A stretch of DNA of 64,000 bases, taken from assembly GCA_029779695.1 (NCBI GenBank), contig JAKPAB010000200.1:124001-188000 (forward strand). The letters run 5' to 3'. Source of the stretch: Bacillota bacterium. Lineage in GTDB: Bacteria; Bacillota; Clostridia; Lachnospirales; Lachnospiraceae. The notes below the pieces were generated by a model. It did not search any database and was not told the origin of the DNA. It was given only the letters and a program-made list of their open reading frames with translations. Below, one piece after another: positions 1-64,000 of this stretch. Position numbers and translations under genes: made by a program. Position 1 is the stretch's first letter. Every line of letters begins with the position of its first letter.

Positions 1-1998
1 AGACTCAATAACAAGACCTCTTGCTTTTCTCTTAGGGTTGGCCTTAAGTTCAAGTACATCTGCAGTAAGAAGAATCATCTCCAAAAGCTCATCTATTCCC
101 TCATGAGTTTTTGCTGAAACAGGTACAAACGTTGTGCTTCCACCCCAATCTTCAGGAATAAGCTCATATTCTGAAAGCTCCTGCTTTACTCTCTCTATGT
201 TGGCACCCGGTTTATCAATCTTATTAACAGCAACTATAACTTCTACGCCTGCAGCCTTGGCATGGTTAATAGCCTCAACTGTCTGAGGCATTACTCCATC
301 GTCTGCTGCAACAACAAGAATTGCAATATCTGTTGAGCTGGCACCTCTCATACGCATAGCCGTAAATGCTTCATGACCAGGTGTGTCCAAAAATGTAATC
401 TTATGTCCATTTACGTTAACTACATATGCACCTATTGCCTGAGTAATACCACCAGCCTCACGGTCTGTAACCTTAGTATTTCTAATTGCATCCAGAAGTG
501 ATGTTTTACCATGATCTACATGACCCATGACACATACAACTGGAGCTCTCTCTACAAGAGTATCCTCTGCATCATCATCTTCCTTAAGCATCTCTTTTAT
601 AATATCAATCTTTTCCTCATGCTCGCAAAGTATTTCATATTCCAAAGCTATATTTTCAGCTTTTTCGTAAGGAAGATCTGTATTGATAGTGAGTATTACA
701 GCTTTTGCAAACATATCTTTTATTATAGTAGTAGGCTGAATCTTCATCTTATCTGCAAGATCTCTTACTGTAATATGATCCGGTATCTTAATTGACTTAA
801 CTTCTTCTTCAACAATCTTTGTCTGCTCTGGTGCCTTGTTTTTCTTCTTACCACCATTTTTTTCAAGATTAATAAAATGAGTATTTTCAGGCTTGCCCGT
901 ACGATTATTATTTTTCTTAGCCTTTTTGCCCAGTCTCTGATTTGGTTTTGATTCCTTCTTATCAACATTCTGAGCAGGTGTAGCCTGGCCCCCCTGATTA
1001 TTCTGATGTTTTGAGAACTTACCTGTATTTCTATCTACAGCGTGGTCCTTTTTTTCAAACTTTCTATCGTCTTTTCTGTCATTATTTGAAGAAGGCTTGG
1101 TATTATTATTTTGAGACGGTCTGTCACTACGTCTTTTCTCATCATTATTATTTGAATGATGCATCTTGTTTACATTTTTAGCTGCATCAGCATTATTATT
1201 AGAACGTACTTCCGTATTATGTACTTCCTTCGTATGGGATTCCTGTGCATGTGCTCCAGGCGTATGTGCATCGGATACATGAGCTTCTGTAGTGCGTGAA
1301 TCTGCACTATAGGCTTTTCTACTCTTCATTTCCTGCTTTTTCTGTTCTTCTAGTGTGGGTTCGCCAACCCTTGTTCCATCTTCTCTTATAGGTCCATGTC
1401 CGCCTCTTGGCTTGATCATAGGTCTATATGTGTTAGCAGTAGATGCATTTCTATTATTCTGTCCCTGATGTCTGGCTCCTTGCCTGTTCTGATTTTTTCT
1501 ATTTTCATCGGACGAAAACTTATGATTTTGTTTATTATTATTGTTATTACTGCTACTATTGCCGCTGTTGATGCTATTGTTGCTGTTATTACTATTATTT
1601 CTATTATTTCTATTATTGCTATTGTCATTATGAGAATTTCTTGAATACTGGACATTAAAAACAGCTGATATTGAAGACTTCTTCTTCTTGGACGCTTCAG
1701 AATCAGAATTATCGTGATTCTTTGCCTGATTATCAGATGGGATTACCGCTTTTTCTTTTCTAACTTCTATATCAGGAGAAACTGCATTCTCCTGGACTTT
1801 AGCATCAGAAGTTATCGTCTTCTCCTGGACTTTAGCTTTAGTTTCCTTTTTCATGTTGTTTCTGACCTTGTCGGCAACAACATCGTCTATACTGTTCTGT
1901 GCTTTTACGGTGATCCCTTCTGCCGCAAGGAATGAGACCACATCTTTTGATTGGACATCGATTTCCTTTGCAAGGGCGCTTATTCTGATTTTTGCCAT
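1..1998 (-). CDS. infB: Translation initiation factor IF-2, C-terminus cut by window edge
   Basis: IF-2 is the GTPase that brings initiator tRNA to the 30S subunit and promotes subunit joining. I translated it directly because the open edge keeps it out of the ORF track. The ATG at 1998 follows GGAGG. The first 666 residues are present. They comprise an N-terminal IF2_N-like helix ([14 protein letters not shown]), a long polar low-complexity stretch very rich in Asn (about residues 55-390), a second IF2_N motif ([15 protein letters not shown], about 406) and the G domain from about residue 491 (G1 [13 protein letters not shown]3 DTPGHEAF, G4 NKID). Domains II, III and C lie beyond base 1. It is the last visible gene of rimP-nusA-ylxR-ylxQ-infB. 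The identity is certain; only the disordered linker is unusual. Confidence 0.98.
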
Positions 1999-2017
1999 TT
2001 TGTATCCTCCAAAACTT

Positions 2018-2320
2018 TCACCTTAAAGCAAGCTTATCCATAACCATAAGAGCCAGCTTTTTATCAATTACTGCTACCACAGCTCTAGATTCCTGACCAA
2101 TTGAGTGGCCAAGTTCATAAGATGTGCTATATGTATAAATCGGGATCTGTCTGTATTCACACATGTTCCGATATTTTTTCTTTGTATTTTCCGATGCATC
2201 CTCAGAAATAATTACCAAAAAAGCATCTCCCATTTTAACAGCTTCTTCAACCTGATACGAGCCGCTTTTTATCTTTCCTGCTTTTTTACATATTCCAAGA
2301 ATTGATAGTGTCATATTCAT
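2018..2320 (-). CDS. ylxQ: L7Ae/L30e-family RNA-binding protein (YlxQ, RplGA type)
   Basis: This 100-residue protein belongs to the L7Ae/L30e/S12e/Gadd45 family, whose members bind kink-turn RNA. The family start ([16 protein letters not shown]) and the conserved core with a lysine-rich helix ([13 protein letters not shown]) are visible. Its ATG overlaps the ylxR stop as ATGA, so translation is probably coupled. It lies between ylxR and infB, the standard place for ylxQ in Firmicutes. The family is clear, but the cellular role of YlxQ is not well defined. It could be a ribosome-associated or kink-turn accessory protein. Confidence 0.93.
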
Positions 2321-2616
2321 AATAACCCAGTTTCCTTCAAAACCGCCTCCGGCGTAAACGATAAGCCATTGCAGTGAATTGCCCTACTAAATGCATTTCT
2401 TTTTATAGCATTATTCAGACATTCTGCGTTTCTGCATACATAAGTGCCACGGCCATCCATATTCATGGACTGATCGAAAATAGCCTTGCCGTTTTCATCT
2501 TTTACGAATCTAATCATGGACTCTTTTGTATTAGAAGTCCTGCATCCAATACAACGTCTTAAACGTTCTTTATGATCTTTTTTATTCGTTACCGTTTGAG
2601 GATTCTCCTTCATCAT
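2317..2616 (-). CDS. rnpM: YlxR family protein (RnpM), RNase P modulator
   Basis: YlxR proteins carry the motif seen here as LRRCIGCR followed by MIRFV and GRGTYVC. They bind RNA, and in B. subtilis the protein was reported to modulate RNase P (RnpM). The tracked ORF opens at 2760, deep inside nusA. I chose an ATG of the tandem pair at 2616/2613 because family members start about 10-20 residues before the conserved Cys motif. There is no ATG, GTG or TTG after that pair before the domain. The gene therefore overlaps the nusA 3' end by about 35 bases, which encode the acidic NusA tail in another frame. It ends in ATGA with ylxQ. Confidence 0.9.
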   Translation of the reverse strand: MMKENPQTVTNKKDHKERLRRCIGCRTSNTKESMIRFVKDENGKAIFDQSMNMDGRGTYVCRNAECLNNAIKRNAFSRAIHCNGLSFTPEAVLKETGLL

Positions 2617-3706
2617 AGTATTCTTCATCATCATAATACTCTTCACTAAGTCCAGGGAAATCTCCAGACTCTCTTGCCTGTGTTTCAGATTTGATATCAA
2701 TCTTAAATCCTGTAAGCCTAGCAGCAAGACGTGCATTTTGCCCTTCTCTTCCGATTGCAAGTGACAGCTGATAATCAGGTACTATAACACTTGCATTTTT
2801 TTCATCAGAATCAGCTATTACTGAAATGACTTTAGCTGGACTAAGGGCATTTTCAATAAGTCTTGCCGGATTTTCATCCCAACACACAATATCTATTTTT
2901 TCATTGTGAAGTTCCTGAACAACTGCATTAACACGGGTACCATTCATACCAACACATGCACCTACAGGATCAACATCATCATCATGAGAGAGAACTGCCA
3001 TTTTTGTACGGTTTCCTGCTTCTCTCGCAATGCTTATTATCTCAACGATCCCTTCTCTTATTTCTGAAACTTCCTGTTCAAAAAGTTTCTTTACAAGCTC
3101 AGGATGAGTTCTTGATACATATACTTTAGGTTCTCTCTTAGAAGGCTTAACCTCAGTTATATAAAATCTGTATCTATCATTTCTCTTATAGTTTTCACCA
3201 TTGATCTGCTCTCTCTCTGTAAGAGTTGCATCAATGTCACCAAGGTCAATACTATATGAGCTTCCAATCTTTCTCTGGACAACTCCTGTGACAACATGAT
3301 GTTCTTTTTCTCTATATTCATCAAAGATCTGTCTATTTTCTTCTCTGTGAAGTTCCTGGATCAAGCTGTTTCTTGCTGCAGCTGCTGCAATTCTGCCAAA
3401 TTCCATTGACTTGATCTCTTCAAAAAAGATATCACCGATTTTGTAGCTTCCATCAACCTTCTGTGCTTCTTCAAGCGCGATTTCGCTCTCCGAATCCATA
3501 GGTTCATCAACAACTTCCTTAGATATAATTACATGGTATTCACAAGTCTGAGAATCGATAGTAACTTTGATGTTATCAGTTCTTCTATATGTCTGCTTGC
3601 ATGCTATCATAAGAGCTTCTTCAATTTTTTCTAGAATAACCTCTCTTGATATGTTTTTTTCCTTTTCAAGTAAACTCAGTGCCTGCAGCATTTCTTCATT
3701 TGCCAT
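2582..3706 (-). CDS. nusA: Transcription termination/antitermination factor NusA
   Basis: NusA binds RNA polymerase and modulates pausing, intrinsic termination and antitermination. The 374-residue product shows the N-terminal RNAP-binding domain (MLQALSLLEKEKNISREV), an S1 domain (VVTGVVQRKIGSSYSIDL, about 140-205) and two KH domains (GACVGMNGTRVNAVVQEL and LAIGREGQNARLAARLTG). It ends in a short acidic Tyr/Asp/Glu tail and has no extra C-terminal repeats, the usual Firmicutes length. The start at 3706 has an AGGAGG site. It follows rimP by 14 bases and its 3' end overlaps ylxR. A terminator between the upstream tRNA and rimP could make nusA expression sensitive to NusA itself. Confidence 0.98.
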   Translation of the reverse strand: MANEEMLQALSLLEKEKNISREVILEKIEEALMIACKQTYRRTDNIKVTIDSQTCEYHVIISKEVVDEPMDSESEIALEEAQKVDGSYKIGDIFFEEIKSMEFGRIAAAAARNSLIQELHREENRQIFDEYREKEHHVVTGVVQRKIGSSYSIDLGDIDATLTEREQINGENYKRNDRYRFYITEVKPSKREPKVYVSRTHPELVKKLFEQEVSEIREGIVEIISIAREAGNRTKMAVLSHDDDVDPVGACVGMNGTRVNAVVQELHNEKIDIVCWDENPARLIENALSPAKVISVIADSDEKNASVIVPDYQLSLAIGREGQNARLAARLTGFKIDIKSETQARESGDFPGLSEEYYDDEEYYDEGESSNGNE

Positions 3707-3720
3707 GATATTCCTCCTAA

Positions 3721-4176
3721 TTAAAAAGCTTTTCGGACTAATGATATATTTGAACGTTCAATATCCTGGTTTTTATCATTAATTAATATAGTTATAATGT
3801 TATCATCATATTTTTTAAGGACTCCGGAAAATTCCTTTTGTCCATCAATAGCTTTATATAATCTAACCTCTACTATTGTGTCAATATTCCTTTTAAAATC
3901 ATTTTCCTTTTTAAAAGGTCTGTCACCAGATGAGCTCACCTCAAATATATATGCCTCATCAATGTAATCTTCCCTGTCAAGGATCTCATTCATTTTTCGA
4001 GATATCATTTCGCAATCGTCAATAGATACGCCTAAAACTTTATCTATATAGACCCTAAGATAATAATCCTTTAATTCTTTTACAAATTCTATGTCTACCA
4101 GTTCAATGTCAGTATCCTTTAGGATATCATCAATATACTCTTGAGTTCTGTTTATATAAGTTTCTTTCTTTCCCAC
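3721..4176 (-). CDS. rimP: Ribosome maturation factor RimP
   Basis: RimP assists 30S subunit maturation. The 151-residue product has the family pattern: an N-terminal alpha/beta domain (DIELVDIEFVKELKDYYLRVYID), the motif VSIDDCEMISRKMNEILD, the SSSGDRPFKKENDF signature and a C-terminal SH3-like barrel. The start codon is GTG at 4176, six bases after GGAG; an ATG two bases upstream is out of frame. It is the first protein gene of the nusA-infB operon. Its ribosome binding site sits directly after the U-run of the terminator behind tRNA-Glu, so entry into the operon depends on read-through or an unseen promoter. Confidence 0.97.
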   Translation of the reverse strand: MGKKETYINRTQEYIDDILKDTDIELVDIEFVKELKDYYLRVYIDKVLGVSIDDCEMISRKMNEILDREDYIDEAYIFEVSSSGDRPFKKENDFKRNIDTIVEVRLYKAIDGQKEFSGVLKKYDDNIITILINDKNQDIERSNISLVRKAF

Positions 4177-4188
4177 ATTATTCTCCTT

Positions 4189-4219
4189 AAAAGAAAAAGT
4201 ACCGGAAAAACCGGCACTT
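4189..4219 (-). terminator. Intrinsic terminator between tRNA-Glu and rimP
   Basis: On the minus strand, AAGTGCCGG and CCGGTACTT form a nine-pair stem with one G.U pair and a TTTTT loop, followed by TTTCTTTT. It lies about 25 bases after the tRNA 3' end and runs straight into the rimP Shine-Dalgarno sequence. It should end most tRNA transcripts and let only a fraction continue into rimP-nusA. Confidence 0.85.
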
Positions 4220-4244
4220 TCAGGGTTGGGCTATATAATAGCAA

Positions 4245-4316
4245 TAGTTCGTGGGGGAATCGAACCCCCGATTCCGCCGTGAGAGGGCGGCGTCTTAACC
4301 GCTTGACCAACGAACC
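4245..4316 (-). tRNA. tRNA-Glu (anticodon CTC)
   Basis: The 72-base minus-strand sequence folds as a tRNA. The acceptor GGTTCGT pairs with ACGAACT, with a terminal G.U pair. The D-arm region is TGGTCAAGCGGTTAAGAC, as in Firmicutes tRNA-Glu. The anticodon stem CCGCC/GGCGG carries loop CTCTCAC, which reads CTC, and the T arm is GGGGGTTCGATTCCCCC. CCA is not encoded; the next bases are TTGC. It has its own promoter upstream and a terminator downstream, and it precedes rimP. Confidence 0.96.
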
Positions 4317-4320
4317 CAAG

Positions 4321-4348
4321 CTTGTTGCTGTTCTTTCGCAGCAACAAG
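4321..4348 (-). other. Hairpin in the tRNA-Glu precursor leader
   Basis: CTTGTTGCTG and CAGCAACAAG form a perfect ten-pair stem with an eight-base loop. It is placed between the -10 box and the tRNA 5' end, so it would form at the extreme 5' end of the primary transcript. It may shape RNase P processing or protect the transcript end; the role is inference. Confidence 0.6.
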
Positions 4349-4351
4349 AGA

Positions 4352-4380
4352 ATTATACCGTAATATTTTTCAGAATGCAA
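4352..4380 (-). promoter_or_regulatory. Sigma-A promoter for tRNA-Glu (and possibly rimP-nusA)
   Basis: The minus strand shows TTGCAT, a 17-base spacer and a perfect TATAAT, with the tRNA 5' end about 36 bases downstream of the -10 box. An AT-rich tract lies upstream of the -35 box and could act as an UP element. It is the only strong promoter I see before rimP. Confidence 0.75.
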
Positions 4381-4412
4381 GCAAAATTTTTGTTTTTTTA
4401 ATTTTTTTTAAT

Positions 4413-5423
4413 TTAATAACCTTCAGGGTTACTTTTCTGCCAATTCCAAGAGTCTCTGCACATCTCTAATATTCCGTAGTTCGCTTCCCAGCCAAGTTCT
4501 TTTTTAGCTTTATCGGCATTGCTGTAGCATACTGCTATATCTCCAGCTCTTCTAGGAGCCACTTTATATGGGATCTTGATTCCTGTTGCCCTTTCGAAAT
4601 TATGAACAATATCCAAAACGCTGTATCCCGTTCCGGTTCCCAGATTATATATTGACAGTCCGGTACCTTTTGCAAGTTTGCTCAACGCTTTCACATGACC
4701 ATCTGCAAGATCCATTACATGAATATAGTCTCTCACGCCTGTACCATCCGTAGTGTCATAGTCATCTCCAAATATACTCAGTTCCTTCAGCTTGCCAACT
4801 GCAACCTGTGTGATATAAGGCATAAGATTATTCGGGATACCATTTGGATTCTCGCCCATTCTTCCACTCGGATGTGCTCCAATGGGATTAAAGTATCTAA
4901 GCAATACCACGTTCCATTCATTATCAGCATGCTGAATATCCGTAAGAATCTGTTCAAGCATGGATTTTGTCCATCCATAAGGATTAGTGCACTGTCCCTT
5001 AGGACATTTTTCTGTAATGGGGATCTCCGCAGGATCTCCATAAACAGTTGCTGATGAAGAGAAAATTATGTTCTTTACATTATGTTGTCTCATTACATCA
5101 ACCAACGTAAGTGTCCCTGTAATATTATTATCATAATATTCCAAAGGTTTTTTTACAGATTCGCCTACAGACTTGAGACCTGCAAAGTGAATAACACTGC
5201 TGATGTCCTCTGTTTCAAACACCTTATTAAGTATATCCCTGTCGAGAATATCTCCCTTGTAAAATTTAAGATTCTTTCCCGTGAGTTCCCTTACTCTGTC
5301 CAGTGATTTTTCACTGGCATTAGAAAGATTATCAAGAACTATAACCTCATATCCAGCATTCAAAAGCTGGACGCAAGTATGGCTTCCAATAAATCCTGCA
5401 CCACCCGTGACAAGTATTGCCAT
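4413..5423 (-). CDS. galE: UDP-glucose 4-epimerase GalE
   Basis: GalE interconverts UDP-glucose and UDP-galactose (Leloir pathway and sugar precursors for envelope polysaccharide). The 336-residue extended SDR protein has the NAD-binding [15 protein letters not shown] at the start, the catalytic Ser region FSSSATVYG and YxxxK as [14 protein letters not shown], plus the substrate region [15 protein letters not shown]. The length is the usual one. The ATG at 5423 follows GGAGG. It seems monocistronic: tRNA-Glu with its own promoter follows, and the rplT terminator precedes it. No other galactose gene is present, so it is probably a housekeeping epimerase. Confidence 0.96.
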
Positions 5424-5464
5424 ATTTTTCCCTCCAATTCTTATATATAAAATAGCTAACTTTT

Positions 5465-5493
5465 AGTTTACATTAACTTACTCAAATATTCAA
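5465..5493 (-). promoter_or_regulatory. Candidate sigma-A promoter of galE
   Basis: TTGAAT, a 17-base spacer and TAAACT lie about 40 bases upstream of the galE start on the minus strand, in the AT-rich gap behind the rplT terminator. Each box has four of six consensus bases, so this is a plausible but weak assignment. Confidence 0.35.
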
Positions 5494-5583
5494 TGCAGGT
5501 AAATAATAATCTGCAATTTAAAATCAAAATTTGCTTTTTATTCAAAAAGATTTTCTAATTCATTTAAGGATTATTTTATCCGT

Positions 5584-5613
5584 AAAAAAAGGAGAAAGGC
5601 TAAGCTTTCTCCT
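5584..5613 (-). terminator. Terminator after rplT
   Basis: AGGAGAAAG and CTTTCTCCT form a perfect nine-pair stem with loop CTTAGC, followed by seven T on the minus strand. It begins about eight bases after the rplT stop and closes infC-rpmI-rplT. Confidence 0.92.
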
Positions 5614-5620
5614 GAAATAT

Positions 5621-5977
5621 TTAAGCTACCTTGCTTTTTGCAAGTTCGCAAAGCTTTGTAAAAGCTGCTGCATCACTTACTGCAAGTTCTGCAAGCATTT
5701 TTCTGTTCATTTCAACATCTGCAAGTTTAAGACCATGCATAAGCTTGCTATATGAAAGACCATTCATACGTGCTGCTGCATTAATTCTTGCAATCCAAAG
5801 TGATCTGAACTGTCTCTTTCTCTCCTTACGACCTGCATATGAAGAAGTGAGCGCTCTCATAACTGACTGCTTAGCTACACGATACTGCTTAGATCTGGCG
5901 CCGCGATAACCCTTAGCCAGTTTTAATACTCTATTATGTTTTTTCTTGGCGTTAAGTCCGCCTTTAATTCTTGCCAT
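5621..5977 (-). CDS. rplT: 50S ribosomal protein L20
   Basis: L20 binds 23S rRNA early in 50S assembly and in many bacteria represses its own operon by binding the infC leader. The 118-residue product shows [26 protein letters not shown] and the [23 protein letters not shown] region typical of the family. The start has AGGAGG eight or so bases upstream. It is the last gene of infC-rpmI-rplT, 25 bases after rpmI, with a strong terminator behind it. Confidence 0.99.
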
Positions 5978-6002
5978 GCTGACAATACCTCCTGAATCAA
6001 AA

Positions 6003-6200
6003 TTAGATGTACGGTAAAATCTTCTTTATGCTCTTGACATTAGTAGCATCTGTTGTTGTAGTCTTGCGAAGATTTCTCTTACGCTTTGTAGACTTTTTAG
6101 TCAGAATATGGCTTTTAAATGCCTTAGCTCTCACAAGCTTACCTGTACCTGTTTTTTTGAAACGCTTTGCAGCTGCTTTCTTAGTCTTAATCTTGGGCAT
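6003..6200 (-). CDS. rpmI: 50S ribosomal protein L35
   Basis: L35 is a small basic protein of the 50S subunit. The 65 residues begin [18 protein letters not shown], the family signature. The ORF track starts two codons earlier at a TTG (6206), but the ATG at 6200 gives the conserved MPK start and is well placed after AGGAGG. It overlaps the end of infC by 14 bases, indicating coupled translation. Confidence 0.98.
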
Positions 6201-6732
6201 GATCAATTCCTCCTTGCTTCTTTTTGACTGCTCTAGGTGCCAGTATCAAGCTGATACTTCTTCCTTCAAGCTTTGCACTCTTCTCTACTGTGGAAATATC
6301 CTCAAGTGTTTTTGCAAAATCTGTCAAAATATGACTTGACGTGGATATATGTGCCATTTCTCTTCCTCTGAATCTAAGGGTAATTTTAACTTTATTTCCC
6401 TTATCAAGGAATTTTCTGGCAGCATTTGACTTAGTATTAAGGTCATTAGAGTCGATGTTAGGAGACATACGGACTTCCTTGGTTTCACAGTTCCGTTGTT
6501 TCTTCTTTGCTTCCTTTTCCTTCCTGGCAAGCTCATAACGGTATTTACCGTAATCAATGATCTTGCAAACGGGAGGCTTTGCATTTGGAGCTACATTTAC
6601 GAGATCCAAGTTTTCCTTCTGTGCGAGTTCAAGTGCATCCCTTGCTGACATTATGCCAAGCTGTTCTCCATGTGATCCGATTAAAAAAACTTCTTTCTCT
6701 CTAATCATCTCATTAACCATTAAATCGCTAAT
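6187..6732 (-). CDS. infC: Translation initiation factor IF-3 with AUU start
   Basis: IF-3 binds the 30S subunit, checks start-codon pairing and prevents premature subunit joining. The product shows the N domain ([41 protein letters not shown]) and C domain ([24 protein letters not shown] and [13 protein letters not shown]). The tracked ATG at 6720 is 20 bases from GGAGGT. An in-frame ATT at 6732 is only eight bases from it and adds ISDL, matching the ISKDLMVN start of other Firmicutes IF-3. I therefore annotate an AUU start, as known for infC in E. coli, where it allows IF-3 to limit its own translation. The length becomes 181 residues. Confidence 0.95.
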
Positions 6733-6875
6733 TGTCTGATACCTCCATAAAAAAAGCGGATAGACAGTCTACCCACTCAAAATCAAAAAACAAAATTTAT
6801 GTTTTCAAATATTAAACACATAGACGCAAAAACGCGCTAGGGTGAGAGTGGATTCTCTGCTTCTTAGTTACAACG
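6733..6875 (-). promoter_or_regulatory. infC leader with attenuator (L20-leader-like)
   Basis: The leader of about 140 bases between the promoter and infC holds mutually exclusive pairings. A late hairpin (AGTGGGTAGA with TCTATCCGCT) is followed by seven T just before the Shine-Dalgarno sequence. An early segment containing ATCCACTCTCACCC can pair with the GAGTGGG that starts the terminator stem. This is the layout of transcription attenuation by L20 known from Bacillus infC leaders. The match to that RNA family was not computed. Confidence 0.7.
6749..6777 (-). terminator. Leader terminator (attenuator) upstream of infC
   Basis: A ten-pair stem with two G.U pairs and a three-base loop is followed by TTTTTTT on the minus strand, ending three bases before the infC GGAGG. 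It lies inside the infC transcript, so it must be conditional for the operon to be expressed. Confidence 0.75.
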
Positions 6876-6881
6876 TAGGTT

Positions 6882-6910
6882 AATTTAACATATATATATT
6901 TCAAAGTCAA
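6882..6910 (-). promoter_or_regulatory. Sigma-A promoter of infC-rpmI-rplT
   Basis: TTGACT, a 17-base spacer and TAAATT lie directly behind the stop of the HAD phosphatase gene. Transcription from here gives a leader of about 140 bases. The spacing is ideal and the -35 box is near consensus. Confidence 0.65.
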
Positions 6911-6919
6911 TAGATTATT

Positions 6920-7732
6920 TCATTTAAGAATAAATTTTTCAGCAATTTCTGCAATGGCGCTGTGGTTATTATCTCTTTTTGCAATATAATCTGCCTTTTC
7001 CTTTAATTCCGGTCTTCCATTTTTAACAGAGCATCCAATTCCAGCTGCTTCTATCATGGAAATATCATTTCTCTCATCACCAACAGAAATCGTGTTTTCT
7101 ATTGGTACATCAAGATACTCTGACATCTTAACAAGCCCATCTCCTTTGCTAACTCCCTTTGGAATAACCTCTAGAAAATAGGTTGCAGAAAATATAATGT
7201 CAACCTGAGAAGCAAATGAGCTATTCTCAATTCTCTCTTTTAACTTGTACAGAATTGCTTCATCATCAAATGAAGCTGTGAGTACCTTATATATTTTTTT
7301 ATCATTAACCTGGGTATGCTCTTGAATTTCAAAGCTCTTTTCCCCTGTCATTTTAATATATTTTTTAAATGTATCTGAATTTTCAGGAGTATATATGCCT
7401 TCAGGTGCGTATGCATGAGCATGTATGCCAAGTTCGGCAGCCATTCTCAAAATTTCTGATGCAATTTCACCCTTAAGTAATTTTTCATATATTATTTTTT
7501 TATTATTAAAATCATATACTAGACCACCTTGGAAACATATCATATACATTCCGTCGGTGCTATCAAACTGATCAAGAACGATTTTTTGTGCATTGACTGA
7601 TCTTCCTGATGTAAGCACAAACAAGTTTCCAGAATCTATACATCTTCCAATTGCTTCTTTATTTTCATTGGAAACAATTCCTGAACTATTTAAAAGCGTT
7701 CCATCAATATCTGTAAATAAAGTCTTACTCAT
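6920..7732 (-). CDS. Cof-type HAD-IIB phosphatase
   Basis: This haloacid dehalogenase superfamily hydrolase probably dephosphorylates a small sugar phosphate or nucleotide-like metabolite in the cytoplasm. Motif I is FTDIDGTLLNS with the nucleophile Asp, motif II is the LTSGR segment, and motif IV is GDERNDISMIEAAG. A type IIB cap lies between them. The track opens at a GTG (7741), but ATG at 7732 starts MSKTLFTDIDGT directly before the nucleophile, so I use it. It overlaps the ppk1 end by eight bases and is the last gene of the polC-pheA-ppx-ppk1 run. The substrate cannot be read from sequence. Confidence 0.88.
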   Translation of the reverse strand: MSKTLFTDIDGTLLNSSGIVSNENKEAIGRCIDSGNLFVLTSGRSVNAQKIVLDQFDSTDGMYMICFQGGLVYDFNNKKIIYEKLLKGEIASEILRMAAELGIHAHAYAPEGIYTPENSDTFKKYIKMTGEKSFEIQEHTQVNDKKIYKVLTASFDDEAILYKLKERIENSSFASQVDIIFSATYFLEVIPKGVSKGDGLVKMSEYLDVPIENTISVGDERNDISMIEAAGIGCSVKNGRPELKEKADYIAKRDNNHSAIAEIAEKFILK

Positions 7733-9989
7733 CAAAATCACTCATTTCTCTTGCTTCTATTGCTTCTCTTGCTTCTTTTGATCTTTCCTCTGCTTCTCTG
7801 CAGAATACATGCTGAGAACATGAATCCATATTATCTCTTCTCGGAAGTCTTGTATATATCCCGCGTGAATTCATATGATATGCTTTTCTCTTATCATTAA
7901 GTTGAACATCAAGATAATGCTTGATATCTTCTTTTGCAGAATCATCTTCTACAGGAAATACTATTTCAACTCTTCTGTCAAGATTTCTAGGCATCCAATC
8001 CGCTGAACCCATAAATATATCTTCCTGTCCTTCGTTATAGAAATAAAATATTCTCGCATGCTCAAGGAATTCACCCACTATAGATGAGACATGAATATTA
8101 TCGCTGATCCCAGGAATACCGATTCTAAGAGAACATATGCCTCTTATGATCAGATAAATAGAAACTCCGGCATGAGAGGCTTCATATAATTTGGCTATCA
8201 TATCCATATCACATAGTGAATTCATTTTCGCTATGATAAGCCCTTTTTTTCTCATTTTTGCATGTTTGATCTCCCTATCGATAAGTGTATAGAATCTCTG
8301 CCTCATCCATATAGGCGCGACTAAAAGCTTATTCCAATGTGCTGGCTCGGAGTAGCCGGAAAGCATATTAAATACTGCTGTAGCATCTTCTCCATAGCTC
8401 TCACTGCATGTCATGATCCCGCAATCTGTGTAATGCTTTGCAGTGCTATCGTTATAGTTGCCGGTTCCTAGATGAACATACCTTCTTATGCCATCTTCCT
8501 CCAACCTGACTATAAGAGCTATCTTACAATGAGTTTTTAATCCGACTACGCCATAGATTACATGACATCCGGATTGCTCCAGTTTTTTTGCCCATTCAAT
8601 ATTATTCTGTTCATCAAAACGAGCCTTAAGCTCAACAAGAACCGTTACCTGCTTACCATTTTCCGCGGCCTGTGCCAGCGCCTCTACGATAGGTGAATTG
8701 CCGCTTACCCTGTACAGTGTCTGCTTAATTGCAAGAACATTTGGATCTGATGCAGCTGTTTTTATCAGATCGACCACTGGATTAAATGATTCATATGGAT
8801 GCTGTAGGAATATATCCCCCTCCCGTATAATTGTAAAAATATCTGTTCCAGGTCTGATCCTATAATTATTTTGAGGAGCAAATTCTCTAAAATAAAAATC
8901 AGGTCTTTCATCAAATCTTGGGATTTTTGCTAAAAATGTAAGATCAATCGGCCCTTGAATCTCAAAAATATCTTTTGAATCGATAGAAAAATTCGTTTTT
9001 AAAACATCTAATAATTTTTCATCAATTCGCGACTCTACTTCGAGTCGGATAACCTCACCCCAGGCTCGCTTTTTCAGTTGCTTCTGAATCTCCTTTAATA
9101 GATCCGAAGCGTCATCCTCATCCAAGTAAAAATCAGCATTTCTCATTATCCTATATGGAAATGCGGTAACAACATCATAGTTCAAAAATAACTTTGGCAG
9201 ATTTTTCTCTATAACCTGTTCAAGTAAAATAAATACGTCTTTTTCCTCATTATCAGAAGGGATCAAAATAAGTCTTGGAAGCACAGATGGAACCTGAACG
9301 GTGGCAAATTCAATTGTCTTTTCCTTGGCTTTATTTTCTGTCTCAGAAATAATAGATTTCTTTTCATTGCTTCTAATAAGTGCAGCAATATTGAGCGTTT
9401 TGTTTCTGACCAGTGGAAATGGTCTTGATGCATCGACCGCCATTGGAGTAAGAACTGGATAAATCGAATTTTCAAAAAATTTATCGACAAATTCTGACTG
9501 ATCAGGTGTAAGCGATTCGTAATTAGATACTATTCGTATTCCTTCTTTTTCAAGTGCCGGAACGAGTTCAGTGTTAAATATACGATATTGTTCGCTTACG
9601 AATCGTCTCGTAACATTGTTAATCTCACTGAGCTGCTCTTTAACGGTAAGGCCTGCAAGATCTGTTTTTTTATATCCTGCATTTTTCATATCCTTAAGAG
9701 ATGCCACACGTACCATATAAAATTCGTCAAGATTAGATGAAGTAATAGATAGAAATCCCAGTTTTTCCATAAGCGGATTGTCATCATCAGAAGTCTCATT
9801 TAAGATTCGCTGATTAAACTTTAACCAGCTCAATTCACGATTCTCATAGTATCTAGGATCAGTAAAATCAATTGCATCTTCTTTAGAGACTTCTTCTATT
9901 GACTGAGGTTCAGGCACATTAGCCTCTTTTATAAGCTTATCCAAGCTGCCTTTATTCTCAGAGTTTCTCCAGAAAAATCTTCTACTCAT
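7725..9989 (-). CDS. ppk1: Polyphosphate kinase 1
   Basis: PPK1 polymerises the gamma phosphate of ATP into inorganic polyphosphate, reversibly. The 754-residue protein has the N domain with YYENRELSWLKFNQRILNE, the head domain, and two phospholipase D-like catalytic halves. The latter carry KTHCKIALIVR and YVHLGTGNYNDSTA, which hold the conserved histidines, and ARFDEQNNIEWAKKLE. The C-terminus has a charged extension (REAEERSKEAREAIEA) of about 40 residues. The ppx gene overlaps its start by four bases (ATGA), so synthesis and degradation enzymes are co-translated. The downstream HAD gene overlaps its end. Confidence 0.97.
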   Translation of the reverse strand: MSRRFFWRNSENKGSLDKLIKEANVPEPQSIEEVSKEDAIDFTDPRYYENRELSWLKFNQRILNETSDDDNPLMEKLGFLSITSSNLDEFYMVRVASLKDMKNAGYKKTDLAGLTVKEQLSEINNVTRRFVSEQYRIFNTELVPALEKEGIRIVSNYESLTPDQSEFVDKFFENSIYPVLTPMAVDASRPFPLVRNKTLNIAALIRSNEKKSIISETENKAKEKTIEFATVQVPSVLPRLILIPSDNEEKDVFILLEQVIEKNLPKLFLNYDVVTAFPYRIMRNADFYLDEDDASDLLKEIQKQLKKRAWGEVIRLEVESRIDEKLLDVLKTNFSIDSKDIFEIQGPIDLTFLAKIPRFDERPDFYFREFAPQNNYRIRPGTDIFTIIREGDIFLQHPYESFNPVVDLIKTAASDPNVLAIKQTLYRVSGNSPIVEALAQAAENGKQVTVLVELKARFDEQNNIEWAKKLEQSGCHVIYGVVGLKTHCKIALIVRLEEDGIRRYVHLGTGNYNDSTAKHYTDCGIMTCSESYGEDATAVFNMLSGYSEPAHWNKLLVAPIWMRQRFYTLIDREIKHAKMRKKGLIIAKMNSLCDMDMIAKLYEASHAGVSIYLIIRGICSLRIGIPGISDNIHVSSIVGEFLEHARIFYFYNEGQEDIFMGSADWMPRNLDRRVEIVFPVEDDSAKEDIKHYLDVQLNDKRKAYHMNSRGIYTRLPRRDNMDSCSQHVFCREAEERSKEAREAIEAREMSDFDE

Positions 9990-11485
9990 CGTTTTTCCTC
10001 CACTATGACAGGTCTTATGTCAAATACTTTTTCAAAGAAATCTGCCTTTTCGGTAAACAGTCCTCTTTCTAGTGCAATCGAACTTTCAGATCCTACGCCT
10101 ATGATAAGCTCATTTTTTCTAATATGTATATCAGCTTTTTTTAATTTCTGCTTATGACTTCTATCAAGTGCATTAGCAACTTTTAATATCGCAACCAGTT
10201 TGACTACTGTCCAATATTCAGAGGCCGAAAATCTTCCTGATAGTTCCGAATATGGGGGGATATCAAGTCTATTATATTCAGCAATTGCAGCAATCATTTG
10301 CCTCTCTTTGTGTGAAAGGCCTAGTATCTCTGACGATAATATGATCCTGTTTGAGCACTTACTTGCCTCATTCAAACTTATGTACTTACCACAATCATGC
10401 AGGATGACCGCCACCTGTAGAAGCAGTCTCTCCCTTTCCGTCATTCCATGATATCGTTTCATTGCATCAAATATTTTCACCGACAGCTTTTCCAATGTCA
10501 TCAAATGTGGAAAATAACTTTCATATCTCTTGGCGATTGCCCATGAAGCATTGATAATGTCATTTTTAAAATTATGGTTAGAAATAAGTGTTTTATTTTT
10601 ATATAGATAATCAAGTGCCATTCCATCATTGATCGATGTGTTGGGAATTACTACCTTTTCAGCTGGGAGCATGTCTATTATCTCTCTGATAAGAATAAAT
10701 AGTGAGCGTTCCAATGAGCCTGTAAATGTATCCTCAACAAAGACGTTTTTATTCCATTCTTTTTCAAGAATCTGCCTAAATTCGTCCTTACCAAAAATTA
10801 TCTTATCAGTTATATCTGCTTTTTTACCGGAAGGTACCTTTCTGTCTGCTATTATTATAAGGTATTCTATCTTATCATCATTTAAAAACATATTGAGAAA
10901 CGTCTCTAGTTCCTTATCGATTACAGTATCGATCTGTTCTCTTCCATTTGGAACTGATTTTAATTTCTGCATAGTCTTATGCATATTAAATGTACCAAGA
11001 TCCAAATGTTGTGTAGTTACAATAGAACCTTTTTTAAAATAAGTAAGCTGAAGTGATGACCCTCCTATGTCTACCATTATGGCAGAATTTTTTATCACAT
11101 CTTCAAAGTAATCTCCACTGCTTACTGCCTCATATTCATAAAATCTCTGTTCGGAATTGGACAGTCTTACCGGTATCATACCTGTTTTAAGTCTGATCTG
11201 TTCAAGAAGAAATATTTCATTAGATGCCACGTGAATGGTATTACCGATAGCAAGAGTATAGTCCTTGATCTTATAAGCCTCCATAGTGTTTTTCATATCA
11301 GAAAGTATCCTGCATATCTCTTCAGTTGTTTGAAGGCTTATCTCACTATAATCAAAAATATCATATATAACTCTTACTGCATGTCTCATGCAGTTAATTT
11401 CCTTAGGTTTTTCATCTTTTTTTGTCTGAAAAAGTTTCATGGCAACTTCGTATGATCCAATATAAATCGCTGCATATAATTTCAT
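9986..11485 (-). CDS. ppx: Ppx/GppA exopolyphosphatase with C-terminal HD domain
   Basis: Members of this ASKHA family hydrolyse polyphosphate or pppGpp. The 499 residues show the N-terminal half (YAAIYIGSYEVAMKLFQ), the phosphate-binding AIMVDIGGSSLQLTYFKKGS and a C-terminal HD-type segment (VAVILHDCGKYISLNEASK). The first motif is slightly degenerate: the usual IDxGSNS is IYIGSYE, so the family Asp and Asn are missing there, which could affect activity or substrate. It overlaps ppk1 by four bases. Polyphosphatase is favoured over pppGpp phosphatase because of that partner, but this is inference. Confidence 0.85.
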   Translation of the reverse strand: MKLYAAIYIGSYEVAMKLFQTKKDEKPKEINCMRHAVRVIYDIFDYSEISLQTTEEICRILSDMKNTMEAYKIKDYTLAIGNTIHVASNEIFLLEQIRLKTGMIPVRLSNSEQRFYEYEAVSSGDYFEDVIKNSAIMVDIGGSSLQLTYFKKGSIVTTQHLDLGTFNMHKTMQKLKSVPNGREQIDTVIDKELETFLNMFLNDDKIEYLIIIADRKVPSGKKADITDKIIFGKDEFRQILEKEWNKNVFVEDTFTGSLERSLFILIREIIDMLPAEKVVIPNTSINDGMALDYLYKNKTLISNHNFKNDIINASWAIAKRYESYFPHLMTLEKLSVKIFDAMKRYHGMTERERLLLQVAVILHDCGKYISLNEASKCSNRIILSSEILGLSHKERQMIAAIAEYNRLDIPPYSELSGRFSASEYWTVVKLVAILKVANALDRSHKQKLKKADIHIRKNELIIGVGSESSIALERGLFTEKADFFEKVFDIRPVIVEEKR

Positions 11486-11550
11486 ATATTTCCCCTTAAA
11501 ATAAACAAAGCTATATCATGCCTTGACCTATAACCTTAATATTAAAATTA

Positions 11551-12687
11551 CTAATTTCTTACATAATTGCCCAGGATCTTGATCTTGCCTACTTCCTGCT
11601 TTAAACAGTATAACGCATTTTTAACTGCCTCATCACTTAAGTTTCCTTCAATATCAACAAAAAACTTATATTCCCATGGTCGTCCGAAAATCGGTCGTGA
11701 TACTATGTGTGTCATATTAAGTCCATTATATGTAAAATTAGACAAAGCATGGTAAAGTGAACCTGTGCTATTATTTAGTTCAAAGCATACAGATATAATA
11801 TTTGCTTCGCTACTATATATGCTGTTCTTAGATAAAACTAAGAATCTCGTTTCATTAGTAGAATCATTTTGAATCGAAGACTTAAGTACCTTAAGGTTAT
11901 ATAAAGATGCGTTCTTTTCATCCCCAATGGCGGCCTCTGAAACAGAATTGTCTTCCATGATTCTTTTTGCTGAGACAGCGGTATTTTCAAGGCTTACCGT
12001 TTTAATACCAGCATTTTTTTTCAAAAAATCAGAACACTGCATAAGTGCCTGTGGATGAGAATATATTGTTTTGATGTCTGAAATAGTAGATCCCGGTATT
12101 CCCAGTAATGCATGATCTATTTTTAATGTTTTCTGTCCAATTATGCATATTGGATACTGATACAAAAGATCAAATATCTCATTAACAGTTCCTGCTGATG
12201 AATTTTCAACCGGTACAACTGCAAAATCAGCTGTATCAGAAAAAAGTTCATAAACTGCATCTTTCCATGAGGGAACGTTATGAAGATCTGCATTATCACC
12301 GAAAAATGCTGTTGCTGCTTTCTCGCTGTATGCTCCCTTTACTCCCTGAAAGCAAACTCTTTTTTCAGAAAAATCAAAGCCATCCACTATCTCAAATGAA
12401 AACTTATTATTATCTCTATCAGCCAAAAGCTTATATTGCTTTTTTCTGTTACTGGACATTATTTGGGTAAAAAGTTCCCGGATACCTGTTTTTTCAAATT
12501 CATCATTTCCATTTTCAGATAAAGAATCTAGTTTCTCATCTTCTCTTTTTTTATCAAAAACCGGAAGATTCTTTGACATTTTATATGCTGCGACATCACC
12601 TGCAAGTCTCAATCGGTTCAGATAAAGATATGTGATCTGATCATCTATTTCATCTATTTCACTTCTGATTTCCTTTAAATCTCTCAT
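11551..12687 (-). CDS. pheA: Bifunctional chorismate mutase / prephenate dehydratase (P-protein)
   Basis: PheA converts chorismate to prephenate and then phenylpyruvate for phenylalanine synthesis. The 378 residues contain an AroQ chorismate mutase at the start (LKEIRSEIDEIDDQITYLYLNRL). A prephenate dehydratase follows from about residue 110 (VCFQGVKGAYSEKAA, VPVENSSAGTVNEIFDLL, SHPQALMQCSDFL, NETRFLVLS). A C-terminal ACT domain (NSTGSLYHALSNFTYNGLNMTHIVSRP) binds Phe for feedback inhibition. It lies 23 bases after polC and 65 before ppx, so it probably shares the transcript. No other aromatic pathway gene is near. Confidence 0.96.
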   Translation of the reverse strand: MRDLKEIRSEIDEIDDQITYLYLNRLRLAGDVAAYKMSKNLPVFDKKREDEKLDSLSENGNDEFEKTGIRELFTQIMSSNRKKQYKLLADRDNNKFSFEIVDGFDFSEKRVCFQGVKGAYSEKAATAFFGDNADLHNVPSWKDAVYELFSDTADFAVVPVENSSAGTVNEIFDLLYQYPICIIGQKTLKIDHALLGIPGSTISDIKTIYSHPQALMQCSDFLKKNAGIKTVSLENTAVSAKRIMEDNSVSEAAIGDEKNASLYNLKVLKSSIQNDSTNETRFLVLSKNSIYSSEANIISVCFELNNSTGSLYHALSNFTYNGLNMTHIVSRPIFGRPWEYKFFVDIEGNLSDEAVKNALYCLKQEVGKIKILGNYVRN

Positions 12688-12710
12688 TTTTCTTTTTCCT
12701 TTATATCCTG

Positions 12711-15700
12711 TCAGACCATATCAAATAACGATAACTGGTTACTTTCAGGCAATCCTTTAATAATTCCCAGCTTTTCCATATCTTCAATATTAGTTTTAGA
12801 TATCTTACCTCTTTCCCTTAAGTCATCCTTGGACAAGAATTTTTTCTGAGAAGCAGCAATCTGAAGTGTCTCTGCCGCTTTATCACCCATGTTTGGAATT
12901 GTCTTAAATGGAGGGAGCAATTTACCATCTACAATTTTAAAATATCTTGCATCTGATTTGTAGATATCCATAGGCATAAAATCGAAACCTCTGGCATACA
13001 TCTCCTGAACTATACGCATATCTCTGTATGTACCTTCTTCTGAGGCTGTTAGCTTCGGTCCTCTTTCATCTCCTTTCTTCTTGGAATCTTCAATCTTGTC
13101 ATAATATTCCTGCAGATATTTATTAAGTACTTCCTCACCTCTGCACATCATTTCATAGTTAAATGCCGTTGCTCTAATACTAAAAAATGCTGCATAGTAA
13201 GCAAGCGGATAATATACTTTACAATAAGCCACTCTCCAAGCCATCATTACATAGGCAGCAGCATGAGCCTTGGGAAACATGTATTTTATCAATTCACATG
13301 ACCATATGTACCAATCAGGAACATCGTGTTCTTTCATGTCCTTCTTGTACTGCTCCCATTCCTTGCATTTACCCTTGGCAACTACGCCCTTACGTACTCG
13401 TTCCATAATCGTAAAGCTTTCCTCTGGATCAAGGCCCTGATTGATCAGATATACCATAATATCATCTCGGCAGCAGATAGCCGTTGAAATTGTTGCTGTT
13501 CCATCATTGATCAATTTCTCAGCATTACCCTGCCATACATCAGTACCATGTGACAGACCTGAGATTCGAATAAGATCTGAAAACTCTTGTGGTTTAGCTT
13601 CTCGTAAAAGTCCCATTGCAAAGTCAGTACCAAACTCAGGTATTCCTAAAGTTCCCATGTCACAATGGAAAAGATCCTCCGGTGTCACTTCAAGAGCAGA
13701 TGTGTCCTTAAATAGAGACATTACACCATTATCATCCAGCGGAATTTTTGTTGCATCAAGACCTGTAAGGTCCTCAAGCATACGTATCATTGTCGGATCA
13801 TCGTGTCCCAGGATATCAAGCTTTAGCAGATTCGAATCTATTGAATGGTAGTCGAAATGTGTCGTAATGACATCTGATGTAATATCGTCTGCAGGATGTT
13901 GAACCGGTGTAAATGTATTGATCTCTTCTCCAACCGGGAGAACAATAATTCCACCCGGATGCTGACCGCTTGTTCTTTTTACACCCACACATCCCTGAAC
14001 AATACGATCTATTTCACATTTTCTTTTAGGCTGGTTTTTTTCTTCGTAATATTTTTTTATGTATCCAAATGCTGTTTTATCAGCCAGCGTTCCAACTGTT
14101 CCGGCCTTAAATGTCTGACCTTCTCCAAAAATAACCTCCGTATATCTATGTGCCTTACTCTGATAATCTCCGGAAAAGTTAAGATCGATATCAGGCTCTT
14201 TGTTACCCTTAAATCCTAAGAAAGTTTCAAAAGGAATATCAAATCCATCTTTATTTAAGTAATTACCACACACAGGACATTTCTTATCCGGCATATCACA
14301 TCCGCTTCGACCAGCAAAAGACCTAACCTCCGGGGAATCAAAATCAACATAGTGGCAATGTGGACATACATAATGAGCACTAAGTGGATTAACCTCTGTT
14401 ATTCCTGCCATCGTTGCGACAAATGAAGAGCCTACGGATCCTCTAGAACCTACCAGATATCCATCTTCCACTGATTTCCATACCAATTTCTGAGCAATTA
14501 TATACATAACTGCATATCCATTGGAAATAATAGAGTTAAGTTCTCTTTCTAGTCTCTTGACAACTATATCCGGCAGATCATCTCCATATAATTCATGTGC
14601 CTTTGTATAACATATTTTACGAAGCATTTCATCAGAATTCGCGATGACTGGTGGGCATTTATCCGGCCTTACCGGTGCTATAGGTTCGCACATATCAGAA
14701 ATAAGATTGGAGTTTTCTATCACAATTTCTCTTGCCTTATCTCCGCCTAAGTATGAGAACTCTTCAAGCATCTCTTCTGTAGTATGAAGGTATAATGGCG
14801 GCTGTGGCTCAGCGTCCTTAAACCCCTTTCCCTTCATGATTATCCTTCTATAGATCTCATCCTCAGGATTAAGGAAATGAACATCACATGTAGCCACAAC
14901 TGGTTTATTCATAGCCTTTCCAAGTGCTACGATTCTCCTGTTTATATCCCTTAGATCCTCTTCTGAATTAACATCATATTTGTCCTCATCTATAAGGTAC
15001 TGATCATTTCCAATAGGCTGCACCTCAAGATAATCATAAAAAGATGCAATTCCTCTTATTATTTCTTCAGGTCTCCCATTTAAAACAGCCTCATACAATT
15101 CTCCTGCAGAGCAGGCCGATCCGATTATCAGGCCTTCTCTGTATTTTTCAATCAGACTCCTAGGAAGTTTTGCATTCTTTTTAAAATATTTCAAATGAGA
15201 AGTCGATACCAATTTATATAGATTGATCCTGCCAATATCATTTTTTGCTAAAATAATACAATGATAAGGATGCAGATTCATTATTGCCTCATCTGACATC
15301 TTGCCGATTGAAACTATATCGTCTACTGTATTGCACCCTCTATTTTTAAAGTCATCACATAATTTTTCAAAGATATATGCTGTACATTCTGCGTCATCTA
15401 CTGCTCTATGATGATTTAAAAGAGGGACCTTTAAAACTTTGGCAACCTTATCTAATTTATATCTGCCAAGCGATGGTAATACAAAACGTGCCATCTCAAC
15501 TGTATCCATATAGGTTTTTGGTACACTTAACCCTTGCCTTTCAGCATTGATTCTTATAAAGCTTGTATCAAAGTCTGCATTATGAGCTACTAAAACAGCT
15601 CCTTCACAAAAATCCAAAAATCTTGGTAGAATAACATCTATAGGTGACGCATCCTTAACCATATTGTTATCAATAGATGTTAGTTCTGTGATTCTATATG

Positions 15701-17252
15701 GAATCGGTACACCGGGGTTTACAAACTCAGAAAATCTATCCGTTATCTTACCATTCTCAAATTTTACTGCGCCAATTTCTATAATATAATCTTTTACAGA
15801 ATTAAACCCTGTGGTCTCAATATCAAAAACAACAAATCTTGAATCAAGAGTCTGTCCGTCAGGATTGGTAACTATTTTCTTTTCATCATTAACAAGATAT
15901 GCTTCAACACCGTAGATAACCTTGATCTTGCCATGATTATCCATCGCAGTATGATATGCCTCAGGGAATGCCTGAACAGATCCATGATCTGTTATCGCAA
16001 TCGCTTTATGACCGAACCTTATGGCTTGTTCCACAATATCCTTGGCCGTAGATACACCATCCATATCGCTCATCTTGGTATGGCAATGAAGTTCTACTCT
16101 TTTTTCAAAGGAGTTATCCTCTCTTTTAACCGTAAAGTCAGGTATGATCATAGCTGCATCCTGTCTTCCGATGCTAATGGCAACATCCTTTAGAAAAGTA
16201 TCAAATCCGGCATCGCCTGACAGCTTTACAAATACCCCATTTTTTAATTTTTTTTGTACATCTAGGATTCCATCATTGAACACAAATTTTTTACACACAA
16301 TAGAATCTGTTCCATCAAAAAGAACAAACGAAACAATTGTCGATTTTCCATTTTTTAATGGTTGTTCTGCATATTCAGATACTTTTCCTCTGATAGTCAC
16401 ATTTCCAATACTTCCAGTGATATCCGAGATCTTCATTACATCACCTTTGACTTCAAATCCAAATATCATATCAGGATTATCTGATTTTGCAGGTGTAGAT
16501 CTTTGAAATCTATATCCATTGTTATCTCCACCAAAATTCTTTTTGAATGGCTTATCAAATGTTTTTCTCTCACCTCTATTAGATGATGAAAAGCTTTTAT
16601 AATTATCGGCGTTTGCCTTATTATCTTCTGCCTTTTGGAGGTCTTCTTCACTTTTCTTTTCAGCAAGAGCATCTACTCTGTTGAATATGCTGTCCACCTG
16701 CTTTTGTATTGCCTTTTCTTCACGCAAAAGAGCTTCATGATTGATATCTTCTTCTACAAAGACAAGTTCCACATCCACTTTAAACCCAAATCGCTTACAC
16801 ATTATATCTGACATAAATGATTCTATTAAATCACCATAATGCATAGATATACCCTTATCTGGGACCGTAATTTTCATTATGTTTATATCTGTAAATTCAA
16901 TTTTGGATTTTTTTAAAATACTATATATTATTCTGTCTGACTCATATAGTTCAGCTAGTAAACTATCATGATAATCATTAAAAGCCCTTTCCGGTGTATA
17001 CATTTCTGAAAGAGTGAATGATTCAATAATAATTACATCAATATTATCATCCTGAAAATAATTTTTTTTGATCTCTTTTTCCAGCGTATGTATCCTGCGC
17101 TTTGAAACAAGTCCCGGAAATGTGGCATATATCCGCACACTGTCCCTTAATTTGCCAGAAGCCATTCTTGTAACAACCGCATCCTCCATAAGGCGCGTTG
17201 ACTCATTTTCATTATTTAATTTTGGAAAAACTTCAGCAAATGAACGATCCAT
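12711..17252 (-). CDS. polC: DNA polymerase III alpha subunit, Gram-positive PolC type
   Basis: PolC is the main replicative polymerase of Firmicutes. In the 1513 residues I see an N-terminal region and an OB fold (about 265-375). A PHP domain begins at about 385 (VELHCHTKMSDMDG). It is split by an inserted DEDD 3'-5' exonuclease from about 473 (FVVFDIETTGFNS, LVAHNADFDTSFI, HHRAVDDAECTAYI). A four-Cys zinc site lies near 965 (CPHCHYVDF, CPVCGNYL) and the polymerase acidic motif PDIDLNFSGDYQ near 1020. Helix-hairpin-helix elements follow. The last residues include QLSLFDMV, a canonical sliding-clamp binding peptide. The length is slightly above that of B. subtilis PolC. It follows ispG in the usual clostridial order. 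Confidence 0.99.
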   Translation of the reverse strand: MDRSFAEVFPKLNNENESTRLMEDAVVTRMASGKLRDSVRIYATFPGLVSKRRIHTLEKEIKKNYFQDDNIDVIIIESFTLSEMYTPERAFNDYHDSLLAELYESDRIIYSILKKSKIEFTDINIMKITVPDKGISMHYGDLIESFMSDIMCKRFGFKVDVELVFVEEDINHEALLREEKAIQKQVDSIFNRVDALAEKKSEEDLQKAEDNKANADNYKSFSSSNRGERKTFDKPFKKNFGGDNNGYRFQRSTPAKSDNPDMIFGFEVKGDVMKISDITGSIGNVTIRGKVSEYAEQPLKNGKSTIVSFVLFDGTDSIVCKKFVFNDGILDVQKKLKNGVFVKLSGDAGFDTFLKDVAISIGRQDAAMIIPDFTVKREDNSFEKRVELHCHTKMSDMDGVSTAKDIVEQAIRFGHKAIAITDHGSVQAFPEAYHTAMDNHGKIKVIYGVEAYLVNDEKKIVTNPDGQTLDSRFVVFDIETTGFNSVKDYIIEIGAVKFENGKITDRFSEFVNPGVPIPYRITELTSIDNNMVKDASPIDVILPRFLDFCEGAVLVAHNADFDTSFIRINAERQGLSVPKTYMDTVEMARFVLPSLGRYKLDKVAKVLKVPLLNHHRAVDDAECTAYIFEKLCDDFKNRGCNTVDDIVSIGKMSDEAIMNLHPYHCIILAKNDIGRINLYKLVSTSHLKYFKKNAKLPRSLIEKYREGLIIGSACSAGELYEAVLNGRPEEIIRGIASFYDYLEVQPIGNDQYLIDEDKYDVNSEEDLRDINRRIVALGKAMNKPVVATCDVHFLNPEDEIYRRIIMKGKGFKDAEPQPPLYLHTTEEMLEEFSYLGGDKAREIVIENSNLISDMCEPIAPVRPDKCPPVIANSDEMLRKICYTKAHELYGDDLPDIVVKRLERELNSIISNGYAVMYIIAQKLVWKSVEDGYLVGSRGSVGSSFVATMAGITEVNPLSAHYVCPHCHYVDFDSPEVRSFAGRSGCDMPDKKCPVCGNYLNKDGFDIPFETFLGFKGNKEPDIDLNFSGDYQSKAHRYTEVIFGEGQTFKAGTVGTLADKTAFGYIKKYYEEKNQPKRKCEIDRIVQGCVGVKRTSGQHPGGIIVLPVGEEINTFTPVQHPADDITSDVITTHFDYHSIDSNLLKLDILGHDDPTMIRMLEDLTGLDATKIPLDDNGVMSLFKDTSALEVTPEDLFHCDMGTLGIPEFGTDFAMGLLREAKPQEFSDLIRISGLSHGTDVWQGNAEKLINDGTATISTAICCRDDIMVYLINQGLDPEESFTIMERVRKGVVAKGKCKEWEQYKKDMKEHDVPDWYIWSCELIKYMFPKAHAAAYVMMAWRVAYCKVYYPLAYYAAFFSIRATAFNYEMMCRGEEVLNKYLQEYYDKIEDSKKKGDERGPKLTASEEGTYRDMRIVQEMYARGFDFMPMDIYKSDARYFKIVDGKLLPPFKTIPNMGDKAAETLQIAASQKKFLSKDDLRERGKISKTNIEDMEKLGIIKGLPESNQLSLFDMV

Positions 17253-17271
17253 TAGTTACAATTACTCACTT

Positions 17272-18357
17272 TCAATTAATATCGATTCCACGTTCTTTTC
17301 CTTCTCTGATAAGCTCTTCTCTGAGCGCATTAAGAAGTTCACTTTCAGGGACCTTACGTATAATCTCCCCTTTTCTGATCACGAGACCTTCATTAGCTCC
17401 TCCAGCTATACCAAAATCAGCCTCTTTTGCTTCACCAGGACCATTTACAACACAACCCATGACAGCAACCTTAACATCAAGAGGGATATCAGCGATCATT
17501 TGTTCTGTTTTATTAGCAAGCTCAATAAGATTGATCTGTGTACGTCCACAAGTAGGGCATGAAACAATTTCCACTCCACCCTTTCTGAGTCCAAGCGTAC
17601 GAAGAATAAGCTTGCCTGCTTCAACTTCTTTGACTGGATCACCTGTAAGAGATACTCGAATCGTATCTCCGATTCCCTGTGAAAGGATAAGTGAAAGACC
17701 AATTGCAGACTTGATATTACCGCTGAATACTGTTCCAGCCTCAGTAATACCTACATGAAGTGGAAGATTAGTTTTATCGCTTATGATCTCATGTGCTTTT
17801 ACACACATCATTACATCTGATGATTTAATACTGATAACCATATTGTCATATCCCATATCCGTAATGATCCTGACCTTATCCAAAGCGCTTTCCACCAAAC
17901 CCTCTGCCGTAACCCCATGATATTTTTCTATAAGCTCTTTTTCAAGAGAACCGCTATTAACGCCGACTCTTATCGGAATATTTTTCTCCTTACATGCATC
18001 AACAACTGTTCTTATTCTGTCTTCGCTTCCGATATTACCAGGGTTTATCCTGATCTTATCAGCTCCATTTTCAATTGCAGCAAGCGCAAGTCTATAATCA
18101 AAATGAATATCTGCTACAAGAGGAATATGAATCTGTTCTTTGATCTTGGAAATAGCAATTGCATCCTCCATGGTTGGAACTGCACATCTAATAATGTCAC
18201 ATCCAGCCTTTTCCAACTGCAGGATCTGGGCAACTGTTGCATCCACATCTCTGGTCTTGGTGTTAGTCATGGACTGGATCGCAATTGGATTATTGCCTCC
18301 GATCACAATATCCTTTATTTTTATCTCTCTAGATTTTCTTCTTGTATAGGTACTCAT
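17272..18357 (-). CDS. ispG: 4-hydroxy-3-methylbut-2-en-1-yl diphosphate synthase IspG
   Basis: IspG reduces methylerythritol cyclodiphosphate to HMBPP in the MEP isoprenoid pathway, using a [4Fe-4S] cluster. The 361-residue protein has the TIM-barrel start (VIGGNNPIAIQSMTNTKTRDV), PLVADIHFDYRLAL, NPGNIG and the cluster-binding cysteines in VSCPTCGRTQINL and VMGCVVNGPGEA. The start has AGGAGG. It is one of two MEP genes here (with dxr), next to uppS, which uses the pathway's product. It lies 14 bases after rseP and precedes polC by 19. Confidence 0.98.
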   Translation of the reverse strand: MSTYTRRKSREIKIKDIVIGGNNPIAIQSMTNTKTRDVDATVAQILQLEKAGCDIIRCAVPTMEDAIAISKIKEQIHIPLVADIHFDYRLALAAIENGADKIRINPGNIGSEDRIRTVVDACKEKNIPIRVGVNSGSLEKELIEKYHGVTAEGLVESALDKVRIITDMGYDNMVISIKSSDVMMCVKAHEIISDKTNLPLHVGITEAGTVFSGNIKSAIGLSLILSQGIGDTIRVSLTGDPVKEVEAGKLILRTLGLRKGGVEIVSCPTCGRTQINLIELANKTEQMIADIPLDVKVAVMGCVVNGPGEAKEADFGIAGGANEGLVIRKGEIIRKVPESELLNALREELIREGKERGIDIN

Positions 18358-18371
18358 ATAAGAGCCTCCTT

Positions 18372-19409
18372 TTATTTTATGAAAATTTTTCTTATATCAT
18401 TACCCATAACAAGCACCATAAGAGCCATTAAAATGACAAATCCTATTCCATTTACAATAGCCTCTGCCTTTTCCGGTACTTTTTTTCTGGTAAACATTTC
18501 AATTATAAAGAAAACCAGTCTTCCTCCATCAAGTGCAGGAAATGGTAATAGATTAACCACCCCAAGGTTTGCAGATAAAAGTACTACCCAATATATCATC
18601 TGCATTAAAACTGTGAAAAATCCATATGAAACAGATTTATTATAAGAATCCCCCACTGCTTTTACTATTCCCACAGGCCCTGACATATCATTAATACCGA
18701 GTGAGCCTGTAAACAGCATCTTTAAACTCTGGATCGTAACATATACTAGTTCCTTGACCTGATATCCACCATAAGAAAAACATTCACCAATATTGGCCTT
18801 TTTTGATATATTACCACCAGAAACTCCCATAAGATATTTCCCTGTGGTTTTATCCATCTTCGGGGTTAAGACAGTGCTGATTTTTTTGCCGTTATGAATA
18901 TAAGTCAACTTGACTTCTTTGCCCGGGTGAAACAACGAATAATAGCTTACTTCTTGATAAAAATGAACTTCATAATTATCTATTTTGACGATTTCGTCTC
19001 CTTTTTGAATACCTGCCTTTTCAGCGGGATAATCTTTAATCAAACCTCCAACCAAAGGAGGTATATATCCTGTTCCCGCTATGAGAACAACTGAAAGAAT
19101 ATATGCCAAAATGAAATTAAATACAGGTCCTGCGGCTACGATTAAAAATCTCTGTAGTACCGGTTTTTTCTGAAATGATCTATTATCCTCAGAATCTTCC
19201 TCTTCACCTTCCATCACACAGGCACCGCCAAATGGTAATAAATGAATTGAGAAATCTGTTTCACCAAATTTCTTACCGAACAGCCTAGGTCCAAGACCTA
19301 TCATGAACTCATTAACCCTTACATTACAAGATTTCGCAACGATAAAATGACCAAACTCATGGAAAATAACTATAAAGCCAAAAATTAGTATCGCTATTAT
19401 TATGTTCAC
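18372..19409 (-). CDS. rseP: RIP zinc metalloprotease RseP
   Basis: This site-2 protease cleaves transmembrane substrates such as anti-sigma factors within the membrane. The 345 residues show the zinc site HEFGH in the first helix and a PDZ domain in the middle (VGGLIKDYPAEKAGIQKGDEIVKID). The C-terminal zinc ligand region NLLPFPALDGGRLVFFIIE is followed by a last membrane helix. Four membrane segments are evident. The start is GTG, overlapping the dxr stop as GTGA. The gene order cdsA-dxr-rseP-ispG is the common one. Its substrate in this organism is not evident. Confidence 0.96.
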   Translation of the reverse strand: MNIIIAILIFGFIVIFHEFGHFIVAKSCNVRVNEFMIGLGPRLFGKKFGETDFSIHLLPFGGACVMEGEEEDSEDNRSFQKKPVLQRFLIVAAGPVFNFILAYILSVVLIAGTGYIPPLVGGLIKDYPAEKAGIQKGDEIVKIDNYEVHFYQEVSYYSLFHPGKEVKLTYIHNGKKISTVLTPKMDKTTGKYLMGVSGGNISKKANIGECFSYGGYQVKELVYVTIQSLKMLFTGSLGINDMSGPVGIVKAVGDSYNKSVSYGFFTVLMQMIYWVVLLSANLGVVNLLPFPALDGGRLVFFIIEMFTRKKVPEKAEAIVNGIGFVILMALMVLVMGNDIRKIFIK

Positions 19410-20554
19410 TTTAAAAACTCCCTAACTAAATTGATTGCCTTGTCCTCTGTGTATAATATTTCTTCTACTGAAGGTGAGTCGATATACTCCATTTTACTCA
19501 TTGCATAAGAAATAGCTTCCGGAATATCGAGAAAACTTATTTTCCCCTGCAACAACATCCTAACAGCCTCTTCATTGGATGAATTAAATACTGTTGGAAT
19601 ATTTCCTCCCGCATCCATAGCATTCATTGCAAGTTTAAGACCTATAAATGTATCCATATTAGGTTTTTCAAAATGAAGAACTCCAACATTCCAGAAATCT
19701 AGTTTTTTAGCTAAAAGTGATGGTCTGTTAGGATAAAAAAGTGCGTACTGGATAGGTATCCTCATATCAGGTGCCCCTAACTGGCCCATTACGGCTCCAT
19801 CCTGAAACTCAACTGCAGAGTGGAGAATGCTTTCGGGATGAACTACGACCTGGATTTGTTGTCTTTTAACTCCGAACAACCATCCAGCTTCCATTACTTC
19901 CAGACCTTTATTTATCATTCCAGCTGAATCTATAGTTACCTTTTTACCCATAGACCAATTGGGGTTGTAAAGCACTTCATCTATTGAAACATTCTTAAGC
20001 TCTTCACGCTTTTTCCCTCTGAATGGTCCTCCGGAAGCTGTTAAAATAATTTTTTCGATCTCATTATTTTCTTCGCCTTGAAGGCTCTGGAAAATCGCGC
20101 TGTGTTCACTGTCTACAGGAATGATACTAACGCCATTTTTTTTTGCTTCAGCCATTACCAAGTGTCCTGCACAAACCAAAGTTTCCTTATTCGCAAGAGC
20201 AATATCCTTACCAGCATTAATTGCTGCAAGGGTAGGTCGAATACCAAGCATTCCTACAATACCGGTAACAAGCATATCTGATGCAGGATCTTCTGCGACC
20301 CTAATCAAACCCTCTAATCCATAATTGATTTCCGTATCAGTATCAGAAATCCGGCTTTTTAATTCTAAATACTCTTTTTCTCCCTTAACAGAAACAAATG
20401 AAGGATGAAATTCTCTTATCTGTTTCTCAAGAAGTTCTATATTAGAACCACAAGAAAGTGATGTAACATTAAATTCTTCTATATGCTGACTGATAACATC
20501 AAGCGTCTGAGTTCCGATAGAACCTGTAGACCCGAGAATTGATATATTTTTCAT
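19406..20554 (-). CDS. dxr: 1-deoxy-D-xylulose 5-phosphate reductoisomerase
   Basis: Dxr rearranges and reduces DXP to 2-C-methylerythritol 4-phosphate, the committed step of the MEP pathway, with NADPH. The 382 residues have the Rossmann motif ILGSTGSIGTQTLDV, the NADP-contact ALANKETLVCAG, and the metal/substrate segment IPVDSEHSAIFQSLQGE with SGGPFRG. The C-terminal helical domain is complete. A GGAG site precedes the ATG. It sits between cdsA and rseP with a four-base overlap into rseP. Confidence 0.98.
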   Translation of the reverse strand: MKNISILGSTGSIGTQTLDVISQHIEEFNVTSLSCGSNIELLEKQIREFHPSFVSVKGEKEYLELKSRISDTDTEINYGLEGLIRVAEDPASDMLVTGIVGMLGIRPTLAAINAGKDIALANKETLVCAGHLVMAEAKKNGVSIIPVDSEHSAIFQSLQGEENNEIEKIILTASGGPFRGKKREELKNVSIDEVLYNPNWSMGKKVTIDSAGMINKGLEVMEAGWLFGVKRQQIQVVVHPESILHSAVEFQDGAVMGQLGAPDMRIPIQYALFYPNRPSLLAKKLDFWNVGVLHFEKPNMDTFIGLKLAMNAMDAGGNIPTVFNSSNEEAVRMLLQGKISFLDIPEAISYAMSKMEYIDSPSVEEILYTEDKAINLVREFLK

Positions 20555-20571
20555 TTATATGCTCCACTATT

Positions 20572-21384
20572 TTAAATAACTGCGATTGTGACCATTGCGA
20601 GAAAATATACAATAGGAGCCGTAATTATTATACTGTCAAAGCGATCTAGTACTCCTCCATGTCCCGGAATAAGATTGCCGTAATCCTTGATCTCAAAATT
20701 TCTCTTAATTGCTGATGCAGCTAAGTCTCCTACCATAGAGACAAGGGCACCTACAGCGCCGATCACTGCAATGATCAGAAGATCCATTCCCCTTAGATCA
20801 AGCTGCATCCTAAAAATATAACCATATATAAGATTTAGAATAGCTGATCCAATCACTCCTCCAATTGCTCCCTCTATAGATTTCTTAGGACTAAGTATCG
20901 GCGCCATTTTGTGTTTTCCAAATAACTTTCCAACGCAATATGCACAAGTGTCGGCTCCCCATGCACAAAGGAATATCAACCATACAAAATATTTTCCTTT
21001 AACTGGTATTTCTCTTGTCTGGTAGATAAATGAAAGCATAGCAGTAACATAAAAGAAACCAAAGAAAGCTCCAAAAACCTTTGTCGAATCATATTTAGGG
21101 TATGACAGAACATAACAGATTAAAAGAACTATAAGAAAAAAGATATTATAAATAACAGGATCTTTGATCATATGGAACTTCAGATTTACATAATAAAAAA
21201 CCGTCATCGCATATCCTATATACCCTATTATTGATTTATGTATATCAAGCACTCTATAAAGTTCAAACATACCAATAATTGACAATATTGCAGTGGATAC
21301 AAGAAGTACATTTCCTCCTGTAATAATAAGTACAAGTGCCAATACAACAAGTATTATTCCGCTTATAAGTCTAGTCTTAAACAT
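20572..21384 (-). CDS. cdsA: Phosphatidate cytidylyltransferase CdsA
   Basis: CdsA makes CDP-diacylglycerol from phosphatidate and CTP, the branch point of phospholipid synthesis. The 270-residue protein is mostly membrane helices (about seven or eight). It carries the family C-terminal signature, seen as SMVGDLAASAIKRNFEIKD followed by IPGHGGVLDRFDS. The start overlaps the uppS end by eight bases. The length is normal. Confidence 0.96.
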   Translation of the reverse strand: MFKTRLISGIILVVLALVLIITGGNVLLVSTAILSIIGMFELYRVLDIHKSIIGYIGYAMTVFYYVNLKFHMIKDPVIYNIFFLIVLLICYVLSYPKYDSTKVFGAFFGFFYVTAMLSFIYQTREIPVKGKYFVWLIFLCAWGADTCAYCVGKLFGKHKMAPILSPKKSIEGAIGGVIGSAILNLIYGYIFRMQLDLRGMDLLIIAVIGAVGALVSMVGDLAASAIKRNFEIKDYGNLIPGHGGVLDRFDSIIITAPIVYFLAMVTIAVI

Positions 21385-22090
21385 TTTGTTCTTCTACTCC
21401 TCCAAATCTTCTATGTCTATTATCATAATCCACAATAGCCTCAGTAAGTTCTTTTTCTCCAAATTCCGGCCAAGGACAATTCGTAAAATAAAATTCGCTA
21501 TAGGAAAGCTGCCAAAGCATAAAATTAGATAATCGTTCCTCTCCACTTGTCCTGATCATTAGATCCGGATCCGGCACGTCATATGTATCCAAAAAACCAG
21601 AAAACATCTTATCATCAAGTGACTCTATATCTTCACCTGTTTTTTCAAAATACTTTACTGTTTTTTTAACTGCCCTTAATATTTCATCTCGGCTTCCATA
21701 GTTAATTGCAATTACAAGCTTAAGTCCTGTATAAATCGATGAAACCTCTTCTAACTTCTCAATTGTTGATTTTAACTCAGGTGACAATCCATTTCTATCT
21801 CCGATCACCTTAAAGGACATGTTATCTCTTTTACATGTTTTAATACATTTATTCAAATAGGTATTAAGAAGTGTCATCAATGTATTGACTTCATTTTCAG
21901 GACGATTCCAATTTTCAGTCGAAAATGCATATATAGTAAGATATTTTATTCCAAGTTTGTCTGCTACACGGCAGACCTTCTCTACATTTTCAGCTCCAAC
22001 TTTGTGGCCATATGTTCTTGGCTTGCCCTTTGATTTTGCCCAACGGCCATTTCCATCCATAATAATGGCTACCGATTCAGGTACGTTCAT
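21377..22090 (-). CDS. uppS: Isoprenyl (undecaprenyl) diphosphate synthase
   Basis: UppS elongates farnesyl diphosphate with isopentenyl diphosphate to C55, the lipid carrier for cell-wall precursors. The product shows SVAIIMDGNGRWAKSKGKPRTYGHKVG, YLTIYAFSTENWNRP, AINYGSRDEIL, DLMIRTSGEERLSNFMLWQLSYSEFYF and WPEF, all cis-prenyltransferase motifs. The track begins at a TTG (22117); I take the ATG at 22090 because it gives the standard MNVP...MDGNGRW spacing. The product is then 237 residues. It is the first gene after the frr terminator and heads the uppS-cdsA-dxr-rseP-ispG-polC run. Confidence 0.96.
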   Translation of the reverse strand: MNVPESVAIIMDGNGRWAKSKGKPRTYGHKVGAENVEKVCRVADKLGIKYLTIYAFSTENWNRPENEVNTLMTLLNTYLNKCIKTCKRDNMSFKVIGDRNGLSPELKSTIEKLEEVSSIYTGLKLVIAINYGSRDEILRAVKKTVKYFEKTGEDIESLDDKMFSGFLDTYDVPDPDLMIRTSGEERLSNFMLWQLSYSEFYFTNCPWPEFGEKELTEAIVDYDNRHRRFGGVEEQNV

Positions 22091-22154
22091 AGTCCACTCT
22101 TTCCAATAATCAGACAAAATATCCGATCAAATGTATAGTTGCACATATTACAAG

Positions 22155-22183
22155 ATTATACTAAATATAGTAAAAATAAGAAA
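22155..22183 (-). promoter_or_regulatory. Candidate promoter of the uppS-polC operon
   Basis: A perfect TATAAT lies about 65 bases upstream of uppS, right behind the frr terminator. With a 17-base spacer the -35 position reads TTTCTT, only three of six matches and overlapping the terminator tail. The position after a terminator supports it; the -35 does not. Confidence 0.45.
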
Positions 22184-22209
22184 CCCCTCCGGACTAACCG
22201 GAAGGGTTT
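22172..22209 (-). terminator. Terminator after frr
   Basis: AAACCCTTCCGG and CCGGAGGGGTTT form a twelve-pair stem (one G.U) with loop TTAGT, followed by CTTATTTTT on the minus strand. It ends the pyrH-frr unit about 45 bases after the frr stop. Confidence 0.92.
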
Positions 22210-22253
22210 AACTTTGTATTTTTTATGATTATATAACCATTCTGCCCAACAAA

Positions 22254-22808
22254 TTAAATTGTCATAATCTCTTTAGACTTTTCTTCGATCTGATCATCTA
22301 CAGTTTTAATAAACTTATCTGTGATTTTCTGAAGACCATCTTCAAGATCTCTGATCTCATCTTCTGAAACATCATCGCTCTTCTGAAGTTTTTTAAAATT
22401 ATCATTACCATCACGTCGGATATTTCTAATGGCAATTTTGGCTTCTTCTCCCTTTTTCTTGACATCCTTGGAAAGTTCTTTTCTTCTCTCCTCTGTAAGT
22501 ATAGGAAATGCAAGTCTAATTACCTTACCATCATTAGTAGGATTAATACCAATATCAGACATGGAAATGGCCTTTTCAATCTCTTTTAAAAGAGAAGGTT
22601 CCCAAGGCTGAATCGTAATTGTTCTAGCATCTGTAACAGTAATATTAGCTACCTGCTGAAGAGGTGTCTCCGCTCCATAGTAATCAACATGAAGTTTGTC
22701 CAAGATGTGAGGGTTAGCACGCCCTGCCCTTATTGATTGAAGTTCTTCATCAAGAGCCTTGATTGACTTTTGCATCCTGGTCTCATAATCCTGTAATTTC
22801 TCGTCCAT
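22254..22808 (-). CDS. frr: Ribosome recycling factor
   Basis: RRF splits post-termination ribosomes together with EF-G. The 184-residue product has the characteristic long-helix bundle with IKALDEELQSIRAGRANPHILDKLHVDYYGAETPL at the start and FPILTEERRKELSKDVKKKGEEAKIAIRNIRRD in the middle. The length is standard. GGAGG precedes the ATG. It follows pyrH by ten bases and precedes a terminator, as in most Firmicutes where pyrH-frr end the cluster. Confidence 0.99.
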   Translation of the reverse strand: MDEKLQDYETRMQKSIKALDEELQSIRAGRANPHILDKLHVDYYGAETPLQQVANITVTDARTITIQPWEPSLLKEIEKAISMSDIGINPTNDGKVIRLAFPILTEERRKELSKDVKKKGEEAKIAIRNIRRDGNDNFKKLQKSDDVSEDEIRDLEDGLQKITDKFIKTVDDQIEEKSKEIMTI

Positions 22809-22818
22809 AAATGTCCTC

Positions 22819-23511
22819 CTAGACGGTTACTGTAGTGCCATTAAAACCATCACCTACAGCATTAATGATACTATCTTTTTCATTTAATGCAAATATTTTT
22901 AACGGTATTTTATTTTCCATTACAAGAATCGAAGCAGTAAGATCAATAACACCTAGCTTATTATCAACGACTTCCTGAATAGATATTGTGTCATATTTCT
23001 TAGCCTCCGGATTCATCTTCGGATCGCTATCATATACACCATCAATGGCCTTGGCTAAAAGAATCATATCACATTCTGTTTCAACAGCTCTAAGTGCAGC
23101 ACCCGTATCTGTGGAAAAATAAGGATGTCCTGTACCACCTGCAAAAAAGCAGATTTTCTTGTCCGCAAATGCTTTTGTAACTTTGTCATATGAGTAAAGC
23201 TCTGTAAAAGCTCCAACTGTGAACGAAGTGAAGACTGCAGTATCAAGACCGATTCCATTCCAGATATCCGAAACATAGATACAGTTCATAACCGTAGCAA
23301 GCATACCTATCTGGTCAGATTTAGATCTTCTTATCTCATTGCCGGTTCTTCCTCGCCAGAAGTTGCCACCGCCAATTACAACTCCCACCTCAATATTCTT
23401 TTCAATAAGCTTTTTAACTTCATAGCCTACTGTACTAACAATATTCTCGTCAAAACCTTTTCCAGACTCACCGGCTAAGGCCTCACCGCTTAATTTTAAA
23501 AGAACTCGCAT
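22819..23511 (-). CDS. pyrH: UMP kinase PyrH
   Basis: PyrH phosphorylates UMP to UDP for pyrimidine nucleotide synthesis. The 230 residues show the amino-acid kinase fold: VLLKLSGEALAG, VVIGGGNFWRGR, DQIGMLATVMN and the ATP-binding KAIDGVYDSDPK. The product starts MRVLLKLSG, with almost no extension before the first strand. The ATG has an AAGGA site in the bases between it and the bactofilin stop, only eleven bases away. Translation is therefore likely linked to the bactofilin gene, an unusual partner. Confidence 0.98.
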   Translation of the reverse strand: MRVLLKLSGEALAGESGKGFDENIVSTVGYEVKKLIEKNIEVGVVIGGGNFWRGRTGNEIRRSKSDQIGMLATVMNCIYVSDIWNGIGLDTAVFTSFTVGAFTELYSYDKVTKAFADKKICFFAGGTGHPYFSTDTGAALRAVETECDMILLAKAIDGVYDSDPKMNPEAKKYDTISIQEVVDNKLGVIDLTASILVMENKIPLKIFALNEKDSIINAVGDGFNGTTVTV

Positions 23512-23522
23512 ATTTTTCCTTC

Positions 23523-24341
23523 TTAGGCTTCAACGTTTTTAAAAACGCTCTCAACATCAACATCAGCATAAGTCTGTGAGCAGAAGCCCTCGATAACTGC
23601 TCCATTATTAATCTGAACAGAGCGAGATTTGATATTTCCCATAACAACTGCAGATGTATCAACAACTACAGGTCCCTGAACATCGATATCGCCCTTAACA
23701 GCTCCTGCGATTACTGCTGAAGTTGCTGTAATATTACCAACAATAACAGATCCTGCTCCGACCTTGGCTGTTCCGCTTGTTGCTACCTCACCTTCAACCT
23801 TAGCATTGTCAGCAAAAAATTCGCTTGATACACTGTTTCCTCTTATTGTACCATTAACAACAAGCTTACCATTACACTTAACATTGCCTTTAACGGTACC
23901 TTCAATTGTAATAGATCCTGTAGAATCAAGATCACCGGTAATTGTCATTCCAAGAGTAATAACTGCTGTTTCGTCCGAAATTGCATTTTCGTTAATTCCT
24001 AAATTTTTTGAAGTCTCTACATTCTTAGTATAAGAATCTGTCTGTACATCGCTCATTCTGGAATAATCCTCTATTCTATTACTATTTGATGTTTTCTCTT
24101 TTTTTTCTGTAATTACTGTATCTGATACAGGCGTAACAGGAGCTTTAACAGCAACAGGTTCATCAACCTTTTTTGCCACTTGCTCTAATAGGCCATCAAG
24201 CTTATTAAGTTCAGAGTCTACATCAAGGTCCTCGTCAAGTGTGTTTACCATAACATCTTCTTTTTCTGAAACCTCATCTGTTGGAACAAGCTCATCAACA
24301 GCATCAGAGAAATCATCCTTAAAATCCTTAAAAAGTCCCAT
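23523..24341 (-). CDS. Bactofilin-family polymer-forming cytoskeletal protein
   Basis: Bactofilins self-assemble without nucleotide into filaments that anchor cell-wall or envelope enzymes. About residues 120-265 form a run of short beta-helix repeats rich in Gly and Val (ITGDLDSTGSITIEGTVKG, GNITATSAVIAGAVKGDI), the bactofilin core. The first 120 residues are charged and apparently disordered (MGLFKDFKDDFSDAVDEL), with no membrane segment. GAGGAG precedes the start. It lies between a polysaccharide deacetylase (18 bases upstream) and pyrH. Its pairing with a wall-active enzyme suggests a cell-shape or wall-localisation role. The family is firm; the role is inferred. Confidence 0.88.
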   Translation of the reverse strand: MGLFKDFKDDFSDAVDELVPTDEVSEKEDVMVNTLDEDLDVDSELNKLDGLLEQVAKKVDEPVAVKAPVTPVSDTVITEKKEKTSNSNRIEDYSRMSDVQTDSYTKNVETSKNLGINENAISDETAVITLGMTITGDLDSTGSITIEGTVKGNVKCNGKLVVNGTIRGNSVSSEFFADNAKVEGEVATSGTAKVGAGSVIVGNITATSAVIAGAVKGDIDVQGPVVVDTSAVVMGNIKSRSVQINNGAVIEGFCSQTYADVDVESVFKNVEA

Positions 24342-24359
24342 TTTTCTCTCCTCTTTAAA

Positions 24360-25277
24360 CTATTTATTCTTTAATGTGACATGCTGTATAAGTGCTGTGT
24401 CATCACTAATCGGCAAAATCACTGCGCCCTTTGCCTGAAGCGTTTCGATAAGGGCCGGTAATGCTTCAACCGTGCTTTTCTTGTTTTCAGCATCGTGCAT
24501 CAGCACAATCGATGTTTTATATTTTACCACATCGCTCATAACGTTTTCAATAAGTTCCTGAGATGTATAGGCAGTCGAAGATGCATCCCCTGATGTAACA
24601 TTCCAATCGTAATATTTTACGTTCTTTTTATTCAAAAAGTCAATGAAATACGACATATCCTCACCGGAAACTTGATTACTAGATCCTCCTGGAAACCTAT
24701 ATAGATTACAATCTACTCCTGTAGAAGTTTTAATCAAATCATGAATCTTATCATAGTCTTCCTGAAATGAAGAAAGAGATGCATATACCTCCTTATATTT
24801 ATGCGAGTATGAATGCATCCCTATTGTATGACCCTCATCAACAATTCTCTTGTATCTGGCAATTGATGCTGCGTCATTATGTCCTGTGACAAAAAACGTC
24901 GCCTTGACACCATAATCATCGAGAATGTCTAATATCTTATCTGTATTGCCACTAGGACCATCATCAAATGTCAGATAAACCTTTAATGTGTCCTCAGGTT
25001 TTGCCAGATTGCCCTCTCCTGTTCCCGAATCACTTTGGACAAGAGTTCCAACACTAGCGGTTGGTAAAGACTCTGTATGAGCAGTAGGTTCAGATCCTCG
25101 CTTTTCGACGCCATCCAGTCTCTTATTCAGCTTAAACATTTCTATTGCAAGAAAAACATTAGCTAAAAGAGAAATCGTAATTCCTCCAAAGATAAAAAAT
25201 ATTATGAACATTTTCATATTATGGATTCTTCTGCTTTTATCTCTTTTTTCTTGAATAGTTCTTTTTTTATCTTGCAT
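24360..25277 (-). CDS. Membrane-anchored polysaccharide deacetylase (NodB domain)
   Basis: NodB-domain enzymes remove acetyl groups from peptidoglycan or chitin-like sugars outside the cell. The product has a single N-terminal membrane helix (MFIIFFIFGGITISLLANVFLAIEMF) and a short linker. The catalytic domain has YLTFDDGPSG (motif 1), GMHSYSHKYKEV (metal histidines, HSxxH), LYRFPGGSSN and IVLMHDAENKKSTV. The tracked GTG at 25298 lies inside the tsf terminator stem, so I use the ATG at 25277, about 305 residues. The site before it is weak (GGGG). The bactofilin follows. Peptidoglycan N-acetylglucosamine deacetylase is the likeliest function. Confidence 0.87.
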   Translation of the reverse strand: MQDKKRTIQEKRDKSRRIHNMKMFIIFFIFGGITISLLANVFLAIEMFKLNKRLDGVEKRGSEPTAHTESLPTASVGTLVQSDSGTGEGNLAKPEDTLKVYLTFDDGPSGNTDKILDILDDYGVKATFFVTGHNDAASIARYKRIVDEGHTIGMHSYSHKYKEVYASLSSFQEDYDKIHDLIKTSTGVDCNLYRFPGGSSNQVSGEDMSYFIDFLNKKNVKYYDWNVTSGDASSTAYTSQELIENVMSDVVKYKTSIVLMHDAENKKSTVEALPALIETLQAKGAVILPISDDTALIQHVTLKNK

Positions 25278-25287
25278 ACAAAACCCC

Positions 25288-25319
25288 AAAAAAGGCACTA
25301 TAAAAAATTATAGTGCCTT
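25288..25319 (-). terminator. Terminator after tsf
   Basis: AAGGCACTATAA and TTATAGTGCCTT form a perfect twelve-pair stem with a TTTT loop and a short T tail, then GGGG. It lies about 20 bases after the tsf stop and ends eleven bases before the deacetylase ATG. The T tail is short, so leakage into the next genes is possible. Confidence 0.8.
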
Positions 25320-25341
25320 AAAAATCTAAATTAAGCTATGA

Positions 25342-26277
25342 TTAAGCATTCATCTGCTTTGCAACTTCAGCTGCAAAATCTTCCTGCTTCTTTTCGATAC
25401 CTTCGCCGGTCTCGAAACGTGTATATGATGTAAGCTTAAGATCTGTTCCGGCTGCTTTTGCAACTTCCTCAACATACTTGGCTACGCTCTGCTTACCATC
25501 AGCTGCTTTTACATATACCTGATCGAGAAGGCAAACTTCCTTAAGTTCCTTGTTAAGTCTTCCCTTGATCATACCAGCTTTAACATTTTCTGGCTTAGAT
25601 GCTTCCTTAGGATCATTTTCGATCTGAGCTTTGATAATCTCGGTCTCATGAGCGATAAATTCCTGATCGATCTCTGCATCACAAAGATACTTAGGATTCA
25701 TAGCTGCAATCTGCATTGCAATATTCTTAAGTGCTTCTTTAACATCCTCTGTTACGTTTGAGCACTCACAAGCAAGAAGAACAGCAATTCTTCCGCCACC
25801 ATGAACATAAGATACAACAGCTCCGTTATCAACTGCTGTCTTCTTAAATCTTCTAATTGAAAGCTTTTCACCAATTATTGCGATTTCATCAACAAGTGCC
25901 TCAGCAACTGTCTTTGATGCATCCTTAGACCAATTTTCATTCATGAATCCATCAATATCAGTTGATGTAGATGCAAGCGCCTGATCGGCAACATCCTGAA
26001 CATAAGTCTGGAATGTTTCATTATTGGCAACAAAGTCTGTCTCAGAGTTAACCTCTACAACAGCAGCCTCTTTATCGCCATTTGATGCGACATAGCAAAG
26101 ACCCTCAGCTGCAATTCTTGATGCCTTTTTCTCAGCCTTAGCCTGTCCATTCTTTCTAAGGTATTCCATAGCCTCTTCAAGATTGCCATCAGTCTCGGAA
26201 AGTGCCTTTTTGCACTCCATCATTCCGGCGCCGGACTTTTCTCTAAGTTCCTTAACTAAACTAGCTGTAACTGCCAT
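25342..26277 (-). CDS. tsf: Elongation factor Ts
   Basis: EF-Ts exchanges GDP for GTP on EF-Tu. The 311 residues contain the N-terminal UBA-like segment and signature (VKELREKSGAGMMECKKALSETDGNLEEAMEYLRKNG). The core follows with VVEVNSETDFVANNETF and the repeated half after a loop. GGAGG precedes the ATG. It follows rpsB by about 40 bases, the standard pair. Confidence 0.99.
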   Translation of the reverse strand: MAVTASLVKELREKSGAGMMECKKALSETDGNLEEAMEYLRKNGQAKAEKKASRIAAEGLCYVASNGDKEAAVVEVNSETDFVANNETFQTYVQDVADQALASTSTDIDGFMNENWSKDASKTVAEALVDEIAIIGEKLSIRRFKKTAVDNGAVVSYVHGGGRIAVLLACECSNVTEDVKEALKNIAMQIAAMNPKYLCDAEIDQEFIAHETEIIKAQIENDPKEASKPENVKAGMIKGRLNKELKEVCLLDQVYVKAADGKQSVAKYVEEVAKAAGTDLKLTSYTRFETGEGIEKKQEDFAAEVAKQMNA

Positions 26278-26317
26278 TTAATTTTCCTCCATATATGATT
26301 TTATGCTACCCTAATTA

Positions 26318-27040
26318 TTAGGCTTCTACAGCTTCTTCTTTAGCTGCTGTATGTTCCTCACCCTGCTTAGCTTCAACAACAGCATCAGCCATAACAGAAG
26401 TGATAAGCTTAACTGCACGGATAGCATCATCATTGCCGGGGATAACATAGTCAAGCTCTTCAGGATCACAGTTTGTATCTGCCATACCGATAAGTGTAAT
26501 TCCAAGAGACTGAGCCTCCTGAATGCAGATTCTCTCCTTCTTAGGATCAACTACGAAAATTGCATCAGGAACTCTCTTCATATCCTTGATTCCGCCAAGG
26601 TTACGATTAAGCTTTTCCCATTCTTTTTTAAGACCGATAACTTCCTTCTTGGGAAGAAGATCAAATGTACCGTTCTCTTCCATCTTCTCAATCTTCTTAA
26701 GACGGGCAATACGGCTCTGGATTGTCTTGAAGTTTGTAAGCATTCCTCCAAGCCATCTCTCATTAACAAAATACATTCCGCATCTTGCAGCTTCATCAGC
26801 TACTGCATCCTGTGCCTGCTTCTTGGTTCCTACGAAAAGAATAGCACCACCCTGAGCTGCAATATCATATACAGCGTTATATGCATTGTCAACAAGACCT
26901 ACAGTCTGCTGAAGATCAATGATATGGATACCATTTCTCTCTGAATAAATATAAGGAGCCATTTTAGGGTTCCATCTTCTCGTCTGATGACCAAAATGCA
27001 CTCCAGCTTCAAGAAGCTGCTTCATTGAACAAACACTCAT
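26318..27040 (-). CDS. rpsB: 30S ribosomal protein S2
   Basis: S2 is a late-binding protein of the 30S subunit. The product shows [71 protein letters not shown] and [12 protein letters not shown]. The tracked ORF is extended upstream to 27169 through the leader; the ATG at 27040 has GGAGG seven bases away and starts [13 protein letters not shown], giving 240 residues. It heads rpsB-tsf from its own promoter. The leader of about 105 bases has potential structure and may be an autoregulatory site. Confidence 0.99.
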
Positions 27041-27142
27041 TTTTTTACCTCCAAAAATGGTTTTACTTCCACGTGGATCCACTCGCCAAACAACCTTTTC
27101 AGGCACCTGAATGACAATCTCCAACGTGTGATTAATACAAAC
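27041..27142 (-). promoter_or_regulatory. rpsB mRNA leader
   Basis: About 100 untranslated bases lie between the promoter and rpsB. They contain the palindrome GTGGATCCAC flanked by GGTTGTTT and AAAACC, which can form a stacked stem upstream of the GGAGG. S2 leaders are known autoregulatory targets in other bacteria; whether this one is, is inference. Confidence 0.4.
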
Positions 27143-27148
27143 TATTGC

Positions 27149-27177
27149 ATGATAACATAGAATTTTCACTATTGCAA
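27149..27177 (-). promoter_or_regulatory. Sigma-A promoter of rpsB-tsf
   Basis: TTGCAA, a 17-base spacer and TATCAT lie on the minus strand about 110 bases before the rpsB ATG. An inverted repeat AATTTTC...GAAAATT (27161-27194) brackets the -35 box. Confidence 0.7.
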
Positions 27178-27246
27178 GACAAAACCAGAAAATTCATGCA
27201 TCTGTATATCGACATACCAGACTCAATTAAATATTTATTCCTCATA

Positions 27247-27834
27247 CTAGTTTTTATGTACAAGTATATTGGCTACTTCATCATATGTCATACCCTTATG
27301 AAACTCAAAGGTTCCAGGTTGAATACGTTTGGAATATCCGTTTTCATTCATAAAATCATCAAAAGACTTGCCATTATCTACCACTCCCATTGATGCAATG
27401 TCATTGGCTATTGCAAGTGAATCTGTAGCTCCTGCTGAGACTTCGATTCTTATATTATTTTTCACCACATCTTCTGGGGCAACCTCAGTTTTCTTTGTAG
27501 TACTTCCATCAGAATTTTTTGTTACGGTTGTGTCATTTTTTCCATCGGCTGTTTTATTAGTACTTTTGGTAGAATCTGTGGTACTGTTTGTTTTCGTTTT
27601 ATCTTTTGTCTTATTAGTTGAAGTCTTATCCGTTTTCTTTTTAGTATTCTTGTCAGTGTTTGATTCTTTTAGTGTTGAACTGGATTCAGAAACTGTGAAT
27701 CCCTCTTTTTCTGCCATCTTTTTAATTTCGTCTTTTGAATACCCTGGCTTGTAAAATGAGAAAGCCATTATAAATATCAGAGAACTAATAACAAATCCAA
27801 TTCCAAGTCCTCTTACGTAATATTTCATTTTCAT
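27247..27834 (-). CDS. Short MltG/YceG-like membrane protein lacking the catalytic part
   Basis: This 195-residue protein has one N-terminal membrane helix (GLGIGFVISSLIFIMAFSFY) and a long Thr/Lys/Ser/Asp-rich spacer (about 50-120). A C-terminal domain of about 70 residues resembles the LysM-like N-terminal subdomain of the lytic transglycosylase MltG: IRIEVSAGATDSLAIANDIASMG ... IQPGTFEFHKGMTYDEVANIL. The catalytic domain of MltG is absent and the sequence ends at its own stop, so it is a small family member rather than a visible truncation. GAGG precedes the ATG. It follows the SwrB-like gene by 18 bases. It may bind peptidoglycan; the function is unknown. Confidence 0.7.
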   Translation of the reverse strand: MKMKYYVRGLGIGFVISSLIFIMAFSFYKPGYSKDEIKKMAEKEGFTVSESSSTLKESNTDKNTKKKTDKTSTNKTKDKTKTNSTTDSTKSTNKTADGKNDTTVTKNSDGSTTKKTEVAPEDVVKNNIRIEVSAGATDSLAIANDIASMGVVDNGKSFDDFMNENGYSKRIQPGTFEFHKGMTYDEVANILVHKN

Positions 27835-27852
27835 ATGCTGTTCCTCTTATTA

Positions 27853-28560
27853 TCAGTTATTTTTAAACAATCCAAGGACAAGTTTAATTTCTCCAATACC
27901 TAATCCCAGCTTTTTTGCAATATCTATTTCCGAATAGCCCTCACCTGCAAGCTTAAGTATCTCTTCGTTTACATTTGTTCTTTGATCAGGATTCGTCCCT
28001 GCTGCTTCCGTATTCTCTATGTCAGAATCAATTTTCTTTTTGAGTTCTTCTTTTAGAGATTCAAACTCTTTATCATCTCTTGCCTCTTTTTCAGATTCAA
28101 GTCTTTCCTTTTCTTCTATAACGATCTTCTCTTTTAATTCTACTTCTTCCTTTATCTGTCTGAGTACCGATTCCATATTATCAATTTTTTCCGTCAAAGT
28201 TGTTATGGTCTCTTGTTTCTTATTTAACATGTCATACATAAACATTATCTCATCATGAGATTTATTCATAGATGTAAGTACCGTATCAGAATATTCACTT
28301 ATTTCTTTGATCTTATCATTAGTTTCCTTGTCAGTCTTTCTCTCAAGATCTTCAAATGCCTTGTCAAGGGATTCATCTAATTTTTCTTTGATTTTCTTGT
28401 CTGACTCAGTAAGTTCTTTATCTAATATAGTTTTTATCTCAGCCTTGCTCATTTTTTGTAATTCCAACACATCTGTTTCGGATAATTTCTTTGTCATAAA
28501 AAAACTACCTGTTACAAGTAAAATCCCAATTATCAGAATTGCTATTTCTAATCCAGTCAT
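27853..28560 (-). CDS. SwrB-like (DUF6115-type) membrane coiled-coil protein
   Basis: One N-terminal membrane helix (GLEIAILIIGILLVTGSFFMT) is followed by a long charged coiled coil (about 30-190). The C-terminus is a short helix-turn-helix-like segment (EILKLAGEGYSEIDIAKKLGLGIGEIKLVLGLF). This matches the clostridial DUF6115 architecture and resembles B. subtilis SwrB, which is encoded just after sigD and promotes flagellar export assembly. Here the gene lies shortly after fliA-fapA. The track starts at a TTG (28593); I use the ATG at 28560, just before the helix, giving 235 residues. It appears to have its own promoter. Equivalence to SwrB is inference from topology and position. Confidence 0.7.
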   Translation of the reverse strand: MTGLEIAILIIGILLVTGSFFMTKKLSETDVLELQKMSKAEIKTILDKELTESDKKIKEKLDESLDKAFEDLERKTDKETNDKIKEISEYSDTVLTSMNKSHDEIMFMYDMLNKKQETITTLTEKIDNMESVLRQIKEEVELKEKIVIEEKERLESEKEARDDKEFESLKEELKKKIDSDIENTEAAGTNPDQRTNVNEEILKLAGEGYSEIDIAKKLGLGIGEIKLVLGLFKNN

Positions 28561-28608
28561 AATTTTATCATTCCATAATCTTCTGCTAATCAATAACTAC
28601 CATGGGTA

Positions 28609-28637
28609 ATAATACAAGAGGTAAATCTATTTGTAAA
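28609..28637 (-). promoter_or_regulatory. Sigma-A promoter of the SwrB-like gene
   Basis: TTTACA, a 17-base spacer and TATTAT, five of six matches in each box, lie about 50 bases upstream of the SwrB-like ATG. This separates the last two small genes from the flagellar operon. Confidence 0.6.
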
Positions 28638-28644
28638 ATACTAA

Positions 28645-28694
28645 ATCTGGAATTCTTATATACATACTGATGTACCTATACAAAAAATCCAGAT
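28645..28694 (-). other. Extended inverted repeat at the end of the flagellar operon
   Basis: ATCTGGA and TCCAGAT form the outer stem, and TATA-GG-TACAT with ATGTA-TATA an inner stem around a four-base loop. It lies in the 160-base gap between the last flagellar-operon gene and the SwrB-like promoter. The T-run is in the wrong arm for a classical terminator, so RNA end formation or stability are the likelier roles. Confidence 0.45.
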
Positions 28695-28722
28695 CCTTGA
28701 TTTAATATATTAAATTTAAAAT

Positions 28723-29043
28723 TTAGATCTTTATATCGAAAGAAGTTGGTTCCCCTTTTTTTCGTATACTTCCTTCATCTTTTTTTTGTTTCTTTTTCCT
28801 CTTACGAAATATGCCTTCTTTTCCCTCATACATAACTCCACCTTCTTCATCATCTTGAAGGTTTTCTGTTTCTGTCTGAGTATTACCATGTACCTGAGTA
28901 GTAGACTCATTTTGTTTTACAAATGCTGTCTGCTGCATTGCATTCTGCAAATTAGAATTTTTATGATCTTCTTGAGTCTTTTGTGCAGAGACTTCGGAAG
29001 TGTTTTGTATCATTCCATTATATTCTACCGGACGAAGTAACAT
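28723..29043 (-). CDS. Uncharacterised small flagellar-operon protein with basic C-terminus
   Basis: A real gene by its AAGGAG site, ATG and place 68 bases after fapA. The 106 residues are polar and probably disordered, with a Gln/Asn/Thr-rich middle and an acidic patch (DDEEGG). The end is very basic (FRKRKKKQKKDEGSIRKKG) with a hydrophobic-ended tail SFDIKI. There is no membrane helix or signal peptide and I cannot assign a family. Basic-tailed small proteins occur at the end of fla/che operons in related clostridia, from general knowledge. It is the last gene of the locus. Function unknown. Confidence 0.75.
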   Translation of the reverse strand: MLLRPVEYNGMIQNTSEVSAQKTQEDHKNSNLQNAMQQTAFVKQNESTTQVHGNTQTETENLQDDEEGGVMYEGKEGIFRKRKKKQKKDEGSIRKKGEPTSFDIKI

Positions 29044-29111
29044 AAAAACTCCTTACATATCATTGATAAAATAATTAAATTATCATTAATCTTTGGCATA
29101 ATCTCATCTCA

Positions 29112-30710
29112 TTAAATCGTAGCCCACGTCAGTTCACCATCTTTCATTTTGAATTCACATGATGAAAGATGATCCATTATTTCTTTCTTGCTTCCTGAAA
29201 TATAAATACTGACACCTGGATAAATGTCTTTTTTAACAATAATTTTGTTATGACCATCTGCAAGTAATTCAGGCTTAATCTTTTCAAGTTCAGAATTATT
29301 CTTTTGAATGTTATCATTATTCTTTTTAAAATCTTCAGCTACTTGTCTAAGATATGTGATGATCTTAGCATCAAGTTTAATTCCTTTTTTTAGAGATTGC
29401 TGATAATTATTAAGTATCGAAGACAATTCAATATTTTTATTTTCAAGCTTGTAAATCATTGAATTAAGTTCATTAAACCGATTTTTCAGATCCGGCTTGA
29501 CTCCAATCTCGATTAATGTCTGCATTCCCATTTCAGATCCGATCTTTTCTGCACACACATTACCGCCTGCACTTATTTTACCGCCTGCTATATATCCTTT
29601 TCGACCAGATACATTTATATCACCATTTGCCTGAACCATACTGGCTAGAATAACATCTACATTAATATATCCATTTGCTTTAACCGTAGCATTCTCTATG
29701 AATTTGGCTATAACATTGCCACCTGCTTTAACTGATCCGACGCCTTGACCATTTATTCCAAGCTTTATGATAATGTCGCCTCCTGCTTCGAGATCAGCTC
29801 CCTCTACAACACCTTCAACGACAATATTACCTCCTGCTTTGATATCAAATCCAGCCCTTACGCTTCCTTGAATATTAACACTTCCTGCATATTCAATATT
29901 ACCTGTAGAATTATCTACATCGCCAGTAACGTCGTAAACATCCGAAACCACCAGTCTTCCGTGACTAAGCATAACGTGTCCCATAACATCAGAAAAGAAT
30001 TCTGTTTTATCGTCATTACTTACAATATTTTTGCCAATTTCAATTTTTGTAGGTTTTACCGCTTGTGGATTAATAATTTTTCCAGTAAGAGACATTCCTG
30101 CCTCGCCTTGGATCTCTTTAACGATTCTTGCCAAAATGTCGCCCTTATTAACATTATTAAGTATGTTAAGGGTATGAAAATCTACAGAACCATCTTCGTT
30201 TTTCTTGGGCTCCAGCGAGGGATCTGTATTAAAAAAATATTCAATCTTACCATCTTGGCCTTCCACTACGGTTTTGCCATGCGCTAGTTCCAAATCCGTA
30301 AAATAAACCGGTGAATCAATAAAAGTCTGAACCGTGTCTTCGTCTATTCCGTATTTAATGCCATCCTGAGAAAGTGATGAAATAATATCTTCCTTGGTAA
30401 ATGGAGCTGCACCGATAGAAGGTGGATAGAATTTTGTTTTGCAACAGATTTCATTTGGTTCAATATATGTAACTATAAATCCAGAATAAAATTTCAAATG
30501 GCTCTTTCCAAGATCTATTTTTTCTTCCTTTTCGCTTTCAATACACTGTTTAACCTTTTGAACGTTATACGTTGCAAACCCCTGCTTGGTTAAATAGAAC
30601 TGAACATCTTTTAGTTCAGCTCTTTTACCGCCTTCTTTTGGCGGATAACATATTAAATAAACTTCCTGATCCTCAACCGAAAGACACGCATAGCCATTTT
30701 TCTGTTCCAT
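29112..30710 (-). CDS. fapA: FapA (DUF342) family flagellar assembly protein A
   Basis: DUF342/FapA proteins have an N-terminal domain, a right-handed beta-helix and a C-terminal coiled coil. They are encoded in flagellar loci, and in Vibrio FapA links glucose signalling to FlhF. The 532 residues show IGKNIVSNDDKTEFFSDVMGHVMLSHGRLVVSDVY. Gly/Ala/Val repeats (VNIQGSVRAGFDIKAGGNIVVEGVVEGADLEAGG) span about residues 265-390, and a helical tail covers about 400-500. GGGGAGG precedes the ATG. It follows fliA by eleven bases. The family is clear; a signalling role in this organism is inference. Confidence 0.88.
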   Translation of the reverse strand: MEQKNGYACLSVEDQEVYLICYPPKEGGKRAELKDVQFYLTKQGFATYNVQKVKQCIESEKEEKIDLGKSHLKFYSGFIVTYIEPNEICCKTKFYPPSIGAAPFTKEDIISSLSQDGIKYGIDEDTVQTFIDSPVYFTDLELAHGKTVVEGQDGKIEYFFNTDPSLEPKKNEDGSVDFHTLNILNNVNKGDILARIVKEIQGEAGMSLTGKIINPQAVKPTKIEIGKNIVSNDDKTEFFSDVMGHVMLSHGRLVVSDVYDVTGDVDNSTGNIEYAGSVNIQGSVRAGFDIKAGGNIVVEGVVEGADLEAGGDIIIKLGINGQGVGSVKAGGNVIAKFIENATVKANGYINVDVILASMVQANGDINVSGRKGYIAGGKISAGGNVCAEKIGSEMGMQTLIEIGVKPDLKNRFNELNSMIYKLENKNIELSSILNNYQQSLKKGIKLDAKIITYLRQVAEDFKKNNDNIQKNNSELEKIKPELLADGHNKIIVKKDIYPGVSIYISGSKKEIMDHLSSCEFKMKDGELTWATI

Positions 30711-30721
30711 TTCAACCTCCC

Positions 30722-31489
30722 CTAGGATTGTGTCAAAATTCCAAGATAATCACCCATTACATTTCTCATTTTCCCCAATGCCTTTGTATGTAACTGAGAA
30801 ACTCTAGATTCGGATACGCTCAAAATCTGGCTTATTTCCTTTAATGTCATTTCTTCATAGTAATATAAAAGAATTACTTTCTGCTCTTTCTCTGTTAATA
30901 GCTTAAGAGACTCTGCCAATTTACTTTTAAGTTCATCTTTCGATATTTTTTCTTCAGGCTGAATAAAGTGAGAGTTAGAATCTGTATCCATAACCGGCTC
31001 ACTTCCCTGCTCAACGAATTCATTAAGTGAAATGACATTTGTAAGATTCATATCCGACTGCCAGTTCGTGTACTCGTCCTCAGATATCCCAAGTTCCTTA
31101 GCAACCTCAACGTCCGATGCACTATGCCCAGATGTCGATTCAACAGTTTTAATTGCTTCGTCTATCTTTCTTTGCTTCTGCCTTATAGTCCTAGGAATCC
31201 AGTCCATTTTTCTTATTTGGTCCAAAATAGCACCTCTGATTCTCAGAGATGCATAAGTCTCAAACTTTACTTCCTTTTTCATATCAAATCTGTCAATAGC
31301 ATCTATCAGACCAAAAACACCATATCCGACAAGGTCATCAAATTCAACATTTTTGCCGAGGTACATGCTCATCCTACCAGCTACGACTTTGACCAAAGGG
31401 GCGTATTCAATAATAATTTTTTCTCGAAGTTCTTGTGTGGGGTTGGACTGATACGTTTCCCACATCTTTCGCCTGTCGATTTCCTTCAT
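30722..31489 (-). CDS. fliA: Flagellar sigma factor sigma-28 (FliA / SigD)
   Basis: This sigma factor directs late flagellar and chemotaxis genes. The 255 residues carry region 2 (ASLRIRGAILDQIRKMDWIPRTIRQKQRKID) with the FliA/WhiG RIRGAILD motif, region 3 (VAKELGISEDEYTNW) and region 4 (LTEKEQKVILLYYYEEMTLKEISQILSVSESRVSQL). AGGAGG is five bases from the start. It lies near the end of the fla/che operon, as sigD does in B. subtilis, so late-gene activation is tied to transcription reaching this far. Its anti-sigma factor FlgM is not in the window. Confidence 0.97.
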   Translation of the reverse strand: MKEIDRRKMWETYQSNPTQELREKIIIEYAPLVKVVAGRMSMYLGKNVEFDDLVGYGVFGLIDAIDRFDMKKEVKFETYASLRIRGAILDQIRKMDWIPRTIRQKQRKIDEAIKTVESTSGHSASDVEVAKELGISEDEYTNWQSDMNLTNVISLNEFVEQGSEPVMDTDSNSHFIQPEEKISKDELKSKLAESLKLLTEKEQKVILLYYYEEMTLKEISQILSVSESRVSQLHTKALGKMRNVMGDYLGILTQS

Positions 31490-31531
31490 GTAGTTCCTCC
31501 GAAATCAATCGCTCTTAAATACAAAAAAGCA

Positions 31532-31849
31532 TCATTCCTTGGTCTCAGATTCATCTTTCATTTCCTCATCCAGGGAAATACCATCACCATTATTCTGATT
31601 ATCGTTTTTCTCTTCATCAGGACTGGTATTAAACTCCTCCTGCATTTGTTTTTCGGTTTCTTCCTTATCAATTTTGAATGATATGTCGATCACAACTCTT
31701 ATCAGAATACCAAAAAAATAAAAAATCAAAGCTGTAACAGCAAATCGAAAAACAAATGTTGTAAATTTAACGCCTTGCATAATAGAAATCAGACAAGATA
31801 TTCCACTGGCAAGCAAGCAAATAATGATAGGTATAGGTTTTGTTTTCAT
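31532..31849 (-). CDS. Small two-helix membrane protein of the che-fliA region, unknown
   Basis: The 105-residue protein has two membrane helices (IPIIICLLASGISCLISIM and FRFAVTALIFYFFGILIRVVIDIS), then a strongly acidic disordered tail of about 45 residues (SLDEEMKDESETKE at the end). It overlaps the cheD stop by four bases and precedes fliA, so it is certainly part of the operon. I do not recognise a family. The hairpin topology would place both termini in the cytoplasm. A membrane partner for the chemotaxis or export machinery is possible, but nothing in the sequence proves it. Confidence 0.75.
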   Translation of the reverse strand: MKTKPIPIIICLLASGISCLISIMQGVKFTTFVFRFAVTALIFYFFGILIRVVIDISFKIDKEETEKQMQEEFNTSPDEEKNDNQNNGDGISLDEEMKDESETKE

Positions 31850-32334
31850 ATCTCTTTAACTGGTTTCCCTACTGATTTAATCAGGTAAACTCCGCTTTCA
31901 CTGTATAATTCCACTGTACGACCATAATTCAGTCCACAATCTTCAGCAATCAATCTAATTCCAAGTTCCCTAAGCTTATTTTTAGAAGCCTCATAATTCT
32001 GATCACCAACATTGATCGCGGAAGAAGCATTACCAGAAATTGCAAACATCTTTGCGCCTCCGGCTATTTTTGCAACTATCCTGTTCTTTGAGGCTCCAGC
32101 TTTCAACATCATATCAAGTAACTGCTCTATTCCCGTATCAGCGAACTTTGCCTTGTTAGTATTGTTCCTAATTGCTGTACTATCCGGAAGCATGATATGC
32201 GCCAACCCTGAAACTTTTGTTGTTGGATCGTAGAGTGCTATACCAATGCAAGATCCCAAACCGATTGTAGTTAGAGCGTCTGGACAAGAGCAAATATTCA
32301 GATCAGCCATTCCGACTTTTATCATCTGACCCAT
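31846..32334 (-). CDS. cheD: Chemoreceptor glutamine deamidase CheD
   Basis: CheD deamidates receptor glutamines and, with CheC, controls adaptation. The 162 residues show the catalytic Cys in TIGLGSCIGIALYD (Cys29) and the His in GLAHIMLPDS (His46), then the C-terminal GGAKMFAI and IGDQN-like (VGDQNYEA) strands. AGGAGA precedes the ATG. It follows cheC by 13 bases, its known binding partner. The acidic membrane protein gene overlaps its end. Confidence 0.96.
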   Translation of the reverse strand: MGQMIKVGMADLNICSCPDALTTIGLGSCIGIALYDPTTKVSGLAHIMLPDSTAIRNNTNKAKFADTGIEQLLDMMLKAGASKNRIVAKIAGGAKMFAISGNASSAINVGDQNYEASKNKLRELGIRLIAEDCGLNYGRTVELYSESGVYLIKSVGKPVKEI

Positions 32335-32347
32335 AATCTATCTCCTG

Positions 32348-32965
32348 CTACTCTATTGGAACGCCAAGTGATGCTAATATTTTTTCGAATGATTCCTCGT
32401 CAGGCATAAGTATAAAATAGCCATCAATCTTATTGTCACCACCGATTTCTGTCTTAATCATAAGTGCTTTATCACTTATAAGTCCAAATTGAATAGCCGG
32501 AACACTTAATATTGCAGCAGCCATATCAACCGAAACATAGGGTACTGTAGGTGAAATGGTCAAATTAGTAAGTCCTGATAATGCTGATAGATATGATCCC
32601 GCAATTATATTTCCAATTTCCTTTAATGCAGAGAGATCCATTTCATCAAAATCATTATTATAATTTACATCTCTCATCATAAGAAGATTAACCATCTTAT
32701 GCGCGGAGGCCATATCCATAAGAAACATCATGCTTCCATTGACATCTGTCTCAACACCAAGCATAATTCCCACAACAACCTGTTCTTCCGAACCAATTGC
32801 TCCGCCGATCTTTTCTACCGGCATAAGTTCGACATTCGGAACACTCATATCCATTTTCAGATTAAGCATGTTAGAAATTGCTGTAGTTGCATTACCTGCA
32901 CCTATATTTCCAATTTCCTTAAGAACATCAAGGTACATATCATTTAGCTGATCTAAATTCGCCAT
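32348..32965 (-). CDS. cheC: CheY-P phosphatase CheC
   Basis: CheC dephosphorylates CheY-P and binds CheD. The 205 residues have both phosphatase helices with Glu and Asn spaced by three: VLKEIGNIGAGNATTAI (Glu17, Asn20) and LSALKEIGNIIAGSYLSALS (Glu116, Asn119). Both sites are intact. It sits directly upstream of cheD, as in B. subtilis. Together with FliY this locus encodes two CheY-P phosphatases. Confidence 0.96.
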   Translation of the reverse strand: MANLDQLNDMYLDVLKEIGNIGAGNATTAISNMLNLKMDMSVPNVELMPVEKIGGAIGSEEQVVVGIMLGVETDVNGSMMFLMDMASAHKMVNLLMMRDVNYNNDFDEMDLSALKEIGNIIAGSYLSALSGLTNLTISPTVPYVSVDMAAAILSVPAIQFGLISDKALMIKTEIGGDNKIDGYFILMPDEESFEKILASLGVPIE

Positions 32966-32995
32966 TATATATGCTCCATTCTCTATTGTATCAAA

Positions 32996-33460
32996 TTATT
33001 TTGAAGCTTCTGTGGCAATCTTATCAATATCAAACAGCGAAATAAGGCGTGCCTCATTTTTCCCAATTCCATTAATAAAATTACTTTTGCTATCTTTTGT
33101 ATTAAAGTTTCTTTCTATTTCACTTTCTCCAAGCGAGAAAACCTCATTTACAGAATCTACTAAAATCCCGACGAATCCCTGATCCTGAAGCTTTAGTATA
33201 ATAATTCTGGTTGCGTTTGTAATCACATCTTCCTGTAAACCCATCTTTTTTCTAATGCTCATGACAGGAACAACTTCACCACGCAGATTTATTACGCCTT
33301 TATAATGTGTGGGAGCCTTTGGAACTCTTGTGATTTTCTGCATACGAACGATATTATCTACAAACGAAATATCAAGGCCATAAAACTCGTCACCAAGTGT
33401 AACGACAATGTACTGCTTTTTAACTTCGGCAGTTGCATCAAGTTCTGCAGATTTGCTCAT
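32996..33460 (-). CDS. cheW: Chemotaxis coupling protein CheW
   Basis: CheW joins CheA to receptors in the signalling array. The 154 residues show the two SH3-like subdomains with QYIVVTLGDEFYGLDISFVDNI, TRVPKAPTHYKGVINLRGEVVPVMSIRKKMG and IIILKLQDQGFVGILVDSVNEVFSL, typical CheW strands. GGGGGA precedes the start. It lies between cheA and cheC with short gaps. Confidence 0.97.
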   Translation of the reverse strand: MSKSAELDATAEVKKQYIVVTLGDEFYGLDISFVDNIVRMQKITRVPKAPTHYKGVINLRGEVVPVMSIRKKMGLQEDVITNATRIIILKLQDQGFVGILVDSVNEVFSLGESEIERNFNTKDSKSNFINGIGKNEARLISLFDIDKIATEASK

Positions 33461-33475
33461 AATATCCCCCTTTAC

Positions 33476-35605
33476 TTAGAATAACGAATTAACATCAATT
33501 ATAAGAGCTACTTCACCGTCTCCGAGAATTGTAGCACCACTGATGTACTTATTATCTTCAATTACTTTGCCAAGTGACTTAATAACAATTTCCTGTTGTC
33601 CAATCAGATTATCGACAACGACACCCACTGAGCTATCACCCTTATTAACAACAACAACTGTAATATCCTCAGGCTTATCTTCCGTATCCTGGCAATCAAG
33701 AATCGTATCCATATGTACAAGGGGAATAACTGTTCCTCTTAAATAAATAACTTCCTTGGCCTGAACATATTTGATATCTGTAACAGGAATATATTCAATG
33801 TTCTGGATAGAAGCAAGTGCGATCGCATATTTTTCATCTCTAACTTCAACCATAAGAGCCTGAATAATTGCCAAAGTAAGAGGAAGTCTTACTGTAAATG
33901 TGGAGCCTACTCCCATTTCAGAATGAACCTCTACATCACCACCAAGAGATTCAACATTAGACTTAACAACATCAAGTCCTACGCCTCTTCCTGATATATC
34001 TGTAATCTTCTTGGCCATAGAGAAACTAGGCATAAATAAGAAGTTGGCGATCTCTTTTTTGGAGAGTTTTTTGCCTTCTTCTTCAGATACTATTCCTCTT
34101 TCAATTGCCTTACGGAGAACAGAATCTGTATCAATTCCAGCACCATCATCCTTGACCTTGATGATGACATTATTGCCTTCCTGATACGCTGTAAGCCAGA
34201 TCTTACCAGTTTCAGGCTTGCCACTCATTTTTCTAGTTTTGGGATCTTCTATTCCATGATCTGCAGAGTTTCTTAGCAAATGCTGAAGAGGATCTCCGAT
34301 CTGATCAACAACTGTTCTATCAAGCTCTGTCTCCTCACCTGACATAATAAGATCCATGGGCTTGTTAAGTTTTCTAGAAAGATCTCTGATCATTCTAGGG
34401 AACTTATTAACGACACTCTCAATAGGAACCATTCTGACCTTCATAACTGATTCATGAAGACCTGTTGTGATTCTCTCTAAATATTCTATCTGCTCTGTTA
34501 GATCTGCACCACCCTCAGCCTCTGAGCTGTTTGCTCTAGCGACAAGGGTATTTTTTGCTATAATAAGCTCGCTGACCTGATTCATAAGATCATCCAGCTT
34601 ATCAATATCAACTCTTACTGTACGTGTAGCAACAGGTTTTCCCTTATTTGCTGCGGCTATAGCATTTTTAGAAGTCTTTGAAGCCTGTTCTTTACTGTTA
34701 TCTATAGTTGAAAGAATCGTCTTTGTCTTCTCCACCTTTGGATTTTCCGACTTATCCGGAGCTTCCTGAACTGCTACATTTTCATGATACATATCAAGGT
34801 TAACAGGTCCAATTACTGCAGACTTAATCTCTGATACATTTTCTATAGCCGATTTAATATCATCCTGATCACAATCAGTCTGAAGGAGAAGGCTAAACTC
34901 AGTTTCGAATTTTTCATCCTCAACATCCTGAGCTGATGGTGAATAGGCAATTATTTCACCAAATTCCTCAACTGCCTTATATACCAAAAATGCTCTAGCT
35001 GCCTTCAAAAGACATTCCTTGCTTGTGTTTACTGTTATGCCAATAACATTAGCTCCACCCTCAAGTTCGTCAATCACCTTCATCTTGTCATCATCTGAAA
35101 GAGGAAGATGTGTGTATGCTACAGCATCATTTTGTTCATCAGAACTATTTGTTTCAGATGCGGTTTCAGCCACAGTTGTTTCAACTTCTGGTGTTTTTTC
35201 ACTAACTATATCACTGCCTGTTTCCTTGGTAAGGAAATCATTTAGTTTCTTAATAGTAACTGCATTATCCTCAGAGCCCTCATCGGATGTTTCTTTTATT
35301 GTTGAAACATATCCCTCTATTGCATCAAGACAGTCAAAAAGAATATCAATAAGATCACTGTTGACCTTGACATTATCATTTCTAACTTCCTGAAAAACAT
35401 TCTCCATGTCATGGGTCAAATGCTGCATCTTCTTGAAGCCCATGGTACCAGCCATTCCTTTTAATGAGTGAGCTGCTCTAAAAATTTCATTGATAGTGTC
35501 TGCATTCTCGGGTTCTTTCTCGAGAATCATGATGTTATCACTGAGGCTCTGAATGTGCTCGTTGGACTCATCAATAAAGACATCTAGATATTGGCTAACA
35601 TCCAT
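33476..35605 (-). CDS. cheA: Chemotaxis histidine kinase CheA
   Basis: CheA phosphorylates CheY in response to receptors. The 709 residues have P1 with the phospho-His in RAAHSLKGMAGTMGF (His46), P2 (about 165-270, a CheY-binding ferredoxin-like domain), P3 dimerisation (VDIDKLDDLMNQVSELIIAKN), P4 ATPase (LRNSADHGIEDP, VKDDGAGID, ISGRGVGLDVVKS) and a P5 CheW-like end (LALIIDVNSLF-like). All kinase boxes look intact. It is two bases from cheB and 15 from cheW. CheB cannot be its normal phosphorylation target here because of the altered receiver. Confidence 0.98.
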   Translation of the reverse strand: MDVSQYLDVFIDESNEHIQSLSDNIMILEKEPENADTINEIFRAAHSLKGMAGTMGFKKMQHLTHDMENVFQEVRNDNVKVNSDLIDILFDCLDAIEGYVSTIKETSDEGSEDNAVTIKKLNDFLTKETGSDIVSEKTPEVETTVAETASETNSSDEQNDAVAYTHLPLSDDDKMKVIDELEGGANVIGITVNTSKECLLKAARAFLVYKAVEEFGEIIAYSPSAQDVEDEKFETEFSLLLQTDCDQDDIKSAIENVSEIKSAVIGPVNLDMYHENVAVQEAPDKSENPKVEKTKTILSTIDNSKEQASKTSKNAIAAANKGKPVATRTVRVDIDKLDDLMNQVSELIIAKNTLVARANSSEAEGGADLTEQIEYLERITTGLHESVMKVRMVPIESVVNKFPRMIRDLSRKLNKPMDLIMSGEETELDRTVVDQIGDPLQHLLRNSADHGIEDPKTRKMSGKPETGKIWLTAYQEGNNVIIKVKDDGAGIDTDSVLRKAIERGIVSEEEGKKLSKKEIANFLFMPSFSMAKKITDISGRGVGLDVVKSNVESLGGDVEVHSEMGVGSTFTVRLPLTLAIIQALMVEVRDEKYAIALASIQNIEYIPVTDIKYVQAKEVIYLRGTVIPLVHMDTILDCQDTEDKPEDITVVVVNKGDSSVGVVVDNLIGQQEIVIKSLGKVIEDNKYISGATILGDGEVALIIDVNSLF

Positions 35606-35607
35606 AC

Positions 35608-36726
35608 TTATACCCCCAATTCCTTTCTTATTACATCTGCTACTTTTTCAATTGGCACCGATATATCAGATAGACCACTTTGGTCAACTGACTTCGGCAT
35701 GCCATAAACTACACATGTTTCTTTACTCTGTGTAATGACTCTGATGGACTTATATTTTTTTAAGTACTTAAGTCCATCTGTACCATCACATCCCATTCCT
35801 GTTAGTACAACACAGATCAAATTATCAAAGCCTGTGTTTGCAAGTGACCTATACATAACATCTGCACATGGTCTCAGACTGTTAACAGGAGGATCATCAA
35901 ACACTCTTGCATAACTTTTTCCAAGCTTGTCTACAACCTCGAGATGCCTTCCACCTGGAGCCATATAGACTACATTAGGTAAAAGTTCTTCTCCGTCTGA
36001 AACTTCCTTGACTTTGAGATTTGCCTCTGCATTGATTCTCTCACAAAGAGAAACTGTAAATCCTTTCGGCATATGTTGCACGATCACTACAGGAACGCCC
36101 AAATTACCAGGAAGCATAGGCAAAAAATTATGAAGAGCCTGTGGTCCTCCTGTAGAAGACGCAATAGCTACTATTCTTTTCTTGCCATTTCCCTGTAGCT
36201 GGGGTATGGGCTTATCCACAGGCAAAGAATATTTATCAATAGTAATATCTTTCTTTTTTTTCGTGGATTCATCCCTAGGTCTATCAATACTTTTCTGAGT
36301 AAAATCCATTGGTTTGCCGGTCGGTCCAAGTTCCTTAAAGAGATTGTCTACTGCTTCATTTAGTTCTCTAGTGAATTTGTCATGTCCTGGTCCAAAAATA
36401 TGAAATGGTCTGGCCACAAATGCAAAATTGTCATTTTCCGGAATTGTAAGAGAAGCATCCTTGTCTTCTTGTGCTTCTGTTCCTATCAATACAATCTTGC
36501 AAGAGCTTCCCTTCTTACGTAAACGATTTAAAATCTCCATACCGTTTTTTTTAGGAAGGTACATATATATGATTAGCATATCTGGATTTATTTTTTCATA
36601 TATATCTAGAGCCTCATCGCCATCCCTGCAAGTACTGATTTCATATTTTTCTGTACCTGAACTGATTATATCACACTCTTTCTTTCTCAAGAGTGCAGAG
36701 TCATCTGCAATCAGAATCTTTTTCAT
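35608..36726 (-). CDS. cheB: CheB methylesterase with degenerate receiver domain
   Basis: CheB removes methyl groups from chemoreceptors. The C-terminal methylesterase (about 183-372) has the triad: Ser191 in IASSTGGPQAL, His218 in VQHMPKGFTV, and Asp in GMGCDGTDGLKYL. The receiver domain (1-112) keeps the acidic pair in IADDSALL (Asp8, Asp9). However, the phospho-acceptor position in NPDMLIIYMYLPKKNG is Tyr54 where Asp is required. The conserved Thr/Ser reads Gly82, followed by Thr83, and the conserved Lys reads Arg106 (VARPF). Phosphorylation by CheA is therefore not expected, so activity may be constitutive or differently controlled. The frame is intact and the gene sits between the PilZ gene and cheA. 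Confidence 0.93.
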   Translation of the reverse strand: MKKILIADDSALLRKKECDIISSGTEKYEISTCRDGDEALDIYEKINPDMLIIYMYLPKKNGMEILNRLRKKGSSCKIVLIGTEAQEDKDASLTIPENDNFAFVARPFHIFGPGHDKFTRELNEAVDNLFKELGPTGKPMDFTQKSIDRPRDESTKKKKDITIDKYSLPVDKPIPQLQGNGKKRIVAIASSTGGPQALHNFLPMLPGNLGVPVVIVQHMPKGFTVSLCERINAEANLKVKEVSDGEELLPNVVYMAPGGRHLEVVDKLGKSYARVFDDPPVNSLRPCADVMYRSLANTGFDNLICVVLTGMGCDGTDGLKYLKKYKSIRVITQSKETCVVYGMPKSVDQSGLSDISVPIEKVADVIRKELGV

Positions 36727-37469
36727 AGGCCTTGCTCTCTTCTCCGTCTACTTCTTTCAACTTCAAAAATATATCTGATAATTACTTCCTGGCTCGCTCC
36801 ATCTGTATATTGAAATTGTATACGGTGTGAATATTTATTTGTATCCTCAATATGATCACTATGAATCGGTTTTCCTATAACTTCTATAATTCTGCTTCCA
36901 CTTTTCATATACAATTCAAATCTAAATAATACATATGAAAAACCTTCGATATTAAGTGAAGTGGTATACTTCATACCGCCTCCGCTAATATCTATTATAG
37001 TTCCATTTCCGCTTAAAACGTTTTCTCCTCTTTCTTCCTTTAGCGCTATCTCCCGTTTTGCCTCATTTATCGTCGTAAAATTGCCTGCTTGATCAGATAA
37101 AACTGTAAATTCTATTGGTATCATACAATCTATTCTAAAGAATTCTCTTCTCTGATATTTACTGATTGATCCCAATACCTCAATTTCTGTGAGATAAAAA
37201 TTTTCTTTTTTATATCGTCTCACTACCTGTCCATCTGCATGTAACAGTCCCTGAATTGTAGTAAAGATGAGATTATATTTTCCGCCATCCAGTAAAGGAA
37301 TAATAATTGTTTCCTCTTGTGGTGTCATGATCTCTATATGATTATTATCCAAAATGCTGTATAGCGAACTCTTATATGAATGTTTGAAACCTCTACTATT
37401 ACCGTCTGTATCTATTTGGGGTTCAATAATATCAAGTTTACATCCAGGAAGTATGTCATCAAGTTCCAT
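36723..37469 (-). CDS. PilZ-domain c-di-GMP receptor, YcgR/DgrA type flagellar brake
   Basis: YcgR-type proteins bind c-di-GMP and slow or stop the flagellar motor. The 248 residues have an N-terminal YcgR-like beta domain (about 1-100) and a PilZ domain from about 110. The PilZ domain has both nucleotide motifs: RxxxR in QRREFFRID and DxSxxG in IIDISGGGMKY. It ends in a basic tail (FEVERSRRRREQG). AGGAG precedes the ATG and its end overlaps cheB by four bases. Its place in the operon ties motility to c-di-GMP. Binding is predicted, not shown. Confidence 0.88.
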   Translation of the reverse strand: MELDDILPGCKLDIIEPQIDTDGNSRGFKHSYKSSLYSILDNNHIEIMTPQEETIIIPLLDGGKYNLIFTTIQGLLHADGQVVRRYKKENFYLTEIEVLGSISKYQRREFFRIDCMIPIEFTVLSDQAGNFTTINEAKREIALKEERGENVLSGNGTIIDISGGGMKYTTSLNIEGFSYVLFRFELYMKSGSRIIEVIGKPIHSDHIEDTNKYSHRIQFQYTDGASQEVIIRYIFEVERSRRRREQGL

Positions 37470-37479
37470 AAGTCCACTC

Positions 37480-38343
37480 CTATTCCTGTGTTTTGGTTAA
37501 AAATTTAAAAAATCTGCTTATTCCCTTATCATTTGATTCATATTTCTCACCTATTAGGTCAGATGCAATTTCGTAAAAGCATCTCGATGACTTCGATGAC
37601 GGACTCTCAAGAGAAACAATTTTCTGTTTTCTAACTGCCTTTTCTAAAGCACTATCCATCGGAACCATTCCAGCGTAGTCTAACTTACCACCCAAAAAGC
37701 GTCTGACAACTGAATCAATTTTTTTGAATACCTGATCAGCCTCCTGGTTAGATGTAACCTTATTGGCAATCAGTCTTATCCTTGAGTTACCTTCTACAAA
37801 ATCCGGATTTCTTACCATGGCCTTTACCAATGAATATGAGTCAGTAAGAGAACTTGGTTCCGGCGTTGTTATCAATAGAACCTCAGGACTGGCTAAGACA
37901 AATCGTAAAACATTATCTGCAATTCCCGCGCCTGTATCCACTATCAGTATGTCACACATTTCACTTAAAAGCGATAAATTTTCGACCAATAAAGCAATCT
38001 GATCGTCTTTCAGATTATTGAGTGCAACTATTCCTGATCCTCCGGAAATAAAGCCGATATCCATTGGTCCTTTAGTCACAGCCTCACGAATATCCATTCC
38101 CTTATATATCACATCGGACAAATCATATTTTGGAATAGTACCAAACATAACTTCAACATTCGCAAGTCCAAAATCTCCATCAAAAATAATAACCCGTTTG
38201 CCCATTCTCCTAAACCAAACGGCAAGGTTAACTGCAACATTGGATTTGCCCACTCCGCCCTTACCACTTGTAATAGTGAATATCTGCGTAGGTTTTTTAT
38301 GTCTCAGTTTTACTTCATTTCTAAGGTTTTCAGCCTGATCCAT
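37480..38343 (-). CDS. flhG: MinD-like ATPase FlhG (YlxH)
   Basis: FlhG, a ParA/MinD-family ATPase, works with FlhF to set flagellar number and position. The 287 residues show the deviant Walker A ITSGKGGVGKSNVAVNLA, switch segments IIFDGDFGLANVEVMFG and ILIVDTGAGIADNVL, and a C-terminal basic/aromatic end. The N-terminal DQAENLRNEV motif resembles the DQAxxLR stretch of FlhG that activates the FlhF GTPase. It overlaps the flhF stop by one base (TAATG), so the pair are co-translated. Confidence 0.95.
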   Translation of the reverse strand: MDQAENLRNEVKLRHKKPTQIFTITSGKGGVGKSNVAVNLAVWFRRMGKRVIIFDGDFGLANVEVMFGTIPKYDLSDVIYKGMDIREAVTKGPMDIGFISGGSGIVALNNLKDDQIALLVENLSLLSEMCDILIVDTGAGIADNVLRFVLASPEVLLITTPEPSSLTDSYSLVKAMVRNPDFVEGNSRIRLIANKVTSNQEADQVFKKIDSVVRRFLGGKLDYAGMVPMDSALEKAVRKQKIVSLESPSSKSSRCFYEIASDLIGEKYESNDKGISRFFKFLTKTQE

Positions 38344-39755
38344 TACTTTCCTCCGAGCAGCTGTTTAACAATTTGCTGGATATTTATTACATTTAAATCA
38401 TCCGGTACACCCTGACCATTGCAAACATACGACAAATCCGTTCCAGCATATAGCTTTGTGCTTAGAATGCTTCCATACACGTCTGTTTCATCAAGTTTAG
38501 TAAAAATAAGCGAAAAATCTGTAAATGTCTTATAAGTATCAACAATTTCCTTGAGATCTCTATATTTTGTTGTTGCGCTAAGTACAAGAAAGACTTCCTT
38601 ATCATAGACAGGATCTACAGTGTTAAGAATATCCTCCATGTCCTTTCTCTGTACATTATTTTTATGTGAAAAACCTGCTGTATCTACAAGAATCAGATCT
38701 GTACCACCCATTTTAGCAATTGCTTCATTGATATCGTTCTTGGTAAGTACAATATCAAGAGGTATCTCTAAAATATTAGCATAGGTTCTCAGCTGATCCG
38801 TTGCTGCAATTCTATATGTGTCCGTAGTCAACAGACCCACTTCCTTGCCATAATTAAGCTTATACCTTGATGCAAGCTTGGCAATTGTAGTAGTCTTTCC
38901 AACGCCTGTCGGCCCGATCAAAAACACAAGCAATGGTTTAGTGCTTCCACACACAATAGTTTTTGGTTTCCCCATCATAAGGACCATCTTCTGATACACA
39001 TTCGATAAAAGATAATCAAGATTATTTCCGGACTGAATTACTTTTTCCATGTCCTTTAATACTTGATTTACATATACTTCATCAACCTCATTTGATAAAA
39101 GGGAATTGTACAACATACTAACAAATTGCCTGTTTAATGCAGGCTTTTTGTTTTCTTGTTTCCGAGTATCATTATCCTTATCTGCTTTGTCATATAAAGG
39201 AATAAACGTTTTATCATTATTTTCGTTACCGCCAACAACAGCTCCGTCACTTATATGTGATATATTTTTTTTATCATTAAGAACTGTTTTTTCATTATCA
39301 AAATTCTCAGCTGACTGAGGACTATTCTTTTTGATCACTTCATTTACAGCCTGAAAAGCACTTTTCAGAGAATCTTCAGCCAAGAGATCCTTGTCTTTTT
39401 CTTCATTACGCACAGAATTTGGATTTGGCTTGACAGAATTAACCTGATTAATCATAGAAGCTTTTTGCGAAGAGCCCTGTTTTCTTGCTTCAATATGATT
39501 AACTACTCCCTTTTCTCCTGCTAAGGCATCAAAATGTCCACCCTCTCCAAGAGCTGTTGACAAATTTTTTCTAACAGGCACAGTGTCGTCTTCCAATGCT
39601 GCCGTTACTTCATATGTACTTTTTTTGAAAAAGCCTGTCAATCCACTCGGTCTGACCTCTTTTACATTCATTATCACAACAGACTGTCCAAGTTCATTCT
39701 TGGCATTCTGAATGGCTTCTTCTTTTGTATTTCCTGTAAATTTTTTAATTGTCAT
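38343..39755 (-). CDS. flhF: Signal-recognition-particle-like GTPase FlhF
   Basis: FlhF is an SRP-family GTPase that directs flagellar placement. The 470 residues have an N-terminal basic domain (KKFTGNTKEEAIQNAKNELG) and a long charged linker (about 65-215). The N-G domain carries FLIGPTGVGKTTTIAKLA (G1), TTDTYRIAATDQL (G2), LILVDTAGFSHKN (G3) and TKLDETDVYGSIL (G4). Its start overlaps the flhA end by eleven bases, and flhG follows with a one-base overlap. Confidence 0.96.
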   Translation of the reverse strand: MTIKKFTGNTKEEAIQNAKNELGQSVVIMNVKEVRPSGLTGFFKKSTYEVTAALEDDTVPVRKNLSTALGEGGHFDALAGEKGVVNHIEARKQGSSQKASMINQVNSVKPNPNSVRNEEKDKDLLAEDSLKSAFQAVNEVIKKNSPQSAENFDNEKTVLNDKKNISHISDGAVVGGNENNDKTFIPLYDKADKDNDTRKQENKKPALNRQFVSMLYNSLLSNEVDEVYVNQVLKDMEKVIQSGNNLDYLLSNVYQKMVLMMGKPKTIVCGSTKPLLVFLIGPTGVGKTTTIAKLASRYKLNYGKEVGLLTTDTYRIAATDQLRTYANILEIPLDIVLTKNDINEAIAKMGGTDLILVDTAGFSHKNNVQRKDMEDILNTVDPVYDKEVFLVLSATTKYRDLKEIVDTYKTFTDFSLIFTKLDETDVYGSILSTKLYAGTDLSYVCNGQGVPDDLNVINIQQIVKQLLGGK

Positions 39756-41802
39756 CTATAGTCACCATTCCTACCGAGCGTAGTTCTACATTCGGTTCAA
39801 CCTCGTTAAAAGATACAACTACAAGATCATTAAAATAATCATGTGTAAGATTCTTAAAGTACATTCTGACTATCGGTGAACATACTACAATAGGGGTCTG
39901 TCCTTTTTCTTCGAACTTATGGATCTCCTGACCAAGAACATCCATGATCTTTCTGACCGTTTCCGGATCAATAGTGAGATATGCTCCCTGCTCTGTCTGT
40001 TTAACTGAACCCATGATTTCCTGCTCAAGCTTTGGATCAAGCGTAATAACGTCTGATGTCTCATTTGCAGGAAAATATTTTCCTGATATTGCTCTTTTTA
40101 ATCCCTGTCTTACATATTCAGTAAGCACATCTGAGTCTCTTGTAGTAGCCGCATGATCTGCCAAGATCTCAAAAACAGATAGAAGATCTCTTATGGATAT
40201 TCCCTCACTAAGAAGATTTTGAAGGACCTTCTGTACTTCTCCAAGCCCCATAAGTTTAGGAACCAACTCATCCACAAGCACAGGATTGGTCTTTTTAAGA
40301 TTATCCACAAGATTCTGTATATCCTGCCTAGTAAGAAGTTCTGCAATATGTGTTCTTATGACCTCTGTTAAGTGAGTTGCAATGATCGAGGGTGGATCAA
40401 CTACAGTATATCCAAGACTCTCCGCTCTCTCCCTCTGTCCCTCTGTGATCCAAATGGCAGGGAGATGAAATGAAGGTTCAAAAGTAGGTATACCCGTAAT
40501 TTCTTCCTCGACATATCCCGGGTTCATAGCCATATAGTGATCAAACAATATCTCACCATCAGCAACCTGAATCCCCTTTATCTTAATAATATATTGATTA
40601 GGGTTAAGCTGAATATTATCTCTAAGCCTTATTATAGGAACTACAGTACCTAGCTCAAGCGCAATCTGTCGACGTATCATAACGACACGATCCAATAAAT
40701 CCCCACCCTGATTCGCATCAGCAAGCGGGATTATTCCATATCCAAATTCAAGCTCTATTGGATCGACTTGAAGCAACGAAACCACATTTTCTGGTTTTCT
40801 AACCTCATCAGCATCCGTTTCTTCCTGTTCCACTGACTCTACTGTCTGAGCTTTTGTAAGGTTCTTCTCTATGTTGTAACCAGCCAATATAAATGAAACA
40901 CCTAGGCCTACAAATATAATATGATTCAGCGGTGTAAATATTCCAAGGAATGTAAGAACTACACCTGTTATAAAAAGTACCCTTGAATTACCAAAAAGCT
41001 GTGAGACAAGTGTCACTCCAAAATCATTTTCATTAGATCCCTTTGTTACCAATATACCTGTTGATAATGAAATAAGAAGAGAAGGTATCTGCGATGTTAG
41101 TCCGTCACCTATGGTAAGGATACCATACTGCGAAATCGCATCTATGGCAGACATGCCGCCCCTCATTCCCATGATGGTACCACCAATAAGATTGATAAAA
41201 GTAATTATCAATCCGGCATTTGCATCTCCTTTTACATACTTTGTAGCACCATCCATATTACCAAAGAAGCTAGACTCATCCTGGAGCTTTTTTCTTCTTA
41301 CCGCAGCCTCTGTATCGGTTATGGCTCCTGTATTAAGATCTGCATCTATAGCCATCTGTTTTCCTGGCATTGCATCAAGTGAGAATCTTGCGGAAACTTC
41401 TGCTACTCGTTCAGAACCTTTATTGATAACTATAAATTGGATCAAAATAAGTATTGCAAAGACTATGCCGCCGATAACAAGGTCACCGCCACCTACAAAG
41501 GTTCCAAATGTCTTAACAACATTACCAGGATTACCTGTCGTAAGAATAAGTCTTGTAGAACTTACATTAAGTGAAATTCTGAAAATAGTTGTAAAAAGAA
41601 GCATTGTAGGGAAAAAAGCCATATCCAGGACTTCCCTCATAACTATTGTATTTAGAAGAATTATAATAGAAATTCCAATATTAAAAGCAAGGAGAACATC
41701 CAATAGAAAGTACGGAATAGGAATGATGAAAAACATTATAGCTGAAAGAAGATACATTACTACGCCAATATCCATGCCATTGGTTTTAAGTCTACTCAGC
41801 AT
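39745..41802 (-). CDS. flhA: Flagellar export gate protein FlhA
   Basis: FlhA forms the nonameric export ring of the flagellar type III secretion system. The product has about eight N-terminal membrane helices with the FHIPEP-family signature region ([40 protein letters not shown]) and a large cytosolic domain from about 340. The track opens at TTG 41820, but that falls on the ribosome binding site (GGAAAGGAGG); the ATG at 41802 is well spaced and gives 685 residues. An 87-base gap with a small hairpin separates it from the end of flhB. Confidence 0.97.
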   Translation of the reverse strand: [685 protein letters not shown]

Positions 41803-41853
41803 CTTACTCCTCCTTTCCAAGAATCAAACATCTAAACTAGTTATATTAATTGC

Positions 41854-41872
41854 AAAATCATACCTTGATTTT
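41854..41872 (-). other. Small hairpin between flhB and flhA
   Basis: AAAATCA and TGATTTT flank a five-base loop (AGGTA on the minus strand) in the 105-base gap between the flhB stop and the flhA ATG, one of the wider gaps in the operon. There is no T-run after it, so it is not a terminator; RNA processing is possible. Confidence 0.35.
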
Positions 41873-41907
41873 ATAAAATTATTTAACAAATTGCGAATAT
41901 TATAATA

Positions 41908-43035
41908 TTACTTCTTCGTATTATAAACTAATGCAAGTATTTCTGCCACCGCTTCATACAGTTCCGGAGGAATGGCTTCGCCTATTTCAACTGTAGCAAA
42001 AAGTGCTCTAGCAAGAGGCTTATTCTCTGTAATCATTACATTATTTTCTCTAGCCTTATCCTTGATCTTTTGAGCAATATAGCCCTCACCCTTTGCCACT
42101 ACAATAGGTGCCGGATTCTCATCTACATTATACTTAAGTACCACCGCTATATGCGTCGGATTGGTAATAACTACATCAGCCTCAGGAACGCTAGACATCA
42201 TCCTACGCTGTGAGGCCTCCTGCATCTTTTGTTTCTGTCTCTGCTTGATCTGTGGATCACCCTCTGTATCTTTGTATTCGTCCTTAATCTCCTGTTTTGA
42301 CATCTTCATGTCTTCAGAAAACTTTCGCTTTTGAAATATCAAATCCAAAAGGCCAACGGCAAAATATAAAATACTTATCTTTAATCCTGTATCAATTATG
42401 ATACCACCTATGAGCGCTATTGCACCTGAGAGCTCGATATCATACAAGAGAAAAATTTCATTAGCCTTATCCTTAAGATTAAGATAAGCTACTAAAAAAA
42501 TTACGACAACCTTAATTATGGATTTAAAAAGTTCAAATAATGACTGTTTTGAAAACATTCTTTTAAAACCACTTCCAGGATTGATCTTATTAAGATCAGG
42601 CTTAATAGGATCAGTACTTGACTGCCATCCAACCTGAATTATGTCTCCCAGAAAAGAAAGAATAAATCCCGCAATTAAAAAAGGCGCCATAATAAGTATA
42701 AGTTGAATAATCACATAAAAAGACAATGTAGTGACAGCCTGAACTGTAACTCCTCCCCTGTTAGCTGCGACAAAATCTGGAAGCTTGTCAGCATATATCC
42801 ATGAGAACAAATTGATAAAACGACTTCCCATGGTTCCGGAATAGATTTTCAACGTCAAAAAAAGAGCAAGAAGTTCAAAAGAGCTTGTAAGTTCCCTGCT
42901 CTTAGCAACCTGCCCTTTCTTTCTGGCATCTTGCAGTTTCTTCGGCGTAGCAGCCTCGGTTCTCTCTCCACCGGGACCCTCTTTTGGTGCAAAGAACTGT
43001 AAGTTATATTGTATCATCAGTTCATTATCATACAT
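41908..43035 (-). CDS. flhB: Flagellar export switch protein FlhB
   Basis: FlhB controls the export switch from hook to filament substrates. The 375 residues have LQFFAPKEGPGGERTEAATPKKLQDARKKGQVAKS at the start, four membrane helices, and the cytosolic domain with the self-cleaving NPTH in VVITNPTHIAVVLKY. The start is directly behind the fliR stop; an internal ATG (43017) giving MIQYNLQFFA is an equally plausible start, since many FlhB begin there. Neither has a strong ribosome binding site, so coupling to fliR is likely. Confidence 0.96.
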   Translation of the reverse strand: MYDNELMIQYNLQFFAPKEGPGGERTEAATPKKLQDARKKGQVAKSRELTSSFELLALFLTLKIYSGTMGSRFINLFSWIYADKLPDFVAANRGGVTVQAVTTLSFYVIIQLILIMAPFLIAGFILSFLGDIIQVGWQSSTDPIKPDLNKINPGSGFKRMFSKQSLFELFKSIIKVVVIFLVAYLNLKDKANEIFLLYDIELSGAIALIGGIIIDTGLKISILYFAVGLLDLIFQKRKFSEDMKMSKQEIKDEYKDTEGDPQIKQRQKQKMQEASQRRMMSSVPEADVVITNPTHIAVVLKYNVDENPAPIVVAKGEGYIAQKIKDKARENNVMITENKPLARALFATVEIGEAIPPELYEAVAEILALVYNTKK

Positions 43036-43824
43036 CTACTCTAGCAACCTGACCATTGAAACTATCATATTACGCATCTCATCAAAAACCATATCTGCGA
43101 CCTGCGGAAAAATAAATACTATCAAAAAAAGCACTGTAAATCCAAGCAGAATCTTAAGCTGAACACCTATTGAAAACATATTCATCTGAGGTGCGACCTT
43201 GGCAATAACTCCAAGGACAACATTCAACATCATAGTACATGCAAATACCGGAAGTATGATTCGAAAGGCTATTATAAAAAAATCTGCCATATAAGCCGTG
43301 ATCAATTTAACCATTCCAGCAGCTTGAAAATTAGCGCCTCCAAGTTTAATAAGCTTGAAAGAATCCATAATAGCTCTAAATATATATCGATACATACCAG
43401 ACACAATAAGCATCATACTTATAAAATAGTAATATAACTGTCCTGTCATTGTTACAAGACTCCCGGTAGACGGATCAAATTCCGTTGCCATAGAGAGTCC
43501 AATATCCATATCGATTATATCACCTGCAAAAATAACGATATATGTACATATATTAGCTGCAAATCCTATAAGTAGCCCCGTTATAGCTTCCTTAAGTACT
43601 AAAACTGAATATCCTGCAACCGTTGCGTAAGTATATGCCTCTACCGGATGCAGTGCCTGAAAAATAATCACCGCAGCAAAAAAGGAAATGCCTACCTTTA
43701 CTCTTCTAGGAACATTTTTTGTAGAAAAAAATGGAGCAACAAAAACAAATGTAGATATCCTAACAAGAATAAGCAGGAAATATTCAAAATCGACCAATGA
43801 AAAGGTAATGTTTACTTCTCTCAT
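43036..43824 (-). CDS. fliR: Flagellar export protein FliR
   Basis: FliR is part of the export gate in the membrane. The 262 residues contain about six membrane helices with FLLILVRISTFVFVAPFFSTKNVPRRVKVGISFFAA and GFAANICTYIVIFAGDIIDMDIGLSMATEFDP, the usual family pattern. It lies three bases behind fliQ and immediately before flhB, in the standard fliOPQR-flhB-flhA order. Confidence 0.96.
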   Translation of the reverse strand: MREVNITFSLVDFEYFLLILVRISTFVFVAPFFSTKNVPRRVKVGISFFAAVIIFQALHPVEAYTYATVAGYSVLVLKEAITGLLIGFAANICTYIVIFAGDIIDMDIGLSMATEFDPSTGSLVTMTGQLYYYFISMMLIVSGMYRYIFRAIMDSFKLIKLGGANFQAAGMVKLITAYMADFFIIAFRIILPVFACTMMLNVVLGVIAKVAPQMNMFSIGVQLKILLGFTVLFLIVFIFPQVADMVFDEMRNMIVSMVRLLE

Positions 43825-43827
43825 AGC

Positions 43828-44097
43828 TTACTTAATATATATCGTAAAATCAGACCATAGCTTTGTCATGAAACCTGTAAGATTCGTCATTATAAGTGAT
43901 CCAAATACAAGCAATGATAAAAAGATACTTAGAAGCTTAGGCACAAAAGTAAGTGTCTGTTCCTGAATCGATGTAACTGTCTGAAAAATACTTATAACAA
44001 GTCCAACAATCAGCGAAATCAAAAGCATAGGTGCAGAATTGATTATAATCTGGTATATAGCCGTACGCATTATATCCAGCATATCACCCTGTGACAT
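43828..44097 (-). CDS. fliQ: Flagellar export protein FliQ
   Basis: A small gate protein of 89 residues with two membrane helices. MLDIMRTAIYQIIINSAPMLLISLIVGLVISIFQTVTSIQEQTLTFVPK matches the FliQ family in length and motif. TTGGAGG precedes the ATG. It lies between fliP and fliR. Confidence 0.96.
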   Translation of the reverse strand: MSQGDMLDIMRTAIYQIIINSAPMLLISLIVGLVISIFQTVTSIQEQTLTFVPKLLSIFLSLLVFGSLIMTNLTGFMTKLWSDFTIYIK

Positions 44098-44120
44098 ACA
44101 AACACCTCCAAATCAAACAC

Positions 44121-44969
44121 CTAGTAAAAAGTCCTTACTAAACTACCAATTACAAGATCCCACCCATCAGCAAGAACAAATAGCAGTATCTTAAACGGCA
44201 ACGATATCGTAGTAGGCGGTAACATCATCATACCCATAGACATAAGCACCGACGCTACAACCATATCTATAACAATAAATGGAATATATATCAAGAAACC
44301 AATTATAAATGCAGTTCTCATTTCACTTATCATAAATGAAGGAGCCAGAACATAAAGCGGCACATCATCCAAATCCTTGTATGAAATATCCGCAATATCA
44401 CAAAGCATCTTGAGATCCTTAGTCTGAGTCTGTCCATACATAAACTCACGAATAGGTTCCTGGCCTCTTTTTAATGCCTCTTCCTGCGTAATCTCACCCT
44501 TATCAAAGGGCTGAATAGCTTTATTGTTGATGCTCATCATCGTTGGCCACATTATAAAAATCGTCAAGAACAGAGCCAATCCTATCAATATCTGATTAGG
44601 TGGCGATGTCTGTGTTCCTATTGCTGCTCTAACGAAATGAAGCACCACAATAATCCTGACAAATGATGTCATCATCATCAAGATTGCAGGTGCCAAAGAT
44701 AAAATTGTGAGAACCAAAAGAATTCTCACAGTTGAAGTAAGTGTGGCCGATTCACCATTAAGTGTCAGATTAAACACCCCGCCATTGCCTGTAACCTGAT
44801 TACTGGAATTGGGAGCGCCCTTAGTAGAACCATAATTGGAAGACGTATCACCAGATGACGTTCCGGTAGCATATACACGTCCTGCTCCAATTCCTGTCAG
44901 TGAAAAGACAAGAACAAAAACGGCAAAAGCTATCGCTATACGACAGTACCATTTTTTTAATTTTAACAT
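44121..44969 (-). CDS. fliP: Flagellar export protein FliP
   Basis: FliP forms the core of the export gate. The 282 residues start with a signal peptide (IAIAFAVFVLVFSLTGIGAGRVYA) and a short Ser/Gly-rich linker. Three or more membrane helices carry the family signatures LMMMTSFVRIIVVLHFVRAAIGTQTSPPNQILIGLALFLT and FKILLFVLADGWDLVIGSLV. AAGGA precedes the ATG. It follows fliO with a one-base gap. Confidence 0.97.
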   Translation of the reverse strand: MLKLKKWYCRIAIAFAVFVLVFSLTGIGAGRVYATGTSSGDTSSNYGSTKGAPNSSNQVTGNGGVFNLTLNGESATLTSTVRILLVLTILSLAPAILMMMTSFVRIIVVLHFVRAAIGTQTSPPNQILIGLALFLTIFIMWPTMMSINNKAIQPFDKGEITQEEALKRGQEPIREFMYGQTQTKDLKMLCDIADISYKDLDDVPLYVLAPSFMISEMRTAFIIGFLIYIPFIVIDMVVASVLMSMGMMMLPPTTISLPFKILLFVLADGWDLVIGSLVRTFY

Positions 44970-44970
44970 T

Positions 44971-45345
44971 TTAGTCCTTTTTATTAGGAAAGCTATCGCC
45001 GAACTTTTTCAAAATATATTGAAAGTTCGAATTAGAATTAACAGTATTATTTTCCTGCACAGGAAAAATCTCGTTCTCTTTCAACTCACCAAGAAGAACA
45101 AGTCCCTCTTTTCCAACGCCTACAATAATATATCTGCCGCTTCCCGCTCTTACAATCGAAATATACTTATTCGTAGAAATCTTGATGGTCTCAATAATCT
45201 CAAGATTTCTATTAACTGAATGAGCCTTTTGATAATTTGCGATCCATTTGGTTGAATAATACGTAAGTATCAAAACCGCCACAAATATGAAGAGCGTTAT
45301 AATGAGCTGCAATAAACTTTCGCTCGTAGAGCTCAAAAATATCAT
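44971..45345 (-). CDS. fliO: FliO-family flagellar export protein
   Basis: FliO assists assembly of the FliP ring. The 124 residues have one N-terminal membrane helix (LLQLIITLFIFVAVLILTYYSTKWIA). A small cytosolic beta domain (IETIKISTNKYISIVRAGSGRYIIVGVGKEGLVLLGEL) is typical of FliO/FliZ. Sequence conservation in this family is low, so the assignment rests on topology and the position between cheY and fliP. Confidence 0.85.
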   Translation of the reverse strand: MIFLSSTSESLLQLIITLFIFVAVLILTYYSTKWIANYQKAHSVNRNLEIIETIKISTNKYISIVRAGSGRYIIVGVGKEGLVLLGELKENEIFPVQENNTVNSNSNFQYILKKFGDSFPNKKD

Positions 45346-45346
45346 T

Positions 45347-45709
45347 TTAGCCGATTACTTTCTTAACTGCCTCGAGAACACGTTCAGCCTGAAAAGGTTT
45401 AACAATAAAGTCCTTAGCGCCTGACTGAATAGCATCAATAACCATTGCCTGCTGGCCCATGGCTGAGCACATTATAATAGATGCATTGGGATCATTTGCA
45501 CGGATTCCCTTAAGCGCCTGAATACCATCCATCTCAGGCATTGTGATGTCCATCAGAACAAGATCCGGCTTGCACTCAGTATAAACATCAATAGCTTTTT
45601 TGCCATTTTCAGCCTCTCCAACAATGTTGTAGCCATTTTTTGTAAGGATATCTTTAATCATCATTCTCATAAATGCTGCGTCATCGACAATCATAATATT
45701 CTTTGCCAT
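45347..45709 (-). CDS. cheY: Chemotaxis response regulator CheY
   Basis: CheY-P binds the motor switch (FliM/FliY). The 120 residues form one receiver domain with all switch residues: MIVDDAAFMR (acid pair), PDLVLMDITMPEMDG (phospho-Asp), IIMCSAMGQ (Ser) and DFIVKPF (Lys). The contrast with the altered receiver of CheB in the same locus is clear. It sits between fliY and fliO, as in B. subtilis. Confidence 0.97.
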   Translation of the reverse strand: MAKNIMIVDDAAFMRMMIKDILTKNGYNIVGEAENGKKAIDVYTECKPDLVLMDITMPEMDGIQALKGIRANDPNASIIMCSAMGQQAMVIDAIQSGAKDFIVKPFQAERVLEAVKKVIG

Positions 45710-45724
45710 TGTCTTTTTCTCCTA

Positions 45725-46936
45725 TCAATCATTCAATATTTCAGTTATACGAATACCGAAAGACTCTTCAATTACAACTACTTCGCCTCTTGCAACATAC
45801 TTGCCATTAACCAATACATCAATAGGTTCACCAGCGATCTTGTTTAATTCTATTATAGTACCGGGGGTAAAATCAAGTATCTCCTGAATAGATTTATGAG
45901 TTCTTCCCAATTCTACCGTAACTTCTAGCGGTACATCCTTAATAAGATCTATGTTTTCCTGCAGCGGTATCATCGGGTTGCCACTCGTAAATGATGTAAA
46001 CTGTGCGGGTTGAACATCCACAGGCGGAACCTGCATCATTGGTTGCTGTGTCATTTGTTGTTGCATCATTGGCTGTTGCATCATCTGCTGCTGCATCATC
46101 TGTGGCTGTGTCTGCATCTGTTGCGATGGAGCCTGTTGCAGCTGCTGTTGATTTTGAGTTTCCAAAGACCCTATCTGCATTTCGCTCTGTGGGACTTGCC
46201 CTACCGAGCTCGGTGCATCAGCATCACTTGCAGAAGCATCTGAATCTGCTTCCATATTGTTCAGCACATCATTACACATCTCATGTACTAAGCTGACAGG
46301 ATACAACTGCATCATCTTGCTGTCAACCAAATCACCGATTTGTAAATGAAATTCTATTTTTACAAAAATGCCTGATAGGAAGTCATCTATTACTCCGCCT
46401 TCTTTGGCATTGGCAAGGTCAATAAGATTAGATGTGGGCGGGCTTATATCTATCACCTTATTCAGCATCGAAGAAAGCGAGGTTGCTGATGATCCCATCA
46501 TCTGGTTCATAGCTTCGCTGATTGCCGAAAGATGAATCTCTCCCAGCTCACCAGTAACATTTGTCCCGTCTCCACCCATCATTAGGTCTGTTATGACCTT
46601 AACATCTTGTTCCTTTAAAACTAGTTCATTACTTCCGTTTAATCCCTTAGTAAATATTATTTTAACAAGAACACAAGGTTTATCATATTCATCAATTATT
46701 TGCTGCCAAGTTGCCGATGAAACTACCGGCGTAGAAATCTCTACCTTTTTATTAACCAGTGAAAAAAGTGCTGTGGCCGCTGTACCCATGCATATATTTG
46801 CGACCTCACCTATAGTATCAGATTCCTGCGTAGAAAGATGATCCGTGGAAGTCTCTGAAGAATCTCCTCCGCCGGAGGAAGCTCCTCCGTTAAGAAGGGC
46901 ATCAATCTCTTCTTGTGATAAAGATCCGTCACTCAT
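45725..46936 (-). CDS. fliY: Motor switch phosphatase FliY (FliN fusion)
   Basis: FliY is a C-ring protein that dephosphorylates CheY-P. The 403 residues have an N-terminal CheY-P binding peptide (LSQEEIDALL) and a CheC-like domain with two active helices (IGEVANICMG, Glu44/Asn47; LSAISEAMNQMMG, Glu141/Asn144). A very Met/Gln-rich linker spans about 262-302. A C-terminal SpoA/FliN domain (VPLEVTVELGRTHKSIQEILDFTPGTIIELNKIAGEPIDVLVNG) ends the protein. It overlaps fliM by eight bases. The function is clear; the linker composition is unusual. Confidence 0.95.
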   Translation of the reverse strand: MSDGSLSQEEIDALLNGGASSGGGDSSETSTDHLSTQESDTIGEVANICMGTAATALFSLVNKKVEISTPVVSSATWQQIIDEYDKPCVLVKIIFTKGLNGSNELVLKEQDVKVITDLMMGGDGTNVTGELGEIHLSAISEAMNQMMGSSATSLSSMLNKVIDISPPTSNLIDLANAKEGGVIDDFLSGIFVKIEFHLQIGDLVDSKMMQLYPVSLVHEMCNDVLNNMEADSDASASDADAPSSVGQVPQSEMQIGSLETQNQQQLQQAPSQQMQTQPQMMQQQMMQQPMMQQQMTQQPMMQVPPVDVQPAQFTSFTSGNPMIPLQENIDLIKDVPLEVTVELGRTHKSIQEILDFTPGTIIELNKIAGEPIDVLVNGKYVARGEVVVIEESFGIRITEILND

Positions 46937-47921
46937 TCTCTTCTTTTTCCTCTCTTATCACCTTAGTTACCCTAACCGCATACTGTTTACCATGTGTTCC
47001 CGGTAAAGCTTCGAACTTCTTAATATCTCCAACATAGACCTGCAATTCATCATCAACCTTGGTATCAAGCTTAATTATATCTCCTCTTCTTAATGTTGAG
47101 AAGTCATTGATCGATACAATCGAATTACCTAGCACTACATGTACCGGTATAGCTGATTGATTAATTAATCGTTCTACAGTAGCACTATAGCTTGTGTCAT
47201 TCTTATCCTGAAGGTTTGAATACCAGAACTTGGTATTTAGATTATCCATAATCGGTTCTAGTGTAATATATGGCAAGCATATATTCATAAGGCCTTCAAC
47301 ATCACCTATTTTAACATTAACCGTAATTACTGCCGTCATTTCAGACGGTGAAATTATCTGAGCAAACTGAGAATTTGTTTCTATCCTATCCAGTCTTGGA
47401 TTAACATCTATAACATTGCTCCAAGGTTCTCTCAGGAGGTTAACGCAGATATTCATTATTCTTTCAATCAAAAGAAGTTCTATTTCTGAAAATTCTCTCA
47501 ACTTTTCAATAGGTTCTCCGGCTCCGCCTAGTAATCTGTCTACTATAGCGTACCCCAGTTTTGATGCCATTTCAATAATGATATTTCCCTTTAGCGGAGA
47601 AAAATCAACAATTCCCAAGATTACGGGATTAGAAAGTGCATTGGCGAACTCCATATATGAAATAGCCTCGGCATTCATAACCTCGACTGATATATTTTTT
47701 CTTAAATAAATCGGGAGATTCGTGGAAAGCAGTCTTCCATAATGTTCAAAAACCATCTCTAATGTTCTGAGATGCTCTTTTGAAAACTTGGAAGGTCGGG
47801 CAAAGTCATATTGCTTCACCTGATTTTCACTGCTCTTTTTCATCTCCTCTACATCAACTTCACCACTGTTCAGCTGTTGTAGGAGACTATCTATCTCGCT
47901 CTGTGAAAGTACATCACTCAC
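46929..47921 (-). CDS. fliM: Flagellar motor switch protein FliM
   Basis: FliM forms the C-ring and binds CheY-P. The 330 residues have the N-terminal CheY-P peptide (LSQSEIDSLLQQL), the middle CheC-like domain (YGRLLSTNLPIYLRKNISVEV and LLGGAGEPIEKLREFSEIE, without phosphatase sites) and a C-terminal SpoA domain. The start is GTG. It precedes fliY with an eight-base overlap and follows fliL. Confidence 0.96.
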   Translation of the reverse strand: MSDVLSQSEIDSLLQQLNSGEVDVEEMKKSSENQVKQYDFARPSKFSKEHLRTLEMVFEHYGRLLSTNLPIYLRKNISVEVMNAEAISYMEFANALSNPVILGIVDFSPLKGNIIIEMASKLGYAIVDRLLGGAGEPIEKLREFSEIELLLIERIMNICVNLLREPWSNVIDVNPRLDRIETNSQFAQIISPSEMTAVITVNVKIGDVEGLMNICLPYITLEPIMDNLNTKFWYSNLQDKNDTSYSATVERLINQSAIPVHVVLGNSIVSINDFSTLRRGDIIKLDTKVDDELQVYVGDIKKFEALPGTHGKQYAVRVTKVIREEKEENE

Positions 47922-47955
47922 GGCCCAATCTCACCACCTTTCCAGCTTATGTTTC

Positions 47956-48480
47956 TTACTGTGCTGACATCGCTGCTGTCCAACCAACTGCAGTAATCAG
48001 ATCTCCGCCAAAGGACTTAGCTAGTTGATCCTTAACTTCATTCTTAGCTTCTTCTGCCTTTGACTGTAGCTCATCAAATGTATAATTTGCAACTACCTTA
48101 CTGACTGTATCTGTGATTATACCATTATATTCCTTCATTTTATCTCCGCCATACGTCGCATAGTTTTCACTTTTTTTATTGATGGTGATCGTAATCTTAC
48201 TGATGGAGGCAAAATATGATTTTCCATCGCTACCACTTTTCAGATTTACTGTAATTGCATCTGTAATTGTATATGGTTCCTTATCTGCGAGACCTGTATC
48301 TCCATTGGCATTAGTAGCCTCTCCCGATGTAAGATCAAGGTCGATGGCTCCTGCTACCTTTGTAATAAGATCATTAGCCTTTTTGGTTTCTGGAAGAATC
48401 GTAAATGTAAGAAGTGCCGTAAGTACAAGATTAATAAGAACCAAAAGTAACGTTATTATTGTAATCAAACTCTTTTTCAT
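47956..48480 (-). CDS. fliL: Flagellar basal body-associated protein FliL
   Basis: FliL surrounds the stator and supports torque. The 174 residues have one membrane helix (LITIITLLLVLINLVLTALLTFTIL) and an extracytoplasmic stomatin-like domain ending in short strands and a helix (MKEYNGIITDTVSKVVANYTFDELQSKAEEAKNEVKDQL). Conservation is low as usual. The position between motB and fliM is decisive. Confidence 0.88.
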   Translation of the reverse strand: MKKSLITIITLLLVLINLVLTALLTFTILPETKKANDLITKVAGAIDLDLTSGEATNANGDTGLADKEPYTITDAITVNLKSGSDGKSYFASISKITITINKKSENYATYGGDKMKEYNGIITDTVSKVVANYTFDELQSKAEEAKNEVKDQLAKSFGGDLITAVGWTAAMSAQ

Positions 48481-48517
48481 CTAAATTAGAGTCCCCTTTC
48501 AGATTGAAACATTTATG

Positions 48518-49516
48518 TCAATTTGCCTTGGTTATATTATTCGTATTATCTGTACCTTCGCTCTGACCTGATATTTCAGAACTCAAAGTATTGTATATCT
48601 TAATTGTTACTCTTCGGTTAAGTGATCTGCCATCAGCCGTATCATTGGAAGCAATTGGATCATATTCTCCTCGTCCCGTTGACACAATGTTACCCGGATT
48701 AATTGTCGTCTTGCTTCTAATATAATTGGCAACATATAGTGCTCTATACATTGATAACACATCATTACTCTCATACTTAGGACTATGTATTGGAACTGAG
48801 TCTGTATGACCCTCTACTTCTATTAGATTATTTCCATATGACCCTATAATATTAGCCACTTTGTTAAGAAGCGGTTCAGCATCAGAAACGATTTCAGCCT
48901 TTCCTGTATTAAATAAAATAGATCCATTAAGGGTTATCGTAACATACTGGCCATTAAAATCGAGCTGAACCATATCCTGAATACCAGAAGCTTTAGTTGC
49001 ATTTTCGATATCCTCTGCCATCTTCTCGCTCTCAGATATGCCTTTTTCTTCATATTGATTTTTCAGTTCTTCATTAGAAAGCTTTTCTGAATTATCGGTT
49101 TGATCCTTACTTCCCGTATTCTCACCTTCATTATTCTCAGATCCGGAAGATCCATCTGAAATACCCTTTGACTGCCCTGTATCTCCGACATTCTCTTTAT
49201 CTGAATCCGCATTGTTACCGGAATTTTTTTCATCACCTTTTTTTCCAGTCGATTGATTCATATATGCATCAAACTGTTGAAGTGCACTCACACCTGAGGA
49301 TATAAGACTTCCATCAGTATTACTAACGGAAGTACCTCCAGCTGGAAGTATACTGAACTGGCTCGAAAGAGATTGAACAACAACTTCGTACTTTTTGGTA
49401 TCAACAGATGACATTGAGAAAAGTAACACGAAGAAACATAAAAGCAAATTCATTAGATCCGAAAATGTACTTTGCCAAAGTGGAAAGCTTTTGGGATCCT
49501 CAGGTTTCTTCTTCAT
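48518..49516 (-). CDS. motB: Flagellar stator protein MotB
   Basis: MotB forms the ion channel with MotA and anchors the stator to peptidoglycan. The 332 residues have one membrane helix with the ion-binding Asp20 (FSDLMNLLLCFFVLLFSMSSVD). A very polar Asn/Gly/Ser/Asp-rich linker follows (about 89-145). The OmpA-type peptidoglycan-binding domain has LIEVEGHTDSVPI and NIVSTGRGEYDPIASNDTADGRSLNRRV. The helix has Cys seven residues after the Asp, as in Na+-type PomB. Its start overlaps the motA stop (TAATG). Confidence 0.96.
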   Translation of the reverse strand: MKKKPEDPKSFPLWQSTFSDLMNLLLCFFVLLFSMSSVDTKKYEVVVQSLSSQFSILPAGGTSVSNTDGSLISSGVSALQQFDAYMNQSTGKKGDEKNSGNNADSDKENVGDTGQSKGISDGSSGSENNEGENTGSKDQTDNSEKLSNEELKNQYEEKGISESEKMAEDIENATKASGIQDMVQLDFNGQYVTITLNGSILFNTGKAEIVSDAEPLLNKVANIIGSYGNNLIEVEGHTDSVPIHSPKYESNDVLSMYRALYVANYIRSKTTINPGNIVSTGRGEYDPIASNDTADGRSLNRRVTIKIYNTLSSEISGQSEGTDNTNNITKAN

Positions 49517-50310
49517 TAATTCTCACCTCCGCCACCTTCAGACGAGCCAACTCCTTCGCGCTTAGCAGGGGACAAGAATGTCTTTAACTTTTCTTCTATT
49601 ATTCTTGGATTTTCACCCGCCTGAATAGAAAGGATACCCTCAACAATAACCTCTTTAAGTGCTATTTCATGTGAGTTATTATCCTTAAGCTTTTCGGCAG
49701 TAGGCCCCGCTATCCAGTTTGCAAGAAGAGAACCATAAAGAGTAGTGATCAATGCAACCGACATATTTGGTCCTATTGATGAAGCATCAGACAAGTCTTT
49801 AAGCATGTTTATAAGACCAATAAGCGTACCTATCATTCCCCATGCAGGGCCCATGTCTTTCATTGTTTCTTGAACTGTCCATACTTTTTTATGCCGCTCC
49901 TCTATTGCTCCGAGTTCCGTTTCGAGAATTCCTCTTACTAGATTTGGGTCAGTACCATCAACGACAAGCATTATGCCTTTTCTTAGAAATGGATCTTCAA
50001 TATCATGTGTTGCCTCGTCTAAGGCAAGAAGACCTTCCTTACGAGCTACATTGGATAATTTGATTATGGTGTTTATAACCTCAGCTGGATCCTGTTTGGA
50101 AGGTTCCTTGAGTATAAGTGTCAATCCCTTAAACCCGTTTATGAATTCATCCAATTTAAAACATGTCAAAACGCACGCAAAAGAACCACCGAATGTTATT
50201 ATTATGGAAGGAACATCAATATAAGCAGCAATAGTTGCGCCAGACGACAATATTCCATATACCACCATGACGCCGCATAGAATAATTCCGGCCAAACTTG
50301 CTATATCCAA
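49516..50310 (-). CDS. motA: Flagellar stator protein MotA
   Basis: MotA surrounds MotB as a pentamer and pushes FliG. The product has four membrane helices (LAGIILCGVMVVYGILSSG, VPSIIITFGGSFACVLTCF, MGPAWGMIGTLIGLINML, ALITTLYGSLLANWIAGP) and the large cytosolic loop. The track opens at TTG 50331, which contains the ribosome binding site itself. I use the TTG at 50310, six bases from AAGGAG and starting (M)DIASLAG, giving 264 residues. It is the first gene after the flgE terminator. Confidence 0.94.
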   Translation of the reverse strand: MDIASLAGIILCGVMVVYGILSSGATIAAYIDVPSIIITFGGSFACVLTCFKLDEFINGFKGLTLILKEPSKQDPAEVINTIIKLSNVARKEGLLALDEATHDIEDPFLRKGIMLVVDGTDPNLVRGILETELGAIEERHKKVWTVQETMKDMGPAWGMIGTLIGLINMLKDLSDASSIGPNMSVALITTLYGSLLANWIAGPTAEKLKDNNSHEIALKEVIVEGILSIQAGENPRIIEEKLKTFLSPAKREGVGSSEGGGGEN

Positions 50311-50393
50311 GGTATACTCCTTCCTATTCAAGTAAAATATTTATTAAAGCAAAAAGTAATTTTTAAATTTTAACCAATAAGTGCACTTATGGA

Positions 50394-50438
50394 TTATCGC
50401 TAATTTCACTTTTTAATCTTACTAGATTATGTACTTTT
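50394..50438 (-). promoter_or_regulatory. Promoter region upstream of motA, ambiguous class
   Basis: Two overlapping candidates are visible on the minus strand: a sigma-A-like TAGACA, 17 bases, TAAGAT; and a sigma-28-like TAAG, 16 bases, AGCGATAA (consensus TAAA-15-GCCGATAA). Position behind the flgE terminator makes a promoter here likely, but I cannot decide the class. The rest of this 250-base gap is AT-rich and holds no gene that I can see, including no flbD. Confidence 0.4.
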
Positions 50439-50471
50439 TGTCTACTTTTATTTTCTACATTTAGTATGAAG

Positions 50472-50515
50472 CAAACAAACCACATACAAGAAAATTGAAT
50501 TTCTTGTATGTGGTC
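50472..50515 (-). terminator. Strong terminator after flgE
   Basis: ACCACATACAAGAAA and TTTCTTGTATGTGGT form a perfect fifteen-pair stem with a six-base loop, followed by TTTGTTTG on the minus strand, about 45 bases after the flgE stop. It divides the flagellar locus into two units. Confidence 0.9.
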
Positions 50516-50560
50516 ATAGCTAGTCTAACTATTCAGTCAGCTCTTATATATCTACATCAT

Positions 50561-52405
50561 TTATCGTTTCAGATTTACTAATTCTTCAAGAAGTGTATCT
50601 GAGGTTGTAATAATTCTTGAATTTGCTTGAAAACCTCTCTGTGTTGTTATCATATCCGTAAACTGTCTTGCCAGATCTACGTTTGACATTTCTAGCTGGC
50701 CAGTTGTCATCTTGCCACCATCTGCAGTTATCTCTACACCGATTCCGTTAAATTCTCCTGAGTTTAGTGTTGTTGAATAGCAGTTATTTCCTACGCTCTC
50801 AAGACCTGATGGATTGGCAAACTGTGCAACAGCTATTTGTCCCAAAAGAACTGTATTACCATTATCGTACGAGCCAAAGATCTTACCATCCTGAGCAATA
50901 GAAAGTCCTGTCATAGCTCCAAGTTTTTTTCCTGTTCCAAGAGTCTTTGTTACATCGCCCTTTAGAATACCCATTGTTGAGGCAGCCCCATTGTCTGCTG
51001 TCTTTACTTGGGAAAAATCAATGTTTACGTTTCTAAAATTAACGCCAAGTGGAGAAAGATTAAGATCAACAGATTTCTGTCCCGTTTCGCCTACATATGA
51101 AAACGAGCCATCTGAAGGATCAAACTTAACTGTATAGTCTGTGGTATCTTTTACAACTACCAGTTTATTACCTACGAACTGTAAAGGAGCTGTTATATTG
51201 GCTCCATCAACTTTAAGTGTAGTATTTGTTATTGTTTTCGCTTTATCGGAAATAGCTGTATCAGATACACCATATATCTCTCCAAGAGAGAAAAATTTTG
51301 TATCTCCCGAACCATCTGTTGCCGTAAAAACATATCCTAAACTACCATGTGTCGCATCTGTCTCAGGTTTTCCATCCTTATCAACCAAAGTACCTGGCGC
51401 AGTCATATCAAGTTTAAAGTATTTAGATGTACCCGCGCTATTTGTAGATTTGGTCCATAGAGCATTTGTAGCTGTAGATGTCCCACCTGTACTTGTTGCT
51501 GCAGGATCTGTACTTGTAAACTTGCTAGTAGGTGAATAAGATGATACTCTCTGCGTCTTATTACCAAAAAGTGAGCTCCAATCGTTACTAGTGTCAAGCG
51601 TTGTTGTATTATTTCCAGCAGCATCCTTAATATAATCCTTATCGTCTATTGTAATACCTGCCTGATTATTTGATTTTGTAAGAATAGTTTTACCGTTAGC
51701 ATCAGTAATATCCGAAAGTGAAATCGAGTATTCACCTTCATCTGCATCAGTTTTATGAAGCGAGAATTTTGCATTATATGAATATCCAAGGTCATCATAG
51801 AAGTTCAGGCTCATAATATATCCATTTTCACTATCCACTGCTGGAGTATTCTTATCAAGAATTCCACTTACTGTACCCTTGGTTGTAGCTTCCGGTTGTG
51901 ATGTTCTGTTATCTTCAGACATTACGCGAAGAGGACCTACTGTATTCTGCTGAATGGTCATACTCTGTTTATTAACGCCCCAGCCCTGAACCATAAAACC
52001 TGTTGTTGTCATGGCAAGGTTACCTGCCTCATCAATATAAAACGATCCAGCACGAGTAAACATATTCTGGCTTCCATTATTAACAATGAAAAAATTTGTA
52101 TTCTGTGCATCAGTGAGTTTAATATCTGTTGCATCTCCAGTGCTTTCTGCTGCACCGCCTGATGCTATAGATATCTTTGTTGCTCCTGTAGTAACGCCCA
52201 AACCGATCTGATTGGCATTTTTTCCACCAAGATTCGCTGTGGGTCCACTAGCTCCAGAAGTAGTCTGATACATAATATCCTGGAATGTTGTGGATGAAGA
52301 TTTAAACGCCAACGTGTTAACATTGGCAATATTATTACCGATTACATCCATCCTAGTCTGGTGTGTACGAAGTCCCGCTACACCAGAGTAAAGTGCTCTC
52401 ATCAT
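50561..52405 (-). CDS. flgE: Flagellar hook protein FlgE
   Basis: FlgE polymerises into the hook. The 614 residues have the rod/hook N-terminus (MRALYSGVAGLRTHQTRMDVIGNNIANVNT) and C-terminus (FTDMITTQRGFQANSRIITTSDTLLEELVNL). The middle is large and Ser/Thr/Asp-rich (about 190-420), probably exposed D1/D2 domains. This makes it longer than the roughly 400-residue enterobacterial hook. GGAGG lies nine bases from the ATG and sits in the loop of a small hairpin. It follows the flagellar operon protein and flgD. Confidence 0.95.
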   Translation of the reverse strand: MMRALYSGVAGLRTHQTRMDVIGNNIANVNTLAFKSSSTTFQDIMYQTTSGASGPTANLGGKNANQIGLGVTTGATKISIASGGAAESTGDATDIKLTDAQNTNFFIVNNGSQNMFTRAGSFYIDEAGNLAMTTTGFMVQGWGVNKQSMTIQQNTVGPLRVMSEDNRTSQPEATTKGTVSGILDKNTPAVDSENGYIMSLNFYDDLGYSYNAKFSLHKTDADEGEYSISLSDITDANGKTILTKSNNQAGITIDDKDYIKDAAGNNTTTLDTSNDWSSLFGNKTQRVSSYSPTSKFTSTDPAATSTGGTSTATNALWTKSTNSAGTSKYFKLDMTAPGTLVDKDGKPETDATHGSLGYVFTATDGSGDTKFFSLGEIYGVSDTAISDKAKTITNTTLKVDGANITAPLQFVGNKLVVVKDTTDYTVKFDPSDGSFSYVGETGQKSVDLNLSPLGVNFRNVNIDFSQVKTADNGAASTMGILKGDVTKTLGTGKKLGAMTGLSIAQDGKIFGSYDNGNTVLLGQIAVAQFANPSGLESVGNNCYSTTLNSGEFNGIGVEITADGGKMTTGQLEMSNVDLARQFTDMITTQRGFQANSRIITTSDTLLEELVNLKR

Positions 52406-52409
52406 AGGA

Positions 52410-52467
52410 CACGACCTCCAATTCGTCGTGCTGTGAAAGGATTACCGCTTCTGTCATTCGGCGGTAA
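52410..52467 (-). promoter_or_regulatory. Two hairpins in the flgE 5' region, one presenting the ribosome binding site
   Basis: TTACCGC/GCGGTAA forms a seven-pair stem (52442-52467). CACGAC/GTCGTG forms a six-pair stem (52410-52430) whose loop GAATTGGAG holds most of the flgE Shine-Dalgarno sequence. Both lie in the 88-base gap before flgE. Translational control of hook synthesis is possible. Confidence 0.5.
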
Positions 52468-52493
52468 AAATAAGCCCCCATTAAGGTCCGGCT

Positions 52494-52904
52494 CTAAGCT
52501 ATCACAGCTCCATCAATATTTGTAAAAACATTATTGTCCGTAGTATTCTTTTCATCCATGGCGGTAACTACGGTCTGCGTAGGTACATTAACAATAAATG
52601 CCAGTGAATCTACCAGCACAAGTGAATCATTAATTCCCTTTGCATCTGCCTGTTTGACCCCATTAGAAAGTCTCTCACTCTGCTCAGGAGATAGTTCTAT
52701 CTGCCGTTCAATCAAGCGTGTAGCCGCATGCTTTGAAAAATGTACATCAGAGGAATTCCCGATTTTCTCTTCAACTTTTCCCGAAAGCACTTCCGAAAAT
52801 GGAGTAACTTTATCGGAATAAGGCGAAAGCACTTTGCTATTATTGGGCAGATATTTGTTCTGAACCTGTTCTATTGAAGTAAAGTTGTTTCCAATTTTAT
52901 TCAT
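52494..52904 (-). CDS. Flagellar operon protein (TIGR02530-type), role unclear
   Basis: The 136 residues match the conserved clostridial/bacillar family found between flgD and flgE. FSKHAATRLIERQIELSPEQSERLSNGVKQADAKG is followed by SLVLVDSLAFIVNVPTQTVVTAMD and NVFTNIDGAVIA. The family is soluble with no membrane segment. GGAG lies before the ATG. It probably acts in hook assembly given the invariant neighbours, but the biochemical function is not established. Confidence 0.85.
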   Translation of the reverse strand: MNKIGNNFTSIEQVQNKYLPNNSKVLSPYSDKVTPFSEVLSGKVEEKIGNSSDVHFSKHAATRLIERQIELSPEQSERLSNGVKQADAKGINDSLVLVDSLAFIVNVPTQTVVTAMDEKNTTDNNVFTNIDGAVIA

Positions 52905-52952
52905 TTCAGTTTCTCCTTTCCGTAAAATTAATCCTTCATTAATTATTATCGG

Positions 52953-53615
52953 TTATTTTGAATTTTTCTTTAGTTCTTCTAACCGTTTTGTTACAGAAGT
53001 AATTTTTTCTGCATCTTTAGCTGATACAAACTGTTTAGCATACGTTGATAGCGAATCATATAGTGTTTTAGCTGCAGTAAAGCTATCTTCGTCCTGTAAT
53101 GTAAAGTTATCAGCTGAAGGTACTTTGGAAAGAAGTGTTGAAAGTGAAGATGCAGCCAATTTAGCTTCATAATAGCTTGCATCTTTTACTCCGGTAATAT
53201 TATCTGCTTTGTATTCCTTATCATTTACACCTATATAAATGCCATCATCCTTCTTAGTATAATAATCAACTATTCCTGTAACATCCCCATTATCTGTTCC
53301 GATCGTTACATACTTTCCAACAAGATTAGCTGTTGATATCCCGTTAACGCTGCTAGAAACACTCTGTGTAGCTTCAACCTGAGAAAATGTTGCCATTTCC
53401 GATACATACTGAGAATTTTGTGTGGGTGACATAGGGTCCTGATACTGCATCTCAGCTGCTAGAAGTTTCAAAAACATATTCTTGTCATAGCTAGTTCCAT
53501 TTACTGCTTTTGCTGATGCTGCCTCTTTTCCAGTACCTGTACTTTGTGCACGCTTTGCAGCATTTGTAGAATCAGATATCTGGCCATTTGTAACATTAGC
53601 TTGTATAGAAGACAT
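52953..53615 (-). CDS. flgD: Hook assembly scaffold protein FlgD
   Basis: FlgD caps the growing hook. The product has the conserved N-terminal part (MFLKLLAAEMQYQDPMSPTQNSQYVSEMATFSQVEATQSV) and a short beta domain (LVGKYVTIGTDNGDVTGIVDYYTK). A C-terminal helical tail of about 75 residues follows that is not typical. The track opens 18 bases upstream at 53633; the ATG at 53615 has GGAG seven bases away, giving 220 residues. It lies between fliK and the operon protein. Confidence 0.94.
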   Translation of the reverse strand: MSSIQANVTNGQISDSTNAAKRAQSTGTGKEAASAKAVNGTSYDKNMFLKLLAAEMQYQDPMSPTQNSQYVSEMATFSQVEATQSVSSSVNGISTANLVGKYVTIGTDNGDVTGIVDYYTKKDDGIYIGVNDKEYKADNITGVKDASYYEAKLAASSLSTLLSKVPSADNFTLQDEDSFTAAKTLYDSLSTYAKQFVSAKDAEKITSVTKRLEELKKNSK

Positions 53616-53647
53616 GATTATTCTCCTTTCCATACTTGATAAAAATT

Positions 53648-55369
53648 TTACGCTGTGTAATCAACTGTGTTGCCTTGCTCTTTCATGATCTGAGCCGTAA
53701 GTAATTCTTCTTCTGTCATCAGACCTCTTAGACCATCTAGACTATTCAAGTTAATTCTTCTGGTTGTAGATCTGTTGTCAGCACTACTGTCTGTTTCATT
53801 GCCTTCTCCTCTTCTATCCTGAGAAAACATATCAAAGCCTGCACCGTTCTTTTCCTGATTTTCTTTAAACTGATGAGCTCCAACTGAGATTTCAACTGCA
53901 TCTATCTTGAATCCTTTCTCATCAAAGTTCTTCTGAAGTATCTGCATTTGATTTTCAAGAGCAGTCTTAACGCTCTCATTTTCAGTAAAGATCTTTGCCC
54001 TTAGTGCTCCGTCCTTGGATGAAACTTCCATAAATATCCTGCCAAGTTCATGAGGGTTAAGTACCATTTCCATAGTGTGTTCTGTATCTGTAAGCGTAAC
54101 CTTAGCATTTTGAACAATCTGATTAATTATGTTTTCAGTATTAGTACCCTTGTAGTTCGAAGTAGAAAAGCTCGTTGCTGTTGTAGCCTGCTGATATACA
54201 CTCTGGAATGTAACTGATGAATTATTAACATTTACTCCTACTTCAGGAGCCAATGCTGTCTCCGACGATTTTGCCGTTTCGGGTGACTTGGTAAATTTCG
54301 AAGAATCATTGTTGGATCCATCATCGTTCTGACTAGATTCTAAATTGCCTGTGTTTTCACCAGTGATAACCCCTGGCAATGTATCATCACTTTTTCCATC
54401 AGATGTTGCATCAGTATCGTTTTCTGTTCCAGGTGTTCTGAGATCAACAACCTGAACCTTTGATCCAGCCCCATCGTTTTGGTTCCCATTAGCATTTGAT
54501 CCTGTGCTTAAGTTGTTTCCTGCATTCTCAGAACTTGTAAGATCAGCATTACTTTTGCTCTGCGTACCATATGTTATTGCCTTGTTTTCATCTGATGGCA
54601 CCGTCATTCCATCTGTAGTTTCAGAAACTGACTGAATCGACGACTGATCTGCGGCTTTGTCACCACCAGACTGCATAGCAATATCTTTTGATGATGCGCC
54701 ATTCAGATTATTTAGATTCGCATCGGAAAATATTCCTTTAATATCACTCATAAGTTCTTTAACGCCATTTGCCAAAAGCAGATTTTGAGTGTTTCCATTT
54801 CCAACCAGATAAGTTGCAAGGCTGAGAAGGTTAGACGGATCTTGAAGATCCTCATATTTAAGTCCTAACTTTTCCATTGCACTTTCCAGTTGTTCATCGG
54901 ATACTCCTAACCTCTTCTCAATCACATCTTTAGTATCATTTGTGGTTTTGTCGGAAAGCTTTGATGTGCTGTTGTCAATCGAATTATATGACGCATTGTC
55001 AGAAACAGTTGAAAAAGATTTTTCATCATATGTACCTGTTTTAACTGGTGTCTTATCTGTATTAGCTACTGTTTTGTTCTTATTAACTGAAGGTGAACTC
55101 TTTTTTGAATCTGCAGACTTGTCTGTTAGATTTATAGATACTTTTGAATTCGTCGTTAATGAATAGGTAGATATTACAGATTTGAGGGAGCTTATCCCAT
55201 TAGAAGAGTTTACGCTCTTCACGCTGCTCTGATTTAAATCCTGTACAATATTTTTAAATTCACTTTGAAAAGACAAAGCATAGGGATTGTCTTTTTTATC
55301 TGTGTTTTTGTTATGATCTGATTTGTTCAGATTCTGTACAGGAAGTTTAACAATATTGGCACTGGTCAT
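53648..55369 (-). CDS. fliK: Hook-length control protein FliK
   Basis: FliK measures hook length and triggers the FlhB switch. The 573 residues are mostly Ser/Asn/Asp/Thr-rich and disordered (about 1-420), as is usual for the ruler part. The conserved C-terminal Flg_hook domain follows from about 425 (TMEMVLNPHELGRIFMEVS and ENQMQILQKNFDEKGFKIDAVEIS). AAGGAG precedes the ATG. It lies between the MotE-like gene and flgD. Confidence 0.92.
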   Translation of the reverse strand: MTSANIVKLPVQNLNKSDHNKNTDKKDNPYALSFQSEFKNIVQDLNQSSVKSVNSSNGISSLKSVISTYSLTTNSKVSINLTDKSADSKKSSPSVNKNKTVANTDKTPVKTGTYDEKSFSTVSDNASYNSIDNSTSKLSDKTTNDTKDVIEKRLGVSDEQLESAMEKLGLKYEDLQDPSNLLSLATYLVGNGNTQNLLLANGVKELMSDIKGIFSDANLNNLNGASSKDIAMQSGGDKAADQSSIQSVSETTDGMTVPSDENKAITYGTQSKSNADLTSSENAGNNLSTGSNANGNQNDGAGSKVQVVDLRTPGTENDTDATSDGKSDDTLPGVITGENTGNLESSQNDDGSNNDSSKFTKSPETAKSSETALAPEVGVNVNNSSVTFQSVYQQATTATSFSTSNYKGTNTENIINQIVQNAKVTLTDTEHTMEMVLNPHELGRIFMEVSSKDGALRAKIFTENESVKTALENQMQILQKNFDEKGFKIDAVEISVGAHQFKENQEKNGAGFDMFSQDRRGEGNETDSSADNRSTTRRINLNSLDGLRGLMTEEELLTAQIMKEQGNTVDYTA

Positions 55370-55404
55370 GCCCCATATCTCCTTTCTGTCTGGATATCAG
55401 ATCC

Positions 55405-56250
55405 TTATGGCTCCATGAGTTTAGTAACCTGAGCAGCGGTTGTCTGCGTCATTTGGCCTAAGATCTTACCTCTTGATTCGCTATCCATAGCATTAAGGAT
55501 TTTAGCTACGAGCGGCAGATTATCTGTCATTGTATCAAAAATAGATGCTGCCTGAGCAGGTTTCATAGCTGAATATGTCTTAACATAGTCATCTAATTGT
55601 GACTTATTCTGCTGTTGCTCTATAACTTCCTTGTATATAGCCTGAGCATTGTCGGGGTCAATACTCTCATAGTACTCCTTATACTTACTTATATCGGGTG
55701 CATTTGAAGAAAAAACAACCTCTTCGTCAAATTTTTTCTTCAAAGTTTCAAAATTTGCTTCATTATTCTTATAAGTTTTTAATTCTTCCACCTGTGATTG
55801 CAGATCCGCTATGGTCGCCTGATCGGCTTTCACCTGATCATTAGATTTCTTTAATTCCTTTTCAAGTTCCTTGATACGATTTACAGCATCAGAAAGGTTA
55901 GTATAGTTATAGCTTTCATTTCCTGTTTTCTTTGTATCACTATAGTTTGTACTGTTAGGTAGTATTCTATTGATCACTGGTACATCCTTTAAAACTGGAT
56001 ATAAGACTGTAGATCCAAATCCGCCAACATCCATTTTAATCAATAATCCAAAGATAACGAGCCATACAGCAATTATCAGGATTACTGCAATTGCAACTGT
56101 CAGTCCGCCTCCTACTGTTTCTTCCTCTTCATTGTCGTCCGTAGGTGTCTCTCCCTCTTTTCCGACTTTTTTAGCTTCAAGCTTTTGCTTTTTCTTCAGC
56201 TCTTTTTGTTCTTTTCTGGAGAGTTTATCTTTTTTTTCGTTGTCAGCCAT
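55405..56250 (-). CDS. MotE/YlxF-like membrane protein with MgtE-N-type domain
   Basis: A charged Lys/Glu-rich cytosolic start (DKLSRKEQKELKKKQKLEAKK) is followed by one membrane helix (LTVAIAVILIIAVWLVIFGLLI). A coiled coil spans about 115-170. A C-terminal helical MgtE-N-like repeat follows (MKPAQAASIFDTMTDNLPLVAKILNAMDSESRGKILGQM). This is the architecture of B. subtilis YlxF and of MotE, a stabiliser of the MotC stator chaperone in rhizobia. It overlaps fliJ by one base (TAATG). A role near the stator or basal body is likely but unproven here. Confidence 0.82.
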   Translation of the reverse strand: MADNEKKDKLSRKEQKELKKKQKLEAKKVGKEGETPTDDNEEEETVGGGLTVAIAVILIIAVWLVIFGLLIKMDVGGFGSTVLYPVLKDVPVINRILPNSTNYSDTKKTGNESYNYTNLSDAVNRIKELEKELKKSNDQVKADQATIADLQSQVEELKTYKNNEANFETLKKKFDEEVVFSSNAPDISKYKEYYESIDPDNAQAIYKEVIEQQQNKSQLDDYVKTYSAMKPAQAASIFDTMTDNLPLVAKILNAMDSESRGKILGQMTQTTAAQVTKLMEP

Positions 56251-56705
56251 TAGTCTAACTCCTCGCCGTTGTTATGGTAGGTATAAGCCACCAGTTCATC
56301 GGTTTCCTTGCCTTCTTTGTATATAATATCAGCTTTGAATTTTTCAAAAGCTCTTTCCTTTAATTTTTCGTAAGTTTTTCTTTCCTGCATTGCTATATCA
56401 AGCTTAACTCGCTCCGATTCAAGTCGCCTCTGAGCTGCATCTACCTTCCTGATTTGGTCCTTTATCATATTTCCTACTTGATCGATAGCACTTTTCAGAA
56501 AATGTATCTCTTTAATATCCAAACTACCAGTTTGTTTTTCCTTGAGCTGGTCTGTATATCCCTTACGTCTGATGAAAAGTTGAGCCAGTTTATCCTGCTC
56601 ATCCATAAGTGCAGAATTAGCTCTCGCATATTCTATTTTTTGCTGAGCTTCAAGCTTTTCCTTGATATTAAGGATATTCTGCATTTTAAAATTAAATGCC
56701 GGCAT
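56250..56705 (-). CDS. fliJ: Flagellar export chaperone FliJ
   Basis: FliJ is the coiled-coil stalk of the FliI ATPase. The 151 residues are almost entirely helical and charged (FNFKMQNILNIKEKLEAQQKIEYARA at the start, then KAAID-type heptads and EKLKERAFEKFKADIIYKE). Sequence conservation is low, so identity rests on length, helix pattern and position directly after fliI. Confidence 0.9.
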   Translation of the reverse strand: MPAFNFKMQNILNIKEKLEAQQKIEYARANSALMDEQDKLAQLFIRRKGYTDQLKEKQTGSLDIKEIHFLKSAIDQVGNMIKDQIRKVDAAQRRLESERVKLDIAMQERKTYEKLKERAFEKFKADIIYKEGKETDELVAYTYHNNGEELD

Positions 56706-56718
56706 CTAATTGTACCTC

Positions 56719-58044
56719 TTAAGTTTCTTCCTCCGGAAACATAACGCATAATTCATTTACAATATCTTCATATTGAAACTTCTCATCTGTTCCCTGTCGT
56801 AAAAATTTATTAACTTCATCGATTTTGGAAATGGCAAAATCAATGTTTTTATTAGAGCCCCTTTTATATGCTCCGATATTAATAAGGTCCTCTGCCTCCT
56901 GATACGTAGCCATAACATTTTTTAGCTTTCCCGCAGCCTTTTTATGATTCGAATCGGCAACGGCACTCATAACTCTTGAAATGGACTGTAAAACGTCGAT
57001 AGCAGGATAATGATTAAGCTGTGCTAACCTTCTATTAAGCATAATATGACCATCTAGAATAGATCTGGCTGTATCAGATATAGGTTCATTAAAATCATCG
57101 CCATCTACCAAAACTGTATACAATCCTGTAATACTTCCTGATCGAGCATTACCAGCTCGTTCTAGTAACTTTGGCATCTCTGAATATACACTAGGAGGAT
57201 AACCCCTTGTAACAGGAGGTTCTCCTGATGCAAGTCCAATCTCTCTTTGGGCCATGGAAAAACGTGTAAGCGAATCCATCATAAGAAGTACATCCTTGCC
57301 CTGGTCTCTAAAATATTCAGCAATAGCCGTAGCCGTTTTTGCAGCTTTATTTCGAATAAGGGCTGGTTTATCTGAAGTCGCAACTACCACAATAGAGTGT
57401 CTCATTCCTTCTTCGCCCATATCATTTTCAACGAACTCCCGTACTTCACGTCCTCGCTCGCCAATAAGAGCAATTACATTGATATCTGCTCTTGTATTTC
57501 TGGCAAACATACCCATAAGTGTACTTTTTCCAACACCAGAACCTGCAAATATTCCTATTCTCTGACCCTTACCAACGGTTATAAGGCCATCTACTGCCTT
57601 GACTCCCAGTGAAAGTGGTTCCTTTATGATTACTCTTTCCATTGGATCGGGAGGCTCAGCCTCTACCGGATATGATGCCTTGAGATCAAGTGATTCATCT
57701 TCTCTTAAGTCCGTAGGTCTGCCAAGGCCATCCACTGTATGCCCCAGCAAATCATCTCCAACAGATATGCTTAGAGGCTTTCCTGTATTTTGAACTACGC
57801 ATCCAACACCAACCCCTGTCATATTCTCAAAGGGCATAAGTAGTAGCAAATTGTCTCTGAATCCAACTACTTCAGCCATGATCTTTCTGTCACCATCGGA
57901 TGTACTTATTTCGCACAAGTCATTCAAACGTGCTTCCGGACCAATAGACTCTATAGTAAGTCCAACGACTTTTGACACTTTTCCAAGGCTGTTAAAATAT
58001 GTTCTATTGTATAAGACCTTATATTTTTCAGTATCTATGGCCAA
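56719..58044 (-). CDS. fliI: Flagellum-specific ATPase FliI
   Basis: FliI powers and organises substrate delivery to the export gate. The product has the ATP synthase beta-like fold: GRPTD, IGIFAGSGVGKSTLMGMFARNT (Walker A), VLLMMDSLTRFSMAQREIGLASGEPP (Walker B) and GSITGLYTVLVDGDDFNEPI. The track opens at TTG 58062 with no ribosome site. The TTG at 58044, six bases after GAGG and starting (M)AIDTEKYK, fits better and gives 441 residues, the family's usual length. It follows fliH by about 26 bases. Confidence 0.95.
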   Translation of the reverse strand: MAIDTEKYKVLYNRTYFNSLGKVSKVVGLTIESIGPEARLNDLCEISTSDGDRKIMAEVVGFRDNLLLLMPFENMTGVGVGCVVQNTGKPLSISVGDDLLGHTVDGLGRPTDLREDESLDLKASYPVEAEPPDPMERVIIKEPLSLGVKAVDGLITVGKGQRIGIFAGSGVGKSTLMGMFARNTRADINVIALIGERGREVREFVENDMGEEGMRHSIVVVATSDKPALIRNKAAKTATAIAEYFRDQGKDVLLMMDSLTRFSMAQREIGLASGEPPVTRGYPPSVYSEMPKLLERAGNARSGSITGLYTVLVDGDDFNEPISDTARSILDGHIMLNRRLAQLNHYPAIDVLQSISRVMSAVADSNHKKAAGKLKNVMATYQEAEDLINIGAYKRGSNKNIDFAISKIDEVNKFLRQGTDEKFQYEDIVNELCVMFPEEET

Positions 58045-58070
58045 ATCCCACCTCGGTTTCAAAACAATAT

Positions 58071-58958
58071 TTAAGATGCAATTGATCTAATATCACGTAT
58101 CAGATTATCCAATTCAGTATCCAGCGAACAATCTATTACTCCATCATCTGTTTCGATCATACATTTGTCCTGATCCATAAGTGAATCTTGCGTAACCGAA
58201 AGACTAATGCCATCCTGTATCGATTCCTTTAGTTCATTTATTTTTTCTAACACAGCATCATAATTTTCTGTTCCGACTCTTATCAGAATATCCTTGCTTC
58301 CATCTGTATGACTAAGTGCCTCATTAATAAGATTAAGCATAATATCTGATTTGCCTGAGAACTGACACTTGAATACATTTTCGACTACTTCCACCACCAC
58401 ATTCAGGATATCCCTTTCCATGGTGTTTCTCTCTTCATTTATTTTTTTAAGCTCTGCATGGAGTTCTTCCTCCATTAATGTTCTCTTAACGTTAATTTCA
58501 TTCTGCGCCTGAATAAGACCAGCTTGATAACCTTCATTTCGTCCATTTTCCTGTGCATTAGAAAAAGCAGCCTCAGCTTCGCTTTTCGACTCTTCCAATA
58601 TCCTTTCGGCCTCACTTCTGGCATTGTTAATAATGTCATCCGCTTTTTCCTTAGCTTCTTCCTCCATCTGTTTCAGTTGTTCTTCTGAAACAAAATCGGC
58701 GGGGACATTTTCCTCTCCGCCGAAATTTTCCAATCCAGATTCATCAAAGCTGAAAACCTGATTGCCTTCTTCATCAAAAACAGGATTGCCTTCCTCATCG
58801 AGCACAGGCTGTTTTTCCATCCTCAGCTTGGCGCGAAGAGCTTTTTCCTGCTGTTGCTTAAGAGCATTCAGTTTTTTCTCCACGAGACTGTTATGGTCTA
58901 TTTCTCTAGGATTATCCTGATTCTCTCTAATCTGCATATTAAAAATTATATTAGACAA
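58071..58958 (-). CDS. fliH: Flagellar assembly protein FliH
   Basis: FliH regulates the FliI ATPase and links it to the C-ring. The product has a polar N-terminus and a long coiled coil with Glu/Ala/Lys heptads (about 85-190). A C-terminal domain (MERDILNVVVEVVENVFKCQFSG, ILIRVGTENYDAVLEKI) matches FliH/YscL. The track opens at GTG 58970, inside the ribosome site GGAGGTG. I use the TTG at 58958 (SNIIFNMQ..., 295 residues), though the ATG at 58937 is possible. It overlaps the fliG end by eight bases. Confidence 0.88.
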   Translation of the reverse strand: MSNIIFNMQIRENQDNPREIDHNSLVEKKLNALKQQQEKALRAKLRMEKQPVLDEEGNPVFDEEGNQVFSFDESGLENFGGEENVPADFVSEEQLKQMEEEAKEKADDIINNARSEAERILEESKSEAEAAFSNAQENGRNEGYQAGLIQAQNEINVKRTLMEEELHAELKKINEERNTMERDILNVVVEVVENVFKCQFSGKSDIMLNLINEALSHTDGSKDILIRVGTENYDAVLEKINELKESIQDGISLSVTQDSLMDQDKCMIETDDGVIDCSLDTELDNLIRDIRSIAS

Positions 58959-59958
58959 CCAGATCGTCACCTCCGCCTCTTGAAATTATAATTTCACCGG
59001 AATCTTCAAGCTTTCTAATGATTCCAACGATCTGCTGCTGAGCCTCTTCAACGTCTTTCATACGAACAGGTCCCATATAGTCCATATCTTCCTTAATCAT
59101 GGCAGCCATACGAGTCGACATGTTCTTAAATACAACATTCTGAACTTCTTCGTTAGTACTCTTAAGTGCAACACCAAGCGTATTGTTCTCTACATCTCTC
59201 AAAACTCTCTGGATAGATCTGTCGTCCAGTAGAAGAATGTCCTCGAATACAAACATCTTCTTTCTGATGTCCTCTGCCAACTCTGGTTCATCGATTTCAA
59301 GAGATTCCATGATTCTCTTTTCTGTACGTCTGTCTACAGAATTTAAGATTGCGACAATAGAGTCTACACCACCTGCACTTGTGTAATCCTGATTAAGAAG
59401 AGAAGAAAGCTTTCTTTCCAAGACTCTCTCTACTTCTTTGATCACATCCGGAGATGTTCTATCCATGAGTGCTATTCTTTTTGCCACGTCTGCCTGCATT
59501 TCAGGGCTAAGTGCACCAAGTATCTGTGCAGACTGTGATGGTGTCAAATATGATAATATCATCGCAATGGTCTGCGGATGCTCATCCTGTATAAAGTTCA
59601 ACACCTGAGCAGGTTCTGTTTTTCTTATGAATTCAAAAGGTCTAACCTGTAATGATGCAGTAAGTTTTGAAATAACGTCTTGTGCTTTATCGTTACCAAG
59701 CGCTTTTTCAAGCAACTCTTTTGCATAACCGATACCGCCTTCAGCTATATACTGCTGTGCCAGACATACTTGATAAAATTCACTTATAACGCCTTCTTTT
59801 ACCTCCGGTGAAACGGATCTGGTATTTGCAATCTCGAGAGTCAGCTCTTCTATCTCTTCTTCCTTGAGATGTTTAAATATCTCAGCAGACTTCTCAGGAC
59901 CGAGAGTTATAAGTAATATGGCTGCTTTCTGTACTCCATTCAGCTCTTCATTTGCCAT
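58951..59958 (-). CDS. fliG: Flagellar motor switch protein FliG
   Basis: FliG transmits stator force to the rotor. The 335 residues show the N domain (LNGVQKAAILLITLGPEKSAEIFKHLKEEEIEELTLEIA) and the middle domain with EHPQTIAMILSYLTPSQSAQIL. The C domain contains the charged torque helix (IDEPELAEDIRKKMFVFEDILLLDDRSIQRVLRDVE). The length is standard. It lies seven bases from fliF and overlaps fliH. Confidence 0.98.
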   Translation of the reverse strand: MANEELNGVQKAAILLITLGPEKSAEIFKHLKEEEIEELTLEIANTRSVSPEVKEGVISEFYQVCLAQQYIAEGGIGYAKELLEKALGNDKAQDVISKLTASLQVRPFEFIRKTEPAQVLNFIQDEHPQTIAMILSYLTPSQSAQILGALSPEMQADVAKRIALMDRTSPDVIKEVERVLERKLSSLLNQDYTSAGGVDSIVAILNSVDRRTEKRIMESLEIDEPELAEDIRKKMFVFEDILLLDDRSIQRVLRDVENNTLGVALKSTNEEVQNVVFKNMSTRMAAMIKEDMDYMGPVRMKDVEEAQQQIVGIIRKLEDSGEIIISRGGGDDLVV

Positions 59959-59964
59959 CCGTGT

Positions 59965-61596
59965 TTAACCCCAGTCTTCATTTAGCCAATTCCGAAGAAG
60001 GTTTGCAACCGCCTCCGGATTCTCATCAACAAACTTCTCTATTAATAGCCTAGCCTCTGACTTCACATTAAATCCAATATCCTCAAGGTTCTCTTCAGCC
60101 CTTGTATTCTGATTTGCCAGAAGATCTTCAACTGATACTTCTTCTTCAACTTCCTCTTCCTTTTCACTTCTAAGGGATCTAAATACTACAAATCCAAGTA
60201 ATGCAAATACTAGAAGAGCAATTATTATCTGAAGATAATCCGTTATTGTCCTGCCGCCCTTAGACTCCACAAACATGGGAACCTGGTAAGCTAAAATTGA
60301 AATATTGTTTGTAGATATTCCCGTTGCTTTTGCGACAGCATTTTTAATGTCTTTATTGACCTTAATCTGCTTAGTAGCACTATTCTTAGCTCTAAATTTG
60401 TCAAATGTAGTTCCCTTCAGCTGGCCATTCTTGGTCATCTGATCTTCATCATATTTAACAATTGTAGTAGCTGTAACAGCTATTGATGAAGTGGCAACAT
60501 CAACCTTACCAACTTCCCCATCAGTTTTTGTAATAAGCTCATTAGGGAGATAATCATCGTTAACAGAGCTTGACTCTGAATGGGTATTCCCGTTATCCGG
60601 TGTTACGTAGGTAGTATCATCCTTATTTGATCCGGTACCCGGCTCGCCTCCTGTACCACCATCCGATGAGGAACTGTTCTCAGAATGCGAATCCAAATAT
60701 CCCTGTTCCTTACCATCGGCAACGTAATATTTATAATCAGTTTTCTGCTCTTTTGAAAAGTCTACAGAAAGATTAACAGCTACATTTACATTATCATATA
60801 TTGGAGAAATATCCTCATTGCCACTGGCCAAAATTGCCTTGACCTTATTAGACCATTTTTTCTCAGCCTCAGCCTTGTATTCCTGATTTGATGTTGCTGT
60901 AGAGATATCGGAATTTTCTTCCATACCTGAAAACAGAACAACACCATCATTATCCGTAACATTAATATTATCAAATGACTTCTTATTCAAGTTTGCCTTA
61001 AGCATGTTGGCTATGCCCTTAGCTATCTGTTTCTTATCATAGTCACCTTCCATGAAAGTAACCATAACTCCTGCCGAAGCTTCTTCCTTGCTGGCAATTA
61101 TAGTTCCGTCATCATTAGGGACATTAACATTGACAGAAACAGCAGAAACTCCCTTCATCTTTAGAAAGTCCTGTTCAAATTCGCTTTCAAGATAAGCTCT
61201 GTATTTCTTGCTCTTGTCTGCCTCAGTAGTGGCAAGAGAACCTGAAAGAGCTGTATCAAGCGTATAGTTATCTGTACTTATATTATTTGTTCCGAGAAGT
61301 AAAGACGCTTGATTAGAATCTGCTTCGTGTATCTTAAATGTGTAATTTCCATCATTTTGACTAAAATTATATGTGATCTTATTATCTTCCAAAAGGGTCT
61401 TGATGGACTCTGCCGACTTGGCATCATCTGTAGCCTTCAGAACAACCCACTTTGGTCTAGTAACAACAACGCTTAAGATTATAAGAGCGATTATAACAAC
61501 GGAAACAGAACTGATCAGTATAGCCTTTTGCCTTACGGTAAATTTCAGCCACCAATCCTTTATCCTATCCAACATCTTTTGAATTCGTTCCGGCAT
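59965..61596 (-). CDS. fliF: Flagellar MS-ring protein FliF
   Basis: FliF forms the MS ring around the export gate. The 543 residues have an N-terminal membrane helix (QKAILISSVSVVIIALIILSVVVT) and ring-building motifs (AYLESEFEQDFLKMKGVSAVSVNVNVPN). A Ser/Gly/Asn-rich insertion lies in the beta-collar region (about 305-350). A second membrane helix (IIIALLVFALLGFVVFRSL) precedes the acidic FliG-binding tail (EKFVDENPEAVANLLRNWLNEDWG). GAGGAG precedes the start. Confidence 0.97.
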   Translation of the reverse strand: MPERIQKMLDRIKDWWLKFTVRQKAILISSVSVVIIALIILSVVVTRPKWVVLKATDDAKSAESIKTLLEDNKITYNFSQNDGNYTFKIHEADSNQASLLLGTNNISTDNYTLDTALSGSLATTEADKSKKYRAYLESEFEQDFLKMKGVSAVSVNVNVPNDDGTIIASKEEASAGVMVTFMEGDYDKKQIAKGIANMLKANLNKKSFDNINVTDNDGVVLFSGMEENSDISTATSNQEYKAEAEKKWSNKVKAILASGNEDISPIYDNVNVAVNLSVDFSKEQKTDYKYYVADGKEQGYLDSHSENSSSSDGGTGGEPGTGSNKDDTTYVTPDNGNTHSESSSVNDDYLPNELITKTDGEVGKVDVATSSIAVTATTIVKYDEDQMTKNGQLKGTTFDKFRAKNSATKQIKVNKDIKNAVAKATGISTNNISILAYQVPMFVESKGGRTITDYLQIIIALLVFALLGFVVFRSLRSEKEEEVEEEVSVEDLLANQNTRAEENLEDIGFNVKSEARLLIEKFVDENPEAVANLLRNWLNEDWG

Positions 61597-61662
61597 TCTT
61601 GTCTCCTCTTACAAACCTATTTCTCAAAACTAAATAACATTCTGCTTTGTGACTCTCACTTA

Positions 61663-61980
61663 TTAAATCTGCATATTCATGATTTCCTGGTAACCCTGTA
61701 TAAATCGATCACGTATAGCTACGGTATATTGAAGAGCTGTCAGTGCTTTCTGCTGTGCTATCAAGAGATCATGAGTGTTATCTGATTCACCCATTGCAAA
61801 CTTCACTTCTTCATTTTGTGCTGTATGTTGAAGTGTATTGGTTTCATCAACCACATTCATAGCAGAACTTAAAACATCTCCAAAATTCTTAACCTCACCG
61901 GTTTCTCCGCTCGGAAGATTTTTTGCTATTGGAGAGATAGGAGTAGAACCATACTGTGACTGAACTGCTGAAACATCCAT
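61663..61980 (-). CDS. fliE: Flagellar hook-basal body protein FliE
   Basis: FliE joins the MS ring and export gate to the rod. The 105 residues have FGDVLSSAMNVVDETNTLQHTAQNEEVKFAMGESDNTHDLLIAQQKALTALQYTVAIRDRFIQGYQEIMNMQI, matching the family. AGGAGA precedes the ATG. It follows flgC and precedes fliF, the classical order. Confidence 0.97.
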   Translation of the reverse strand: MDVSAVQSQYGSTPISPIAKNLPSGETGEVKNFGDVLSSAMNVVDETNTLQHTAQNEEVKFAMGESDNTHDLLIAQQKALTALQYTVAIRDRFIQGYQEIMNMQI

Positions 61981-62007
61981 TTATTTATCTCCTATTATTA
62001 CTATTTA

Positions 62008-62457
62008 TCATGAACTGGTTCCTATCGAGATTCCGGCCTGTGCCATAGATTTCACCGCATTAAAAGCAGTTACATTGGCTTCATAAGCACGGCTTGCATC
62101 AATCAGGTTAGTCATCTCTGTCACTGTATTGACATTTGGTCTGGCAACATACCCATCAGCATCTGCATCTGGATTGCTCGGATCATACTCCATGATATAA
62201 TCGGTTGATTTATCATCATAAACTGATGATACCCTAACTCCATTACCTTTAAATTTTTTTGCATATTCAAGAGTATCATTAAATGTAACCGGATTAAGTT
62301 GTTTTTCTTCAAAAATTACAGATTTTCTCGTATAAGGAGTTCCATTCGCTGTACGAGTCGTATTGACATTTGCTATATTCTGAGCGATCGTATCCATACG
62401 AAGACGCTCTGCAGACATACCAGAAGCACAAATATCGAAAGATTGAAATAAACCCAT
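62008..62457 (-). CDS. flgC: Flagellar basal-body rod protein FlgC
   Basis: FlgC is a proximal rod protein. The 149 residues start FQSFDICASGMSAERLRMDTIAQNIANVNTTRTANG and end EVTNLIDASRAYEANVTAFNAVKSMAQ-like, the family's N- and C-terminal rod helices. The final Gly/Ser end is normal. GGAGG precedes the ATG. It follows flgB by 30 bases. Confidence 0.98.
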   Translation of the reverse strand: MGLFQSFDICASGMSAERLRMDTIAQNIANVNTTRTANGTPYTRKSVIFEEKQLNPVTFNDTLEYAKKFKGNGVRVSSVYDDKSTDYIMEYDPSNPDADADGYVARPNVNTVTEMTNLIDASRAYEANVTAFNAVKSMAQAGISIGTSS

Positions 62458-62487
62458 TGTTAATCCTCCTTTATCATTTCCTATTCA

Positions 62488-62883
62488 TTATTTAAGAACT
62501 GCCTTAAGTCTAGAAAAGTCATTAGATACACTAGTGGTAATTGCCTGATACCTGAGCTGTTCTGACGCAAGCTCAACATTTTCGGTATCAATATCTACAT
62601 TATTTTTATCCAGTCTATATGAAAACATAGGAGCATCCACATACTGAACTGCATTAAGGTCATCAGTATTAAGAGCAGCTACACGCTGATCCATAGACTT
62701 TGTTCCATTTCCGAATTCCATAAGTTTGTTTTTAAGCACATCTTCAAAATTGACATCCTGTCTCTTGTATTGAGGAGTATCAACATTTGAAATGTTATTT
62801 GAAAGAACTGTTTCACGGAGATAGCTGGCATCTGCAGCCCTATCCATAACATTGATATAATCAAATGCTTGTGAATTAATCAT
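62488..62883 (-). CDS. flgB: Flagellar basal-body rod protein FlgB
   Basis: FlgB is the most proximal rod protein. The 131 residues show AFDYINVMDRAADASYLRETVLSNNISNVDTPQYKRQDVNFEDVLK and a C-terminal helix (ELASEQLRYQAITTSVSNDFSRLKAVL). GGAGG precedes the ATG. It is the first gene of the fla/che locus, about 230 bases after codY, the same order as in B. subtilis (codY-flgB). Confidence 0.98.
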   Translation of the reverse strand: MINSQAFDYINVMDRAADASYLRETVLSNNISNVDTPQYKRQDVNFEDVLKNKLMEFGNGTKSMDQRVAALNTDDLNAVQYVDAPMFSYRLDKNNVDIDTENVELASEQLRYQAITTSVSNDFSRLKAVLK

Positions 62884-62918
62884 AATATAACCTCCGATAA
62901 TATACCTATTCTCTATAC

Positions 62919-62946
62919 ATTATAATAAAAATCATTAAAAACACAA
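62919..62946 (-). promoter_or_regulatory. Candidate promoter of the fla/che operon
   Basis: A perfect TATAAT lies about 35 bases before flgB, with TTGTGT 16 bases upstream of it (weak -35). The position between the codY terminator and flgB supports it. The surrounding gap is AT-rich, with no further gene. Confidence 0.5.
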
Positions 62947-63006
62947 GGATATTTACGATATTTAGTACATATCAATCTAAACTTATACAACATTTACCCA
63001 ATATAT

Positions 63007-63047
63007 AGAAAAATGAGAAAAGCGACCCGAAAATCCCTTTTCTCATT
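63007..63047 (-). terminator. Terminator after codY
   Basis: AATGAGAAAAG and CTTTTCTCATT form a perfect eleven-pair stem around a fourteen-base loop, followed by TTTCTAT on the minus strand. It separates codY from the flagellar operon, although the T tail is short and read-through is possible. Confidence 0.8.
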
Positions 63048-63117
63048 AACATCATATCCATATATTATTTTTATTATATATTGTAATTTCAAAAAATAAC
63101 AGTAAATATTTAATACA

Positions 63118-63894
63118 TTAATCTGCTTTTTTTAAAACCTTAAGTTCATCAAATACAAGATCATTAAGGACCTTGATATATGTTCCCTTCATTCCTGAAG
63201 ACCTAGACTCAATAACACCTGCAGACTCAAATTTTCTAAGAGCATTAACAATAACAGATCTTGTTATGCCAACCTTATCCGCAATCTTCGATGCGACAAC
63301 AACTGATTCATCGCCTTCCATCTCATCAAGGATATGTGTGATCGCCTGAAGCTCTGAGTAAGAAAGTGTACTGATAGCAGATTTAACTACCTGTTTCTTT
63401 CTGGCCAGTTCTTCATTCTCTTCATTTACAGATCTCATCATTTCAAGTCCAACGACTGTAGTGCCATATTCACATAGAATAATATCATCTATGTCATAAG
63501 ATCTTTCATTTCTGTAAAAAAATATTGTTCCAAGTCTCTCACCTGCAATATCAATAGGAGTAATTATAGCTGAATACTCAGCTGAGTCCTTATTTTCAAA
63601 TCCAAGAGTAGAGAGATTGACATTCTCTTTTGTAGAAAGAATACCAAGAAGACGCTCATTAAGCATCTTGTCAATGTATTCGCCGACATCGCCTGTTACA
63701 AGTTCGTTTAATCCTGGAGTCTTAACTTCCTCTGATGATCCGAGAACTTTACCTTTTTTACTGATAACAAGAACGTTTGACTCTAGTATCTCAGTCAGGA
63801 CTTCACAGATATCGTTAAAAACAACCTTTGATTTATGGTTGTTATGCAATAACTGATTGATCTTTCTTGTTTTATCTAATAATTCTACACCCAT
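63118..63894 (-). CDS. codY: GTP-sensing global transcription repressor CodY
   Basis: CodY senses branched-chain amino acids and GTP and represses stationary-phase genes. The 258 residues have an N-terminal GAF domain (LLDKTRKINQLLHNN, YSAIITPIDIAGERLGTIFFYRNE) and a C-terminal winged helix with SKIADKVGITRSVIVNALRKFESAGVIESRSSGMKGTYIKVLND, the well-conserved CodY DNA-binding helix. The length is standard. GGAG precedes the ATG. It lies directly upstream of the flagellar genes. Confidence 0.97.
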   Translation of the reverse strand: MGVELLDKTRKINQLLHNNHKSKVVFNDICEVLTEILESNVLVISKKGKVLGSSEEVKTPGLNELVTGDVGEYIDKMLNERLLGILSTKENVNLSTLGFENKDSAEYSAIITPIDIAGERLGTIFFYRNERSYDIDDIILCEYGTTVVGLEMMRSVNEENEELARKKQVVKSAISTLSYSELQAITHILDEMEGDESVVVASKIADKVGITRSVIVNALRKFESAGVIESRSSGMKGTYIKVLNDLVFDELKVLKKAD

Positions 63895-63943
63895 TTTTTC
63901 TCCTTAAATAAATTATAACTTACTTCATAAAACAATTTTATTT

Positions 63944-63971
63944 ATTCTATCACATATGCCCAAAATATCAA
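63944..63971 (-). promoter_or_regulatory. Candidate sigma-A promoter of codY
   Basis: TTGATA, a 16-base spacer and TAGAAT lie about 50 bases upstream of the codY ATG on the minus strand. Genes further upstream lie outside the window, so codY may also be read from an earlier promoter. Confidence 0.5.
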
Positions 63972-64000
63972 GAATTTTAATTGCAAGTAACTGAGTATTC

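Follow-up and report, generated by a model that had tools for sequence, protein, structure and literature searches.

A chemotaxis methylesterase CheB with an aspartate-less pseudo-receiver in one branch of gut/rumen Lachnospiraceae

Phosphorylation of CheB is among the standard negative feedback loops of bacterial chemotaxis. The window considered here, a stretch of 64,000 nucleotides from a Bacillota bacterium of the Lachnospiraceae, encodes on its minus strand a CheB of 372 residues (ORF translation) that has a tyrosine where the receiver domain should carry its phospho-acceptor aspartate, and raises the question of how this enzyme may be controlled and how its pathway may still receive feedback from the kinase CheA. 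The gene lies in the order flhG-ycgR-cheB-cheA-cheW-cheC-cheD, which is common to relatives, and the relevant features are as follows.

31846..32334, minus strand: cheD (receptor deamidase family)
32348..32965, minus strand: cheC (CheY-P phosphatase family)
32996..33460, minus strand: cheW
33476..35605, minus strand: cheA with P1 (phospho-His46), P2, P3, P4 and P5
35608..36726, minus strand: cheB, with pseudo-receiver (aa 1-132), disordered linker (about 134-180) and methylesterase (about 182-372); based on the ORF, Pfam PF00072 and PF01339, an AF2 model and matches to CheB 1a2o and 6ymz
36367..36726, minus strand: receiver domain, residues 1-120
36565..36567, minus strand: codon 54, TAT (Tyr), phospho-Asp position
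36481..36483, minus strand: codon 82, GGA (Gly), conserved Thr/Ser position
36463..36468, minus strand: codons 87-88, Glu-Asp, atypical-clade signature
36409..36411, minus strand: codon 106, AGA (Arg), conserved Lys position
36400..36411, minus strand: codons 106-109, R-P-F-H, after beta5; clade signature R-P-[FY]-[RH]
36723..37469, minus strand: gene for a YcgR-like PilZ protein, overlapping the cheB start by 4 bases
45347..45709, minus strand: cheY with a complete phosphorylation site (DD, D, S, K), in part a sequence reading

The window protein and its receiver

Both parts of the protein are recognised by Pfam, Response_reg (PF00072) at residues 4-89 with 53.5 bits and CheB_methylest (PF01339) at residues 186-366 with 193 bits against a cut-off of 24. 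In a HMMER alignment to Salmonella CheB (1A2O), PDMLIIY of the window protein pairs with PDVLTLD, which places Tyr54 at the phospho-Asp position as the sequence-only reading had proposed; the translation and the CheB alignment likewise agree with its assignment of Gly82 to the conserved Thr/Ser position and of Arg106 to the Lys position. Tyr54, Gly82 and Arg106 replace Asp, Ser and Lys, Asp8 and Asp9 are present, and the canonical receiver quintet (D-D, D, T/S, K) is therefore incomplete. What the protein possesses is a pseudo-receiver, namely a receiver fold with Tyr54 instead of the phospho-Asp, the fold being supported by the PF00072 score, by PDB structures of receivers that match it and by an AF2 model. 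In this model (mean pLDDT 85) the receiver fold is preserved and residues 134-180 are disordered, and at a pTM of 0.55 the relative placement of the two domains is not reliable. The closest PDB matches are the full-length CheBs 6YMZ and 1A2O and, for the esterase, 3SFT/1CHD.

The methylesterase triad had also been described as intact, together with Asp8/Asp9, and the alignment of 99 CheBs bears this out: Ser191, His218, Asp314 and Met311 are invariant in 99/99. Given a methylesterase domain with this Ser/His/Asp triad, and a neighbourhood of chemotaxis genes, the window protein is, judging from its sequence, a true CheB methylesterase with an aspartate-less pseudo-receiver. Its score of 278.8 bits with the NCBIfam CheB subfamily model NF001965 falls below the cut-off of 293, which is an annotation threshold and no defining property of CheB; the model is passed by the relatives L066 (307.9) and L086 (317.1) and by the canonical L085 (378.3), and the shortfall is plausibly located in the receiver and linker. 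TAL-effector matches in the alignment search had no passing stretch and were rejected as spurious.

In domain order, fold, catalytic triad and place in the pathway the window CheB is like the canonical CheBs of Salmonella (1A2O) and T. maritima (3T8Y/3SFT). It differs from them in that phospho-Asp, Thr/Ser and Lys are all replaced, which blocks the CheA route at the usual site. The earlier view that feedback through CheA-P seems impossible is right in so far as Asp can not be phosphorylated at the usual position, which Tyr54 occupies.

Spread and inheritance of the aspartate loss

The same three codons (TAT, GGA and AGA) are found in the 92% identical CheB of the nearest relative, known from an independently assembled Lachnospiraceae MAG (L061), and the atypical clade includes the cultured isolates Lachnospiraceae bacterium AC2012 (E/T/R), XBD2001 (N/C/R) and C10 (N/S/R). 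A private mutation or assembly error is ruled out by these codons and isolate genomes, in accordance with the earlier argument against a sequencing error.

Our alignment of 99 Lachnospiraceae CheBs consists of 36 clade members, including the window, and a close outgroup of 63. All 63 outgroup CheBs have D-S-K, while 32 of the 36 clade members have another residue at the Asp position, a pattern which on these counts exceeds chance. Site 54 is occupied by Asn (24), Glu (6), Tyr (2) or Asp (4), and site 106 by Arg (31), Lys (2), Met (2) or Val (1). Whether the replacements are conserved in relatives had been a check suggested for the window protein, and the answer is divided: the loss of Asp is clade-wide, but Tyr54 is local, being seen in two genomes (the window and L061), with Asn the commonest residue and Glu the next. 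Glu and Asn also take the place of the Asp most often in the aspartate-less receivers described previously (PMC4395418, PMC12632262), which likewise have a receiver fold without the phospho-Asp and among which Tyr, as in the window CheB, is rare. However, the window domain is unlike these in being part of an enzyme of chemotactic adaptation, with the gene for the kinase immediately next to its own. A text search found CheB absent from the main text of both papers, and no pseudo-receiver CheB was found in the literature within a search limited to open-access papers. The known pseudo-receiver proteins, for which the mode of activation has been called a mystery (PMC12632262), are hereby joined by an enzyme of known reaction.

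The 36 CheBs form a single clade in the CheB tree (support 100/100). The split between clade and outgroup is recovered by a tree of the methylesterase domain only (support 100/99) and by the CheA tree (29 vs 46, support 0.81); it is therefore not a product of receiver convergence, an artefact which these two trees rule out, and looks vertically inherited. Horizontal spread of the atypical CheB is not suggested, since the split in the CheA tree is identical. The aspartate-less CheB receiver is, as far as trees and alignments indicate, a property of one branch of gut/rumen Lachnospiraceae, within which the tree calls for six or more switches between D, N, E and Y at site 54.

Two motifs are near-fixed and specific for the clade. 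One, E87-D88, is found in 36/41 atypical-clade CheBs vs 3/172 canonical ones, and the other is R106-P107-[FY]108-[RH]109. At the base of the clade (support 98/76), L143 (G161) still has D-S-K and combines E-D with K-P-I-R, suggesting that the loop changed first, then Lys and then Asp, although base support for this order is moderate.

A few members of the clade carry Asp. The congeners G007 and G008 have Asp54 together with Gly and Arg; relatives with Asp had been named by the sequence-only reading as a sign of private mutation or assembly error, and such relatives do exist, but the replacement in the window is not private. Asp was retained or regained in a few clade members bearing Arg or Met for Lys. 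By our count, in a wider sample composed of CheBs from the 150 best-matching genomes of an even Lachnospiraceae sample, 13 have another residue for Asp, two have Asp without Lys (R in G007 and M in G147), four are without a receiver and all others have Asp, Ser/Thr and Lys. Independently of the main clade, L166 (G045) shows an Asp-to-Asn change with Ser and Lys kept (N-S-K). L202 (G091; N/C/R) and L238 (G390; N/C/H) have the most strongly eroded receivers within the clade, with indels in the beta4-alpha4 loop and around the site of the lost Asp.

It seems unlikely that these CheBs receive a phosphate in vivo on some other residue, or that those bearing Asn become phosphorylated once the Asn has been deamidated to Asp. 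Asp8 and Asp9 are mostly retained in the clade (34/36 and 32/36), Asp54 is kept in four members, and deamidation of an Asn of this kind is on record for a receiver in work cited in PMC4395418. However, Tyr54 is incapable of deamidation to Asp, the Thr/Ser and Lys are also gone from the window CheB, and the Asp-bearing clade members are likewise without Lys.

Constraint on the receiver and its loss

Receiver dN/dS is about 0.07 between the window and L061, and 0.03-0.18 across close pairs within the clade. At matched esterase identity (0.6-0.7), the mean receiver identity is 0.44 in the clade vs 0.67 in canonical CheBs; esterase identity is equal in both groups (0.61), while in the clade the loops of the phosphorylation site show about half the conservation. 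By these measures the clade receiver evolves faster than its canonical relatives, yet under purifying selection. Conservation drops most in beta3 and alpha3, with the loop between them, and in the beta4-alpha4 loop, and only slightly in alpha1, where A11, L12, R14, C18, D19 and I20 are invariant within the clade.

In four genomes the receiver has been lost completely, and CheB is the methylesterase domain alone (L148 in G260, L149 in G272, L150 in G198 and L151 in G196). These genes are found at the usual ycgR-cheB-cheA position of the flagellar/chemotaxis operon, and the locus has no receiver remnant. L148 falls within the atypical clade on a long branch, while L149/L150 and L151 are placed elsewhere in the tree, indicating at least three independent receiver losses. 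CheB of Campylobacter jejuni has no receiver domain either. Such enzymes are freed from phospho-control, as the window CheB appears to be, but the window protein retains a constrained receiver that is predicted to fold.

The faster divergence and the four complete losses could be read as a receiver decaying under relaxed selection towards deletion. We regard such decay, or an assembly error in its place, as very improbable, because dN/dS is low in close clade pairs, the fold is predicted intact by AF2, isolate genomes belong to the clade and the same codons recur in the independent assembly. The low dN/dS and the intact esterase disfavour decay of the gene as a whole, as the sequence-only reading had maintained.

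A receiver that is kept, constrained and furnished with new motifs of its own probably has some further role. One possibility, the chief alternative to the reading favoured below but in our view less than probable, is that the pseudo-receiver is a switch for a non-phospho input, so that a partner (CheD, CheC, CheV or CheA P2 are candidates) or a small ligand would set methylesterase activity through a contact surface of E87-D88, R106 and [FY]108-[RH]109. The two clade-specific motifs and the purifying selection are consistent with it, as are the conservation of alpha1 close to that of canonical CheB and the presence of E-D already in the basal CheB that retains D-S-K. On the other hand, the whole receiver has been lost in related CheBs, including L148 inside the clade, and the motifs may be structural substitutes. 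Similarly doubtful is a lineage-wide rewiring, by which the CheB receiver would have ceased to be a phospho-switch of CheA and become a domain gated in another way (E87-D88, R-P-[FY]-[RH]), freeing Lys and then the phospho-Asp for repeated loss.

Adaptation and kinase feedback in the lineage

The phosphorylation site of CheV (E-D, D, S, K) is complete in 20/20 genomes, 16 of them with an atypical CheB, and that of CheY in the window and five congeners (6 genomes). Moreover, the phospho-His (P1) and P2 of CheA are preserved as well as in canonical relatives. Going by these CheV, CheY and CheA sites, phospho-signalling is intact and the change is confined to the CheB branch; the canonical CheV and CheY rule out a general loss of phospho-signalling, and the preserved P2 rules out its loss as the cause. 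CheR is present in all but one genome examined, CheB is usually single, and the genes for CheC and CheD follow that for CheA. CheB and CheR each occur once in the window genome, which also has 16 MCP matches, and compensation there by a second canonical CheB is ruled out. Some relatives (G001, G074, G260, G379 and G196) do have a second CheB.

The reading that we favour, with a probability of about 0.58, is that CheB in this lineage works without CheA phosphorylation as a fixed-rate methylesterase, kinase feedback being carried by CheV and CheC/CheD/CheY-P. CheA would be unable to switch on CheB through the usual Asp, and receptors would be demethylated at an unvarying basal rate, which the fixed receiver state and co-expression with cheA would determine. 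Adaptation would persist because demethylation depends on the state of the receptors, while kinase-dependent feedback would be supplied by CheV, with its intact phospho-receiver, and by CheC/CheD with CheY-P. The earlier suggestion that adaptation may rest on CheC/CheD/FliY is incomplete in this respect, as a CheV with a complete phosphorylation site is present and is a likely carrier of kinase feedback. We infer from sequence data that phosphorylation is absent in the cell, that the rate is fixed and that CheV and CheC/CheD share the work with CheB. A fixed rate is supported by the four genomes, one of them in the clade, that dispense with the receiver entirely at the same operon position. 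Against it count the retained, constrained receiver, which probably does more than sit still, and the Asp54 kept in G007 and G008.

In B. subtilis, CheC, CheD and CheV are further adaptation components, and a modelling study considered CheB phosphorylation an implausible source of selective methylation (PMC340952). By analogy, CheB phosphorylation may be dispensable in the Lachnospiraceae lineage, which has this richer set of CheC, CheD and CheV. The E. coli variants CheB-D56E and receiver-less CheBc have no phosphorylation feedback (PMC5809149), as seems true of the clade CheBs, but do have catalytic activity, which is predicted for the clade CheBs as well. The capacity for precise adaptation was ascribed to all topologies compared, these two included, but cells with either variant differed more from one another and were severely impaired in migrating through soft agar (PMC5809149). 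Since chemotactic spreading is impaired in E. coli without CheB phosphorylation, a compensating mechanism would presumably be needed in the clade. The E. coli variants are engineered and poor spreaders, whereas the clade state arose in nature, has passed down through many species and coexists with CheV, CheC and CheD.

The loss of the CheB Asp beside intact receivers elsewhere in the pathway suggests that a textbook feedback loop has been dropped or replaced in nature. A lineage that discards CheB phosphorylation yet retains CheR, CheB, CheV, CheC and CheD would represent a natural experiment on the purpose of the loop and on its substitutes, and the cultured isolates in the clade make the question testable.

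Two further observations concern the genes of this pathway. Adjoining cheY, positions 45725-46936 of the window encode a protein resembling FliY, which combines a CheC-like phosphatase motif with a FliN-type C-terminus (a sequence reading), a further putative control point for CheY-P. In the genus-mates G003, G004 and G005 (loci L008-L012, L141 and L142), which have no full-length flagellar-type CheB, CheB is found beside CheR, or open frames of ~1250 residues match both CheB and CheR.
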